Shown: in pieces, positions 1-64,000 of the stretch
How positions within the stretch are numbered: position 1 is the stretch's first letter
Layout: each line of letters starts with the position of its first letter
NCBI GenBank assembly: GCA_900095095.1
Contig: FMBT01000303.1
Span: 124,001 to 188,000 of the forward strand
DNA from: Fragilariopsis cylindrus CCMP1102
Lineage: Eukaryota; Bacillariophyta; Bacillariophyceae; Bacillariales; Bacillariaceae
DNA: 64,000 nt
Direction of reading: 5' to 3'
Notes under the pieces: generated by a model
Database searches by the model: none
What the model was told of the DNA's origin: nothing
The model's input: the letters and a program-made list of their open reading frames with translations, nothing else
Position numbers and translations under genes: made by a program

Positions 1-30
1 GTACAAAAAGTAAAACGGAAACTTACATAC

Positions 31-387
31 CTCACATAATAACACAGCAGGTTTTCCCCTTGCCTTCAGAACTTTTTCAATGCTGTCTTCGAGACTAAGT
101 TGAACGTCTAGAACAGAGTTTTGTATCACAGTATCCATTCCTTCGGTAGAATAGAAATCAAGGGACATTCCGTTGCTGGCCAAGATAGTATAAACCTCAG
201 CACAAGCAATAACTTCGAATCCGCGTTCTCTCAGAAAAGACGAAAGTCGTGCTATAGCTGTTGTCTTGCCACCACAGGGCCCCCCAGTTAATATGAACTT
301 GAACAGAGGCGCTTTAGTACCCTGACCTTCACTTTCGACCATATTTGCCTCTGCTTCCGACATTAATGTTTCAGGAGATAATGCCAT
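31..387 (-). CDS. P-loop NTPase domain protein, first exon only (partial)
   Basis: The ATG at 387 opens 119 codons that end in phase 0 at a good donor (GTATGTAAG, positions 30-22), so the rest of the gene lies left of the window. Residues 31-45 read FILTGGPCGGKTTAI, a Walker A motif of the GGPxxGKTT type found in the AAA_28/NadR-like P-loop family, including proteins resembling TRPL translocation defect protein 14. The following segment (ARLSSFLRERGFEVIACAEV) fits the usual first helix and second strand of that fold. Family knowledge suggests ATP or GTP binding. The substrate cannot be inferred because the C-terminal part is missing. It is divergent from the ankyrin gene starting at 1791. Confidence 0.7.
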
Positions 388-1790
388 CGTCACTATTATT
401 ACTAACAATATAATAGTAATAGTACGGTAGAGGACAGAGGTAGTCAAAGTTGTGAAGATTTCGATCAAAGCGTCAAAGCAAATTAAAATAGCACAATATC
501 GGATAGCACAAATAAGTGTCACTACGGTACTGTATTCGATTATTTTGCACGCGACGGATCTGGAGCCTACTCAAACGACCTTAAGTCCAAAATCCAAATT
601 TTCAGTCGTGTAAAATTTAGTTGTGGACACACAGCAGGGCTGTGCACACATACATTTTGATAGATGATTGGAATGTAGTCAATACAACCTCCACGTTGTT
701 TTGCCTGTAGAAAAATATGCAAGCACCTTGGAAAGCCCTAATAGCTTGAATCCTATCAACACGCTACCTTTATGCATGAACATCCAAGTTGTAAGCACAG
801 CTCGCACAGTAGAGCTGTGTATCACCCTTTCTTGGTGGCCGTGCTGGCCTCTGCTTCGTTTCCAACTCCCTCATGACATGTGATACATGTGTGCATCTTC
901 ATCAGTAACCAATATAATGGAGTTAATAAATAAATAAACTTCATTTCCTGCCACTTCGTCCAATCATCATTACTCTACATTATCAATCATCCAATGTAAA
1001 GGAGCTACTCTGCAGTTTGTTTGAAGCAACCAGTTTTCATCTCCCATCATTCTTCAATGTCTTGTCATTTACCTCACCAACAAACTTTGTCACCATAATA
1101 TAATTTGTCTTTCCACCAGTTTCAGTTGTACCTCCGTCTCTCAATAAGCTTGCACTCTTCAAACACACTAAACTTGTAACATAACTACTATATCACCCTC
1201 TTCTTCTTATTATTACTATTTTTGAAAAAAATAAAATGAGAGTAGGGAATAAATATTGAGGTAACTCCCAGCAAGCAATACTGGATAACTTGTAGACCAG
1301 TATCTTATATAAGATCATAGTCTATTATTTGTTGAAAGCATAATATACAGGCAAAGTGTACCACATAACACAAAATAGTCTAGTGATTACAGAATTTGTG
1401 GGTTTGTGGCAATTTTTTTAAATTTCTCACTGTTTGAAGCGTAATCTGGTGGTGACACGTGTAGATTGACGACGAATGAATCGTCGATTATATTATCATG
1501 ACGAATAGAACACAATTTCTTTATACTCGAAACACATCAAATCCTCGCAGTCAAAACAAAATCCTTTCCATTATAATACTTTTGACTAACAATTATTGAA
1601 AAACTTTTATCTCCAAACGACTGGTGCTATTGGTAAGTAAATTGTGATTTTGAAAAACGAGCAATCTGCATGATAGACATGATTGACGTAGCTACTTTGT
1701 TGTTTTTGTTGCTTATAAAGAAAATCGATTCTCACTTTTAAGACCTTCTGACCACGCCTTTTACGATTGAAGTCGACAATAAAAACAAAT
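388..1790. other. Intergenic region between divergent genes
   Basis: AT-rich DNA holding the upstream regions of both flanking genes. A 71-codon open frame at 668-883 has no recognisable protein features. I see no RNA gene, repeat or mobile element. Confidence 0.6.
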
Positions 1791-4700
1791 ATGAAATTCA
1801 TCACCGCATTGTTGCTTATCTGCGCAACAGCAACAATAACAACGTTAGGAGCAGCAGAAGACGATGTTTCCACAAAGGGTAAAGGTAATGGTCCTCCCTT
1901 CTTTCTCATTGACAGTTCCGATCAACTTTGTCTGGCCGGCGAGGAGTTTAAGAGATGCTCGATCGATACCCTTTTTTTTGTAGTTGGGTCTCCTGGTAAG
2001 TTTTTAAATTTTCGACGAAAAGTACAACCAGAAAAAGTATAATTCATATGCATGCGGGGCTTGTAACAACTCTATTCTCACCGCGATATCGTAACCATCG
2101 GAATCTTCTTCCATCGGGGGAAAAAAAAATCGTCATTAGGCAACTATCAAATTCAGAAAAGATCGGTGGATGAAAATGTAGACGAGGAAGAAGATGGAAC
2201 GTGTCTAACTTTGAAGTCATGCAAAGAATCTGACGTAGGAAAAACAATGGAGGCCAAACTTGCAAAGTGTTCTCATTGCGGGGCAAAAGGATGGAACATT
2301 GTTGGTGATAACGATACGGGATATGTGTTGACTGAAGGCGACGGAAGAACTTGCCTTTTGAGAGAGCCAGGTACAAATAGGGCCATGACAGCCCCTTGTG
2401 ACTCCACGGAGACACCGTACGTTCCCCTTCAACTACAATTTGCATCGGCATCAGACATCAAAACAATGAGTTCTGATGGCGCCCGACTGATTGGAGCTGC
2501 TAGCGACGGCGACAAAAAAGGAATTGAAGCCTTACTTAAAGATGGAACCGATGTCAATGTTCGTGATTGGGATGAATTAACGGCATTGATTCCAGCTGCA
2601 TCGTCGGGACATTTAGAAATTTGTAAGCTTCTAGTGAAAGAAGGAATCGATGTCAATGCCAAAGATAAAGATGGTATCACTGCATTAATGGAAGCAAGGT
2701 GAGTGATGAAGAATATTATACTGTCCCTTCCGTCGTCCTCTAGATATATATACTTTTTTTCTAATTTTCGGAAATATCGAGCTGAACAATTTCAACGTCT
2801 CTTCTCCTCTCTATGCTGGGTATCCAATCAATGTTTTCTCTAGTATCATGGGTCATGAAAAGATCGTCGAATTTTTACTCGAAAATGAGGCCGATGTCAA
2901 CTCGGTTGCTTCATCTGAAGTTTCAGCGATGTGGTTGGCAGCCAGCGAAGGCCGCGTGGATGTGATGAAAATTTTGGCGAAAAACAATGCTGATGCATCT
3001 AACACAAGAGTCGATGGAATCTCCGCATTGATGACTGCAGCTGTGAGTTGAATAATCCATGGTGTTAAAAAATATATTATTATTCGTTATTTAATGCCTC
3101 ACAACAATATCTTTGTCGTGTTTAAATTCTGTATGATTTTCAAAGGTTGGTGGACATTCGGAAGCGGTTGAGATTTTGCTAGAGAATGGTGCTGATCCAA
3201 CAGTTGCAGATAATGATAATCTAATTCCTCTTATGAACGCCGCTGAAAATGGAACAGTAGCCACTTTGAAGGTGATATTAGATCACGTAGAAGATCCCGA
3301 CTATGTAAACCGGATGTCGAATACTGGATTTTCATCTCTCATAATTGCTGCGGCACATGGGCATGCCGATGCAGTCGAATATCTCCTTGATGCTGGGGCC
3401 GATGCAGACGCTGTGCACGACAATAAAGTTACAGCGCTAATGTACGCAGCTGCAGCTGGCCATCTAGACGCTATGAAAATTTTGATCGGAAAGGGTAAAA
3501 CTGATCTTGAGTTCAGACACACAAATGGTGGGACAGCACTTTTAGAAGCCAGCACTGCTGGCGAGTATGATGCGATTATACTTCTTGTCGAGAGTGGCTC
3601 CAATGTTGATTTCATGGACGATGATGGAGTGAATCCTCTTATGGCCATTGCTGCGCAAGGAAACTCGAAAGCACAAATGTTTATCCTTGACCAGCTCAAG
3701 AAGATCAAATCTGAAGCTGAACTTAAAGACTACATTAACCTATTTGCACATTCGGGTGGATCAGCAGTGATGTTCGCAGCGGCTGGTGGGCATTTGGAGT
3801 GTGCTAAGCAGCTTATAGAACTCGGTGCTGAAATCAACGCTATTGCACGGAACAAGGATGGTTACCTCGAAAAACTTCAGAAAATGGTTGAGGAAGGACA
3901 AGTTCAAGAAGAGGACCCTCACATTGACGGCGTGACAGCTCTGCATGTCGCTAGTGAAGGTGAGCGGAGTCAAGTACGCAGTGTAGTGACATCGCATGAA
4001 TCTTTTTTCATTCTTATTTTTGAGATACTATGTCTGTGTTTTTATCTCTCGTTTCCTATTTGCAAGCTGACTCACTCACTCCCCCCTCTCTCTGTCCATT
4101 AATCTTGCAGGAGGTCACCTTGAGATGGTGAATTTACTGTTAGAAATAGGCGTGGACTCATCTTTAGCTCATTTGGATGATGGAAAGAGGTCTCCTTTAG
4201 TATTGGCCGTTTCTGGAAATCACGCAGAAGTTGCTAAGGTACTCGTACAGGCAGGAGCTGACCCAAATACTCCTTATGTCGACGGAGATGAAGAAAGTCA
4301 CAATCTACTTTTTGATGCTATCATGGTCGAGAACGAAGAGTTCGCTATTCTTCTGATTGAGAAAGGTGCGGATTTGTACCATAAGGATGAAAAGAAGGTT
4401 AGCACGCTACTTCAAGCAAGTCAAGAGGCCTAACAGATGTTGTCAAAGCTATATTGGAGAAACATGCTGCTAACGGGGCGAAAGGAGACTTTGTGGATGC
4501 CGCAAGCGAGGATGGGGTTTCACCTGTAACTGCTGCCAGCTCAGAAGGTCACACTGGAAGTGTTCAGCTTCTTGTTGATGCGAAAGCCGATGTGAATGCT
4601 AAGGATAAAGACAGCACAACATCGTTGATGGCAGCCTCTGCGCGAGGACACTTTGATGTTGTTTCCATAATCTTGGCTGCTGGTGCTGATGTCAACGAGC

Positions 4701-5044
4701 AAAATATGGATGGTCACACGGCTCTTATGTTTGCCTATAACGGGAAAAATCAAGTTGAGACTTTGTGGGAACGATACAATCAATTCGTTGACGAAGCCAA
4801 AACTAATGGCGAGTCGAAAGAAGACGTGGATGACAATGATACAGGACCCACTATTCAAGAGGCACTAAAAAATCACACTGCTTTGGTAGATCTATTAATC
4901 AAGAGTGGAGCCGATCAATCACTAAAAGATAAAGAAGGCCACGCTGCAAATGACTTCGACTTTCACCCAGATACAGACGCAGAAATTCTTGCGAAAGAAG
5001 CCAGAGCTGAAAAAGTGAAAGATGAGAGCAAGAATGAACTTTAA
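1791..5044 (+). CDS. Secreted ankyrin-repeat protein (frameshifted in this sequence)
   Basis: Five exons: 1791-1995, 2140-2698, 2844-3042, 3146-3959 and 4111-5044. The summed length is 2,711 nt, and one missing base gives 903 aa. The ATG at 1791 starts a clear signal peptide (MKFITALLLICATA, cleavage near residue 20). Residues about 40-150 hold a Cys-containing, Gly/Thr-rich segment (CLAGEEFKRC, GYVLTEGDGRTCLL) that looks like a beta-trefoil or lectin-like domain; that call is tentative. From about residue 180 to 870 there are many ankyrin repeats with the normal G-HLE-LLL-GADVN pattern. Near 4427 the frame breaks: CAAGAGGCC runs into a stop, while the ankyrin repeat continues in another frame, as if one G were lost from GAGGGCC. 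Ankyrin repeats usually bind proteins, and a secretory or lumenal location is unusual for them. The partner is unknown. Confidence 0.85.
4420..4435 (+). other. Apparent single-base deletion in ankyrin gene
   Basis: Frame 4125-4433 ends in TAA at 4431. The next repeat (LTDVVKAILEKHAANG) reads in the frame one base earlier. Restoring a single G gives a continuous repeat. Confidence 0.75.
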
Positions 5045-5887
5045 GTTCTTATTGTAACGATTCCTGAATAACAGTCCTGAATAACAGTTAGCGTGTATTC
5101 TGTAGAATAAAAGCAGTCATAAATCAATTACAGGATTTACTCAATACATGCTTAGTTTGTACCACTACACTACATTGCCTTGTGAAAATTTCTCGTTTCT
5201 CTCATCCTGAAATACGTTCATTCTAGGCCTTGATAATTTATGGGTCAAATTCTTCTGATTAGTCTTCTTTTCCACTGGAAAGAAAATCAGCTTCCATCCA
5301 ATCTTTCTGCTCACAGATTGGATTTAATATGAGACCATCTAGTAGATTAGAAAACAAGATAGAAAATAGGGAATATTGTTTATATCGGGGACTATCTCTT
5401 ATTGCCCAGTTTCTACCTAACAATTGTGCCTGGCTTCCTAATTGTGAACAGTTATCTTTTTTAATTAAGCACTCTGTATTTATTTGGTAGCACCATGTTT
5501 GGCCTTTGCTAATTGAAAAAACTATGCTTCAGTTAATGTCATACTGTAGTATCATCAATTCGTATTAAATTGAGCACTACTGATAGTACTACGAGATTTT
5601 TGTGCGTGTGGTTTGATACTATATCAGAGATGATACAAACAAGTTTTTCTTTATTGAGCTTAATCTCTGCATAGAGACTGCTGAGAATATTATTCCATTG
5701 AATTACTAAATATACGTATAACTACTCGGTGTTAGTTTGAGGTTTCGCTCCTCCTGGAACCCGGAGAGAGAATTTTTTGAGCGACTGACGGACAAAGTGA
5801 TTTTTTTTGAAAGAAATAGAACAAGGACTCGACTCATCACATTGTTAATTTTTTAAATTAAATAGGTAACAAACAAATAATTGCCAC
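5045..5887. other. Intergenic region, no feature seen
   Basis: AT-rich DNA between the ankyrin gene and the small membrane-protein gene, both on the plus strand. A pyrimidine/purine-mixed stretch just before 5888 is probably the 5' UTR. No gene, RNA or repeat was recognised. Confidence 0.6.
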
Positions 5888-6289
5888 ATGACACATATCA
5901 ACACGGGCGTGACGAAGACTACTAGCAAAGAAGCAAAGAAGCACGATGAGCTCACCGAGAATAAATTGGTTCAAACGGGTGCTTGGTTTTGGGTGAGACT
6001 ACGTCGTATAGTGACAGATCAGCTAGTAGAGTTATTCTGCCATTTTATTGCAGTAAGATTCTGTAATACGAATGCTTACAACATCTTTTCTTTTATTCTA
6101 TTTCGTAGACCATACTTTCGGAGAAGATCGAATGCTTTGGAGGGAATGGCCGTCGCTTCTTTTATCGGTGTTACTTCTGGAATTTACATATGGAAACCTG
6201 TACTTGAAGAGATGCAGCAAAATCGAGTAGAACGAGAACGTCAAGAAGCGGTCGAAGGGAGTGTTTCCAACAAAAACGAAGGCAATTGA
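5888..6289 (+). CDS. Small single-span membrane protein, COA3-like
   Basis: The frame is open for 133 codons from the ATG at 5888. The last third reads PYFRRRSNALEGMAVASFI followed by a hydrophobic stretch with GIYIW and a charged tail. This matches the layout of COA3/CCDC56-type cytochrome c oxidase assembly factors: a basic RRRxxN motif, one membrane helix and a charged C-terminus. The homology is remembered and weak. A strong donor (GGTGAGAC at 5992) and acceptor (TTTCGTAG at 6108) suggest that 5993-6108 is an intron, but removing it breaks the frame unless two bases are missing in the G-run at 5991-5993. The alternative is that the whole 402 nt is translated. It would act in the mitochondrial inner membrane if the family call is right. 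Confidence 0.55.
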   Translation: MTHINTGVTKTTSKEAKKHDELTENKLVQTGAWFWVRLRRIVTDQLVELFCHFIAVRFCNTNAYNIFSFILFRRPYFRRRSNALEGMAVASFIGVTSGIYIWKPVLEEMQQNRVERERQEAVEGSVSNKNEGN

Positions 6290-6414
6290 AAGAATACATT
6301 CGTAATAAACTGGTATTTAAGTTTATTTTTGCTAAAATTTAATACATTTAATACATACAATTTGTTACAGCTTTAAGTAGGAGATTCTAGACTGTCTACT
6401 AAATACAAAAGAGC

Positions 6415-8816
6415 TTAATAGCTCCGAGAGTAATTAAGTAATTCACGTTGCATTCGATCCATATCAGCCAAAGCCTCCCAAACACCTCTGGGTACTGATC
6501 CTTTGTTCTCCTTCGATTCAAGATCGAGTAGAAATTCTTGTACGGTCCAAATTTTTTTCTGTAAAAGCTGCGACCACATTTCATGTTGATGTTGTTTGGG
6601 TGTAGATACTGTTCCAGGTTGCGCTACTACCCCAGTAGCTACACCTGCAGCTTCATATGTTGGCAACAAGCTGGTATTCGCATTTTGGTTGATCGACATA
6701 CCACCAAGAGGGTCGAACGACGGCAAATCACTATCCCGTCTTGATGCAGCTTCTTTCCATTCGACGGTTGTGGTGAGAATTTTCTTACGGAATGATTCCC
6801 CTTTCTGACCCCAGGATTGTCGCATTTTGTGAAAGGAAAACTTTGCATCATCCCCCGATGACATATATTGCTGATGTTGCAACTGTTCCGCATTCATATG
6901 AGGATTCTGTAGCGAGTTTGGAATCGTCGATGATTTCGGGTTTTGTTGAAACTGTTGATTGGAACCCGTAGGCATTGCCATAAATCTTATGGACGGTAAT
7001 TGGAGTGGCTGGTCGTTTTCTTTTTGTTTCATTAACTCGTGCAAAGTATCCGTCAGTGGAGTGATATCCACGAGGGGAGGCACATTCATCAGCAAATCTA
7101 GCGAATTGCTTTCGGGATCCAACAGAAGATCGCCGAGTAGGAGTATTCGGCTGGCCGATAAAATTTCCAAAGCCTGCATAACATTAGTATAACTAAAAAT
7201 CGCATCCCAAAGCTTGAAGACATTCTCGTACCCAACCACTTCTCTCGAAAACATCAAACGAACCCATCTTGTACAATAAATAGGAGGTGGCGGGATGTTG
7301 GGATTACATGTCAAATGGTGATACAAAGGAGTATTATTTTGAAGGACCTTGCCCAAAATCGCTATGGACATCTGTTGAAGAGATTTACCTTCAGACGAGA
7401 CAGCATCGTATGCCGTCTTTAACCGGTCTAACGTTCGTTCCAACAGGGCGTAGCATATGGGTAGGATGGGGTTGAACATTGGATGGTCGGGGTATTCTTG
7501 ATGTTCTAATTCTAAAACAAATAGAAGATAGGAGGCAATCTCGTGCATTCCCTACGATAACCAGAACAAAGAGAATTAATAAAGAAAATTACAAAGTGAT
7601 CAGTTTTTAAAACATCCACAACTGGAAAATAAGAACTTCACCCAATAGAACGAAGTATCACCCACCTGTCGATAACCCATTTCTGGATGCTCTTGCGCTG
7701 TTTTTATCAGATCATTTTTGTAGTGACATATAAAAATACGGGAATAATGTAATATTGAGATCGAACGAAAAAAAATGAAAATTACAACAAGATTTGGCAG
7801 CATTTTTTTGTCACAAAGTAAGAACTAAAATCAGAAATAGCACACATACCATAAATGTAAAGGATTTCTCGTAATGACGTTATTCTTGCGTCATGTTCTG
7901 GTGTGCTACTGGGTGCCGACGAATTACCGGTGATCGGTTGTTTGGTCTCAGTCGGATGTGGCAATCGTTTCAAGTCCTTTTCGATAATTACCAACTACGA
8001 TATCGGTATTGGTAACAAGACCAGTAGCATTAACAATAACAATAACAATAACAATAACAGTGATTGGATGAGGATAAAAATAGATCCATAGTGAATAGTC
8101 GTGAGAATAGGGTACATTTTTCTTCGATTTTTTTTCTTCTTTCAAATAACGTAATGTATACTTGTGAATCGTTTTAAGGAAATAAAAATCGACCAGGGAC
8201 GACATTTACATGCATATACTAATAGAAAGTGATTTGTTTGTGACCTCAAAGACAAAATTGTAACTCACCGATGCTCGATCGACTTCGTCGCTTTCGCTTT
8301 CGATAATACGAGCTTCTGTCGTCAAACCTCTTTTCCTTCTAGCTCGTTCCTTACGGTATTTTAAATATAATTCAGATTTTTTCGTTTCCCTCGCTTCTTC
8401 TTCCATGACAATCGCCGTCAACGGATCGATATCAATTTCTGTTCTTTTTTAGTTATAGAAGATGACGACGATTCCTGACCATTTGACTCGACTATTACTA
8501 CTGCTTCCTCAACGTGTTTTTCTACTAGTTCTTTAAAAATACTTTTACACTCGATTAAGGTTTCTTTATTGCATTCCAATACGGTTTCAATAGTTGCACT
8601 TGACGAACAATCTGCGGAAATCGTAGCAGTAGGGTCGATAAGAAGGCCGAGTTGTACACGCCATCTTATCGACCTCGGCAAGTTTGACAAATATTCTCCA
8701 TGTATTCTTTTTCCTTGTTCTTCATCTTCAGAAATGGTGGGTACTATCATTCCAACATGAGATGGTGAGCCAATATTGCTACTAGTATAATCACTACTTC
8801 TGGTAGGAGTCTCCAT
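6415..8816 (-). CDS. TBC-domain Rab GTPase-activating protein (TBC1D5-like)
   Basis: Exons on the minus strand: 8816-8269, 7994-7850, 7697-7666 (only 32 nt) and 7551-6415. The total is 1,862 nt plus one missing base, giving 620 aa. Both catalytic fingers of TBC proteins are visible: IEKDLKR (IxxDxxR, residues 187-193) and GYRQG with Gln242. The domain continues with YCTRWVRLMFSREV, typical of TBC. This fold accelerates GTP hydrolysis on Rab proteins in membrane traffic; TBC1D5 acts on Rab7 at retromer. Residues after about 420 are Gln/Asn-rich and probably disordered. The N-terminal half has PRSIRWRVQLGLL, the start of the TBC domain, followed by a long insertion. Near 8445-8450 the frame changes at a run of six A (minus strand); seven would restore it, although a small intron there is also possible. 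A GTAAGT at 8909 suggests an untranslated first exon upstream. Confidence 0.85.
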
Positions 8817-11219
8817 GGTCGAATTCTTCACTACAATTGTAAAATGTTACCAAAAATTATCGAATGAAAAGTAAAAATAGTAGCTCCAGTACTCAGTAGT
8901 CCCACTTACTTCTGTGCTCCTACTCCCGCTCCTTGGACGAAGTGTTCTTGGCAAGGGTTACTCTCTGTATAAGGATATCGATATAGCTTGAGAATTTGTC
9001 TGTGTAGTGTTTGTTCCGATATGTCAACGAGCGTATGATCATGTTAGAAGAAAGATTTTTAAATCTAATACCTATCAGTGTTGAATGTTGGGTACTGTAC
9101 TTGACATTTTACACGCAAAGCGCAATAGAGAGGATCCTTTCCAAATAAAACGCGTAGATTTGATTTACTGCACACAAAACCTGCTGCCATGATCTCACGG
9201 ATTTATTCGGCGATTCTTTGGTCATTCAATTTGACACTACAACTACTGTACTAATTTATGTATTCTAGCTAGACCTATTAATTTCTTCTGTACCTTAACA
9301 TAATCAGAGCAAGAACTAATAAATCTTCAAAGGTTCTGATGTAAGTGTTAAGAATGAATGGACGGGTGTTTACAGCTTGATTGAGGCAGGTAGGTCCCAC
9401 ACCCAGTCCTGGATGAAACATATTTTATAACTTACTTGTCAAAACTCTCACTCAATTTTCGACTTTTGACAAAAAAAATCACTGTGTTGATACACAGCTT
9501 TTCTAGAGTTTGTATTGTACAAGTATGACTAGTAAGCACCACCCTAATCTTTGTATCCAATTCTTTGTATTCATTCATACAGGTCTCAACATAATTTTCC
9601 ACACCAAAGAAATTAAACCACACTTTCCCCTACTATTGAATGTACTGCTATTAAGTAGTAATAGATGTTGAAATTTGCACTATTAATTTAGTGCCATCAG
9701 CAGAAGTGGAGATATTGTTGACTACATTACCCATTGTATGCCATGGTGATGTAAATAATTTCTCAATCAAATTCTTAAATGCACTAAAAGTAATGACGGG
9801 ATGGATCAAAAATACAGCAAGACCCGGTATTTCATGTGAGCTTCTTTGCGTGTCATCTCTTATAGATTGATAATAGACTTAATGAGGTATATTAATGAAC
9901 CCAATTGCACTTGCTAAGCAGACTGTATCTATTATTTGCTGATATTTTAGTGTTATGGTATGTGGATTATGAGGTTTTGTATTCCTTATAAGATTCCTAT
10001 AAGAACCGGTGCATGATGTTTGAATTGTATATTTGAGGGCACTTTTCCTGGAAAGCATAAGAAAATTATCTAACTCCCATTCATTTCACATTATTTGTCT
10101 GTGATTAGGTTTGTGTAGGAAGAAGGACAGGTTTTTTTTACACTGCTACCAGCAGCATTATCCAAATATATGTTCATAATTCCTTTCTGGTCATGCCTCC
10201 TTTGAACACAAGGCAGATCACAGTATTCAATACATCATACAGATAGATATTAGAATAATATACTAGTACAAATAGGTTTATTACTTAGTATTACGGTTGG
10301 AAAATAGCTCGCCCAACATTTATTTGGAAAATAGCTCCCCCAACTCCTTATGATATTGAATATGAGCGTGCTCCCCCGTAATTGGCAGTGTGAACCGATA
10401 AATAGAGGTTTATTATATTTTTTAGAAGGAGTATAATTACGTGCGTTAGCAAATAGTGTTTAAAATGATAGTACAAATTCGGCAGGCGCACTCTACGTTA
10501 GCTGCGCGATGCCCCTTCACTTTTTTCGATGTGAAATGTATGTGTGAAGCAGTGGTAAAGTTTAAAAGTATGTTGGTTGGAGATTTGACTTTGTTTCATG
10601 TTCAAACGAATAAAAAATATATAGTAAAAGCCTTCGCAAGATGCTGTGGTGCTCTTCACCTCGCGAAAACAACCACCGGCTATATATTTCAACGAAAGTT
10701 CCACGCTAGGACATACCAGTTGGGCTAGTTAAAGTTATCGATTTGATTTGATTTGAGTCTATTCATTTATCTAGTTTACTTCGAAAAAGAGAACTTGGAG
10801 TTTATTATAATTTTGTTAAAACTCACGAGAAAAATTGGAACTTTCTTTGTGTTTTTAATTTCTCTCTTAAACTTGAAATACTCCCTTCATCCGTTGGCAG
10901 ATCTTATTTCGTGTACCGTAATTCAACGAAAATACACAAACACACACACACACACACTTGCACACGACACGACACAATAAAACATAATTATTTTGATACC
11001 ACTCCCACCGTTTACCACGCAACGAATTATCTTTTCACACAACAAAAACAACAACTCCTACTTAATTTCAATTTTTCCTTACCGTGGGATCAATCATCTA
11101 CGTGGTACTTTGTACTCTTCATTTTCTTTCTGGATACTTAAAATTACTCAACAATTATCACAAAACATATCACTTGATTCATCTTCACATCTTCACTCAT
11201 TGTTCTCACTTTTTTTATC
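8817..11219. other. Long divergent intergenic region
   Basis: 2.4 kb of AT-rich DNA between the TBC gene (-) and an unknown gene (+). It holds a likely 5'-UTR splice donor for the TBC gene at 8901-8909, two near-identical 21-mers at 10297-10317 and 10324-10344, and a CA repeat near 10931-10960. A 90-codon open frame at 10456-10728 shows no family features, and I do not call it. Confidence 0.55.
10297..10344. repeat. Two tandem copies of a 21-bp motif
   Basis: TTGGAAAATAGCTCGCCCAAC and TTGGAAAATAGCTCCCCCAAC (one difference) begin 27 bp apart. The function is unknown. The position upstream of a gene leaves a regulatory role possible. Confidence 0.6.
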
Positions 11220-14184
11220 ATGGATGATTCCTGGTATCAATTCGTATCTGAACAACGGGACGCAGTGGACGGTTCAGAACAACAACATCCATTAGAAGTT
11301 TCAGGAAGGCAAGAAGACATTGACCCAATGGGTTAGGTTGTAGCAGCAACTTGGACGAGATACTGCGAAGAAGAAGGAGAAGTAGTTCACCAACTAGTTT
11401 GAAGGTATCGACAGCATCCATAGCGGTTATATTACCAGAAAAAGACTATAATCCTTCCTTAGAAATACTTAGGTCATTTTCATCCGATTCAATGCAAGCT
11501 ATAAACAAAAGCCAATCGGCAGACCCCGACTTTGATCGAGGACTTCGAAGCGCAACATCAGCAGTCAACGTTGAACCGGCACAGATTCCTCGTAGAAATC
11601 TAACTGAAGCCTTCGAAGAGTTATACATCAAGCCGTCCAAGTCCTGGTCGAATAATGTGACTGATTCACCTGATATGAAACAATTGAATGGTTTCGTACG
11701 AAAGAACATTGTATCTGGAACTTCAAATATGATTTCTCCAACTGGAGTTACTGAATTGGACACAGCAGCGACTGTTGAGTCGGCAGGAACAACTTTGACA
11801 TCCCTCGCGGACCATCCCTCAAATCTTGTCACGCCGATTAAAGTTGAACCAATCACGAAAACAGTGAATGAATCACTTGATTTTCGATTACATCCACAAC
11901 TCCAACGAGATATGTCTGATCATCTAGTCCAACGGGTGTCGATGTATGCTATTATTCATGATATAAACAAGGAGGCCACGTCGATGGCTGCCAATGATGA
12001 TTCTGGTTACAATCGAAATCCGGAAGAAGTTAATGAAAATTATGACCCACTCATCATGGCTGTATATGGGCTTCCTAGATTAAAATATACCGGCCCAAGT
12101 TCTTTCATCAAGATGGCTCTAATAGACGAAGAACGATGGCTATTGGACGCAATCGATTCAAGAAACCCAGAGGAGACACGATCCATCAAAGCCTGTCCTC
12201 CTACGTTTCTGCAGGCCATGGGCGAACGAGATTATGAAAATCCGTTAACATCTATTTCGAACGGTAGTAGAACTCAACTTTGGAAGCCATCGCGAAGCTG
12301 GTGGGAAGCGAAGAGCGGTAAAAATCCTTGGATTGAACCACAATGTCATAATCGAAGGTGGAGGTAAGATTATTTATTTGGATCGTGGTCGGCTCTATAA
12401 TGGCTGCTGTCGACAATTCTTCTAAATAACTGAAATTATGTAGCTCACATCTTCGTGCAAAATAAAACCCTGTTTGTCCATTTTCTAGGTACCTTTGGCC
12501 ACTCATACACTATCACAAATTCTTAGCAAAATGTATCAAAAAACTCAAGCGGAATGGTGTTTGTGTGAAGTCTACAGTGTCTCCCGTCTCTGTCTATCTA
12601 CGCGAGGAAGTCTGTGCCGTGTCAGATCACTTAGCATCGGTTTCTCTTTTTGACTCCGACGAATGGATGGAGTGCTTACAACATTTTGAAGGTTGGACTG
12701 AATCGAGTGAGAAGGCTGCTAAACGTTCTCGAGAACATGTGTCTAAGCTCAAGCTAAGGTCATTACATGAGCCCGGTGATGTTGAGAGTGCATTATTACG
12801 TAACCAGATTGACGAACAGTACCTTCGAGCGATGATCCGAGCAAGAGCACAATTAACAGGCAAGGGCGTCACTCAAGAAGAGAAACGAACATCGAAGGAG
12901 CCCATGAGGCGTAGAGAACGTGTTCAAAATGGCTCGATAAAGTCTTCCTTATCGATTTCATCTGTCGACGCTGAAGCTCCTCGGCCTCAACATATCTCTA
13001 CATACAATCCAAAAGGACGACCAGGCCCTTCGGGTCCACCGAGAAATCAATGGCAAGGATATAACCCTCATCATGGTTGGTGGCAGAATGGTTGGCAACA
13101 CCATCCTCCATACCCATACGGAGACGACGCAAGCGTTCATTCATCTATCTCGTGCGATACTGGCTATTCTCATGGGTACATGAATGGTTTCAATCACGGT
13201 CCAGTTCCTCCTCCTCCTCCACAGTATTATCAGCCTTCCATAATGTATTCACAACACCAACACCACCCAATGCAGGGTGGGCATCATGGTCATGGGCAAT
13301 ATCCTCATCTGCCGTGCCGCCAAATCCCCCCGTTTATTCAGCCGACGCTTACGATCCGCAGCATATGGACCATTCAGGCTGGGTAAGTCATCCTTCTATG
13401 GGACCTTATCCAAACCACGAGATACCCGGTACTCCAGATGGTGTTCCTACTGAATTACAAGATTCTTCATTCACGCCAGAGCAAGTTTCTCAAATAGAAA
13501 TTTCGGAAGCTACTCAAAACCCGGACGAATCATTTGATACCCATAGAACACCATATAAACCTAATCCAAACCACGGAATCCCTATGTCTCCATATTGGGG
13601 ACATCTTCAAGACCACGCTACGCTTTCGATGATGGGACTATCGAGCCCACCAGGTGGTGCTATGCCTCCTACACCCCATCGTACCGGAGACGCATCTGTT
13701 AATTTAGAAGAGATGTCAGCGGCAGATATGAAGAACAATTTGAATGCACAGCCATTACTAGTTAGACAGCAGTATTACGGATATGGTGTAAGTTTAGTGC
13801 ATATTGATACTTTCCTTTGTGTAATGTAACATATTCACAATCTTGTTTTTAATTGCATTTAATTGTATTCAACTCACATTATTAATTTCTCAATGCTCGC
13901 AGTATGGAAGCAGAGAAGGATATGCTCCTCCATCTCCAGCCACTCAATTTATGATGTCCCCACAGGCGAGTTTTGCTTACAATTACGGTTATGGATTTTC
14001 CCCCGCCCGTCGTACTGGATCTCAGACTAAGCTATTGAATACATCAATTAGCGAAGAAGAAATTGATGTGCTGAATGGTATGCCTGAAGGCGGTAATGCA
14101 ATTTCAGAAAGTTCAGCACCACCATCATTGTTGAAGCATGAGAGAGAAATCCATGGCGATACAGATGATGTGCAGGCTGGGTAA
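11220..14184 (+). CDS. Unknown Trp/His/Pro/Tyr-rich protein (two frameshifts)
   Basis: I do not recognise a named family. Exons 11220-12363, 12489-13787 and 13903-14184 (GT-AG) sum to 2,725 nt; with two restored bases this is 908 aa. The ATG at 11220 gives an acidic start (MDDSWYQFVSEQRDAVDG). The best-conserved-looking part crosses the first intron: LWKPSRSWWEAKSGKNPW, then RYLWPLIHYHKFLAKCIKKL and DHLASVSLFDSDEWMECLQ. The C-terminal third is low complexity, rich in Gly, His, Pro, Tyr and Met, with a PPPPPQYY stretch, and is probably disordered. There is no signal peptide or membrane helix. Frame breaks occur at the GGG of 11330-11332 and near 13303; both fit a lost base. It may be a soluble nuclear or cytoplasmic scaffold, but that is only a guess. 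Confidence 0.7.
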
Positions 14185-14611
14185 TTATTAATCCATTTGA
14201 AAAATAATAATGAACGCTCAATAGCCCGAACAAGATCGGAGCCGAATATAGATTAAATAAGATATACCCTTTCGGCATCGATTGTTCAACTCAACAAACT
14301 ATAGAGGCAGGACGACGAGAACGCGACCCGGTTTGATATATGTTAATTAAATTAACTCAAACTATTTGCGTCTCAGTTTCTTTAAATTGATTCAATTTAG
14401 TTATTGGTAACACAGTATTGGTAACTGCTAAATAAGTATCTTTTTTATAATTTTATATCTTTTACTTTTTATCTGAAGCTCGATTTCTTTTAACATTTGT
14501 TTCTCGTTTCCTGAAGAAACCATTCGTTCCACCTCCCGTGCAGTTTCCCTATTTTGTGCAATAGACGCATCCTCTCATCGTCATTATCATTATTTTCTTC
14601 ATCATCATTTC
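14185..14611. other. Short convergent intergenic region
   Basis: Sits between the ends of two convergent genes. A small inverted repeat GTTTC-ctgaa-GAAAC lies at 14506-14520. No gene was seen. Confidence 0.5.
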
Positions 14612-16824
14612 CTAGATTCTTTTGAGGAAACCGCGGATCGGGTTGTCATCGTCTTCAGTAGCTTCGTTCGATCCTTCCTCGAATGCCCCCACGAGACGAT
14701 CAACTTTAACTTGTAAAATTTTCTTATCATCTGCATTCATTATCTCAAAGCACCAACCTCTGCTCATAACGAAGTCTCCGACTTGAGGGATTTCCCCTGC
14801 GCACATGCATAAGAAACCGGATAAAGTAGCAAATACTTTCAGAGCCTCTTCTTCGTCTAAATTTAGATCGAGATAGTGTCACAATCACCAAGATCGGCAT
14901 CTCCTCGAATTATGAAACTTCCATCGTCTTGTAGGGTTATAGAATCCTCCGAGAAATCGTACTCTTCCTCATCATCTTCGTCGTATATTTCCCCGACAAC
15001 CTCCTCTACGATATCTTCTAAAGAGACAAGTCCTTCTGTACCACCATATTCGTCGACGACAATAGCCATATGGACACGCCTGCGTCGCATTTCTTGCAGT
15101 ACCGACCACCCGTTCGCCGTTTCTGGTACAAAGTAACAAGATTCGATCAGTTCTGCTGTACTGATCGACTTTTCCATCCTCCTTGCTAATTCCAATCCAG
15201 TCAGCGGTTTCACGTAATTTTCCTTTCCTTTTGGCGTTTGCACGGTCGGCATATTTTCTGTTGTGTAAAGCTGTGTAACTTGTTCTGATGACATTGACGA
15301 CGAAGACAACGAAGACGACGAAGACTGTTCAGATAAAGCTGTTGAAAGTCGTACATCGCCTCCCTTCTCTTCCGCTTCCTCTTTCACAGACGAATCCTTG
15401 TTATTAGTACCACTATTTTCTCGAATCTTACGAATGACGTCTTCGTCGACTAAAACTCCATTAACGAAAAAGTCGAGAACATTTTTTGCCAGGACAATTC
15501 CTACAATATTATCGATCTCACCGTCGTATACGGGGATACGACTATATCCACTTTCTCGAACTACACCCAAGACACTCGCTACACTCATTTCTTTCGGAAC
15601 GGCGATGATTTCAACTCGAGGCTTCATAATCTCCTTAACACGTTGGTTTTGTAGTCCTAAAACACCCTGGATCATTTCTTGTTCACCGAGATCGATTGTT
15701 CCCGAATCTCTTGCTCCGGTTACGATCAACCGGAGTTGCGAGTCGGTAATACTAGCATTGTCCTTATCCTTGAGACCAATCAGACTGAGAGTTTTCTTGA
15801 CAAGCCAACTAAGGGACATACCTATGGGACTAACCACGGTGGTAATGATATTGATAGGTGGGGTCATGATCCGTGCGACACTTTCCGCATTCGTTACACC
15901 GATCGACTTCGGTAATAGTTCGACGAAGAAAAGAGTAAGAAAGGTGAGTGCTAATGCACCATACTTTTCACCCGATGCTCCAAAAGAACCAGCCACTAAA
16001 TGTGTGAAGACTGTTGTTGCGAAGATAGAGCAGGTTGTGGATGCTACCAAGATAGTAGTTAATACTCGAGTGATGTCTTCATTCAAAATTTTAAACGTCC
16101 CCCTCTTGCCTAATTTTTCTTCCTCCTCCGCAAATTCTTTTACCTTCCATGGATATAAGGTAGTAATAGCGATCTCTGCTGCATGTAACAGAGCAAGAGC
16201 TACGAAAAGGCTACCAAATAGACCAAGCAAGGATAATTGCTCCTTCCTCGGTAGAGGGGCAGTCGCAGCACCTGAACTACTACCTCCCATAGCTCCCATG
16301 GCTAATGCTACAGTCGGTCGAACCAGAAAGGATACAGCTATAGAAGCAAATGCCAACCACATTCTACGATAGCTTCTTTTGTTTTTCTTATTCCTACAAC
16401 GTTTGAAGGATTTGTTGTTATTGTTTTCATATTGGTTTAATGTCATTTTACTATTTCGTTGGAAGATTCCTCGTAAACGATTTCCGACTCGTGAAAATTT
16501 ATTAATCGCGGTAGATCCTTCTTCCTCGTCAATACAGACGCTTTCTGGATGATGGTAGTGAACCAGCGATTGTTGACGACCATAGTATCGTGACGCTGTT
16601 GATATTGGCTTTGATGATAATGATGATGCGAATGGTGCAAGTGATCCAAAAACCTTACTAGATTGTTGATGTTGTTGTTTTCGTCGTAATACTGGTGGTG
16701 TTGTCATCGTCGTCGTTGACGGTAGACAGTTCTCAACAGCAAATCCTGTAACTTCACTACCATTCTTCTGCAAAAAAAGAAGCACTATCAGTAATAGTAT
16801 CGTGGCATTATTCAAAATAGCCAT
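14612..16824 (-). CDS. Plastid-targeted CNNM/CorC-type membrane protein (DUF21, CBS pair, CorC_HlyC)
   Basis: Intronless, 2,213 nt plus one missing base, 737 aa. The N-terminus has a signal-like helix followed by VTG-FAVEN; Phe at about residue 28 after the predicted cleavage site is the diatom plastid-import signature. A membrane segment (residues about 155-180) precedes a DUF21 domain with several helices ([20 protein letters not shown] onward). Two CBS motifs follow: [16 protein letters not shown] with SRIPVYDG, then [21 protein letters not shown] Ser/Glu-rich insertion of about 100 residues separates them. The CorC_HlyC domain lies at the C-terminus ([18 protein letters not shown]). Proteins of this class handle Mg2+ or other divalent cations; the ion here is not determined. 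The frame breaks near 14872 in the gap before the CorC domain, where one base appears to be missing. Confidence 0.88.
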
Positions 16825-17568
16825 GCCTTGAATTTATTCTTGATATGTATATACCGATGTCTACTTTTTGTTCAGTCAATCTAAACCTAAACTAAAAACT
16901 TAGTTCTTGCCCACGTTCCGTTTGTTGGAATTTGATTTTTGCTCTACCAAGATCGAAAGAGTACAGTATTGCAGATGACAGATCTATTCTACAATAAAAT
17001 ACTGGTATTTAGTACTTCAAAGTATTTAAGATGGTTCAAATGATTTGATGAGATGAATTTCTTTAATTCATCATTCGAATGAATGATGATGGAAAATTTA
17101 AGCATCAAAAATCGACGCACGAGTCCGTTCGTCCTTCGCTCAGTAAAAACAAAAGAAAAAGAAGACTAAAGCAGTAGAAGTGTAAAGTCCACAGTTTAAA
17201 ACGTCTTTCGCCAAAAGACGTTTTGATTATGTTTGAGTGTTATTTTTGATGCGTGAATTATTTGATTTTATGCGCGCGCGCGAAATAATGTCTCGTACTT
17301 CATTTGACCGCTGGAATCCAGTGGAATGAATGATATGAATCATCATCGAATGAATGAATGAATGAATCATCGAATGAATCATCCTTAAGATTTCTTGCTT
17401 TATTTTCCTTTTCGTCATGATGTTCTTTTCGATAACTTGCCATGTAACTCATCTTACGCACATGAGTAAACGAAATCAGTGGTCGATCAAAATAACATAT
17501 AAACAGGCATCGTTGGAGGAAGAACTATTCATCAAATTTACTTTCTTTCCAACCAAAAATATTTAACT
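16825..17568. other. Divergent intergenic region with hairpin and GAAT-rich repeat
   Basis: Shared upstream region of two predicted plastid proteins. It holds a perfect 11-bp hairpin (17198-17224), a CG run (GCGCGCGCG, 17272-17280) and imperfect GAATGAATCAT repeats at about 17324-17385. A 63-codon open frame over these repeats is not a gene. Confidence 0.6.
17198..17224. promoter_or_regulatory. Perfect 11-bp inverted repeat in a divergent upstream region
   Basis: AAAACGTCTTT, loop CGCCA, AAAGACGTTTT. The arms are fully complementary. It lies about 370 bp from each flanking start codon. It could be a protein-binding palindrome or a small structured RNA; neither is shown. Confidence 0.5.
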
Positions 17569-18462
17569 ATGAGAAATTATTTACTATCATTCCATGCGGT
17601 CGTTTTTCGTTACTTTCTACTAATGGGATTGATTACGTCGACCGAATCCTTCTTAGTGTCCACCGAGCACAAATTGTCTTCTTCTTCTGCGCAACTAACT
17701 TCGTCTGTTTTTCTACCATCCGCTCGACGAGGTAGTATGGACACGGTATCATCGGTATCATCGGCATCTACGTCGTCGTTGTCGTTATCATCATCGCCAT
17801 CGTCAACTTCCGAGAGGCCGTTATACGACGGAACCAATTACACATTTCCCGATACGACAACTCCTGCTGGGGTTGCGGAAGTTTTAGAGGTATCATTCGT
17901 TCATGCTTGCATGCAACTTGCATCTGGCTACGTTGATATATTAAAAATGTTTATTGCCGCGTCTGTTGGGGCATATGAATCTGGCTTTCCTGTTGACAGT
18001 ATCCAACATGAGTTGACTATGACATCAACAAATACTGCCAATAGACCATTAATGGATGAAGAAATAAAATTAAGACGAGATTGGTTTTGTGTTGTGTACC
18101 TAACGTTATCAGCCATGGAACATACATCGATGATACAATCCTCATCACCAACATCACTGTTGGCGGTCGATATATCAAAAGAGTCTATCCCCGATGACAT
18201 AAAACAACGTTATGGAAAGTTGGTAGAAATAATTGGAGAAGCATACCGAAACGACAAACCTAGTTTGTCCATTGAAGAACTTACGGATGATTATTTCAAT
18301 AACGATGACGGATTGAATCTGACTGAACTTGAAAAGGCGATCATCTTACAATCATTGAAAGTTGCAACGTTGACACCAATCGTAATAGAAGAATCAATAG
18401 AAGCTCGCGGTGGAGTAGCTGATGTCAAACCACCCACACCACCAATAGAAGGTGCATTTTAA
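17569..18462 (+). CDS. Unknown plastid-targeted protein
   Basis: Single exon of 297 aa from the ATG at 17569. I do not recognise the family. The start has a hydrophobic signal helix (FRYFLLMGLITSTES) followed by FLVSTEHKL, so Phe follows the likely cleavage site, as in plastid bipartite presequences. Residues about 55-85 are a Ser-rich linker encoded by short TCN repeats. The rest is a mostly helical domain (EVLEVSFVHACMQLASGYVD, then IKLRRDWFCVVYLTLSAMEH) ending in an acidic, Pro-rich tail. There are no catalytic motifs. It is divergent from the plastid CNNM-like gene at 16824, so the two may share regulatory DNA. Confidence 0.75.
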   Translation: MRNYLLSFHAVVFRYFLLMGLITSTESFLVSTEHKLSSSSAQLTSSVFLPSARRGSMDTVSSVSSASTSSLSLSSSPSSTSERPLYDGTNYTFPDTTTPAGVAEVLEVSFVHACMQLASGYVDILKMFIAASVGAYESGFPVDSIQHELTMTSTNTANRPLMDEEIKLRRDWFCVVYLTLSAMEHTSMIQSSSPTSLLAVDISKESIPDDIKQRYGKLVEIIGEAYRNDKPSLSIEELTDDYFNNDDGLNLTELEKAIILQSLKVATLTPIVIEESIEARGGVADVKPPTPPIEGAF

Positions 18463-18684
18463 AACAGGAAACGTTCTAGCTAGAAGAAATATTAAATCTG
18501 AGATTTTTTAAATTTTTTTTTTACCTTAATTCACTTTTTGGAATGATATATGCAATAATACTTCTCGCAACAATTTATTATCCTCTTCTGTTTTGTTATA
18601 GATGAGTAAACCACGAACCAACACAAAAATCTAGAAGGATCGTAAAGTACGATTAACTACAAGTTTATGCTGTATGCATTGCAT

Positions 18685-18720
<36 letters not shown>

Positions 18721-19454
18721 TATTTGACTATACCAGGTAAATACAGAAAATGAAGACAGTTGTTTTTGTGGTTGATTTGGAATATATATATAGTTTTATT
18801 AACAATGAATGCCCACTTTAATAAATAACATCTTGTATAGATAAAAAAAAATAAGCCCTAGAACTGTATGATGTATCGCATCAGCTACTTATTTATAGTT
18901 GCAGTGTAATTGGTCTTCAGGATTTTTGATTCAATCACTGTTGGTATTGGAGAAAAGCTAAGAGGTCAAATAAGGTCTTCCTTTTAATTTTCCCTCCATT
19001 CCTTCCTCTTGTCATTTAATTCTAGCCATATTTCAGTCAAATTAATTGTACAGCAATAGAGGTATACGGATTACTGATAGTTAGTCCACTGCATGATGCA
19101 TGAGGTGAGTGAGTATGTTTGTAATATGCTGTTTGTTGTTTTGTGTCGCAAATTTTGTACGAATTTCACACGACTCAACCAATCGCTGTCGAGTTTGTCA
19201 CGAATAAAAAATCAAGCACGCTGCGCTACTCGAAAGCTTCGACGCTATCAACAGCTTCAAGCTATTAGCTTTCAGATTAACGTTACTAGTACTTAATTAA
19301 CTTTTTTGAATTTACAGCTAGAGAAATTCAAACACGATACTACTAGTACATCACGATTGATTGATTTGTCTATTTCGATATTGCTCCTCTCACGAAAAAA
19401 AGGCCATTGGCACAGTAGCAAAGATAAACAGTCGAACAGTCCATTGAATTCATT
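18463..19454. other. Intergenic region with TA microsatellite
   Basis: AT-rich. A (TA)n tract of about 29 bp lies at 18688-18716. Otherwise no gene or RNA was recognised. Confidence 0.6.
18688..18716. repeat. (TA)n microsatellite
   Basis: Uninterrupted TA dinucleotide run. Confidence 0.9.
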
Positions 19455-20795
19455 ATGCCACCACGCCGTTCAAAGCGCAAAGCACCAATGTTAGATGCTC
19501 TTGGTGGTCGTCGCCGGTCGAAGAGGAAGCAAGCCTTGAGAGATGACGACGAAAAAATATGGGGTAATGATTTTGTACGTTCTGGATGTTGCGTCGTTGT
19601 GTGTTTTGTTTCGTTGCTTGTTCGATGTCTGTACTCTGTACAGTACCTTGAATTCAATGCTGTGTGGAAATATCGAAGCCGATAATTATCATCATGAGAT
19701 AATGTCATAACATCGTCATTCAAGCTAGTAACAAAATTTCTAACTTTTACATTTTTTAACCTGCGTATTTGACTCTTATCACTTACGTTGTATGCAACCA
19801 ATAGGGGATACTTCCAAGTGATTGATCCCACGTAGCTGCATCCGCTATTCCCGGGAGGGTACCCCTGGGATTCGTTTGTGGTAAGCTGGATTTACCGATA
19901 CCAATATTTATAGATTCCTTTTTCTTTTCCCATTTTTTAATTTTCAGTGATTCTTTCCGTGACGACTCACAACTAACAATACTCTCTCTCTCTTTTTTTC
20001 TGCTTTCCTTCTTCTTCTTTTCCAAACAATAGGCTATCCAGTTGGTATTGGGGGTGAGCTGTACGGTGGTAGTATGTTCATCAAGAGTGCCGCTAGCGAG
20101 ACTAACCAAGGAAAAGCTATTCAATCCATTAATGAGAAATGGGGAGGAACAGATCGTACATGGAATGGAAGAGAAACTATTGGTGTACAAGTTTGCAAGA
20201 AAAAATATACTCCATTTATTTTCACCATCGAAACTACAGACGATGGGGAAGAGAATGACGCCAAGAACGGTAACGCTGCTGCCACAAGTACCGCTGCTAG
20301 CGGAACGACTACTACTGCTGGAAATGGTGGAAGGAAAAAGATTGTCAAGGTCGTTCGGGTTTTTGGTTGTCCGCATCATTCACAATTTCGTAAAGAAAAG
20401 ATCGAATGCTACGGTACTCGAAAAGGTTGGGAAAACTTCGGTCAATGGTCACTTCGAAAAGCGCAACAACTCGCAAGGAGAGAAACGAATCGATTGAACA
20501 ATAAAAATAAAGATAATGGTGATGATTGTAGCAGTGAAGATACTAAACAAGGTATCAAATCGTTGCCGTCGTCGTCGTCGTCGTCATCGTCGTCATCATC
20601 ATCTAATGGCGGAAAGAACATCGCAAGCAACAACACATTGGCGGAACAAGTAAAGGCAATACCTCCAATTTGGACAATGAAGAAATTAAAACTATTTGTC
20701 ACAATGGAAAATGTACTTGGAAAATGAAAGAAAAGTACGACAATGTATATAATGAAATAATGGGTTACGGTTCGTCTAGTGAAGAAGATACATAA
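19455..20795 (+). CDS. Unknown basic protein, nuclear-looking N-terminus (one frameshift)
   Basis: Exon 1 is 19455-19563 and exon 2 is 20033-20795, separated by a 469-bp intron; the splice makes IWGYPVGIGGELYGG. The sum is 872 nt plus one missing base, 290 aa. The N-terminus is strongly basic (PPRRSKRKAP, GGRRRSKRKQ) and could be a nuclear signal. A middle domain (KIVKVVRVFGCPHHSQFRKE, then RKGWENFGQWSLRKAQQLAR) is followed by a poly-Ser tract encoded by TCG/TCA repeats. I do not know the family. At 20655-20656 (AAGGCAAT) the original frame ends soon after in a stop, whereas the frame one base earlier stays open to TAA at 20793 with a well-formed acidic tail (YGSSSEEDT). One more G would join them. 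Confidence 0.65.
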
Positions 20796-22170
20796 ACCAA
20801 AAACACAACAGCAACAAATAAAATTGAAACCCTGAGTCAAATAATATCTATTTACTTTCAATCTACATCATGAGAGCATACATGTGCAATGACTATCGCT
20901 TGGTATTAACAGTAGTGTATATCAGACTAATATCTTCACAACATTTATGGATTGTACCCGATCTATATCTTGGATAATTGTGAAGATATTCTCTTTCCGT
21001 AATGACCTGGATACAGAAAATGAAATTTTACTTCATCTGGTGAACCTGGAAAGAAAAGAAAAGAAAACTGTGTACACACATACATATATGCATATCTAAC
21101 AGATGGCTAGGGTTGAAGTTGTCGACGATGGTTTGGATAAAATTAGTACATCAATTTAGTAAAAATAATAGTAATTGATATTTTTTGATTTAGAAATGTG
21201 TGCACAGCAGTTAGTGTGGGAACCAATATTTAATTTGGCAATGGAGGAAAACGAGATATAGTACAGTAACAGGACGGCAACTCCTTTGCATTTTTCTGTC
21301 TCGAGATACTCTTTGGTTTTACCAAATGTTGATGATTGCCATTTTTGCACTACTGCATTGTGAATTGTTTACCCCCCCCCCCCCCCCCGGCTGTGATATC
21401 TCCATAAATACATGCAGAACACTTCAGTCATCAGCAGCCACTCTAGAAAGCAGACAATGAAAAATTTGCAGATAAATAGTGTTTTGAGACCAAAAATAAA
21501 ATAGCAACACGAAAACTTTAGGGTAGGCGACCCTCCCACCCGGCCCCCTTCCATGGCACTTTATCATTGATTGTCAGGCAATCAGTAGTTAACCATATGA
21601 AGGAATTATAGTACAATTTACCATCAAACATTATTTTTGCTGTGTGATCATGTCCATTGTCATTATGTTTGAAGTTGGCATGATTGTTATTCAATTATTA
21701 TCACACAGGATGTCTAAATAGAGATATTCGCTACTAATATTGTAACAAGCAAACTACATGTTCGTGATATAATAACAGTTAAGTCTAAATGTGTTATGAA
21801 TTCAATTAAAGAATAATGATGCCTCTGTCATAACTACTAATATACATTCAAACATATATAGGATATAGCTAGAATAGTTAGCTGTGTGGGGCGGATAGAA
21901 ATTAGATTAGTTCCAATTGCGAAACAAAATAAATAAAAATAACTCCCCTTAATGGTGAGTATGAAACGACCCTTTTTGTGAAAAAATAAAAGTAATATTG
22001 CGACAACAACAATTAATTTAACAACAATGAGAGAACAGGGGGGGGGGGGAACGTAGTATTGTGACAACGGCACAACGAAAAGGATTCCGATTCTTACATA
22101 TCTTCACGGGCAATATCTAGCGACACTAATAATAGAACTTGGACGGCAGTTGAACTACCCATTATTAATC
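20796..22170. other. Intergenic region with long C and G homopolymers
   Basis: AT-rich. It contains a run of 17 C at 21372-21388 and 12 G at 22038-22049. No gene was seen. Confidence 0.6.
21372..21388. repeat. C17 homopolymer
   Basis: Seventeen consecutive C. Confidence 0.9.
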
Positions 22171-23170
22171 ATGACAACTTTACGTGAGGCAACTATGAAT
22201 GATTTGCTCAAATTTAACAACGTCAATTTAGATGTTCTAACTGAAACCTACAATATGTCGTTTTATTACCACTACTTGAGTAAATGGCCAGAAAGCTTTA
22301 CTGTGGCAGAAGGCCCTAACAACAACAGCATTATGGGATACGTACTGGGCAAAGCGGAAGGGGATGATAAACTGTGGCACGGCCATGTTTCTGCTGTAAC
22401 GGTGGCCCCTTCATATCGACGTTTGGGATTAGCTAAAACACTTATGGATGACTTTGAAAATTTGTGTGTCAATACCTATCAAGCGCACTTTGTTGATTTA
22501 TTTGTACGATCATCAAATCATTTGGCACAAGAAATGTACGAAAAATTTGGTTACTCTAAATGTAAGTATAGGGCAAGAATAATTTGTATTTGTGTGTGTG
22601 TGTGTGTGTGTGTGTATCGTAGTCGTATTCCGTGTCAACTTTTACGGCATCGATGATGTTTATATAATTCCCCATAGTCTTTTTAGAGAAGAAGAGAATG
22701 AACATCAAATCATGTTGTTGATATATTTAGTCTTAAAGACTTCTATTTCTGGATTCCCTAAACCACTGGAGTATTGTTGTCTCTTTTGATTAACTACCGT
22801 ATTATTCACCAGATCGAAGGGTTCTTGGATATTATAGCGGAGAATCAGCCGAAGATGCATTGGATATGTAAGTGGAAAATACACAACGAAAAAATTGGAT
22901 AATATAAACGACGATCGAACATATATCAGACTTGTGTGTGTGTGTGTTTACAACAAAAGGAATTGGCGAGATCTATTCATTGAAACATTGACAACTCACT
23001 CCTAGGAAACATAATATTTTTTCAAACGAAATTATCACGAATGAATCGGGTTTGTTTATGTTCTGTCCAATTGTTGTTTTGGTAGGAGAAAGGCGTTACC
23101 AAGAGACAAAAACAAGGAAAGTGAAATACCTCTCGACCACGACGTTCACCCCCATGAACTTGAATGGTAG
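22171..23170 (+). CDS. NAA20: N-alpha-acetyltransferase 20, NatB catalytic subunit
   Basis: Exons 22171-22561, 22813-22867 and 23086-23170 give 176 aa, the usual Naa20 length (human 178). It begins MTTLREATMNDLLKFNNVNL and keeps the family signature LTETY. The acetyl-CoA loop RRLGLA is at residues 83-88, and FVDLFVRSSN and MRKALPRD follow. NatB acetylates N-terminal Met followed by Asp, Glu, Asn or Gln on nascent chains at the ribosome, together with Naa25. The family match is strong along the whole length. The first intron starts with a (TG)n tract at 22588-22613. It is convergent with the M14 gene, 184 bp away. The frame is intact. Confidence 0.96.
22588..22613. repeat. (TG)n microsatellite in first intron of NAA20
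   Basis: Uninterrupted TG run directly downstream of the splice donor. Confidence 0.85.
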
Positions 23171-23354
23171 CACGAAATGAAGAGTTATAAGCTCTTTGGT
23201 GCGCGCGTGTATATCTACAATGCGATTATCATAAATGATCCCACTAAATGTATTTATTAATACAATATTATTTTACAATTCAAAGAACGCGATTTTTCTT
23301 CTTGACTTTTAATGTAACATATTAAATTGTTATTATCATGTCATATCATACATA

Positions 23355-24949
23355 CTACTGTATTTGCTTGGATGGATGGATTTGGTGTACATCCGAATAA
23401 AAGCGTTTAGTTTTTGAAATGGAAACAAACCCATCTGTTGATGATGCTCTCAATTCCGCTTCGTAATCATCAGAAGGAGCTACATATGCATCCTCAGCTG
23501 GTAATTGAGTCCAAAAGTCAGAGTCATCTCGGAGATATGGGTGGATGTATTCTAACGGTGCCAATACAGACGCCCCTAATGAATGAGACCGAGCTGGACT
23601 CCAACCACGTTCGGGATCCATGTTCGACAAACAGTCCTTAAATGGCATCTCTAACGTCATAGAAAGGCAATTGAAGCGGGTTGCAATCTGGTTAGTTGCC
23701 ACATTCAAATATTTACTAGCATCTTCAGGTGAATTGGGAGGAGGATACCCTATCTTTTGTTGCATGTCGCTGTTGGATCGTTGATATGCTGCCACAAATG
23801 CACCATGGAGAGATTCCATCCGCTTCCCCCAGTTAGGAGTCTTTTCTGCTCCACTGATGAAGTTGAAGGGGAGCTCTTCGTCACCATGAACATCTAAGAA
23901 AAAATCAACACCCGTTTCATCCATTTTCTTTAACACCGAATGAACTTCGGGGCTTCGTTCCAATGTGGGGGCTTCATAGAAACGTTTAGTATACCACTCT
24001 CTATTAAGATTAGCCCCACAGGCATTAGTCCGAAGATGACCACGAACAGCACCATCGGGGCACATCAAAGGGACGATGTAAAATGTGTACATATCCGTCA
24101 ATTTTTGAACTTGATCATCAACAACTCCATCTGAATCCAAACCCAGAAGACGAGTTAGCAGTCCTTCCGCATAATACCCTGCCATTGTCTCGCCGGGGTG
24201 TTGTCTATGAATGATCCAGCAAACCGTCTTTCCTTTACCTACCGTGATACAGTCTATATCTCGTCCATCCAAGCTTTGTCCCAAAGAAGTCGTACTCGCG
24301 TATTGACCACAACGAGAGATCAAGCCAAGATGACGAGAATAGGAGTAAGGTGGAAAATAAGAGAAAAATACACTTCCGTTTTGAGCGTGTTCATGTTCCC
24401 AGCTAAGTTGCCCATCGGAATAAATTGTGTCTTGGTTTCGTCGCCAAGAATCACTATCTTCAACGTTGTGAGTGTAGCAAACAGTACTGCCTGACAGAGA
24501 GAAAACAATATGAAGATAATAATATTAGATGAATATTCAGCACTGCAAAAAGATAAATCTAAGAACGAAGTTACCATACTTCTTTCGAATAGAATGATAA
24601 TAGAAAGATAATTGAGAGACTTACCAATCCAAGCTTCGGGGTAAGAGCTTGCCTCAGCATTTGCAATAACATATCTAATCTTGTGTTTCTTATTTTGCGG
24701 AGGGAATCCTAATCCATTGACGGTTGCACGGAATGAAAAATATTGCATATGCCCAATTTTTTCTAATTCCGTATAGATATCGGGCTTGATGTGTAGTATA
24801 ACATCGGTCGTATTGATGGGGTCATTTTCGTTGGGCTGAGTAGTAATTCCCTTGATATTTCCGCCGTCGAATGTGTCGCTGATGCTTATTTTTATAGAGA
24901 CATCGGCTGATAGCGACGATTTTTCTTCCATTGATAATACTGGTTCCAT
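23355..24949 (-). CDS. M14 zinc carboxypeptidase, cytosolic carboxypeptidase (CCP/AGBL) type
   Basis: Two exons, 24949-24625 and 24490-23355, give 486 aa with an intact frame. An N-terminal beta domain (FPPQNKKHKIRYVIANAEAS, SYPEAW, FFSYFPPYSYSRH) precedes the peptidase, as in the CCP subfamily. Catalytic features are complete: HPGE (zinc ligands His206 and Glu209), substrate-binding Asn-Arg in NLNREW (Arg272), third zinc ligand in DVHGDEE (His310) and the general base in SMTLEMPF (Glu389). CCPs remove C-terminal or side-chain glutamates from tubulin and other proteins. The size is closer to short forms such as CCP6 or bacterial M14D enzymes than to large CCP1. The substrate here is inferred only. 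There is no signal peptide, so it is probably cytosolic. Confidence 0.92.
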
Positions 24950-26317
24950 ATTTTTCTTGTCTATCTATTTACACAAATTGGTGATAGATAGGATCGTGTA
25001 CGGCGTTTGTATTTTGTTTCTGCAGTGTTTACAACTTATGTTAACTTTGAAGGTGGACTTTGGAAGTTGGCCATGAACAATGTCGATCGTTCGAATTGGC
25101 AGATTGTACGAAAATACAAATTGAAACAAAGGAGGTCACCCACCCGGCAAACTTGACTAGTTTGATTAAAATGTTACAAGACATCTTGCTCTCATAAGCT
25201 TTAATAAAATTCCACGTGGAATATAAACCTCGAAGTCTAGACAAATAATGTATGAATAATAATATGTATTACCGGTAGAAACTTAGCGAATGAATAACTA
25301 AATCACCTGACAGCGGGCGGCGGCAGGACGAAAATGGAAGCAAGAGAAGAGCAAAAACAAGCCAACAAACAACAAATCCATTACAAGTACAGTTATTATA
25401 GTTTACAAAGCTGTTGACTTTTTGAGGTTTGAGGCATCCACATTTATACATATTATATACGCATATTGGTGTATTCCAGCCTTCGGCGAAATATGACTCA
25501 CAGAGTCAAAACTCTCACTTGCTTTGCACAAAGCTCAAAACTGTATAGAGAACCATCATGTACAAGGGGAGAGGGGGGAGGGGGGGGGGGGGGTGATACA
25601 TACTTGCGCATTATGCTCCTCACTTTTGCACCTACCGTGAAAGATCCAAAATTTTATCCTGTATACAATTCAACATCGACAGAACATTCACTACAAGACC
25701 AAGATAAACTTTTCTCATTCTTGTATTTAGCACTATACTATGTCCATGTTTTGACCAACAATTGCATCTCCTGGCACACTCCTACATGCAGTAGTCCATG
25801 GCAATTTACTATAACAAAAGTACTGAAGGGCTCAAGATACAACACGAATTTCCTAACTGTCTTAGCATTTGCATTTGCTATTGCTATGCTAAAGCTACAG
25901 CTTCTTGACACACTATACAAATGGGATACTACCTACACTGAAAGTTGAAGATTAGGTTACATTCATCTTAAAATAGAGAAACAATATGATATACAATTTC
26001 TTAATATTTTACCCATAGTAGTATGGCTTAGATTTTCTTCATACTAACGCTATTAAAAGATTACAAGCAGTGATACAGCTGCAGGCTACTAGTTCAAGAT
26101 GTAGCTCTATACAGGTGTTTCGGAGTGGAATAGGATAAGGGAAATAATGAATCGAATCGAAAACGATTGTGGGCCTTTAACAAGATGGCACCAAGAAGCA
26201 CTGCTCTCAAACTTCATGTCCCAATCCCAAATAAGATGAAGCAGAAACAGATTCGGGAAAAATTTCCATTCTATTTTCGTTCGTCCCAGTAGCTAGTTAG
26301 AAGGAAGCAAATACAGA
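24950..26317. other. Intergenic region with G-rich tract
   Basis: AT-rich, with a purine run at 25566-25593 ending in 14 G that could form a G-quadruplex. Open frames at 25466-25948 and its antisense lack protein features and are not called. Confidence 0.55.
25566..25593 (+). repeat. G-rich tract, potential G-quadruplex
   Basis: Four to six G separated by single A or GA, then 14 G (25580-25593). Confidence 0.7.
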
Positions 26318-27584
26318 TCAATTTGACTGGCGGCGTTTGCGATTAGATTCCGCAGTAATTATATCTGTTGACATCAATGTTGACGTCTTCGTAGTAGTAG
26401 TAGTAGTAGTAGTAGTAGCAGCAGCAGTAGTAGTTGTAGTAGTAGAAGTTGCTGCGGATGCTTGCGGAAGGCGCTCCAACCGATCCATTGATGTAGCTTT
26501 GTATATGAGTGCTCTAAGGGATGCTTTGTTTCCAGGGGAATGCGAATGCTTTTGCATCGTTGTCAGACGCTTTTTTGCGTTCTGCAAATGGGTCTTGAAG
26601 AAGCAGCGGATACGATCCCGAAGTTTCTTATCATCAAAGCATTCTGCAAACTCATGTCCATGTTTCATCGCAGTCTCTCTCGATCTTTTCACCAAGGCGT
26701 TGTTGAATGCTTGTTGTTTCTTGCTCTGACGTTGCTGCGTTGAAAGTTCGTAGTAGTGTCCCATGGATTCATATAAAATTTGCTCACACGGAGGGTAGTC
26801 CTTCCAGAAAAATCCTTCTCCGATTATTCGCGGTAAAGGTTCTGTACTCTCCTTGGTGTTTTCCTTAGCTTGACGTTGTAGTGCCATGCAGAGTATTAGT
26901 TTTTTGTACAGAGGTTGAGAAACAAGAATCTGCACAAAAGGATCGTCCATATCTGCTGGTGCAGTTTGTGTCGATAATTGCATGGAATCACTCGATCCAG
27001 GATCACTCAATCGCCTGCTACCATTATCACTAGATCGGTTAGTTTCATTATGATATCGAAAGGGAGGGTTGACGTAAGCTTCGTTGTAGCCTCCTGTTCG
27101 GGGATGAGTGACAGTCTTAGGCTTTTTTCGTTCTGGAGGGTGCGGAGTTGCAATTTGATCCGCTGATATTAATTATTCAACAAGAGACAGAGAATGTGAC
27201 ATAGAGACGAATGTTAGTTAGTCGGCCGTAATCTTACAATAACAAAATACAGATTTACAGAAATTGTGGTGGAAACGCACCTGCACCCAGCATCCGTTCG
27301 AAGCAAAGGGTGATAGGGCTCCTGAACGGAACATTAGTACGTCGACGATGATTGGGAGTATAATCTTTTCTTTTTTTGACATAGGCGATAGACTGCATCG
27401 AATTAGAAGAAAATGTATGATGCTTAGATCGTTTTTCGGTACTACTTGACATATTCAAATCATTACCATGATCATTATTGATGCCGCTGTCGCCACCAAC
27501 ATTACCAGAATGGTTCAAAGACCGATCTCCCAAAGGCTTTTGCCGATTATTCAAATTACTGCTGTTCATCATTCCAAAACTCAT
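26318..27584 (-). CDS. Unknown protein with Thr-rich tail
   Basis: Exons 27584-27281 and 27162-26318 give 382 aa. The ATG at 27584 was chosen because it is the first Met in frame of a normal-looking N-terminus ([15 protein letters not shown]); the frame runs open further upstream without a Met context. I do not recognise the family. The centre contains [23 protein letters not shown] and a [20 protein letters not shown] stretch that looks folded, followed by a Lys/Arg-rich helical region ([19 protein letters not shown]). Near the C-terminus a (TAG)n microsatellite (26395-26430 on the plus strand) encodes a Thr/Ala tract. The tail RKRRQSN is basic. It is probably nuclear or cytoplasmic. The opposite-strand frame over the microsatellite (poly-Val) is an artefact. 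Confidence 0.7.
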
Positions 27585-28153
27585 TGTTACAGTTGATATA
27601 TACGATACTATTTTCTTCCTGTGTAAAAATCTGCCACCACATGCATGTAAAATTATGTGCGCTTGGCTTCGTTGTGGCTTTGCATGATGGATCGGATGGA
27701 TGTTCGTTTTTATTTTAGAATTTTTGTACCTACTATTCTCACTTTTCTCGCTGTAAAAACCTGCATCCATAATTTATTTATTTAAAGAGATTTGGAAGTG
27801 GTACTGTATTATTGAGCATGTAACGGATTTTTTTTTTGCGAGCAAGGCGGTGCGTCGAAAATAGATGTCGGTTTACTCACTCACTCGATGTCGTTTTTTT
27901 AATTATCATGATCGCCGAACACAATTTTTACTCTCAATCAATCGTGGTACTACGTTCAAATACCGTAACAAACATACCTCACGAAGATCACCAGCTAAAC
28001 TATATAAGCATCTTCATACCTTCTAGAAAATCGAGCAATTTAAATTGAACGTCAGCGGTTATCTCTTCTTTACTTGTAAGGCAAATAGTACAACCAAAAA
28101 CAACAAAAGAAAAGAGGGAGTAACGAGTAACGATTAACTCTTTCTACCTTGAT
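27585..28153. other. Divergent intergenic region
   Basis: Upstream DNA of the Thr-rich protein gene (-) and the NhaC-like antiporter (+). No motif stands out. Confidence 0.55.
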
Positions 28154-31100
28154 ATGACAGTGTTACGACGACGTCCCTTGGTTGATGTGATAAAAACATG
28201 TGGGCTTCTACTAGTATTGTCTTCTATATCTATAGTAACAGCTGCAGCTGCAGTCGGAGGAGGTATTTCGATTGTACCAGATGAGTCGTCATTATCCCTA
28301 CGTCTGATTGACGTCGAGACAAAGATATCTCCAATCTCTACCCTTTTTATAAACAAGAAGGCGTCGGTAATCGTGGAAGGATTGGTTTGGTCGTCGTACA
28401 ATGAACAAAATACCACTCAAGGCAATACAAGTATCGAATCGAATCAATTAATATATTCGACTTGGATAAATGGACATCAAGTATCCAATGGAACTGTCAG
28501 GCTATCACAAAGTTGGAGCAATAATAATAATAATAATAATAATAATAGTATCACGGTAGAGCTTCCATCATCTATTGATGTGGGTGTGATAGAAGCAAAC
28601 GACGGTGGATCCAACTCAATTCGTGTTGTATTCAGTAACGGTTATACCGAATCTTCCACAACTTTAATTGTGCGATCTTATCGACAATGGATATCGAGTA
28701 TTCCAATTCTTATTGCATTTGGACTCTTTTTGGTCTTTAAAGTTCATATGATCTATTCTTTATTTATTGCCATGATTATTGGATCCTCGATTGTTGAAGG
28801 ATCGATCATTGATGGATTCAGAGCAGTGTTCAACACTTATGTTCTACAGGCCGCTTCCGATAGCGCCCATGTTTCAATGTAAGCTTATACAAGTATCTAT
28901 CACAAAACAAGTTTGTGGTGCTAATTTCAATGTCTATATTATATCATATTATATTACTATAAACAGCTGAGAACTAAATATCTTCCGTTCTACTCTTCCT
29001 TCCTTTTTAATCAGTCTTCTTTTCATTGTGGGTATTTCTGCTTTTATTTCAATGGTTAAAAGAAGTGGGGGGACAGCTGCAGTGATGAAGGCGATAAAAC
29101 ATCATTCTTCCAAAACTAGAGTCGCACAGCTTGGCATATTCATTACCGGTATGTTCATATTTTTTGACCCATACGTCAGCATAATGGTCGTCGGTAAAGT
29201 ATTTGGCTCAATTTTGAAAGGATTTCCTCTTTCGGCCGAAAAGGTGTCATTTCTTATTGATACAACAGCCATGCCAGTAGCTAGCATCTTTCCAGAATCT
29301 AGTTGGATCATGTTCGCTGCGGATCTCATCCAGAAAGAGATTGATGATAATGCTATCGAATTGAGCGATATCAGTGGGTATTCTATCGTCCTTTCAACAA
29401 TTAAGTACCAATTTTACCCAATATTTATACTCGGGCTCATTGCATTACAGCTCTTTACAGGACGCGAAATGGGACCAATCCTAGAAGCCGAGAATCAATC
29501 GCGACTAAATTATAACACGAAAGATCAGAGAATCGAAGGTCTTGCATCAGAAAAATCGGAGCGCTCGTGGAACTGGTATGTTCCTGTTCTGATTCTTAAC
29601 ATCTTCTTATGGTTTGCTTTTAGTCAGTTCGATATTAACCTTACTAAAGGAAACCAGGAATCAGGTTTCGTACCTACAACATGGGTGACAAGTACAATGG
29701 CCACAATTGTTCTCACGCAGATCTTTTTCCTCCTTCAGAAGAGAAATGGCAACTTGTGCTGTCTTGGGGATTACTTCAATGGTTCTGACGAAAACAGGAT
29801 TGCTTTTTTGACTGATACATTTCCATCCGCATCTGGATCTGCGTCAATCCCTTTTGATCCCTCCTCGAGATCTGAAGACTCCGAAGATTTTTACTTCAAA
29901 AGCACCGAAAGGGATCATCAAAAGACTCTTGACATGCATAGAGAAGAGATGAACGAACTGGAAGAAAAGTGTGGCTTTGGTTGCTTAAGAGAAGAATCGT
30001 TGCTAAGTCTACAGGAGGGTGTAGAATGTTTGGTGCATGGTACAACTAATGCTATCCATGCCATTATCTCCCTTATCTTTGCTTGGGCAACTGGTTATGT
30101 ATATAAGGCGCTTGGAATTGATCGTGTGGTTGTATCTTGGATTTTAAGCGATGCCATTTCAACAGAAGCATTGCCAATCGTTGTATTTCTTGTGGCATTC
30201 CTTCTTTCTTTAATTATTGGCTCTTCGTGGTGCACTATTTCTATATTGATCCCCGGAGCAGTAGGCCCGCTAGTTGAATCGCTGGGTGATTCTGAGGTCA
30301 TGATACTAGTTCTAGCGTCTATTCTCAGTGGTGCGGCAGCTGGTGATCACATTGGACCTTTCTCAGAAACAACAATACTTTCTGCTCTTGTCACGGGAAC
30401 GTCAGTGCACCGGCACTTTGTCACTCAAGCACCATATGCAATCTTCGTGATGTTGCTCAGTCTTTTGGTTGGAACAGTACCAACATCCTTTGGCGCTTAT
30501 CCTGGCTTCGTATGCTTTATCTTAGGATTCGTCGTATTGATCGTATTTGTGATATTTGCGTGTCGACAGGTAAAGAGATACCAGGTCAGTTCAGAACAAT
30601 CGCAAGATGAACCGATCGCTCGAATTATACACTCAATGTTATGTCCAGAAAGAATAGTATGTGACGAAAGCTTAGATCATCAACAGTTAGTAGTAGAAAG
30701 TCAATCTGATGAGTTTCTGGGAAAAGAGAATCAACATTCGAATTTTAATGAAACTTCTGCCATAAGCACTTTACAGGAAGGAACCGAGATCGTGAAAATT
30801 GGGAACGAAACTTCTTTCGTTCATGGGCATACTCTTCAATCTTTCAAGACCAAGTTACAGGAAATTAATGACGAGGAAGGTGACCCAATTTTAGGACTTG
30901 TGGAAGATGGTATATTACCAGAAAACTTCAGAAGCGAACTCAAGAGTCCAGCACAAGGTCACAGCTCAAATAACCCTAATAGTGGTCAAAAATTGACAGA
31001 TGAATCGCCACCAGAAGACTACGAAAATAAGAAGCGTATAATCGAAGCAACAATTAAAAAAGCTGAAAAGGATGGGAACATATTCTCTGATTCTCTTAGA

Positions 31101-31604
31101 GTTTTCCTTCGTACAGCAGAGCAAAAGTTAGGAAACATTATGGAAGACGGAAATGCGGAAATTGCTGGATCTACAAGCGCAGATAGTAGTGGTGAAGATT
31201 CGTTGGATAATCTAATGTCGGACATAGCGGCCAAGGGCTGGAGAGCGAGATTTAATAATTTGCTGGGAGATAGTGCCGAAACGGTGACGAGCGCTGGAGA
31301 AGAGTACACTACGGATGGATCCGATAGTTTTTTGGCAACTGATGACTCTGCAACAGCAACGTCTTATTCTTCAGCTGGTAACGCCCAGTCTTCTTTCTAC
31401 TCCGCCAATGGCGACGCAACTTCTTTAGGATCAACATCTACTGGACCCTCAGCATATTCAACAGGAATCTCTACATTGCAAAATCCTCTTCAATTCAACA
31501 AATCAAGGAAAGCTTTACAGGCTTGGACTGATAACGAAGAATCATCTTCAGGCGCTGATGACGATTGTACTGAAACTGGCGATTACACCAAAGCATCCTT
31601 CTAG
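28154..31604 (+). CDS. NhaC-family Na+/H+ antiporter with long cytosolic tail
   Basis: Exons 28154-28878 and 29015-31604 give 1,104 aa, intact. A signal-like helix (TCGLLLVLSSISIVTAAAAV) is followed by an extracellular or lumenal Ser/Asn-rich domain of about 150 residues with an Asn run (AATAAT repeats), then the transporter domain from about residue 185. Recognisable NhaC-type segments include IIGSSIVEGSIIDGFRAVFN, ILLFIVGISAFISMVKRSGG, FFDPYVSIMVVG and GDHIGPFSETTILSALVTG. A soluble acidic loop of about 100 residues splits the membrane domain. The last 330 residues form an acidic, Ser-rich tail with no known domain. The family exchanges Na+ for H+. Cellular membrane and ion preference cannot be told from sequence. 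Confidence 0.9.
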
Positions 31605-32135
31605 GACCATTTAGCTTTGGGAAGAAAAACCGCATGCGGAGCGTTCCACTCACGATGAAATTTTCGACATAATAATTTAATTATGAATATTTATATACAT
31701 TTCACACACACTACATCCATACACACCAAACTTGTGTCAAGATATTTTAGATATCTATTACGATGGTTTTTTTTCATCCGCAATCCGAGGAGTATATGTA
31801 TAATTTCCTTTTTACGGCTACAACATTTGAGGTGCCAATCTAATTGGCATTGTTCATTCATTCCATTCTGAAGTTCAGAATTGTCCAATGAACGCATTGT
31901 TTACTACTATTACTACTACTACTACTACTACTGCTAACAAATGAAGCTGATTATCTTTAGGTTGCAAACAACACAAACCTAGAAAAAAGGGAATACGATT
32001 CATCCATTAATTTATTTTTGTTAGTACTTATTTATTCGTGTGCGCTTGTCATACGAGTTTTCACTGTCCATTTTACTATACCTTGTATTGAAAGTCAGAA
32101 GTAGACCAACTCTTATCAGTATACATGATATACAT
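31605..32135. other. Convergent intergenic region
   Basis: 3' regions of the antiporter and proteasome genes. It includes a short ACT/CTA microsatellite near 31906-31932. No gene was seen. Confidence 0.6.
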
Positions 32136-32945
32136 TTAATCACGTTTTAAAGCGAAGAAACTAGTTTCAATTCCATCCTTTGTAATAACTGAAATCTCGA
32201 CTTGATCACCTGTGTAAATGTCTCTCTCCCCACAAGAAAGAAAAGCATCCTTGACGATTTCTACAACCTCTTCTTTTGGTAGGTCTCTTTTCTCATCTAA
32301 ACGATTTCGATGAGCGATGACGTTGTCCAAGAGAGGGATGATGTATGCCTGGCCACTACCTGTTGCCGTTACTGGCGTTCGTTCGAAGCTTCCGATAGCA
32401 TCATAGGAATATACTGCCCCCTTACCCTCTTCGTCAATCCCACCAAAGACATTAAAGGCATAGTACGGGAAGAAGCGTTTGTAATACAAAGTATTCCCGA
32501 GCATCTGTGCTACGGCAGGTGTCGACATGGTCTTTCGGTGGTTGTGAAGGTACATTTTCATCTTGATGTCCAACACAGAACGCAGTTGATCAACATCGGT
32601 TTTACATCCGGCACTACCCAAAATACATTTACCGGACAATGGATGAAGTTTGCTCATATTCCGTGAGAGAATTTCATACCCAGAACTTAGTCGAGTATCC
32701 GCAGCAATCACGGCATAATCAGGACCAGCAATTGCAACACAAGTCCCACCGTTGAAATCGTACGGACTAAACCGACGTTCGTAGGGATTCTCAGTAACAC
32801 CGTGGTCAATTTTTCCAAGCGATGCATTTGGCCCCTCAGAGTTGTGGATTAGACCCTCCTGACGACGTTGATCCAACGTGGATGTGTTTGCGCCAGAGCG
32901 GAGAGGTTTCCTTTTGGGCGGCATATGCATTCCAGCTTCCATCAT
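32136..32945 (-). CDS. 20S proteasome subunit beta type-1 (beta-6)
   Basis: Single exon of 269 aa from the Met pair at 32945. Upstream codons are in-frame TTTC repeats, so the start is uncertain by a few residues; downstream Met at GMHM is an alternative. The core matches PSMB1: [64 protein letters not shown] and [12 protein letters not shown]. Beta-6 is one of the non-catalytic beta subunits: no Thr1 follows a Gly at the processed N-terminus. It assembles in the beta ring of the 20S core in cytosol and nucleus. The N-terminal extension of about 50 residues before RFSPY is longer than in human PSMB1 and Lys/Arg-rich. Confidence 0.95.
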
Positions 32946-34205
32946 TTTTCTTTCTTTCTTTCTTTCTTTCACGCAATGCGGTACTGTCTAGTATTTTTAA
33001 GCGATACGGAAGAATGTACTTTTTTATTGTTATTCTTGTTATTGTTATTGTTATTGTTGTTACTTGTTGTGTGTCGCGTGTCGTCGGTAGTGAGTAAAAG
33101 TTAGTTGTAAAGTTTTACTGTACGCGACAACGTGAAAAAAAAATTCTTCCTTATGCATCGATTTAGATCGTCCATTGTGAGTCTTGTGAGTCTGCGAGTC
33201 ATGAATTACAAATACATAATAGTAGTATCGTGTACTGTGTATATTGAATACAGTACTGCTACATCATTGTCGAATGCCACCTATCATAATATTACTATTG
33301 TATGCATGCACGATGATGGAACTTATTTCATCTTCCTTGTACTATTTATTGACAAGTTCATAGAGGCTGATGTATGATAGTTGCGGTGAATATTTGTAGT
33401 TTCTCTACAACAAACATCTGAGAAATGAACAAAGATCAAGTTTTATTTCTATTCATGTGACATGCCATCTCTTCTATCTAAAAGCATTCGTCAGACCAAT
33501 TTGGCCAGAACACACATTGCCAAAAAAGTGGAATAATCCAAGAGATCACACAAAACAGAATTTCAAAGGCAGAGATGAGTCATCTTCTTAGTTGAGAGGA
33601 AACACGAAAGAAGAATTTATGCTAGTCCAATCAATGTATTGTTATGTTATATCCATCCATCCAAAATACATCAAAGAAGGTTGGTTGTTGGTTGGTATTC
33701 CAGTGAAAATCAAACAAGATAATTTGGTGTTGAACTTCTTTGGCTAGTGTGTGTGCATCATTTCCATCATTAAGCTATATTGTGCACTACTAATTGCATC
33801 AGGGTGGAGATCTACATCTACACTGTACAATTGGAATAGTAATATCATATTATCATATAGTTAGTCTATATATCTTTACTTTAGCTGTTGTAACAATGAT
33901 TTGTAAACTTTTATTCTGTCAAAATTTTGATTGTGCCAAACTCAAAACAGCCTCAAGAACATTGCTGAAGCTTTTGACATTATAAAGTTATAGTCATGCA
34001 AAACGTTCAATGTGTCGTACGTATCGTAAGTGGTAGACGCCGTCATAAAACAATATATTTATTTGTATTTATACACCAATCTCATTCTTCAATGCCTAGC
34101 TGAAATAAAGACGTCGATTGATATCCCTCCCGCAACCGAAGACTGTTTCTACTGTAGAGATTTAGAGATCGATCATTCCATTTCACGCAGTTTCAAGTTC
34201 TCATC
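32946..34205. other. Intergenic region, no feature seen
   Basis: Begins with TTTC and TTATTG short repeats just upstream of the proteasome gene (32947-33060). The rest is AT-rich without recognisable genes or RNAs. Confidence 0.55.
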
Positions 34206-34703
34206 TCACATCCCAAACATTGCTGCGACTACCGTACGTAATCAAAAAGGGGAATTGTCAGACATTCAGTTAAAAAGAAAAAACAACGATGCAAAGATAT
34301 GACACCTGAACGAAGTTCTGTATATCATGCACGTACCTTTACTTCCAGCATCCATTTCGTTTTCCTCCGATGGCATTAATTCATCTCTTGCCTGCATCAT
34401 AGCTTCCTGTGTTGACATCCCTTGCGATCGCAACTCCTTAAATCTACGCGTCACAAGTTGATGAACTGGATCCATAGACGGATGCTTAGTTTTCTTATTT
34501 TTAAAACTGTCGTTTCCCCCTGCTGACTGACCACACACTTTTTTGTGACCCTCCTTCCAGTGTTTTTTCTGACATTCCGCATCGTGATAAAAAACACTTT
34601 TACAACGAGAACACTTCTTCATCTTAATCTCTGTGCCGCTAGACGCATCTTGGCTGGGCGGGAGACCACAGTAGGCACAAGTTTTTTTCAATCCTGTCTC
34701 CAT
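34206..34703 (-). CDS. Small MYND-type zinc-finger protein
   Basis: Exon 1, 34703-34337, ends at a good donor (GTACGT). A likely short last exon, 34228-34206, adds only a few residues (VAAMFGM) and gives 129 aa. The finger is clear: CAYC (Cys9, Cys12), CSRC (Cys31, Cys34), CQKKHW (Cys44, His48), His53 and Cys57. The position that is usually Cys after Tyr is His40 here (FYHDAEC). The helical remainder (VHQLVTRRFKELRSQG, then STQEAMMQARDELM) has no known domain. MYND fingers bind proline-rich peptides. The second exon is an inference; an alternative acceptor 5 bases on also works in frame only with a different join. Confidence 0.72.
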
Positions 34704-34822
34704 TCTATTCGTCGCAATCTCTCTACTCTCTCTTCACAACACAACCTATGACAACTTAGACAACACACTAGCTTGTTTGATTGTTTAAATGGTACTATGA
34801 GGAGCGAGAGGGGATTTTGAAT

Positions 34823-35233
34823 ATGCATAAACGCGATTATTCTCGAAAGTGTCGTAGTATTTCGTACAGTACTGTAATCAATGTCGTTTGTTGAATTGTG
34901 CGTCCTTCAACCGAACGTAATCAGTCGTGGAAAGACGAAAATAAAGAACGAAAAGAGAATAGAAGAAAATACAAGACAACAAGAAGGCAGAAGAAACGAA
35001 AATAAAGAACGAAAAGACAGTAGAAGAAAAGAAAATACAGGACAACAAGAAGGCAGAAGAAACGAAAAGAAAGTAGAAGAGAAGAAAATACGGGATGAGA
35101 GGAAAAGAAAAAGAGAAGAAGAAAATAAAACAAAGGTAAGATTATATATTACAACATAATGTAGTGAATGTTTGTATCATATTCTATTATACTCTAACCC
35201 GTTTGGTTATGCATAAACGCGATTTTCGAAAGT
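34823..35233. repeat. Direct repeats flanking a purine-rich tandem repeat
   Basis: ATGCATAAACGCGATT followed by a TTCGAAAGT-like string occurs at 34823-34850 and again at 35209-35233, both on the plus strand. Between them, about 34930-35130 is nearly pure purine with imperfect copies of AGAAGGCAGAAGAAACGAAA. The 92-codon open frame across it (Lys/Glu/Arg) looks like a product of base composition, although it ends at a donor-like GTAAGATT. Confidence 0.55.
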
Positions 35234-35389
35234 TTGGTTCAGTCACGAGCTATTTTATGATTTTAATTTATAATACATTATGTACCGTAGGGCCGTGGAT
35301 TCAATTTATTTTATTTTATAATAGCTAGCTAGAGTAGGAGTAAGCTTTTTTTAATTTTTTACAACTAAGCAAGCTATGTTATTGCCGAG

Positions 35390-37018
35390 TCAATCTACAA
35401 CCTTGTATCCGCTCAGTCCAAGCTGAGGACTCTCAGACACGTCGCTCGACTCATTCTTGACTTCATCAATCCACCTACCTATGATTTTCGTAATCTTCTT
35501 AAATGCCATAGTGATCTCCCTAGTATCATTTTTAGTCGGCCCTAGGTGTGATAAGTCAGAATGATGGGCCCCCGTCTTCAAATTTAATGCGAGAATGCTA
35601 TCTGATAGATCTTCTTTGATGCCTCCGACGGACCAACCGTCACGCATGCCATTGGTGAAGATGATCCTTGAAGCATTTGCTCCATTCACGAGGTCATCGA
35701 ATCGCCATCGTTCCCAATACTCATCTGGTTTTGGTTTGACTCCAAAGCGAGCTGCGCAGTGAGTGTTTAGCCAGTCCATCGTCCAAGGACGATTTGGAAA
35801 CATTGACCTAGAACTAAATCCAATCTTCTCAACGTTATATGTGCAAGTTTGTACGTCCCAAATATTTCCGCTATTTCCTGTACCTACACCACTCCAATCC
35901 CCGCCTGTGATTGTTGCGTTTGCGCCAGCGGGGAGCTGCGATGTCATGTCGAAGAAACAACGATCGTTCTTATCATCATTGCTTCCATCTAACATCGCAA
36001 GGAATGCTTTCATCTTATCCAATGATTGCATTTCCTTATTTTGGTATATTTGACAAGCTTTATATAATGACGTTTGTGGACCAGGCGGATATGCTCCCAT
36101 ATTGTAGTTCGCAAATGTATATCCAACGATCATCATTAACTCATCTTGAAATATCCTACTTGTATCCGCGTAGGTAGGTATCGTATCATTGCATATTCCT
36201 ATTGCCTTTGCGACGGAATGAAAGCCATCGTCACCCGCCTTTTGTATCTCTACAGAAACGGTTGCTAGCGTTGTTCGAACGTCGTTGGAACAACCTGGAG
36301 AGCTAGATTCTGTGATATCTGATATGTGATCATAATAATCATTCACACCAACAGTTTGATCGTAAAATTTCATTGGAGCACTGGCAGCATATGATATATC
36401 AACTATATCGGAATGGACGGTTCTCATCATTGCAGATAGAAACCCAGGATATGATCCTCCTACCGTAATGACTGGACAGTATTCGTTAGACGTACGGTCT
36501 GTAGAGCAACCCAATTCGCCTTGAATATGTCTGATGAGTCGAACATAATCCAGCATCGCCTGTTCTGCATTGACTAATCTAAGCCATTGATCACTGCTGG
36601 TGGGTGTTACACCATACAGAGGCTGCGACGTTCCATAGAATCTATGCTCGGGCTGTAGCACGTAAGCATTGAATTTTTTTGCCAAGTTATTTGCAACAAA
36701 TGGATAGTAAATACCAGTTGAGGGCTCCATAGCTCCCTCACCGCCCATTATGACAAATATTGCGCCGTTCCCCGGGCCACCAAAGTGGGCTGGAGAGGTA
36801 TAATAGCGTTGGGTCCATCTATTAGTGTTGGGATAATTGTGCTTGGAATCATCGTGGTCGTCAGCAGCCAGGTGATCTACAATTTGATCTTCATAAAACA
36901 ATGGATTCGATGGGATGCAAAGTGTTGGAAGGGGAAGAAGAGATAGGAAAAGGAGGAGAACTAACACTATCGCTGCTGGATAACTTTTACCGACGACGTT
37001 CGTCATTATCGTTTTCAT
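35390..37018 (-). CDS. S28-family serine carboxypeptidase (lysosomal Pro-X carboxypeptidase-like)
   Basis: Intronless, 542 aa. The signal peptide is obvious (AAIVLVLLLFLSLLPLPTLC). The catalytic triad is visible: Ser189 in VGGSYPG, Asp460 in NGMRDGWS and His485 or His486 in GAHHSDL. The oxyanion-region motif GGEGAM and PEHRFYG are also typical. Members cleave C-terminal residues after Pro in acidic compartments or outside the cell. Many Cys and N-glycosylation sequons fit a secretory protein. The start at 37018 overlaps the 3' end of the upstream LYR gene by 32 bp; Met5 at 37006 is an alternative start but still overlaps. Confidence 0.93.
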   Translation of the reverse strand: MKTIMTNVVGKSYPAAIVLVLLLFLSLLPLPTLCIPSNPLFYEDQIVDHLAADDHDDSKHNYPNTNRWTQRYYTSPAHFGGPGNGAIFVIMGGEGAMEPSTGIYYPFVANNLAKKFNAYVLQPEHRFYGTSQPLYGVTPTSSDQWLRLVNAEQAMLDYVRLIRHIQGELGCSTDRTSNEYCPVITVGGSYPGFLSAMMRTVHSDIVDISYAASAPMKFYDQTVGVNDYYDHISDITESSSPGCSNDVRTTLATVSVEIQKAGDDGFHSVAKAIGICNDTIPTYADTSRIFQDELMMIVGYTFANYNMGAYPPGPQTSLYKACQIYQNKEMQSLDKMKAFLAMLDGSNDDKNDRCFFDMTSQLPAGANATITGGDWSGVGTGNSGNIWDVQTCTYNVEKIGFSSRSMFPNRPWTMDWLNTHCAARFGVKPKPDEYWERWRFDDLVNGANASRIIFTNGMRDGWSVGGIKEDLSDSILALNLKTGAHHSDLSHLGPTKNDTREITMAFKKITKIIGRWIDEVKNESSDVSESPQLGLSGYKVVD

Positions 37019-37579
37019 CCTTTTTACTTCTATCGTTGTTGTTGTTGTTGTTGTTAATATTCGTCGTATTATTCATAGCCTTTTGTAGATGAGTATCCTT
37101 TTGAGCTGATTGGTATAGCATATAATTAGATAAGGCTCGTATGGCGTTCGATTTAAGCGTTTCAATTTTAGTCGGATCTTCCTCTCGATCATGTAACTTG
37201 AATTGTTGTCGTACAGTCTGTCGGAGAGCTATTGCCTTACTAGATTCACCCGGAGCGACGTGTCGTACAAGCGAAGACAATCTCGATAAAGCTAAATGTA
37301 AACATTATATATCAACGGAATAGGAATAATCATATGATCAAATTGAATCAGAAAAAATAATGATTTATAAAGTGTGTAAGTACAAATGATACGAAAGATG
37401 ATCCTCGAGGCATGATAATAACAATAGTATGCATTATTTTTTGTCTATTTAATTTGCAACCCAGCCACCGCCAATCATCTGTTTTCTTTTGCTCATATTA
37501 TGCTGCACACGTATTGGAAAACACACAACTCGAACACTCTCTACTAAAGTCAACTCACTTCCAAAGACGTTCGATTCAT
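36987..37579 (-). CDS. LYR-motif protein (Complex1_LYR family; frameshifted)
   Basis: A 21-nt first exon (37579-37559: MNRTSLE) splices in phase 0 to 37291-36987. The junction gives SLELYRDCLRL, the LYR motif. The reading then shifts near 37268 (TTGTAC, where TTGGTAC would fit) into VRHVAPGESSKAIALRQTVR, with IETLKSNAIRALSNYMLYQS after it. With that base the protein is 108 aa. LYR proteins are small mitochondrial helpers that bind acyl carrier protein and act in Fe-S cluster delivery or respiratory-complex assembly. Which LYRM this is cannot be told. The C-terminal tail is Asn/Asp-rich from AAC repeats and overlaps the start of the S28 peptidase gene on the same strand. Confidence 0.75.
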
Positions 37580-38071
37580 AATATTAGACATTACTTCGTT
37601 GTATTCGTCCAATCTTCTGAATCTCGTAAATAAATATATAAATGAATGCAGGGGGACAAGGTTCAAAGGTGACGCATCGTCCATCGTTCATTTTTTTTTT
37701 GTCATTCCTGTTCACGCCTTTTTTATTTGTTTTGGGGGATTTTCAAGATTTTCAAGATTTGGAGGATATTGTTGAATCTTGGTGTGTGCTTTTCTTTCCA
37801 TTCATTTTTTGAGAGCCAATCAGCACGCTGACTTTATTTTTTGTTTTTGTCGTAAAGCAAATATTTAAATATTCCTTGAACCTAACTTACTGTAACGTTT
37901 CATACTGAACAAAACATTCACACACCAACCCTCCGCTTGTTAAAACTTTGACCAGATCCCAGCAAGATCATTGGTAGAGGACGTTATTCTACAACCATTG
38001 ACTGAAAAACTCAGTATTTACATTTCATTTATATTTATATTTGCATTTATATTGTTGACGACATCTATAAT
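37580..38071. other. Divergent intergenic region
   Basis: Between the LYR gene (-) and an MFSD6-like gene (+). T-rich stretches; no gene was seen. Confidence 0.55.
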
Positions 38072-40118
38072 ATGCCGAGTCGTCGTCGTCGCACGAAGAT
38101 TCGTCGCAATAGGACGAATGGTAGAAATAATAATAATAATAATATGATCGGACACTCGGCAATTTCACTTATTCGGCTGCATTGAAAGTATTGCTACTGT
38201 TTGCAGCGTCGATTTTAGTATCGTCAAACCATCATCATCAGTATGAAGCTACCAACAAAGGGGTAGTATCGAATACAGTTCGAATACAAATCTACCTTGG
38301 GGGATAACGAGGACAACAGCAATGACAACTATTGTTTCTCGTGGTGGTGCCAACCAAACACATCGAGGAAGGGGAAAGTCCAAAAGATCATGGGACGAGA
38401 AAAGAAACTCGACGTTGCCATCACTACTGTGTCCAATCAAACGAAGAATCAAAGCAACAACAATAAAAGTCTCCAAAAGAACAATGGAAGCGGTACTTCT
38501 CTTGATGACGATCCGCGTTTGCTAATACTAATTCGAATACTATTCTTTACATACTATGCGTCTCTGGGATCTCTCCTGCCATACCTTCCCGTTTACTATC
38601 ATTCATTGGGACACGGGGGACAAATTATTGGTATGCTTGGTGCAATTAAACCCTTTACGACATTTCTAGTTGCACCACTTTGGGGTGTGATTTCGGATCA
38701 AAGCGGTAGTCCATTCAGGGTACTATATTTTACCTTTTTAATTTCATTGGTAGGTCAACTGCTTGTTTCCTGGAGACACGATCCCTCCTGGATTATGTAT
38801 ATGGTATTCATTACGGCACTTTTCAACGCTCCCGTTAAGTCGTTATTAGATTCAATGGTCATGGCGAATATAAAAAATTCTAAATTATATGGACGATTAC
38901 GATTGTGGGGACAATTAGGGTTTGGAGTAGGTAGTAGTGTGGTGGGAATCATCCTTTCTAAGAGTCAACAAGCGCAACAACAGCAACAGGTTCTTCTTTG
39001 GGTGATACAACTGCTACCGTAGCAGCTGCCATTGCTAGTACGACCGCCACCGCCACCATTATTAGTGGGACTGGTACCACAATAGAGAAAATCGACCAAA
39101 TTTGGCAAAAAATAACAGGATACAAATTGCTTTTCTTTTCACATGCTCTCTTATCTATACCTACATTTATTGTATACGTGCCTTCGATCGATGGACGAAG
39201 AAGAAGGATGAGACGACGTCGTTGTCGTCGAAAACGACGACGGCACGCAACACCACAACCAAAACAAAATCCCGTTCTATTACTGCTAACGATAACAAAC
39301 CTAATGTATGGGACGGGATCCGAGTATTATTCCATAACAGTGATGCATTACTTTTTTTCTTTTGGTATTGGTGGTTGGAATTTCTAGTGGTGTTATTGAA
39401 AACTTTGCATATGTTCGGATACGAGAAGTAGGAGGAGGTGGAAGAGAAATGGGTTTAAGCAGACTTGTTTCGAGTATGGCTGGTGCACCTATGTTCTGGT
39501 TCAGTGGTCCGCTTACGGAATTATTGGGTGCAGACCGGGTCCTCGCATTCAGTTTAATTAATTACGTTGTTCGGTATTTCAACTATGCCTTCATGAAAAC
39601 TCCGTTACAAGGTCTTCCGGCAGAAGCATTGCGTGGGGCTACCTTTGCAGCATTTTGGTCTACCTGTACGATATACGCTAGTCGTATTGCTCCTCCTGGG
39701 ATGCAAGCTACCATGGTAAGAGATAAAACAAAAATTGAGCTACATGTCTAGAAGATACGAGGATTTTTTTCTTTTGTGCTACTTCTTCTGAACTTACATT
39801 TTCCCTCTTTTTTTTCATCAGTTAATGCTACTTAATGCTATGTACGGCGGCCTTGGTCAATCGCTTGGTGCAATTATTGGTGGGAAGATGCAATCGAAAT
39901 ACGGTACAGTAAAAACATTCATCTATGCTGGAATCATCGACGCGGTTTTTGTTGTTATGTTAATAGCTTATTTAAGTGTTCGAAAAGACAGTAGCTTCAA
40001 AAATCCTCAAAGGATTGTTGTGCCCACCAGAAAGACTACTACTGTTCAGAAATCTCGACTACGAGTTTCGGGAAAAGGTAGTGGTCTATTATTATGTAAA
40101 AATACCTTTATAAGATAG
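38072..40118 (+). CDS. MFSD6-like major facilitator transporter, copy 1 (five frame breaks)
   Basis: Exons 38072-39715 and 39822-40118 (GT-AG). Five frame breaks (near 38158, 38299-38303, 38989, 39193 and 39352) together need six bases and would give 648 aa. The transporter segments are convincing: LLPYLPVYYHSLGHGGQIIG, LYGRLRLWGQLGFGVGSS, EMGLSRLVSSMAGAPMFWF and LLNAMYGGLGQSLGAIIGG, the pattern of the MFS_1_like/MFSD6 family. The substrate is unknown. The loop between halves is Lys/Arg/Thr-rich. The N-terminus before about residue 100 is low complexity; if 38072 is wrong, the first Met in the long frame is at 38387. With this many breaks it might be a pseudogene, but the protein sequence between breaks is well kept and neighbouring genes show the same kind of break. 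Confidence 0.75.
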
Positions 40119-40654
40119 TATTGGAAATAATACAGAAGATGCTACTTGTACTACTATTTAATTACTTACTTTATCAATTGAGTCAAGTCAGTCCTGAGTG
40201 TATTTTAAATAGATTTACATTTCGTCCCCAATATTGAATACTATACCCACAATCGATATAATCACATAATGGGCAGCTTTTGAGAAATTTTTACCTTTGA
40301 TGCTGTCAGCATTTCATCACTGTTGCTGTTGCTACTGTCATGCTGAATCTTGAAAGCGAGTTGAGACAATTATTTTTTTAGATATGTATTGGGGCATGTG
40401 ATTTTTTAAATTTTTCGTGTCAATTTTTCCAGAAAGTTAAGTCGTGACTCTGCTAGTAGGATGGAGTATCCAGGAATCCATGATCATAAAATGAAGAATG
40501 AATCTATAATTTGAATTGAATCAATCGAATCATCAACAAGAATACACATCAACGTTTCTCTTGTCGGAAAAAGTTGAAAGTTATCTACAGTAGAATAATA
40601 ATAATAAAAGTATTCAATAAATACACAAATTCGATCTTCAGTTCTATCCCCCAC
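40119..40654. other. Spacer between tandem transporter genes
   Basis: AT-rich; no gene or RNA was recognised. It should hold the 3' end of copy 1 and the promoter of copy 2. Confidence 0.55.
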
Positions 40655-42545
40655 ATGTGCAGCATGGCTGATACACGATCAAGGAACAAGAGCGCAATCA
40701 ATGAAAACGATTCGAAAGCGGTTAATATGAAAGAGATACCATCGATGGCATCCAACAGAATATTCGTCCTTGGGTGTCTAGGTAAATATTATATACATGA
40801 ATTTTCAATTTTGTCCAATCGTCCTTCAAATTCTTCATCATTAACATCAACACCATCATCGGTAGTCCTAACAGCTATTCCTTCACCTTCATAACCATGT
40901 TTTGACAACGCTTTTTCAACATTAAGTTTATTTCACATATTCCTTTTCAGTCGCTGTCGATAGTCAGTTTCTGTCTCTTTTTTACAAATCGAAAGGCTAC
41001 GACGGGACTACAGTTGGTATTTTGTTTGCCATTCCTCCTACGACTACCTTTCTTTCGGTATTCATTTGGGCTACAGTGGTCGCGGGAATTGTGTGTGCTA
41101 AAAAGAATGGAGACGACGACAACAATGATGATGATGGCAATGGTAGGAGAATCAAATCATTTCAGATTCTCTATTTAATTATAGTACTTGCTGCCATATT
41201 TCAAACCTCGATTGCGTTTATTGAACCCGAAAACCCGATATATATGATGATTGCTATTATTATTTCTGGAATATTCCAATCTCCGATCAAACCGATGTTG
41301 GACGCCATGATTATGGATAATTTAAATGATCGAAGCAACTTTGGGAAAGTTCGATTGTTTGGTATTATGGGAAGTGGATCTGGGACAAACTTGGGAGGAT
41401 TTATCCTAAATAATATGCAATCGATTGTAGACTATGATAATCGAGACAATAACCGTTATTGGAACTACATAAAGAAGATGTCTGGATTCGATGTACTCTT
41501 TATAGCCCGTGTGGTACTGACTATGCTTCCTCTCATCTGTATACGACAATTCCAGAGTGGGACTACATGTAGCATGACCAATACAGACAACAAACTCAGT
41601 CGTCGAGAAAGTGAGAATAAGAAGGCATCTCAAATCGGGATAAATACCTCCTCAGCGAAATATAAGGAAGGTTCGATACGTTGGATGGCTGAAGGCGTGG
41701 TAGATAATTGTTTTAAAAACAAAGCTCATCTTTTGTTCTTCATATTCGTTTTCATTGCGGGAGCTTCTGGAGGTGTATCCGATGCATTTCTTGTGAGTAA
41801 ACGGGGCCTTACAAAGCATTAAAGCATTCCATTGATAAAACAAACCTACAATTTATCAATGAGTTTACGATCGGATTGGATTTATATCTCACGCCACCTA
41901 TTTACTTCTGTGTGTTTATGTTTTTGTGCTTTCTATACTTTTTCTGATTTCTACCATTCTTGCAGATCTTCGATTTCAAGAAGCTGGGTGCAGTACAACA
42001 CAAATGGGAACGAGTCGACTACTTTCGAGTACTGCTGGTGCCATCATGTTTTGGTATTCCGGAATAATTAGTGGATTTTTGGGCATTGAAAATGTATTGA
42101 TTCTTAGTTTGTTCACTACTGGTGCTCGATTTTCGTTACTGAAGAAGATGGATCATCCATATTATATGTATCTTGTAGATTTGATTCGCGGCACTACCTT
42201 CGGATCGTTTTGGAGCTCCTCGACGCTTTATGCGAGTCAGATTGGTCCCCCGAGTCTTCGAGCGACCATGCTTCTTCTTTTGAATGGAATATACAATGGT
42301 ATCGGACGGTCGGTGGGTTCGATAGTGGGAGGCAGGTTTCAAGCCTTGTTTGGCGCCGATCACCTTTTCTATACTGCTCACTTATAAATTATTCTCTGGC
42401 GTTGGTGATGGGATTCGTTTTTTATCGTATGAGTAGTAATAATTCGGAACGGATACGACATTCAAATAAAGAAATAGGGAAATTAAAAACGAACATGACC
42501 GATGACAATTCAGATCATATTCGCAAATTGAAGAAAGAGAGATAG
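40655..42545 (+). CDS. MFSD6-like major facilitator transporter, copy 2 (two frame breaks)
   Basis: Exons 40655-40781, 40951-41792 and 41966-42545 give 516 aa if two bases are restored, near 41792 (splice junction) and 42374. It parallels copy 1: SPIKPMLDAMIMDNL, FGKVRLFGIMGSGSGTNLGG, QMGTSRLLSSTAGAIMFWYS and LIRGTTFGSFWSSSTLYAS, then LLNGIYNGIGRSVGSIVGGR. The two genes lie head to tail 536 bp apart and clearly share ancestry, but they differ at many positions and in intron number, so the duplication is old. The substrate is unknown. The basic C-terminal tail is Lys-rich. Confidence 0.82.
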
Positions 42546-42897
42546 ATGGATGATCCTATGACTGTGATCATTTATAAAATGAAATAGAACTCTAGTAGAA
42601 TGCTGGTGATATTAATTATGTAGTGCCAAATGGCTCACAAGTGCAGAGCAGAGAGATAATGTAGTCCACGCAATAATTTAGGTGGTAGATAACGAGAACA
42701 GAACTAATTAACCATCGTCATTTTAATAATTAAAATAAACTCTGTAGCAAATTCTCGTTCCAGTACTGACCCACAACTAACCCACAAATTAGGACTTAAT
42801 ACAACGTATAGCAGCGAGAAAAAAAAACATATACTGCACTTGTTTTTGCATTATGTTTATATATCTTTCCAGAAACAACAGGTTCCCTCATATTATT
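42546..42897. other. Convergent spacer
   Basis: About 350 bp between convergent genes; AT-rich, nothing recognised. Confidence 0.5.
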
Positions 42898-44684
42898 TTA
42901 GTATCCGATACCGAACGGTCGAATACATAGAACCTTACCACCGAATCGTGTCTTACATGCTTCATCCTTTGCACTCATAGCAATTCTCTTCTTATCACTA
43001 GCAATATCTCGTAATTGTTTCGCCTTTGTCTCGTATTCCTTTGAATTTCATAGTACGTAAAGAATAAGAAAAAACATAAAGAAAAGAAAATGAGATATGA
43101 ATATTAATGAGCATTGCACTATTATAGTCGCAAGCAATAAAAACCGAGATAAACTTGTTTTTACCATATTGAAAGAAAGGAAAAACTTACCTTTGCAGAA
43201 GAATCTGCTTCGTTGAAGCTTGTCCTTGCGTCCTTAGCTTTTTCGTCTCGGATTTCTTGCGACTCGCCATCGAACTCTACTACATTACTTCCCGAGGAGC
43301 TGAACGAAGGAGTAGAGAAGCTTGGTAATGATACCTTAGGAAGTTCGACGTTGGACTTTGGAACGGAAAAGCTCGGAGCAGAAGTGGCTGCACTGGGTGC
43401 ATCAATTTTTGGCATATCAATCTTTGGCATATCAGGCATATCAATCTTGGGCATAGCAGGCATTGAGAATTTAGGAAACGAAACTTCTGGTAATTTAATA
43501 TCGGGTGCTTTAAAGTCTGTAACGTCAAGATTATAATCAGGTGCTTTGATTTGTGGCGCTTTGATTTCGGGTGCCTTAATACTACTAAAGTCGGGTGCTT
43601 TAAATTCAGGAGCTTTAAATTCAGGAATTTTAACATCTGGTAATGCGAAAGAAGATGCAGCGGGTGCTTCTTCTTCGTCCGATACTGCTGCTGCGGCCTT
43701 TTCCTCCTTTGCTCGTTCCTGTGCCAATCTTTGTTTTTCCTTTTGTTCCACTTTGCGAGCTTCCTTCTCCGCCTTCTTCTGATCGGCACCAGCATCGTCT
43801 GCCGCCTTCTTCTCTGCGGCTGCTTGTTTCTCTGCTGCCTTGCTAGCTTCTCGAGCCTCTTTTTCGGCCTGTTTTTCAGCCTTTTCATCCGCCTTACGTT
43901 GAGCTGCTTCCTCTCTTTCGGTTTCTTTAGCAGCCTTTTCATCTGCCTTACGTTGAGCTGCAGCCTCCTTTTCCGCTTGTTTGGCTGTTTCAACTGCAGC
44001 CTTTTCGTCGGCAGCCGAAGAAGAAGAAGAAGTCTCATCGGTTGCAGGTGCAGGTGACGACGTTTCGTCTTCTGTTTTGGACGAAAAATCGCCTCCCAAT
44101 TTATATGGATTATCCTTCTTAGCTGTGGAATCTCCATAGGATGGTAAAGAAAAGTCCATAAAATCGGTAGTATCCTTTGCTGCAATCTGTAAGCTTGTAC
44201 CCGAAATGCTACTAAAGGGAGAAATTTCTGAACTGGTCATTTTTATTTGTTGCAGTGAAGAATCTATTCAATATAGTCGTGAAACGTTTAAAAAAATGTG
44301 TTGAATAGGAAAGATGCGCTAGTGAGTACAACAATTGTATCACATTTCACCTTGCTTGTGTGTGTTTGTGTGTGTGTAATATTGTATATATTTACCTTCC
44401 CGAATAATGGGCGTCGTTCCTGTAGCTACAGTTGGAGGAGCCATAGATGCACCTGCCATTTGAGAAGCAAGTGTCAAACCAGCTACGGTAGTCATGGCGG
44501 GTCCAGCCCAACTAATTTTCCCCTTAACAGAAGAAATATAACCATTCTCGTCGTCGTCTTTTTGTAGATTCAACTGTAAGTTAGCAGGAACCACCGATCT
44601 CGATTTCTGGTTGGAAGTAGTCACGAATGCTGCCGATGATGGTATGCATACTATTGCCAATACTGCTGCACTAGAGATTTTCAT
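42898..44684 (-). CDS. Plastid-targeted Lys/Ala/Glu coiled-coil and Pro-repeat protein
   Basis: Exons 44684-44396, 44263-43191 and 43038-42898 give 500 aa, intact. The N-terminus (AVLAIVCIPSSAAFVTTSNQ) has a signal helix and Phe at the cleavage site, a plastid import signal. A possible membrane or thylakoid segment follows (GPAMTTVAGLTLASQMAGAS). Residues about 160-290 are an Ala/Lys/Glu coiled coil. Next comes a run of short repeats of the type FKAPD, IKAPE and MPKID. The C-terminus is compact and Cys-containing (CKTRFGGKVLCIRPFGIGY). I do not recognise a named family. The repeats suggest an extended structural or membrane-associated protein; this is inference. A (TG)n tract lies in intron 1 (about 44357-44379). 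Confidence 0.78.
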
Positions 44685-45639
44685 TGTTATTTTTCGCTTA
44701 GGGAGGGGAATAAATTAGCTCAAGCTGTTGGCGTAAAATTGATCAAGTACAAGTAGTTAGTCTGAAGGCCGATTTAAAGATATCAATTAGCACTAGATTG
44801 ATATGAAGTTTTTGTTGGCGATTCGACTGATACTAATACGTAAAAGGATTATTATTAGTACTTGTATTTTGTGCGCAAATCAACAAGAACATCACGCTGA
44901 TGACATCCAATAAAAAAAGATCGAAAATTTAATTCAAGTTCGTGTGGGACTGAGCATGCTCGGTCAGTGCATGTTTGTGCTTTGGGGGGAGAGGTCAAAA
45001 GGGGTCAAAAGGGGGTCAAAAGCTTAGAACTCTCACTCCTCACTCAATCACTCAATCACTCAATCACTCACAGGAAACATATATAATGTAATAAAATTCT
45101 ACAGGAAACTTCTTCTATTATCATCAGTCCATTGTCATCAATTTAGATAAATTGGTAAATGTGTATAGTGTATACAATGAGCAATAAATAGACACGTTCC
45201 CTTGAACGGAGACGTGCTGTGTCAAAAAAGAACTATTTTAGTCCCATTTTTGAGGGAGTAACACCCCCTTCATGAAAGGACCCCAAATTTCTGCGCCATT
45301 TATGGCGCAGTAGCTTGAAAGCTGTTAATTATGTCCTATTGGATTTGACCATGGTGGCTCCATTTTAGACCACTTCCAATGAATAGATAGAAATGAAATC
45401 ATAATACTCGTTTGAACAAGCACCTCAAATACTACTATTGCTCTCCTTTTTTGGTTCAGAGTCCTCTTTTTGAAGCCAAACTATTATCTCTTACTAAACT
45501 GGGACTGTTGGAAGCAGATCACATGAATCTTTCATCAAGTCAACAGTAAGGGATCTTACATTGCTCCAATCCAGATCTGAGCTGGTGTACTCCCTCTTAT
45601 ATTAATAGTACAAGATATAACACGAAGCGAGAGCTTCTA
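44685..45639. other. Intergenic region with short tandem repeats and a palindrome
   Basis: Contains GGGGTCAAAA-type repeats (44991-45021), TCAATCAC repeats (45041-45071) and the near-palindrome CTGCGCCAT-TT-ATGGCGCAG at 45291-45310. No intact gene. Confidence 0.55.
45291..45310. repeat. 9-bp-arm inverted repeat
   Basis: CTGCGCCATTTATGGCGCAG, perfect 9-bp arms around TT. Confidence 0.75.
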
Positions 45640-46356
45640 ACTCCATTTTTTCACCAAGAAAGAGATCAAAAGGTGAAGATCATCTTGCTTCTTTTCAAGA
45701 CTGAAACAACAACAACAACAGCAGCAGCAGCACCCTGATTCATCAAGCACCTACTAAGCCTCCTCCTCAACTCTGTATAGGGATATCTTCTCTATTGGAG
45801 CATATGTTAGAGTTGATCCATCCACTACAAGTCAGGGAGGAATAGGATTTGTTACTACTGTACAGTTCATACAGAAGAATGAAAGGTTGATATTGATTAT
45901 ATATAATGAAAATTCAATTTTGGTGGTATTGTCAATTCCTCTTCTTCTTTTATTATTACTGAAGCATGGCTTCATCCTCATGTTTATGCTCCATCTGGTG
46001 ATGCTGATACTACTCAAAGTGGCCGGCGTTGTTGTATCAAATCTGGTGGAGGAGAAGCAACAGCAGTAGTAACACCACCACTATCAACAGCCGGTTCACG
46101 AAAAAGAAAAAAGAGAAAAGAAACTGACCAAAGAATATATTTACAACGCAATCAAGGAATCAAGATCATGGTTACCATCCACAGGACCGCATCCAATACT
46201 GAAGAAGCTAAAGGAAGGGAAGGAGAACAATGCATGAAACAGGATGAAGATTTTACAGGTGGTATTTATGATGAATTTGATCAGATCTGGGAAGAAGATG
46301 AGGAACAGAGGAGACAACAAGCACAATTTGAGGCATGGTACTGGGAATTGGATTAG
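45640..46356 (+). pseudogene. Broken protein-coding region of unknown family
   Basis: Protein-like stretches follow one another in shifting frames: IGAYVRVDPSTTSQGGIGFV (45799 onward), then VDIDYI, then a frame open from 45910 to TAG at 46354 with EAWLHPHVYAPSGDADTTQS, a basic block (SRKRKKRKE) and an acidic end (YDEFDQIWEEDEEQRRQQ). Upstream there are in-frame stops and Gln repeats (CAACAG). The pattern resembles repeated hypothetical proteins I recall from diatom genomes, but I cannot name the family. It may be a decayed copy, or a live gene damaged by the same missing-base effect seen elsewhere in the window. Confidence 0.45.
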
Positions 46357-47249
46357 TATAACTACAGTACAAACACAACAATATACAACCACAACTATAT
46401 ACATGCAAATCTGTCCTATTATGGGGAGGAATGAACAATCAAATCTAGTCCAAACAGTCCAAACAATCAAACGAACAGATCCGATCCAATCGATACTGTA
46501 CATACTGTATTTTATGCCATCACAACAACAAGCAACAAGTGCAGTACGTACAGTATCGATTCATTGTCTATAAACACACAGTAGTACTTATTAGTATAAA
46601 TATAGCATATATGATTCAATCGTAAATAGTTATTTGGATTTATTTTGTTGTATTGAGTATCGATCCATCATTATCTTTGTTTTTGATGCTCTCACTAACC
46701 CTCTATTTTGTGAGTAGAATTAAGGTTTTAGCATGTTAATTACCCGGACAAAATTCCTCACGATAGCGCGTGCGAATCATGCGTTGCACGGAGGAAGTAC
46801 TTGACGCGACACAAAAACCTCGCGCAGACACATTTTGACGGGCATGTAAGAATCTACCGATGTGATTTGCTTTTTGTACAGGCGAGGGTACGGAATTTGA
46901 AATTTTGTTAGTCGAATTAGTCTACCAGAAATTATCAAAAGAACACGAGAGAATAAACTGCTTGACTCACTCATCGAAACACTGTCATGATTCATTCGAT
47001 TCACATATTCACAGCTATCACTGCAACAAGAAACTAGACGAGAAAAACGAAGCAAAACACCTTTGATTACGGACATGCATACTACTAACTCTGACAAAAG
47101 AAAGAACTATCCAAAGAGATAACTTCAAAAAAGAATTTATTCAAGAAACCGTTGGAAAAGAGTTGTGCAGTTGATCATTTCTGGCTGGAGATCCCCTATT
47201 GAGTATATATTGAAAACACTACAGTGACCGACGTTCCGATTTTTTGAAT
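46357..47249. other. Intergenic region upstream of the m-AAA protease gene
   Basis: AT-rich. A minus-strand frame of 106 codons (46777-47097) lacks protein features and is not called. Confidence 0.5.
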
Positions 47250-50880
<3,631 letters not shown>

Positions 50881-52862
50881 ATCAATCATCGTGTTGCGAG
50901 AACGGTCTCGATATCGTAGCACTTTCTCCTTCAATACTGTGATCAATAACAATTACGATAGTAATATATAATATATAACACTGTATTGCTATTAAATAGA
51001 AGAAGAATATGTTGTTCCTTTTGCTTAAAACGGTGTGTATCTACTTTCCTAAGGGACAATGATAATCGCGATGAATGAATAAAAATACATAACTGAGCTG
51101 TAAGACTAAATCTTGTTTCCTCGACGTTATTCAGGCATTTCTCTCAAAAATGATATTATCTACAGTATGTCGCAGCAATTTAGACAAAATTCACTGTATA
51201 ATACATGAACTTGTACACAAATTATTCCAAATTTTTCTGAAGTGTGTTCCTGTCATGTAAAATTGTAGGCCTCCGGCAAGTGCTTTGCGTACACCTTGGT
51301 GAAATACTGTACACACTACACACACACACACACACTCTCTCTCTAGATGGCACAGACGTAGACACACTGACAAATACACATAATGTACTGTTGTGTACAC
51401 AGTATACCCAGACACAGACATACACAGACATACACTCAAACACACATATAAATACAAATACAAATAGAAAGACAGACTACTGCAAAAAAACGTTTGCTTA
51501 CTATATAACAAGCATTGCTGTCAGAACAAAATTGAATATGCTATACTGTATGATTGTATATGGATAATTATAGATAATTAAAGTTGCTTACACAATCCAA
51601 AAAAATAGCAAGGCTGTGATGTATAGAACATGAATCATATTTTGATGTTGGGAATCCCATGCATCTGTATTTGTCAATGTTTGTGTCGTCAGGTAATTTT
51701 GTTGTCCTAAAAAGTTTGTGAAAGTCTAACAAATCCTTCAACATTACCCTTGTTCTGTGATGAATTAGCTTGTGACACATGATCCTGTGCATTCTTTTAA
51801 GAAAAAAGATTGATGGGAACTATGTGGGGGACAGACTGTATATCATTATGATTATGGGCATGTGATGCGTTAATTATTTGACTATTTGATTGACAGAAGA
51901 ATATTGTCCTCAGTGTGAGTGATGATATTACTATGTATCTTCCTATAACACAGTGTAGTAATGCATTCATAATAGCAGCTCAGCAGCCTCCATCTGTTCA
52001 GAGAGAAGCAAGAAAGAGATTTTACATGCAGCAACATAGGGTGATTTTTGACATGCATTATTAGGCAGGTCACCAATTACATAATTACTACAAGTGATCT
52101 TATCATATATCATATAAAGTTGAACAGAAAAAGTGAGGATGTGGTTGGTTCCTTACTCTAGCCGCTCGGCTGCTCCGCTCGCTAGGAGAAAGAGAGATGA
52201 GAAAGGGTTTAAACAGCTTTCAAGCTGGAAGGGCTTTCATCATAATTTTGGAGTGATTTGGTCATATTGAATTTTTTTATGAGGATGTATGTGAGTGGCA
52301 GGCAATTCCTGGCGATTCGAAATATGCCTACCGCCCATATAAATCATCATATAATTTTTTCTAAATGACCAAATTCAACCACAATTTTTTGTCTCTATTA
52401 ACAGTACAAATATCTATATTTCGTCTATAATTTTTATTAAATGGACCTATATTGATGGAGCTTCGATTCATTACATTCCCATTTTCATGTTAATAATGGG
52501 AATAATTTTGAAGAATTTTCCTTGCCGCGAGTTTAACACGAGGTTTTGCGCGTTAAAACAAGGGAACTTTTCCCCTTGTTTCAGATTATACTGCCCCCTT
52601 TATGAAGAGCTCCCCTAAATAAAAATTATTTAAATCGCCGAAAATGACACGATTGGCTCCACTTCTACTAAGTTAGTATGAAATTATAAATAATAATAGC
52701 TTTTGTAGAACACAATTTTGTTGTTATCTTCGGTATCACATTTACTTTGCCGTGTACACACAGTACCATTCAAATTTCTGCTCAGCGGTAGAGCGGTCAT
52801 CACCAAGTGTCTACTCTTTGGAAGAAAAAGGAAAAAAGATTCAAGTCTCGTCTCGTCTCGTC
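50881..52862. other. Intergenic region with CA repeats and repeat-like segment
   Basis: A CA/CT microsatellite lies at about 51318-51346. The stretch 52200-52660 contains a CAGCTTTCAAGCTG palindrome (52214-52227) and short strings shared with 45260-45365. No gene was seen. Confidence 0.55.
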
Positions 52863-55800
52863 ATGTCCAATAATGACTTCTACGCAAATGTGAAAGACGA
52901 CGTCTCTCGTTCGACTGTAGGGGAGGAACGTGTCGAGGTCAACCAAAGAGCCCTTATAGATAAGATCCTTGCACGGTATGCCTCGGCTGGAGCATGTTAT
53001 CGTGAATTGCTACAAAATTCTAACGACGCAAATGCAACTTGTGCTGAGATTTATTTTACTACGAATAGCAGCGATGGTAAAGAAATAGTCACGAATGTTA
53101 CTTACAGAAATAACGGAATGACATTCCGCCCCCAAGACTGGGCTAGGTTAAAGTCAATCGCAGAAGGTAATCCTGATGAATCAAAGATAGGTGCTTTTGG
53201 AGTAGGTGCATATACGATGTTTTCAATATGTGAAGAACCTATGGTCTTAGTGGTACACAGGCTTTGGCTTTTTTCTGGAAAGGTGACGCGTTGTGGACAA
53301 AGACAATTACTATGACCAACCGTCCTAAAGAGGATCAACCATGGACATCATTCGTGTTACCGTCAAGAGATCCGTATGTATTACCCTCACTGGTCGAATT
53401 CGGCGAATTTTTATGTGCTTCCTTGACATTCACAAAATGTTTAAGTGAAATTCGAGTCTACGTGAATCACAAACGTCGTCTCACGATAATAAAAACGCTT
53501 CTACAGGAACCGACGGTGGTACAAATAAATTCATCAAAGAATAAGAATAGTTGGTTCTCTTGGAACAGCAGCAGCAACAACAAGGGTGGGACTATCACAA
53601 CGTCACCGAGCGGGCTATTCGCATTGAAGGACGACCAGTCATTGTTGGAGTCGGTTTATCATGTTCAGGTTGATTTGGATGGTGACGTGGGTACAGTAAC
53701 AGCTCGATATTTATCGGGCTTAGCGACGACGAATGTCCCTGCTGATATGACTTCTCGTATGGAAAGAGTGACGAAAAAAAAACCGCCCTCAAAAATTGAA
53801 GTTCAAATATTTTTAAGTCATGATCAAACTATCGATTATAATGATGATGATGATGATGATGGTATTGGTATTGGCGAAGTCGACGAATCGAAGCGAAGAA
53901 ACTATCCGTCGTCATCGTCACAGAAGAAGAGACGAGAGAAACATCGGGCCGTTCGTCAAATCGTACAGTCTTTCTCACCTCGTATGGGCGAGGGGAGAAT
54001 ATTCATCGGTTTTCGTACCTCTCAAACAACAGGCTTGGCTGCACATTTATCAGCACCCTTCATACCGACAGTCGAACGAGAAGCAATGGATTTGCAAGAC
54101 CATACACTGCGAATTTTCAATCTTGAGCTCCTCGACTTTGCCGGTACGTGTTCTGTGTGTTTACCTCCTGTGTGTGCGTACGAATAAAAAATCTTACCCT
54201 CTATCTTTCTTTCCTTCTTTGAAATCGATACTAAAATACAACAGGTATCCTAATGCGATTGACTCTGGAACATAGTATGATAGAGCTAGGTCTTCAATTT
54301 GAAAAGGGAGCTCCTGAAAGAAAAGAAATCGAGACGAAACTCTTGCGAGAAGCAAAAGAAGGTGAACTTCAAAGAAAAAAGAAAAAAAATGATACTATAA
54401 GTAGTGAAGTTGATAACCAGCGAGATTTTGCACAGGTGGGTGATGATAAAGGTGGTACAGCTAATACAAACACGACGAATAATTTAGTAACAGGATCTAC
54501 GCTCTTTGGATTTGCTAAATTTATGGCCAAGGGAGTTAAAAAAACTATTAAGAACGTAGTCACTAACATCAGTGACATGGTTGATGATGGAGGCGAGCTC
54601 ATCTATCCTTTAGACCTAAGACCGCTTTGTGTTGAAGAACATCAATGCATCAAACTGATGCAGTCGTTTTGTCCTCGACAATCTACCCCAGACCCCATGG
54701 TGGGGACAGCACTTGCTCAAGGCTTTAGTCGTTGTATCCAAGACCGCGCACCACCGGTCCTAACTCGTAGTGGTGTTGTCCCTGGTGATAAAGGCCGACT
54801 TCCAAATAATGGAATGGAAGCTTTCGTTGATGAAGGTGTTATACGAAAAGTAGTATATCAGAACGCAGAAGAATATCACGATGTTATCGCAGCATGTAGA
54901 AAGTTGTCTTTAGACGATTTAACCCAAAAGCTCTCTAAAGATGTATTAGATGAAAGTAAACTTATACGTCTAATCAAGTGGTGGGTAAAATTTAGCAAAA
55001 TTCAATCCAACTTTTCGGCCGTCCAAGGCGCAGAGTTAAAGGATCAAGTTCGATTTTTTCTCGACAGGAGCAATCAAGAGAACAACGATGAAGCTTTGCC
55101 GGTCTATTATTTAAAAGATTTTCTGTTTTATCTTGACAAGAACAGAATACGCTCTGGGAGTGGGTGCATCATTGAAGATCTTCCTATGCCAGATTCCATT
55201 CTTCCGAAACAAATCCATGAAGAGGTTACGACTAGGGTTTTGTCGGACACAGCCTTAAATGGCTGGTTTTCGCCCCTACCCATTGAAATTTGGATAGACT
55301 TTGTTTCTCAGCATCCCTGTATGACTTCAGGGCAACCCGAATATGACAAAAAACGACTTCAAGTTCTTTCAACTCTTGGAAATGAGCATAGAAGCGTAAG
55401 TTTTGTGTTGTACTATTTGCCGCTATCACTTGTCATTGAAAATTGATGGACTGGGTCTGCCATGTACATAAAAATTATGGTATGATGTGGCAACTTGCAT
55501 CGGTATTAGCAATTACTCAATTCTTTTATATCAAACTTTACCTATTTTCTATTCCATTTATTTTCCAGCGGTCATTGAATGAGCAGCGGGTATTTGGTAA
55601 TTTTTGTCGAAATCTTCTTAAAGAAAAGCGATGTCTACCCTTTGATTCGATAGAACCCCTACCCTATGCTGCCGACTTACCTTCAAATCTTTACTTATAC
55701 TCGGCAGAATTGAATGCTTTTAGCAATATTGGAAACTTTCATAAAGTCTCAAAAAGTCTACAGCATATGGGTGTGAGTGACGACTTTCTCCTCTCACTGG

Positions 55801-58800
55801 GAGTTCGAAAATCTGTTGCAATTGAATTTTTGTTCGAGAATCTGCACACGCTTCGCTATCACAACGATCCGAAGCCTCTTGTAGAATACCTTCAATCAGC
55901 TTCTTTAACAAGCACTGACATTCAACAGCTAAGAAACACTCAGTATCTACCAGCGGAAAATGATGTGTCAAGAATGTTTGCTCCAGGGGAATTGTTCTTA
56001 CCTGACACAACATTTCGAATCTTTCCTTTCGTTCGAATAATGCAATGGCCCTCAGAGGATGACATAACAGAACGTTCGCCAAATGGAAAGTTTCTTTTAA
56101 CTCTTGGGATGAAACCATTGCCTGAACTGCTTCAGGTCTTAAGATATATTTCTGATGAAGTAACCGATGACGTCACGAGACTTTGTTGTCTAGATTTTGT
56201 TGCCAAGAGACTCGGCTCTGGAGGATCTTATGAGTTGCCTTACTCAAAGCTAGGACGTTCAGACAAATTGGGTCTAAAATTCTTGCCATGCAAGATCAAA
56301 TCTCCCTTAAGTGGTGTGGAGAAGCAAACGTGTTGTTCACTTCTCAATTGCTGCTCAAACAACTCAGCGGGTGTCATGGGATTTCCCATTTTAAGCATGT
56401 CAATGAAAGAAAGCAAGAATAAGATGTATGGTAATCTCTTCCAGTGTGTGGAAGAACCAAGCCCCACTGCTTTGCTTCAACAATTACAAGTTCTCGTATC
56501 TCTTGCAAAGAAAACCCTTGGAGCAGCAGCCGCAGGAAGTCATAGAGTGTCGTTTTCCCGTACCATAATTGCTACTTTCTCCGAGATCTTCAATTACATG
56601 TCTTGCAGAACATCGGAAATCGATGTATCCAGATTAAATAACGAAGAGTTCATTCCATGTCTTGTGAATGAAGAAATTAAATGGTTTCGACCAACTATGG
56701 TTTTCTTTAAGAACAAATCCTCTGATGACGAAATTGGAGATATAACTCAGTCTTTGTTTCATGTCGTGGACTTCAGCCCATTCCTGGCTGGCGCTGGAGT
56801 GAGACAAGATGCATCGACGAAGGATATATTCCGTAGAATGATTGATTCGCCTCAAACAGTGCTATCAGCAGTAAATGGTGAAGAAAATTACAGAGCTCTG
56901 TTACGACGCGTGGCTGCCAACCGACCGTTTAGGCGTGTTACTGATGAGATCCGCGACGCACCTTTCTTGCTAGCATACATTGTATCAGAGACGAAAAAAT
57001 CCAATGATAAGGTTACATTTGAATTAGCGAAAGCCGAAGACATTTTTGTAATTGACAATAGCTTTTTCGGGCGCATGTTTCCGGTGAAAAGAGCCCCGCA
57101 TGAGTCAGACCTCGAAGAGTTCTACGCCTTACTGGGTGCCAATTATATTTCCAAAGTCGTTCGGAAGAAGTTTGATGTAGTAGGTTCGTATCAACACAAA
57201 ACAGCCGTCACCGAAGCACTCACGGAAAGGATTTCAGAACGTGGTCCGCTCCTACTATCTTCAAGTAATACTTCACGGTCATTGGCTGATAATGCATCGT
57301 CGATTCTTGAGCAGAAAAACTTGGAAATCATACAGGCACCTGAGTTGAAAGCTATTTATTCACTCGACAAGTGTGTTCGTACCCAACAGTAAGTCGACAT
57401 TCCGTTGTTATCGATACTGATAGCTTGAATATCCGTATGATTTTGTCTTAGCTCAGAAAAAGCATTTACTGTTCATATTTTCTCAACTTTGTACCACAGG
57501 ACAACATGTTGTGTGCGACAAGGGATGTTCGGCAAAAACTCTTTAGTAGTGACATCGAATTTCGATTGGTTCGACGTGGGTTTTGCAATTGGTGAACTGA
57601 TTCTCAAGAGATGTCAATTGGAAGATGCTTTCTTAATCAGTAGTTTACTGGAAACACCACTCCAAAACTTACGAGACCGAGGTTTCCCCGTCGATAGAAT
57701 CATCAAGCCAAAGGCTCCTCCAGAAACAAAAACCGATTCTCCATTGTCTGAACCAATAACTATAGCAGCAAAGATATCTTCTGGTTCTAATTCGAGACCG
57801 GGTAATAATGATTCCGGCGTTACTTCGAATACTTCTGGCGATGAAATGAAACTAAATGAAAAAAAAGAGAATACGCCACAGTTGAATAGTACCGATGGTT
57901 GTAGCAAGAATGATCAAGTTCAAAAGGAACCACCTACATCCAAAGATGACCATATATCTATGTTGAAGCAGATGTATCCAGGTGTAGATGAGTCGTACCT
58001 TCGAGATAAGCTTGGGGATAATCCCAATCTTGACAAAGTCCGAAGTGTAGCTGAAGAGATGGCAACGAAAGGGTATCCAAAGATGAGGTTGTCACTCAAA
58101 AATCCGAAAATTTGAAGAAGAAAGAGGAGAAAAAATCTCCGTCAAAGCTTTTAGGTTCAAAGAAGTTAGGTAAAGCATTCAGTGGCTTGAAAAGTAGCAA
58201 CTTTGGTGGTATACCAAATCATTTAAAGTTGGGTCAGTCTGAAGAGATGATGTCTGGTCCATCGACAGGGAAAAATGATTCCGCAGCACCCAAAGACGAT
58301 GCAGAACTGCATACAAACATGGAACACATGCTTCAAAAGAGAGTTCAGAACGCAGCACGAAGCGTAGATTCTAATGGAATCAAATCCCCAGAAGTTTCTA
58401 TAAGTATCCCAGAAGGCCTTGATCATGGAAGTTCATGCGAAATAATTCCATCTCAAGACATAACGCCTTTCATTGGGACAAATGGAGAATCGGAATCTCA
58501 TAATTCGATCAAGATATTTTCCTATCGAAAAGACGAAGCATCCAATAATTATCTACGTGTGAATTTTGACGCAGTTGAATGTTTTGCGGTGGTCTTAGAA
58601 AGACTTTGTGTCGTGTTCGAGCTACCCAAACAAAGTGTCGCAATTTATCACCATCCCACTAGTAACGTTATTGCATTTAATTCTAGTGGAGCCTTGTATT
58701 TTAACATCAGATACTACTATCGAATTCATTATGCGAGGAATCTGCACAGGAAACGAGAATGTTACTCATATTGGTTCGTCGTTGCTTGTCATGAACTTGC

Positions 58801-58909
58801 ACACAATATGGAAGGCCCTCACAACAGAACTCATGCATTCTACACAGAAAGCTATACGTCTCTTTATTTGCCCAAGCTAATGGCGTTATTTGATCAAGTA
58901 GATGAATGA
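52863..58909 (+). CDS. HSP90-like ATPase (DUF3684 type) fused to CUE-like and WLM-like zinc-protease segments
   Basis: Exons 52863-54143, 54245-55395, 55569-57388 and 57500-58909 sum to 5,662 nt; two restored bases (near 53248 and 58082) make 1,887 aa. Near the N-terminus a GHKL ATPase is visible: RYASAGACYRELLQNSNDAN (N-box), YRNNGMTFRP (G1, with Asn where Asp is usual), and KIGAFGVGAYTMFSI (G2). The next part (FFWKGDALWTK, PWTSFVLPSRDPY, LVEFGEFLCASLTFTK) fits fungal and stramenopile DUF3684 proteins, which relate to sacsin. A middle region of about 1,000 residues has no known domain. About residues 1590-1640 look like a CUE ubiquitin-binding segment (MLKQMYPGVDESYLRDKL). The C-terminus carries HELAHNMEGPH (His1849, Glu1850, His1853, His1859), the WLM/Wss1-type zinc motif. 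Chaperone-like remodelling coupled to proteolysis is inferred, not shown. Confidence 0.88.
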
Positions 58910-59215
58910 GATCTAGTACAATATACGTTGTGTTTTCACAACTAAATAGAAAAAAATGATTCTTCATAAAAAAAACGAATCCTCTATTTAGTCTTCTTTC
59001 CTGACATGTTAATATAATAATATATTTTACGTAATTTAGACTTCTTTTCTTATCTAAAATGTATAATTATATAATATTTTATGTAATTTATGTATAGTTT
59101 ATGTAATAATTTAAATCTTTATTCCGTTCGTGTGGTGATAATTAATTCGTATCATGAATAATATTATTTAATTTAATCTTTTCATTTCTTTGCTAAAGCA
59201 AATTCTGGATCATTT
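58910..59215. other. Convergent spacer
   Basis: 306 bp of very AT-rich DNA between convergent genes; includes imperfect repeats of TTTTACGTAATTTA-like strings at 59025-59110. No gene. Confidence 0.6.
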
Positions 59216-62200
59216 TTAAATGATTTGACCGGTGAGCTCGACTCCATTCCATCCATCGCATTTTCCACAATGATTTCTACCGTCGAATTGCAAGATATCA
59301 GAATCCATTTCAGGAATGCAGAAAGTTTGGTATCCCTTTTGTCGTGAGTAATGACAAATATACACCATCTTTTCCTCGTCTCCGTTACAAGGGTAGTCTT
59401 CGTGAACGCAGTAAGGCGCATCATCGGAATCTTCGCTAAGTTCTCCTGCCGCCTTCATTTCTTCTGTCATAAAGCCTTGTTCGATATTGTCGTTACCCCC
59501 TGATTTATCCCCGATATTGTCTTCCAATCGACGGACATCATCGCACAGAATATCTGTCGAGCAAGGAATCTTATACACAAAAGAACAAGACCCTGGACCG
59601 ACTCCACATTTATTGCTGGAAGAAGAGTGTGTAATAATGTTATTGCTAACATAAACTTCAATGTCGGCAGTCTTCGTCTCGGGATCACATGCTGCCGCCA
59701 GGGTATTTGGGTACATATCACCAGATGACAATGAATTCAAGGACTGACACTGTTGGCCTGATCCGTCGCCTCTATCATAAGATAATTCAATATTCGACGA
59801 CGTCGGCCAGTTGTTTGTAAAGGAAAAGCGCACTTCGTTGTTGGTTCCAGTTTCGTCTAGTTCTTCAATCGTGAACGGTTGAGAAGAGTATTCGCACATA
59901 GAATCTCCACCTGTATCTTTATGCATTGCCATAATTCCTGCGTAACATTCTGGTTCCTCTGGAATGCATTCAGGCTCACAAGGAATCTGTACGTAGTATG
60001 CAACAAAGTCTAGATCTCCGTCAAGGGGGGCCCCGCAGGTATCACATTCATCAGCACTGGTTCCATCACTGCGAAGATATACGTTAACCGTAGCTTTCCC
60101 GGAGTGACAGATAGCCGTGTACTCAAACTTGGAGCCATATGTAGCTTCTTCGTCAGTATGGGCATCACAGTCCTGGGCTTCGGATTTCCCCTCGTAGTGG
60201 ATGGACCAATAGTTCGGTGTTTCTGTGCTAAGCTGTTGGCTGATAGTGAAAGTTACAGAATCACCTAGCTGTTCATTGATTGTGATAAGACTGGCGTCCC
60301 AAGAATAGTTGCCAACATCTCCGATCCCCTCTGCCAACTCAACAATGGGCATATAATCAACACACAATGACTGGAATTCAGGTAAGTTTTCAAGTTCGGT
60401 TGGTGTCGAAGCGCTCGGAGTTGAGATAAGTTCCCCAGTAGGAGTCAATGTTGGATTTCCTGTTTGAGTTTTTGTGGGAGCATCGGATGGGAGATCTACT
60501 GGAGGGATTAAATCCAATAATAGAGTAGGAGCTAAAGTTGGATCCGAAGTTTCACAGCTTGAAATACAAGGTAGTTCGAAGTAGATTGCAATATAACCCT
60601 CAACGTCGCCATCAGAAATACTGCATGCATCACATTGATCGACATCAAATTCATCTCCAATATACATGAAGACAGTAACAGATGAAAAGTTATCGGCGCA
60701 AGCTGCCGTATACTGCATGGACGCACCAGCAGTAACATTAAATCTCTGGTCGCAAATCAAGGATTGGTCCAATCCTCTGTAGCTAACAGCAACCATATCA
60801 AGGTTATCGAACGCATCAACATTAAACAAAACAGAATCCTTGTCCAAGCCCACAATAGTAATGATCTCGGATCCAATCATCACATCATCAGGCTTCGTTT
60901 CGCCGACAATGGCCTGTTCTACACAATCTATAGGAACAGCTGAGGGTGTCTCGCAAATTGGTTCGCACGGTATCTCAAAGACAATAGCAATGTATCCTTC
61001 AGTACCGTCACTTGGAAGGCTGCAGGCCTCGCAATCCTCTATGTCAAAATCATCTCCAATATAGAAAAAGACAGTCAATGATGCAAACTTTTCATAACAG
61101 GCAGCATCAATAGGGATTTTATCTCCTTTTATGATATTGAAGTCTTGGTAGCACTGTCTTTGATTGTTGATGATATCATCATATCCAATAGAAATCATGT
61201 CAAAATCATCTTCAACAAGGACCTCAAGTGAGATAGAATTAGAGTTCAGGTCAATGATGTTGATGATCTCAGACCCAATTGTAACATCATCTGGTTTTGT
61301 TTCAATAACATTTACTTCAACCTGTTCAACACAAGCAGTAGGAGCCGACGTGACAGGTGCCTCAGTAGGTTCAATGCTCTCGCAAATTGGTTCACAGGGA
61401 AGCTAAGTGTTTTAAGAACGAATGGAACGAAACAAATGATTAGAGAAAAGATAATTCAACTATATGTCCCTTCAAACAGAAAAAATAGAGAAGAAATGAA
61501 GAATCAAAAGTCAATAACTCTCTTACCTCGAGGTAGTATGCAACTACACTCTCATCATCACTATCTGGTGGTCTGCACTCTTCACATTCTTCAAGTGTCA
61601 ACTCATCATCAAAGTAAACAAAAATACCAACATCAGTCCAACCATCATAACATTCCAGGTCTTTTGTCAAAGTGTCTTCATACGAAAAGTCTGGGACAGC
61701 TTCACAGACACTTTCATGTGAGTTAGAATGGTAATGGATGAAAAATTTCAGGGTGGCATCTTCAGACCAAAGTTGAGAAATTTCTATATAAGTTAAAACA
61801 TAAAAGAAAGAGATGTGTTAGCATACAACTTTTAGTTATGATACAATCTTTGTTCAAAGAATGCCACAAATGCAAGAGAAGTGGGAGAGTTTGAGTTTAC
61901 TTACCAATAGTAACATTTGTATCTGCACCATTGATAATCTTGACTGCATCTTCAGGAATTGGTTCTTCAGATCCTATTTGGTTGATAATATCCTCTTCAG
62001 TGATACCATGCAAGTCATAACAATCAGTAGGTGCTGATGTGACAGGGGCTTTGGTGGGCTCTGGAGTCACTGGTGCTGCAGTTGGTTCAAGACTCTCGCA
62101 AATTGGTTCACAAGGTAGCTACAAGGGATTTCAGTTATTAAGAAAAACAAACACAGTGAATTATAAGTTTCTGATCAAATGGAGACAAAGACAATCAAAG

Positions 62201-64000
62201 CTCTTCATCATAACAACTATCTTACCTCAAAGTAGTATGCAACTACACTCTCCTCATCACTATCTGGTGGTCTGCACTCTTCACATTCTTCAAGTGTCAA
62301 CTCATCATCAAAGTAAACAAATATACTAACATCAGTCCAACCATCATAACATTCCAGGTCTTTTGTCAAAGTGTCTTCATACGAAAAGTCTGGGACAGCT
62401 TCACAGACACTTTCATGTGAGTTAGAATGGTAATGGATGAAAAATGTCAGGTTGGCATCTTCAGACCAAAGTTGAGAAATTTCTATATAAGTTAAAACAT
62501 AAAAGAAAGAGATTTGTTAGTTAAGATACAATCTTTGTTCAAAGAATGCCACAAATGCAAGAGAAGTGGGAGAGTTTGAGTTTACTTACCAATAGTAACA
62601 TTTGTATTTGCACCATTGATAATCTTGACTGCATCTTCAGGAATTGGTTCTTCAGATCCTATTTGGTTGATAATATCCTCTTCAGTGATACCATGCAAGT
62701 CATAACAATCAGTAGGTGCTGATGTGACAGGGGCTTTGGTGGGCTCTGGAGTCACTGGTGCTGCAGTTGGTTCAAGACTCTCGCAAATTGGTTCACAAGG
62801 TAGCTACAAGGGATTTCAGTTATTAAGAAAAACAAACACAGTGAATTATAAGTTTCTGATCAAATGGAGACAAAGACAATCAAAGCTCTTCATCATAACA
62901 ACTATCTTACCTCAAAGTAGTATGCAACTACATTCTCCTCATCACTATCTGGTGGTCTGCACTCTTCACATTCTTCAAGTGTCAACTCATCATCAAAGTA
63001 AACAAAAATACCAACATCAGTCCAACCATCATAACATTCCAGGTCTTTTGTCAAAGTGTCTTCATACGAAAAGTCTGGGACAGCTTCACAGACACTTTCA
63101 TGTGAGTTAGAATGGTAATGGATGAAGAATGTCAGGTTGGCATCTTCAGACCAAAGTTGAGAAATTTCTATATAAGTTAAAACAAAAGTAAAGGGGTAAA
63201 TGTTGAGAAAAAGTGTAGTCGGGGCACGAACAAACTTAAAATCTGCTTTCTGAATAATAACCATATAATATGTGCGGGGACGGAAACGAAATGATACTTA
63301 CCAATGGTAACGTTTGCATTTTCACCATTAATGATCTTGACTGCATCTTTAGGAATTGGTTCTTCAGATCCTATCTGGTTGATAATATCCTCTTCCGTGA
63401 CACCATACAAGTCATAACAATTCGTCGGTTGAGCACTTTCTGTCGGACTATCACTTGGGGCGCTGCTTGGATAAACGCTTATAGAAGGACTATCGCTTGG
63501 CGTACTACTTGGTACAGGGCTTACTGTAGGAGCAATCGTAAAGGAAGGCGGAAGTTCTTGACCTGGTGATGGTGCGCGAGTTCCATCAAGACAAGATTTG
63601 ATACCACAAACTGCGCCTGGTCCTTCAAACTGAATTTCAACATATTCCACATTAGGAACATCGACCACGACATTCTGGACTTCGTTGATTGCGGGTCCGA
63701 CGGAATATTCGTAAACGACTTCGTTGGAAAATGCAAACACAGTAGCTCGAACATGAATATTGAATAATTCAAACTCGAATAATTCATCGGTAGTATCAGT
63801 AAAGTTAAATGTAATTTTTCCTCCTCCTGTATTTGCGTACGGGGTAAGGGTGTTGTTTTCTTGGATAATGAGGCATGTATCGACGTCGTCATTCACGAAT
63901 GTTGAATCGAAGTCTTCGTACAAGTCATGCAGTTGAGTGTGCATATATCGAGCAGCGTCGAGACCTGTCGTGTGGGCGTCATCGTCAGAATATGCATTCA
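59216..64000 (-). CDS. Modular secreted or cell-surface protein, 5' end beyond the window
   Basis: Seven exons in view: >64000-63302, 63167-62911, 62803-62590, 62482-62226, 62118-61905, 61783-61527 and 61402-59216, all in frame with no break (about 1,360 codons seen). The protein is Cys-rich and built from repeated modules. One type ends CEECRPPDSDEESVVAYYFE and LPCEPICESLEPT; another ends CDACSISDGDVEGYIAIYFE. Each has a conserved FxYIGDxFD or YFDDELTLEEC strand. Thr/Ser/Pro linkers (PTVSPVPSSTPSDSPS, PTLTPTGELISTPS) join modules, as in extracellular diatom proteins. A possible C-terminal Cys cluster (HCGKCDGW) ends it. The family is not recognised. A signal peptide would be outside the window. 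It may be a cell-wall or adhesion protein; this is inference from composition. Confidence 0.82.
61527..63302. repeat. Tandem duplication of an exon pair, unit 685 bp
   Basis: Sequence from 62232 recurs at 62917 with a 685-bp period and only a few differences, covering exon, intron, exon and intron. A third, slightly longer copy (699 bp spacing) starts at 61533, with a 14-bp extra segment near 61815. Each unit adds 257 + 214 = 471 coding bases, exactly 157 residues. Confidence 0.9.

Follow-up and report, generated by a model that had tools for sequence, protein, structure and literature searches.

A diatom DUF3684 gene with a sacsin-like ATPase domain and a putative minigluzincin-like metalloprotease domain

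Introduction

Proteins of the family DUF3684 (PF12449) are described in Pfam as being of unknown function. A member of the family in the diatom Fragilariopsis cylindrus CCMP1102 raises the question of what an Hsp90-like ATPase and a zinc-protease motif might do in a single chain. Fungal DUF3684 members with similar C-termini exist. The window analysed here is the whole 64,000-nucleotide stretch of contig FMBT01000303.1 from position 124,001 to 188,000, with coordinates counted from its first letter. An earlier note on it had proposed one protein carrying a GHKL ATPase, a DUF3684 region, a CUE-like ubiquitin-binding segment and a protease motif like that of WLM/Wss1, and the three motifs that it quoted (ELLQNSNDAN, GAFGVGAYTMF and HELAHNMEGPH) are all present on the + strand between 52863 and 58909. 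We ask whether these parts belong to one gene, and what each of them can be taken to be.

Results

The region holds a single DUF3684 gene (52863-58909, + strand, as are all features below) with four exons, three GT-AG introns and ~1887 codons. Exon 1 (52863..54143) contains the ATPase domain, a middle-like region and the start of DUF3684, and is followed by the donor GTACGT at 54144. Intron 1 (54144..54244), exon 2 (54245..55395), intron 2 (55396..55568), exon 3 (55569..57388) and intron 3 (57389..57499) lead to exon 4 (57500..58909), whose stop codon is at 58907-58909. The frame is broken by a single base at two places, both absent from the earlier note: at 53247-53248, two bases between the codons for V128 and S130 within the ATPase domain, and in exon 4 at 58080-58081, between the CUE-like segment and the linker, ahead of the zinc-motif part. 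The sequence at these breaks is TT and AAA, respectively. Residues are numbered here with an X placed at each break; once one X is inserted, the alignment with sacsin passes the first break gap-free. What had been called one protein is upheld as a single gene, with the DUF3684 profile in order over three exons, but not as an unbroken frame.

Hidden introns were considered as a source of the breaks. Candidates were ranked on an ad hoc score, on which the accepted introns reach 7.3 (intron 1), 9.7 and 10.0. At the first break the two best frame-restoring GT-AG pairs score 7.7, above accepted intron 1, and were rejected because sacsin-aligned residues would be lost: 53153-53250 would excise the glycine motif, and 53202-53260 the sacsin-like stretch after it. 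The best frame-restoring pair at the second break scores 6.7, below all three accepted introns, and was likewise rejected. The breaks may stem from an error of assembly or from recent damage to the gene, and with two of them the gene copy in this assembly may or may not yield a full-length protein.

In the N-terminal part, the Pfam sacsin ATPase profile SACS matches at 39.1 bits (E 9.4e-10), over its cut-off of 32.8, and the PDB sacsin entries 5v47 and 5v44 match at 4.8e-9 and 7.9e-9; NCBIfam P_loop_sacsin (6.5e-13) is slightly below its cut-off, at 49 bits against 50, and HATPase_c_3 lies below its own (17.8 vs 25). These matches place a sacsin/Hsp90-like GHKL ATPase domain at residues 31-135 (52953..53266), and the GHKL assignment of the earlier note holds. 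The N-box catalytic Glu, the Asn and the Asp-Ala are retained together with the glycines (E48, N52, D55, A56, G110, G113, G115), and the Phe124 position is taken by Ala116. Hsp90 Asp79, of the DxGxG motif, is replaced by Asn83 (in RNNGMTF); Asn stands in place of Asp79 in all three sacsin repeats as described in PMC9880540. Farther on, Arg406 in IPTVEREAMDL (54077..54079) aligns with SVDRQSV of this genome's second sacsin-like protein and may correspond to the catalytic Arg of the Hsp90 middle domain, a role suggested by analogy with sacsin and Hsp90 as treated in PMC9880540.

The body of the protein matches DUF3684 at E 6.5e-114 (382.3 bits, cut-off 27), which supports membership of that family. 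The match (53690..57257) spans exons 1-3 and covers profile positions 136-1097 of 1098 in order, as 136-261, then 303-518 and 594-1097.

Next comes a CUE-like segment (ISMLKQMYPG..., 57945..58079), in which the HMM match is confined to 57945-58007. Scanned alone, it matches Pfam CUE (PF02845) over profile positions 2-22 of 42 at 17.2 bits against a cut-off of 21.1; its E of 0.0042 is that of a segment picked for separate scanning after an earlier scan had matched at 0.029-0.12. None of four shuffles of the segment matches any family at E<=1. CUE domains are defined by an MFP motif and a C-terminal di-leucine. The segment has MYP (1576-1578), and its third helix-like stretch ends in AEEMA, with the C-terminal di-leucine absent. 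The CUE reading is therefore half-supported and weak: the first half of the profile matches, while the score is short of the cut-off and both defining motifs deviate. A Ser/Lys/Gly-rich linker follows (58082..58510), probably disordered to judge from the composition of residues 1476-1755 and from pLDDT under 50 in its last part. Two further matches in the Pfam scans, DUF3663 in the linker (0.0095) and a sub-threshold Hermes DBD (0.038 and 0.0063), were judged noise; such sub-threshold matches at E near 0.01 advise caution for the CUE and WLM matches likewise.

The C-terminal part (58511..58906) carries HELAHNMEGPH (58790..58822), which supplies candidate zinc ligands His1849, His1853 and His1859 and a candidate catalytic Glu1850. 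The window contains the pattern HELAHN..H..H..FY once, and 100 shuffles of the window contain none. A PDB sequence search with the C-terminal 275 residues returned nothing at E<=10. Nothing useful was matched by a first fold model of 175 residues (pLDDT 49): its best Foldseek hit was a prolyl-tRNA synthetase (E 0.044), and its VIA list had ribosome hibernation factors on top, while metallopeptidases, as identified by title, came only 27th and last among the 37 rows. A trimmed model (single-sequence AlphaFold, mean pLDDT 66, pTM 0.65) places HELAH on a helix (residues 81-101 of the model), whereas a motif lying off an active-site helix had been set in advance as the outcome to look for against a zincin. 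With weak scores, minigluzincins lead both lists of PDB matches to this model (jannalysin, abylysin, selecase), jannalysin and selecase being entries that we take to be members of that group. A zincin-like active site is thus favoured at modest confidence by the His spacing, the model helix and the leading matches, and the best reading of the domain is a putative minigluzincin-like metalloprotease.

The narrower proposal that the domain belongs to WLM fared less well. The spacing of H1849, E1850, H1853 and H1859 equals that of Wss1 115/116/119/125, the zinc ligands of Wss1 being His115, 119 and 125 (PMC5557861), and that part of the comparison stands. The WLM profile (PF08325), run on the segment alone, scores 17.2 bits against a cut-off of 26. 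When all but a 21-residue motif was shuffled, the score was 16.8-19.1 bits in four of four sequences; WLM membership is unsupported because the score comes from this motif alone and is unchanged when the rest is shuffled. Profile-profile comparison with A3, a profile of this genome's WLM proteins, yielded a 19-column match with a probability of 15.3% (E 0.0017); the figures for an FtsH M41 control were 4.5% and E 0.0089. A3 itself finds four PDB sequences at E<=0.01, all of them Wss1/WLM proteases, and so is a working WLM profile. In low-confidence models the order of fold elements is similar to WLM. No Wss1 or SprT entries are among the listed structural matches of the trimmed model, an absence that does not speak for a different fold.

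Relatives were sought in viral contigs and in genome contigs in which this genome was the sole eukaryote, a search that says nothing on fungi, oomycetes or diatoms. Protein queries against viral contigs gave pattern matches for the C-terminal part (20), the ATPase part (5) and exon 2 (2), none confirmed; the zinc core as protein gave 19 in genome contigs, again none confirmed. The zinc-motif DNA patterns matched no viral or genome contigs and the ATPase-signature DNA pattern no viral contigs; the ATPase-signature pattern and the genome-contig zinc-motif pattern were verified to match the window itself. The literature searched does not mention DUF3684, PF12449 or IPR022155, and among the matches listed no title or abstract start describes a fusion of such an ATPase with a zinc domain.

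Discussion

Read from the sequence, the chain opens with an Hsp90-like, nucleotide-binding GHKL domain and continues with the long body of DUF3684; a linker that includes the CUE-like segment then leads to the HExxHxxxxxH domain at the C-terminus. We consider it somewhat probable that the gene specifies a client-handling ATPase of the sacsin type that incorporates a putative minigluzincin-like metalloprotease. The ATPase would bind ATP at a site where Asn replaces Hsp90's Asp79, a mode already proposed for sacsin, and would open and close around a client that the DUF3684 body holds; the flexible linker would allow the C-terminal metalloprotease to cleave either this client or some attached partner. 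Steering to ubiquitinated clients, the weakest step, may fall to the CUE-like segment. The remodelling and cutting of ubiquitin-marked clients suggested in the earlier note is a reasonable hypothesis. For the architecture as read here, DNA-protein crosslink repair would be just one possible use.

Known systems resemble this architecture in parts. The SR domains of sacsin (PDB 5V44-5V47) share the GHKL domain, matched at 5-8e-9, with the same N-box and the same Asp79-to-Asn change, a change that sets both apart from Hsp90 proper. Sacsin, however, has three ATPase copies to the one found here and ends in DnaJ plus HEPN in the account of PMC3710099, whereas the studied gene has the DUF3684 region and ends in the zinc-motif domain. 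The minigluzincins abylysin and jannalysin, with selecase (4JIU, 4JIX, 4QHF-I), are the best structural matches of the predicted C-terminal domain, at weak E-values, but are chains of ~105-112 residues with no attached ATPase. Wss1/WLM proteins likewise combine in one chain a protease-like domain and, possibly, a ubiquitin-type binding segment; Wss1 partners with Cdc48, according to PMC4559962, while here an Hsp90-like ATPase forms part of the chain itself.

Several other explanations bear on whether the gene is what it appears to be. That it is a recent pseudogene, its architecture a relic in this genome, is rather doubtful: two one-base breaks in ~1887 codons, against none in the window's FtsH and M14 genes (two genes, read by eye), speak for it, but the remaining frame is open, exons 1-3 all score strongly against DUF3684, and at the TT and AAA of the two breaks the assembly could be wrong by one base. 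The second break also invites a division of the region, in which one gene, with DUF3684, would end at 58115 and another, with the zinc motif, would begin from ATG 58247; the first frame does meet a stop at 58113, and the ORF 58247-58909 has its own ATG. We regard this as very unlikely, for the frame of the zinc part is already open at 58055, ~64 codons upstream of that ATG, and reads there as the Ser/Lys-rich linker, and the gap from stop to ATG is just ~130 bases.

The remaining alternatives concern the C-terminal domain. Inactive zincin-like domains are known (PMC8195603), so the domain might be inactive, structural or self-trimming only and thus no general protease; the complete catalytic set of three His and Glu in this copy makes that unlikely. 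A Wss1/SPRTN-like repair enzyme cutting DNA-protein crosslinks, with the Hsp90-like ATPase in the role that Cdc48 plays for Wss1, would account for the shared spacing, for a HELAHN that recurs in a WLM protein and for the ubiquitin-binder-like segment, and the Ser/Lys-rich linker might bind DNA. It is nevertheless quite improbable: above the Pfam cut-off there are already four WLM matches in this genome, the similarity stops at the motif, two residues are inserted past the third His (HNRTHAFY vs HDNKFY), and the Pfam scan finds no DNA-binding domain at E<=1 except the Hermes DBD dismissed above. Highly improbable, finally, is a coincidental HELAHN in what is really an Hsp90-like C-terminal domain, given the result of the window shuffles and the minigluzincins that top both structural lists.

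A wider proposal would make DUF3684 proteins machines of the Hsp90 family that contain a zinc protease guided by ubiquitin, one chain remodelling and cutting its client as a eukaryotic, Hsp90-based counterpart to AAA+ proteases; we offer it tentatively and think it rather improbable as it stands. If the zinc site proves both active and conserved, a job that can be tested would emerge for a family catalogued without a known function, and an Hsp90-type ATPase and a protease would be joined in one chain; if it does not, the gene would stay an ordinary DUF3684 member carrying a suggestive motif.

Gene layout and frame breaks

The gene at 52863–58909 (+) comprises four exons and three GT-AG introns (101, 173 and 111 bases), and its product is filed as a DUF3684 member. 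The Pfam profile scores 382 bits in total and keeps its order across the exons (136–261 in exon 1, 303–518 in exon 2 and 594–1097 in exon 3), which supports the intron choices. The earlier note had described one open protein; instead, the frame shifts at 53247–53248, inside the ATPase domain, and at 58080–58081, upstream of the zinc part. Both breaks look alike, consistent with one missing base or two extra bases, and our translation carries one X at each.

Candidate introns were ranked on an ad hoc score scale, on which the accepted intron 1 scores 7.3. Frame-restoring GT-AG pairs are present at the first break and the two best (53202–53260 and 53153–53250) score 7.7; despite this, a hidden intron was rejected here because it would remove sacsin-aligned residues, including the glycine motif. 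With the single X, the sacsin alignment spans this break ungapped (PMVXSGTQ aligned to PSIFSGDQ). The best such pair at the second break scores 6.7. No comparable break was seen, reading by eye, in the window's FtsH-type protease gene (47244–50880, +; FtsH_ext, AAA and M41; several exons) or its cytosolic carboxypeptidase-like gene (23355–24949, −; M14 and its N-terminal domain). The breaks could reflect assembly error or recent damage.

The frame of the zinc part is open from 58055, its first ATG lies at 58247, and the ∼64 codons between form a Ser/Lys-rich linker; such an open, linker-like stretch upstream of the ATG suggests joint coding with the upstream part. Beyond the gene, at 59216–61198 (−), lies an ORF of 660 residues that has no Pfam match at E≤0.001; it contains stretches like PTLAPT and SDAPT, a type familiar from diatom proteins.

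Domains

The HSP90-like ATPase proposed earlier is borne out: the first 128 codons match Pfam SACS (40.6 bits when scanned alone), NCBIfam P_loop_sacsin (49 bits against a cut-off of 50) and crystallised sacsin domains (4.8e-9). Of the invariant residues tabulated in a sacsin/Hsp90 comparison (PMC9880540), E48, L49, N52, D55, A56, G110, G113 and G115 are present with their spacing kept, and Phe124 is replaced by Ala116. Hsp90 Asp79 corresponds to Asn83, an exchange identical to that in all three sacsin repeats. Because the same text terms ATP binding by sacsin itself debatable, we only infer ATP use. Arg406 (IPTVEREAMDL), which aligns with SVDRQSV of the genome's second sacsin-like protein, is a candidate middle-domain catalytic arginine.

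The CUE-like segment fared less clearly. An earlier scan had given CUE at E 0.029 to 0.12, and the segment was chosen after it; in the 60 residues upstream of the second break CUE is the sole Pfam match (E 0.0042), below cut-off (17.2 bits against 21.1) and confined to the first half of the profile. None of four shuffled controls, with the 60-residue stretch shifted by five residues, matched any family at E≤1. MYP stands at the place of CUE's MFP, and the di-leucine of CUE was not found in the segment. Since DUF3663 and Hermes DBD, judged noise, also match this protein at comparable E-values, CUE identity is a lead.

Related genes in the genome

The F. cylindrus genome (67.9 Mb, 818 contigs) yielded no second full copy with the C-terminal part or exon 3 as protein queries: the former found itself and one meaningless match (E 2.2), the latter itself and one fragment. 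This fragment is a second occurrence, on another contig, of 56406–56530 within exon 3 (C532:38600–38724; 125 bases, 98.4% identity), and could be either a short duplicated segment or a piece of the assembly.

Four WLM matches exceed the Pfam cut-off (L003–L006). L004 and L005, which resemble near-copies, share HEMAHC and carry long tails of low complexity; in L006 the motif reads HEITHT, with three additional residues ahead of the third His. Sacsin-type ATPases are represented by at least one more gene (L014:2949–9521, contig C462), an open frame of 2190 residues whose SACS score is over cut-off with neighbours and under it in a second scan (29.9 bits against 32.8). Across the 2073 residues covered by the scan, SACS was the only Pfam family to match at E≤0.01; several LPAWM(T/S) repeats lie close to the C-terminus.

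Proposed function

The order of parts, the ATPase motifs and the zinc motif can be read from the translation. Most likely the ATPase is of sacsin type and has a large body that would bind clients, and a small metalloprotease, attached through a flexible linker, would cut what this body holds; the ATP cycle, client binding, proteolysis and any guidance by ubiquitin are predicted steps. A role in DNA–protein crosslink repair appears very improbable, the likeness to Wss1 being confined to the motif; given the four WLM matches and the further sacsin-type gene, this gene is moreover not the genome's sole putative candidate for that role.

The reading proposed here would make the protein a variant of the sacsin-like type. 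No mention of DUF3684, PF12449 or IPR022155 was found in the freely available papers searched, and none of the matches listed in our searches concerns this fusion of ATPase and zinc-protease-like domain. Similar C-termini occur in fungal members of DUF3684; the layout of ATPase and zinc part is therefore probably family-wide, not special to the F. cylindrus genome.
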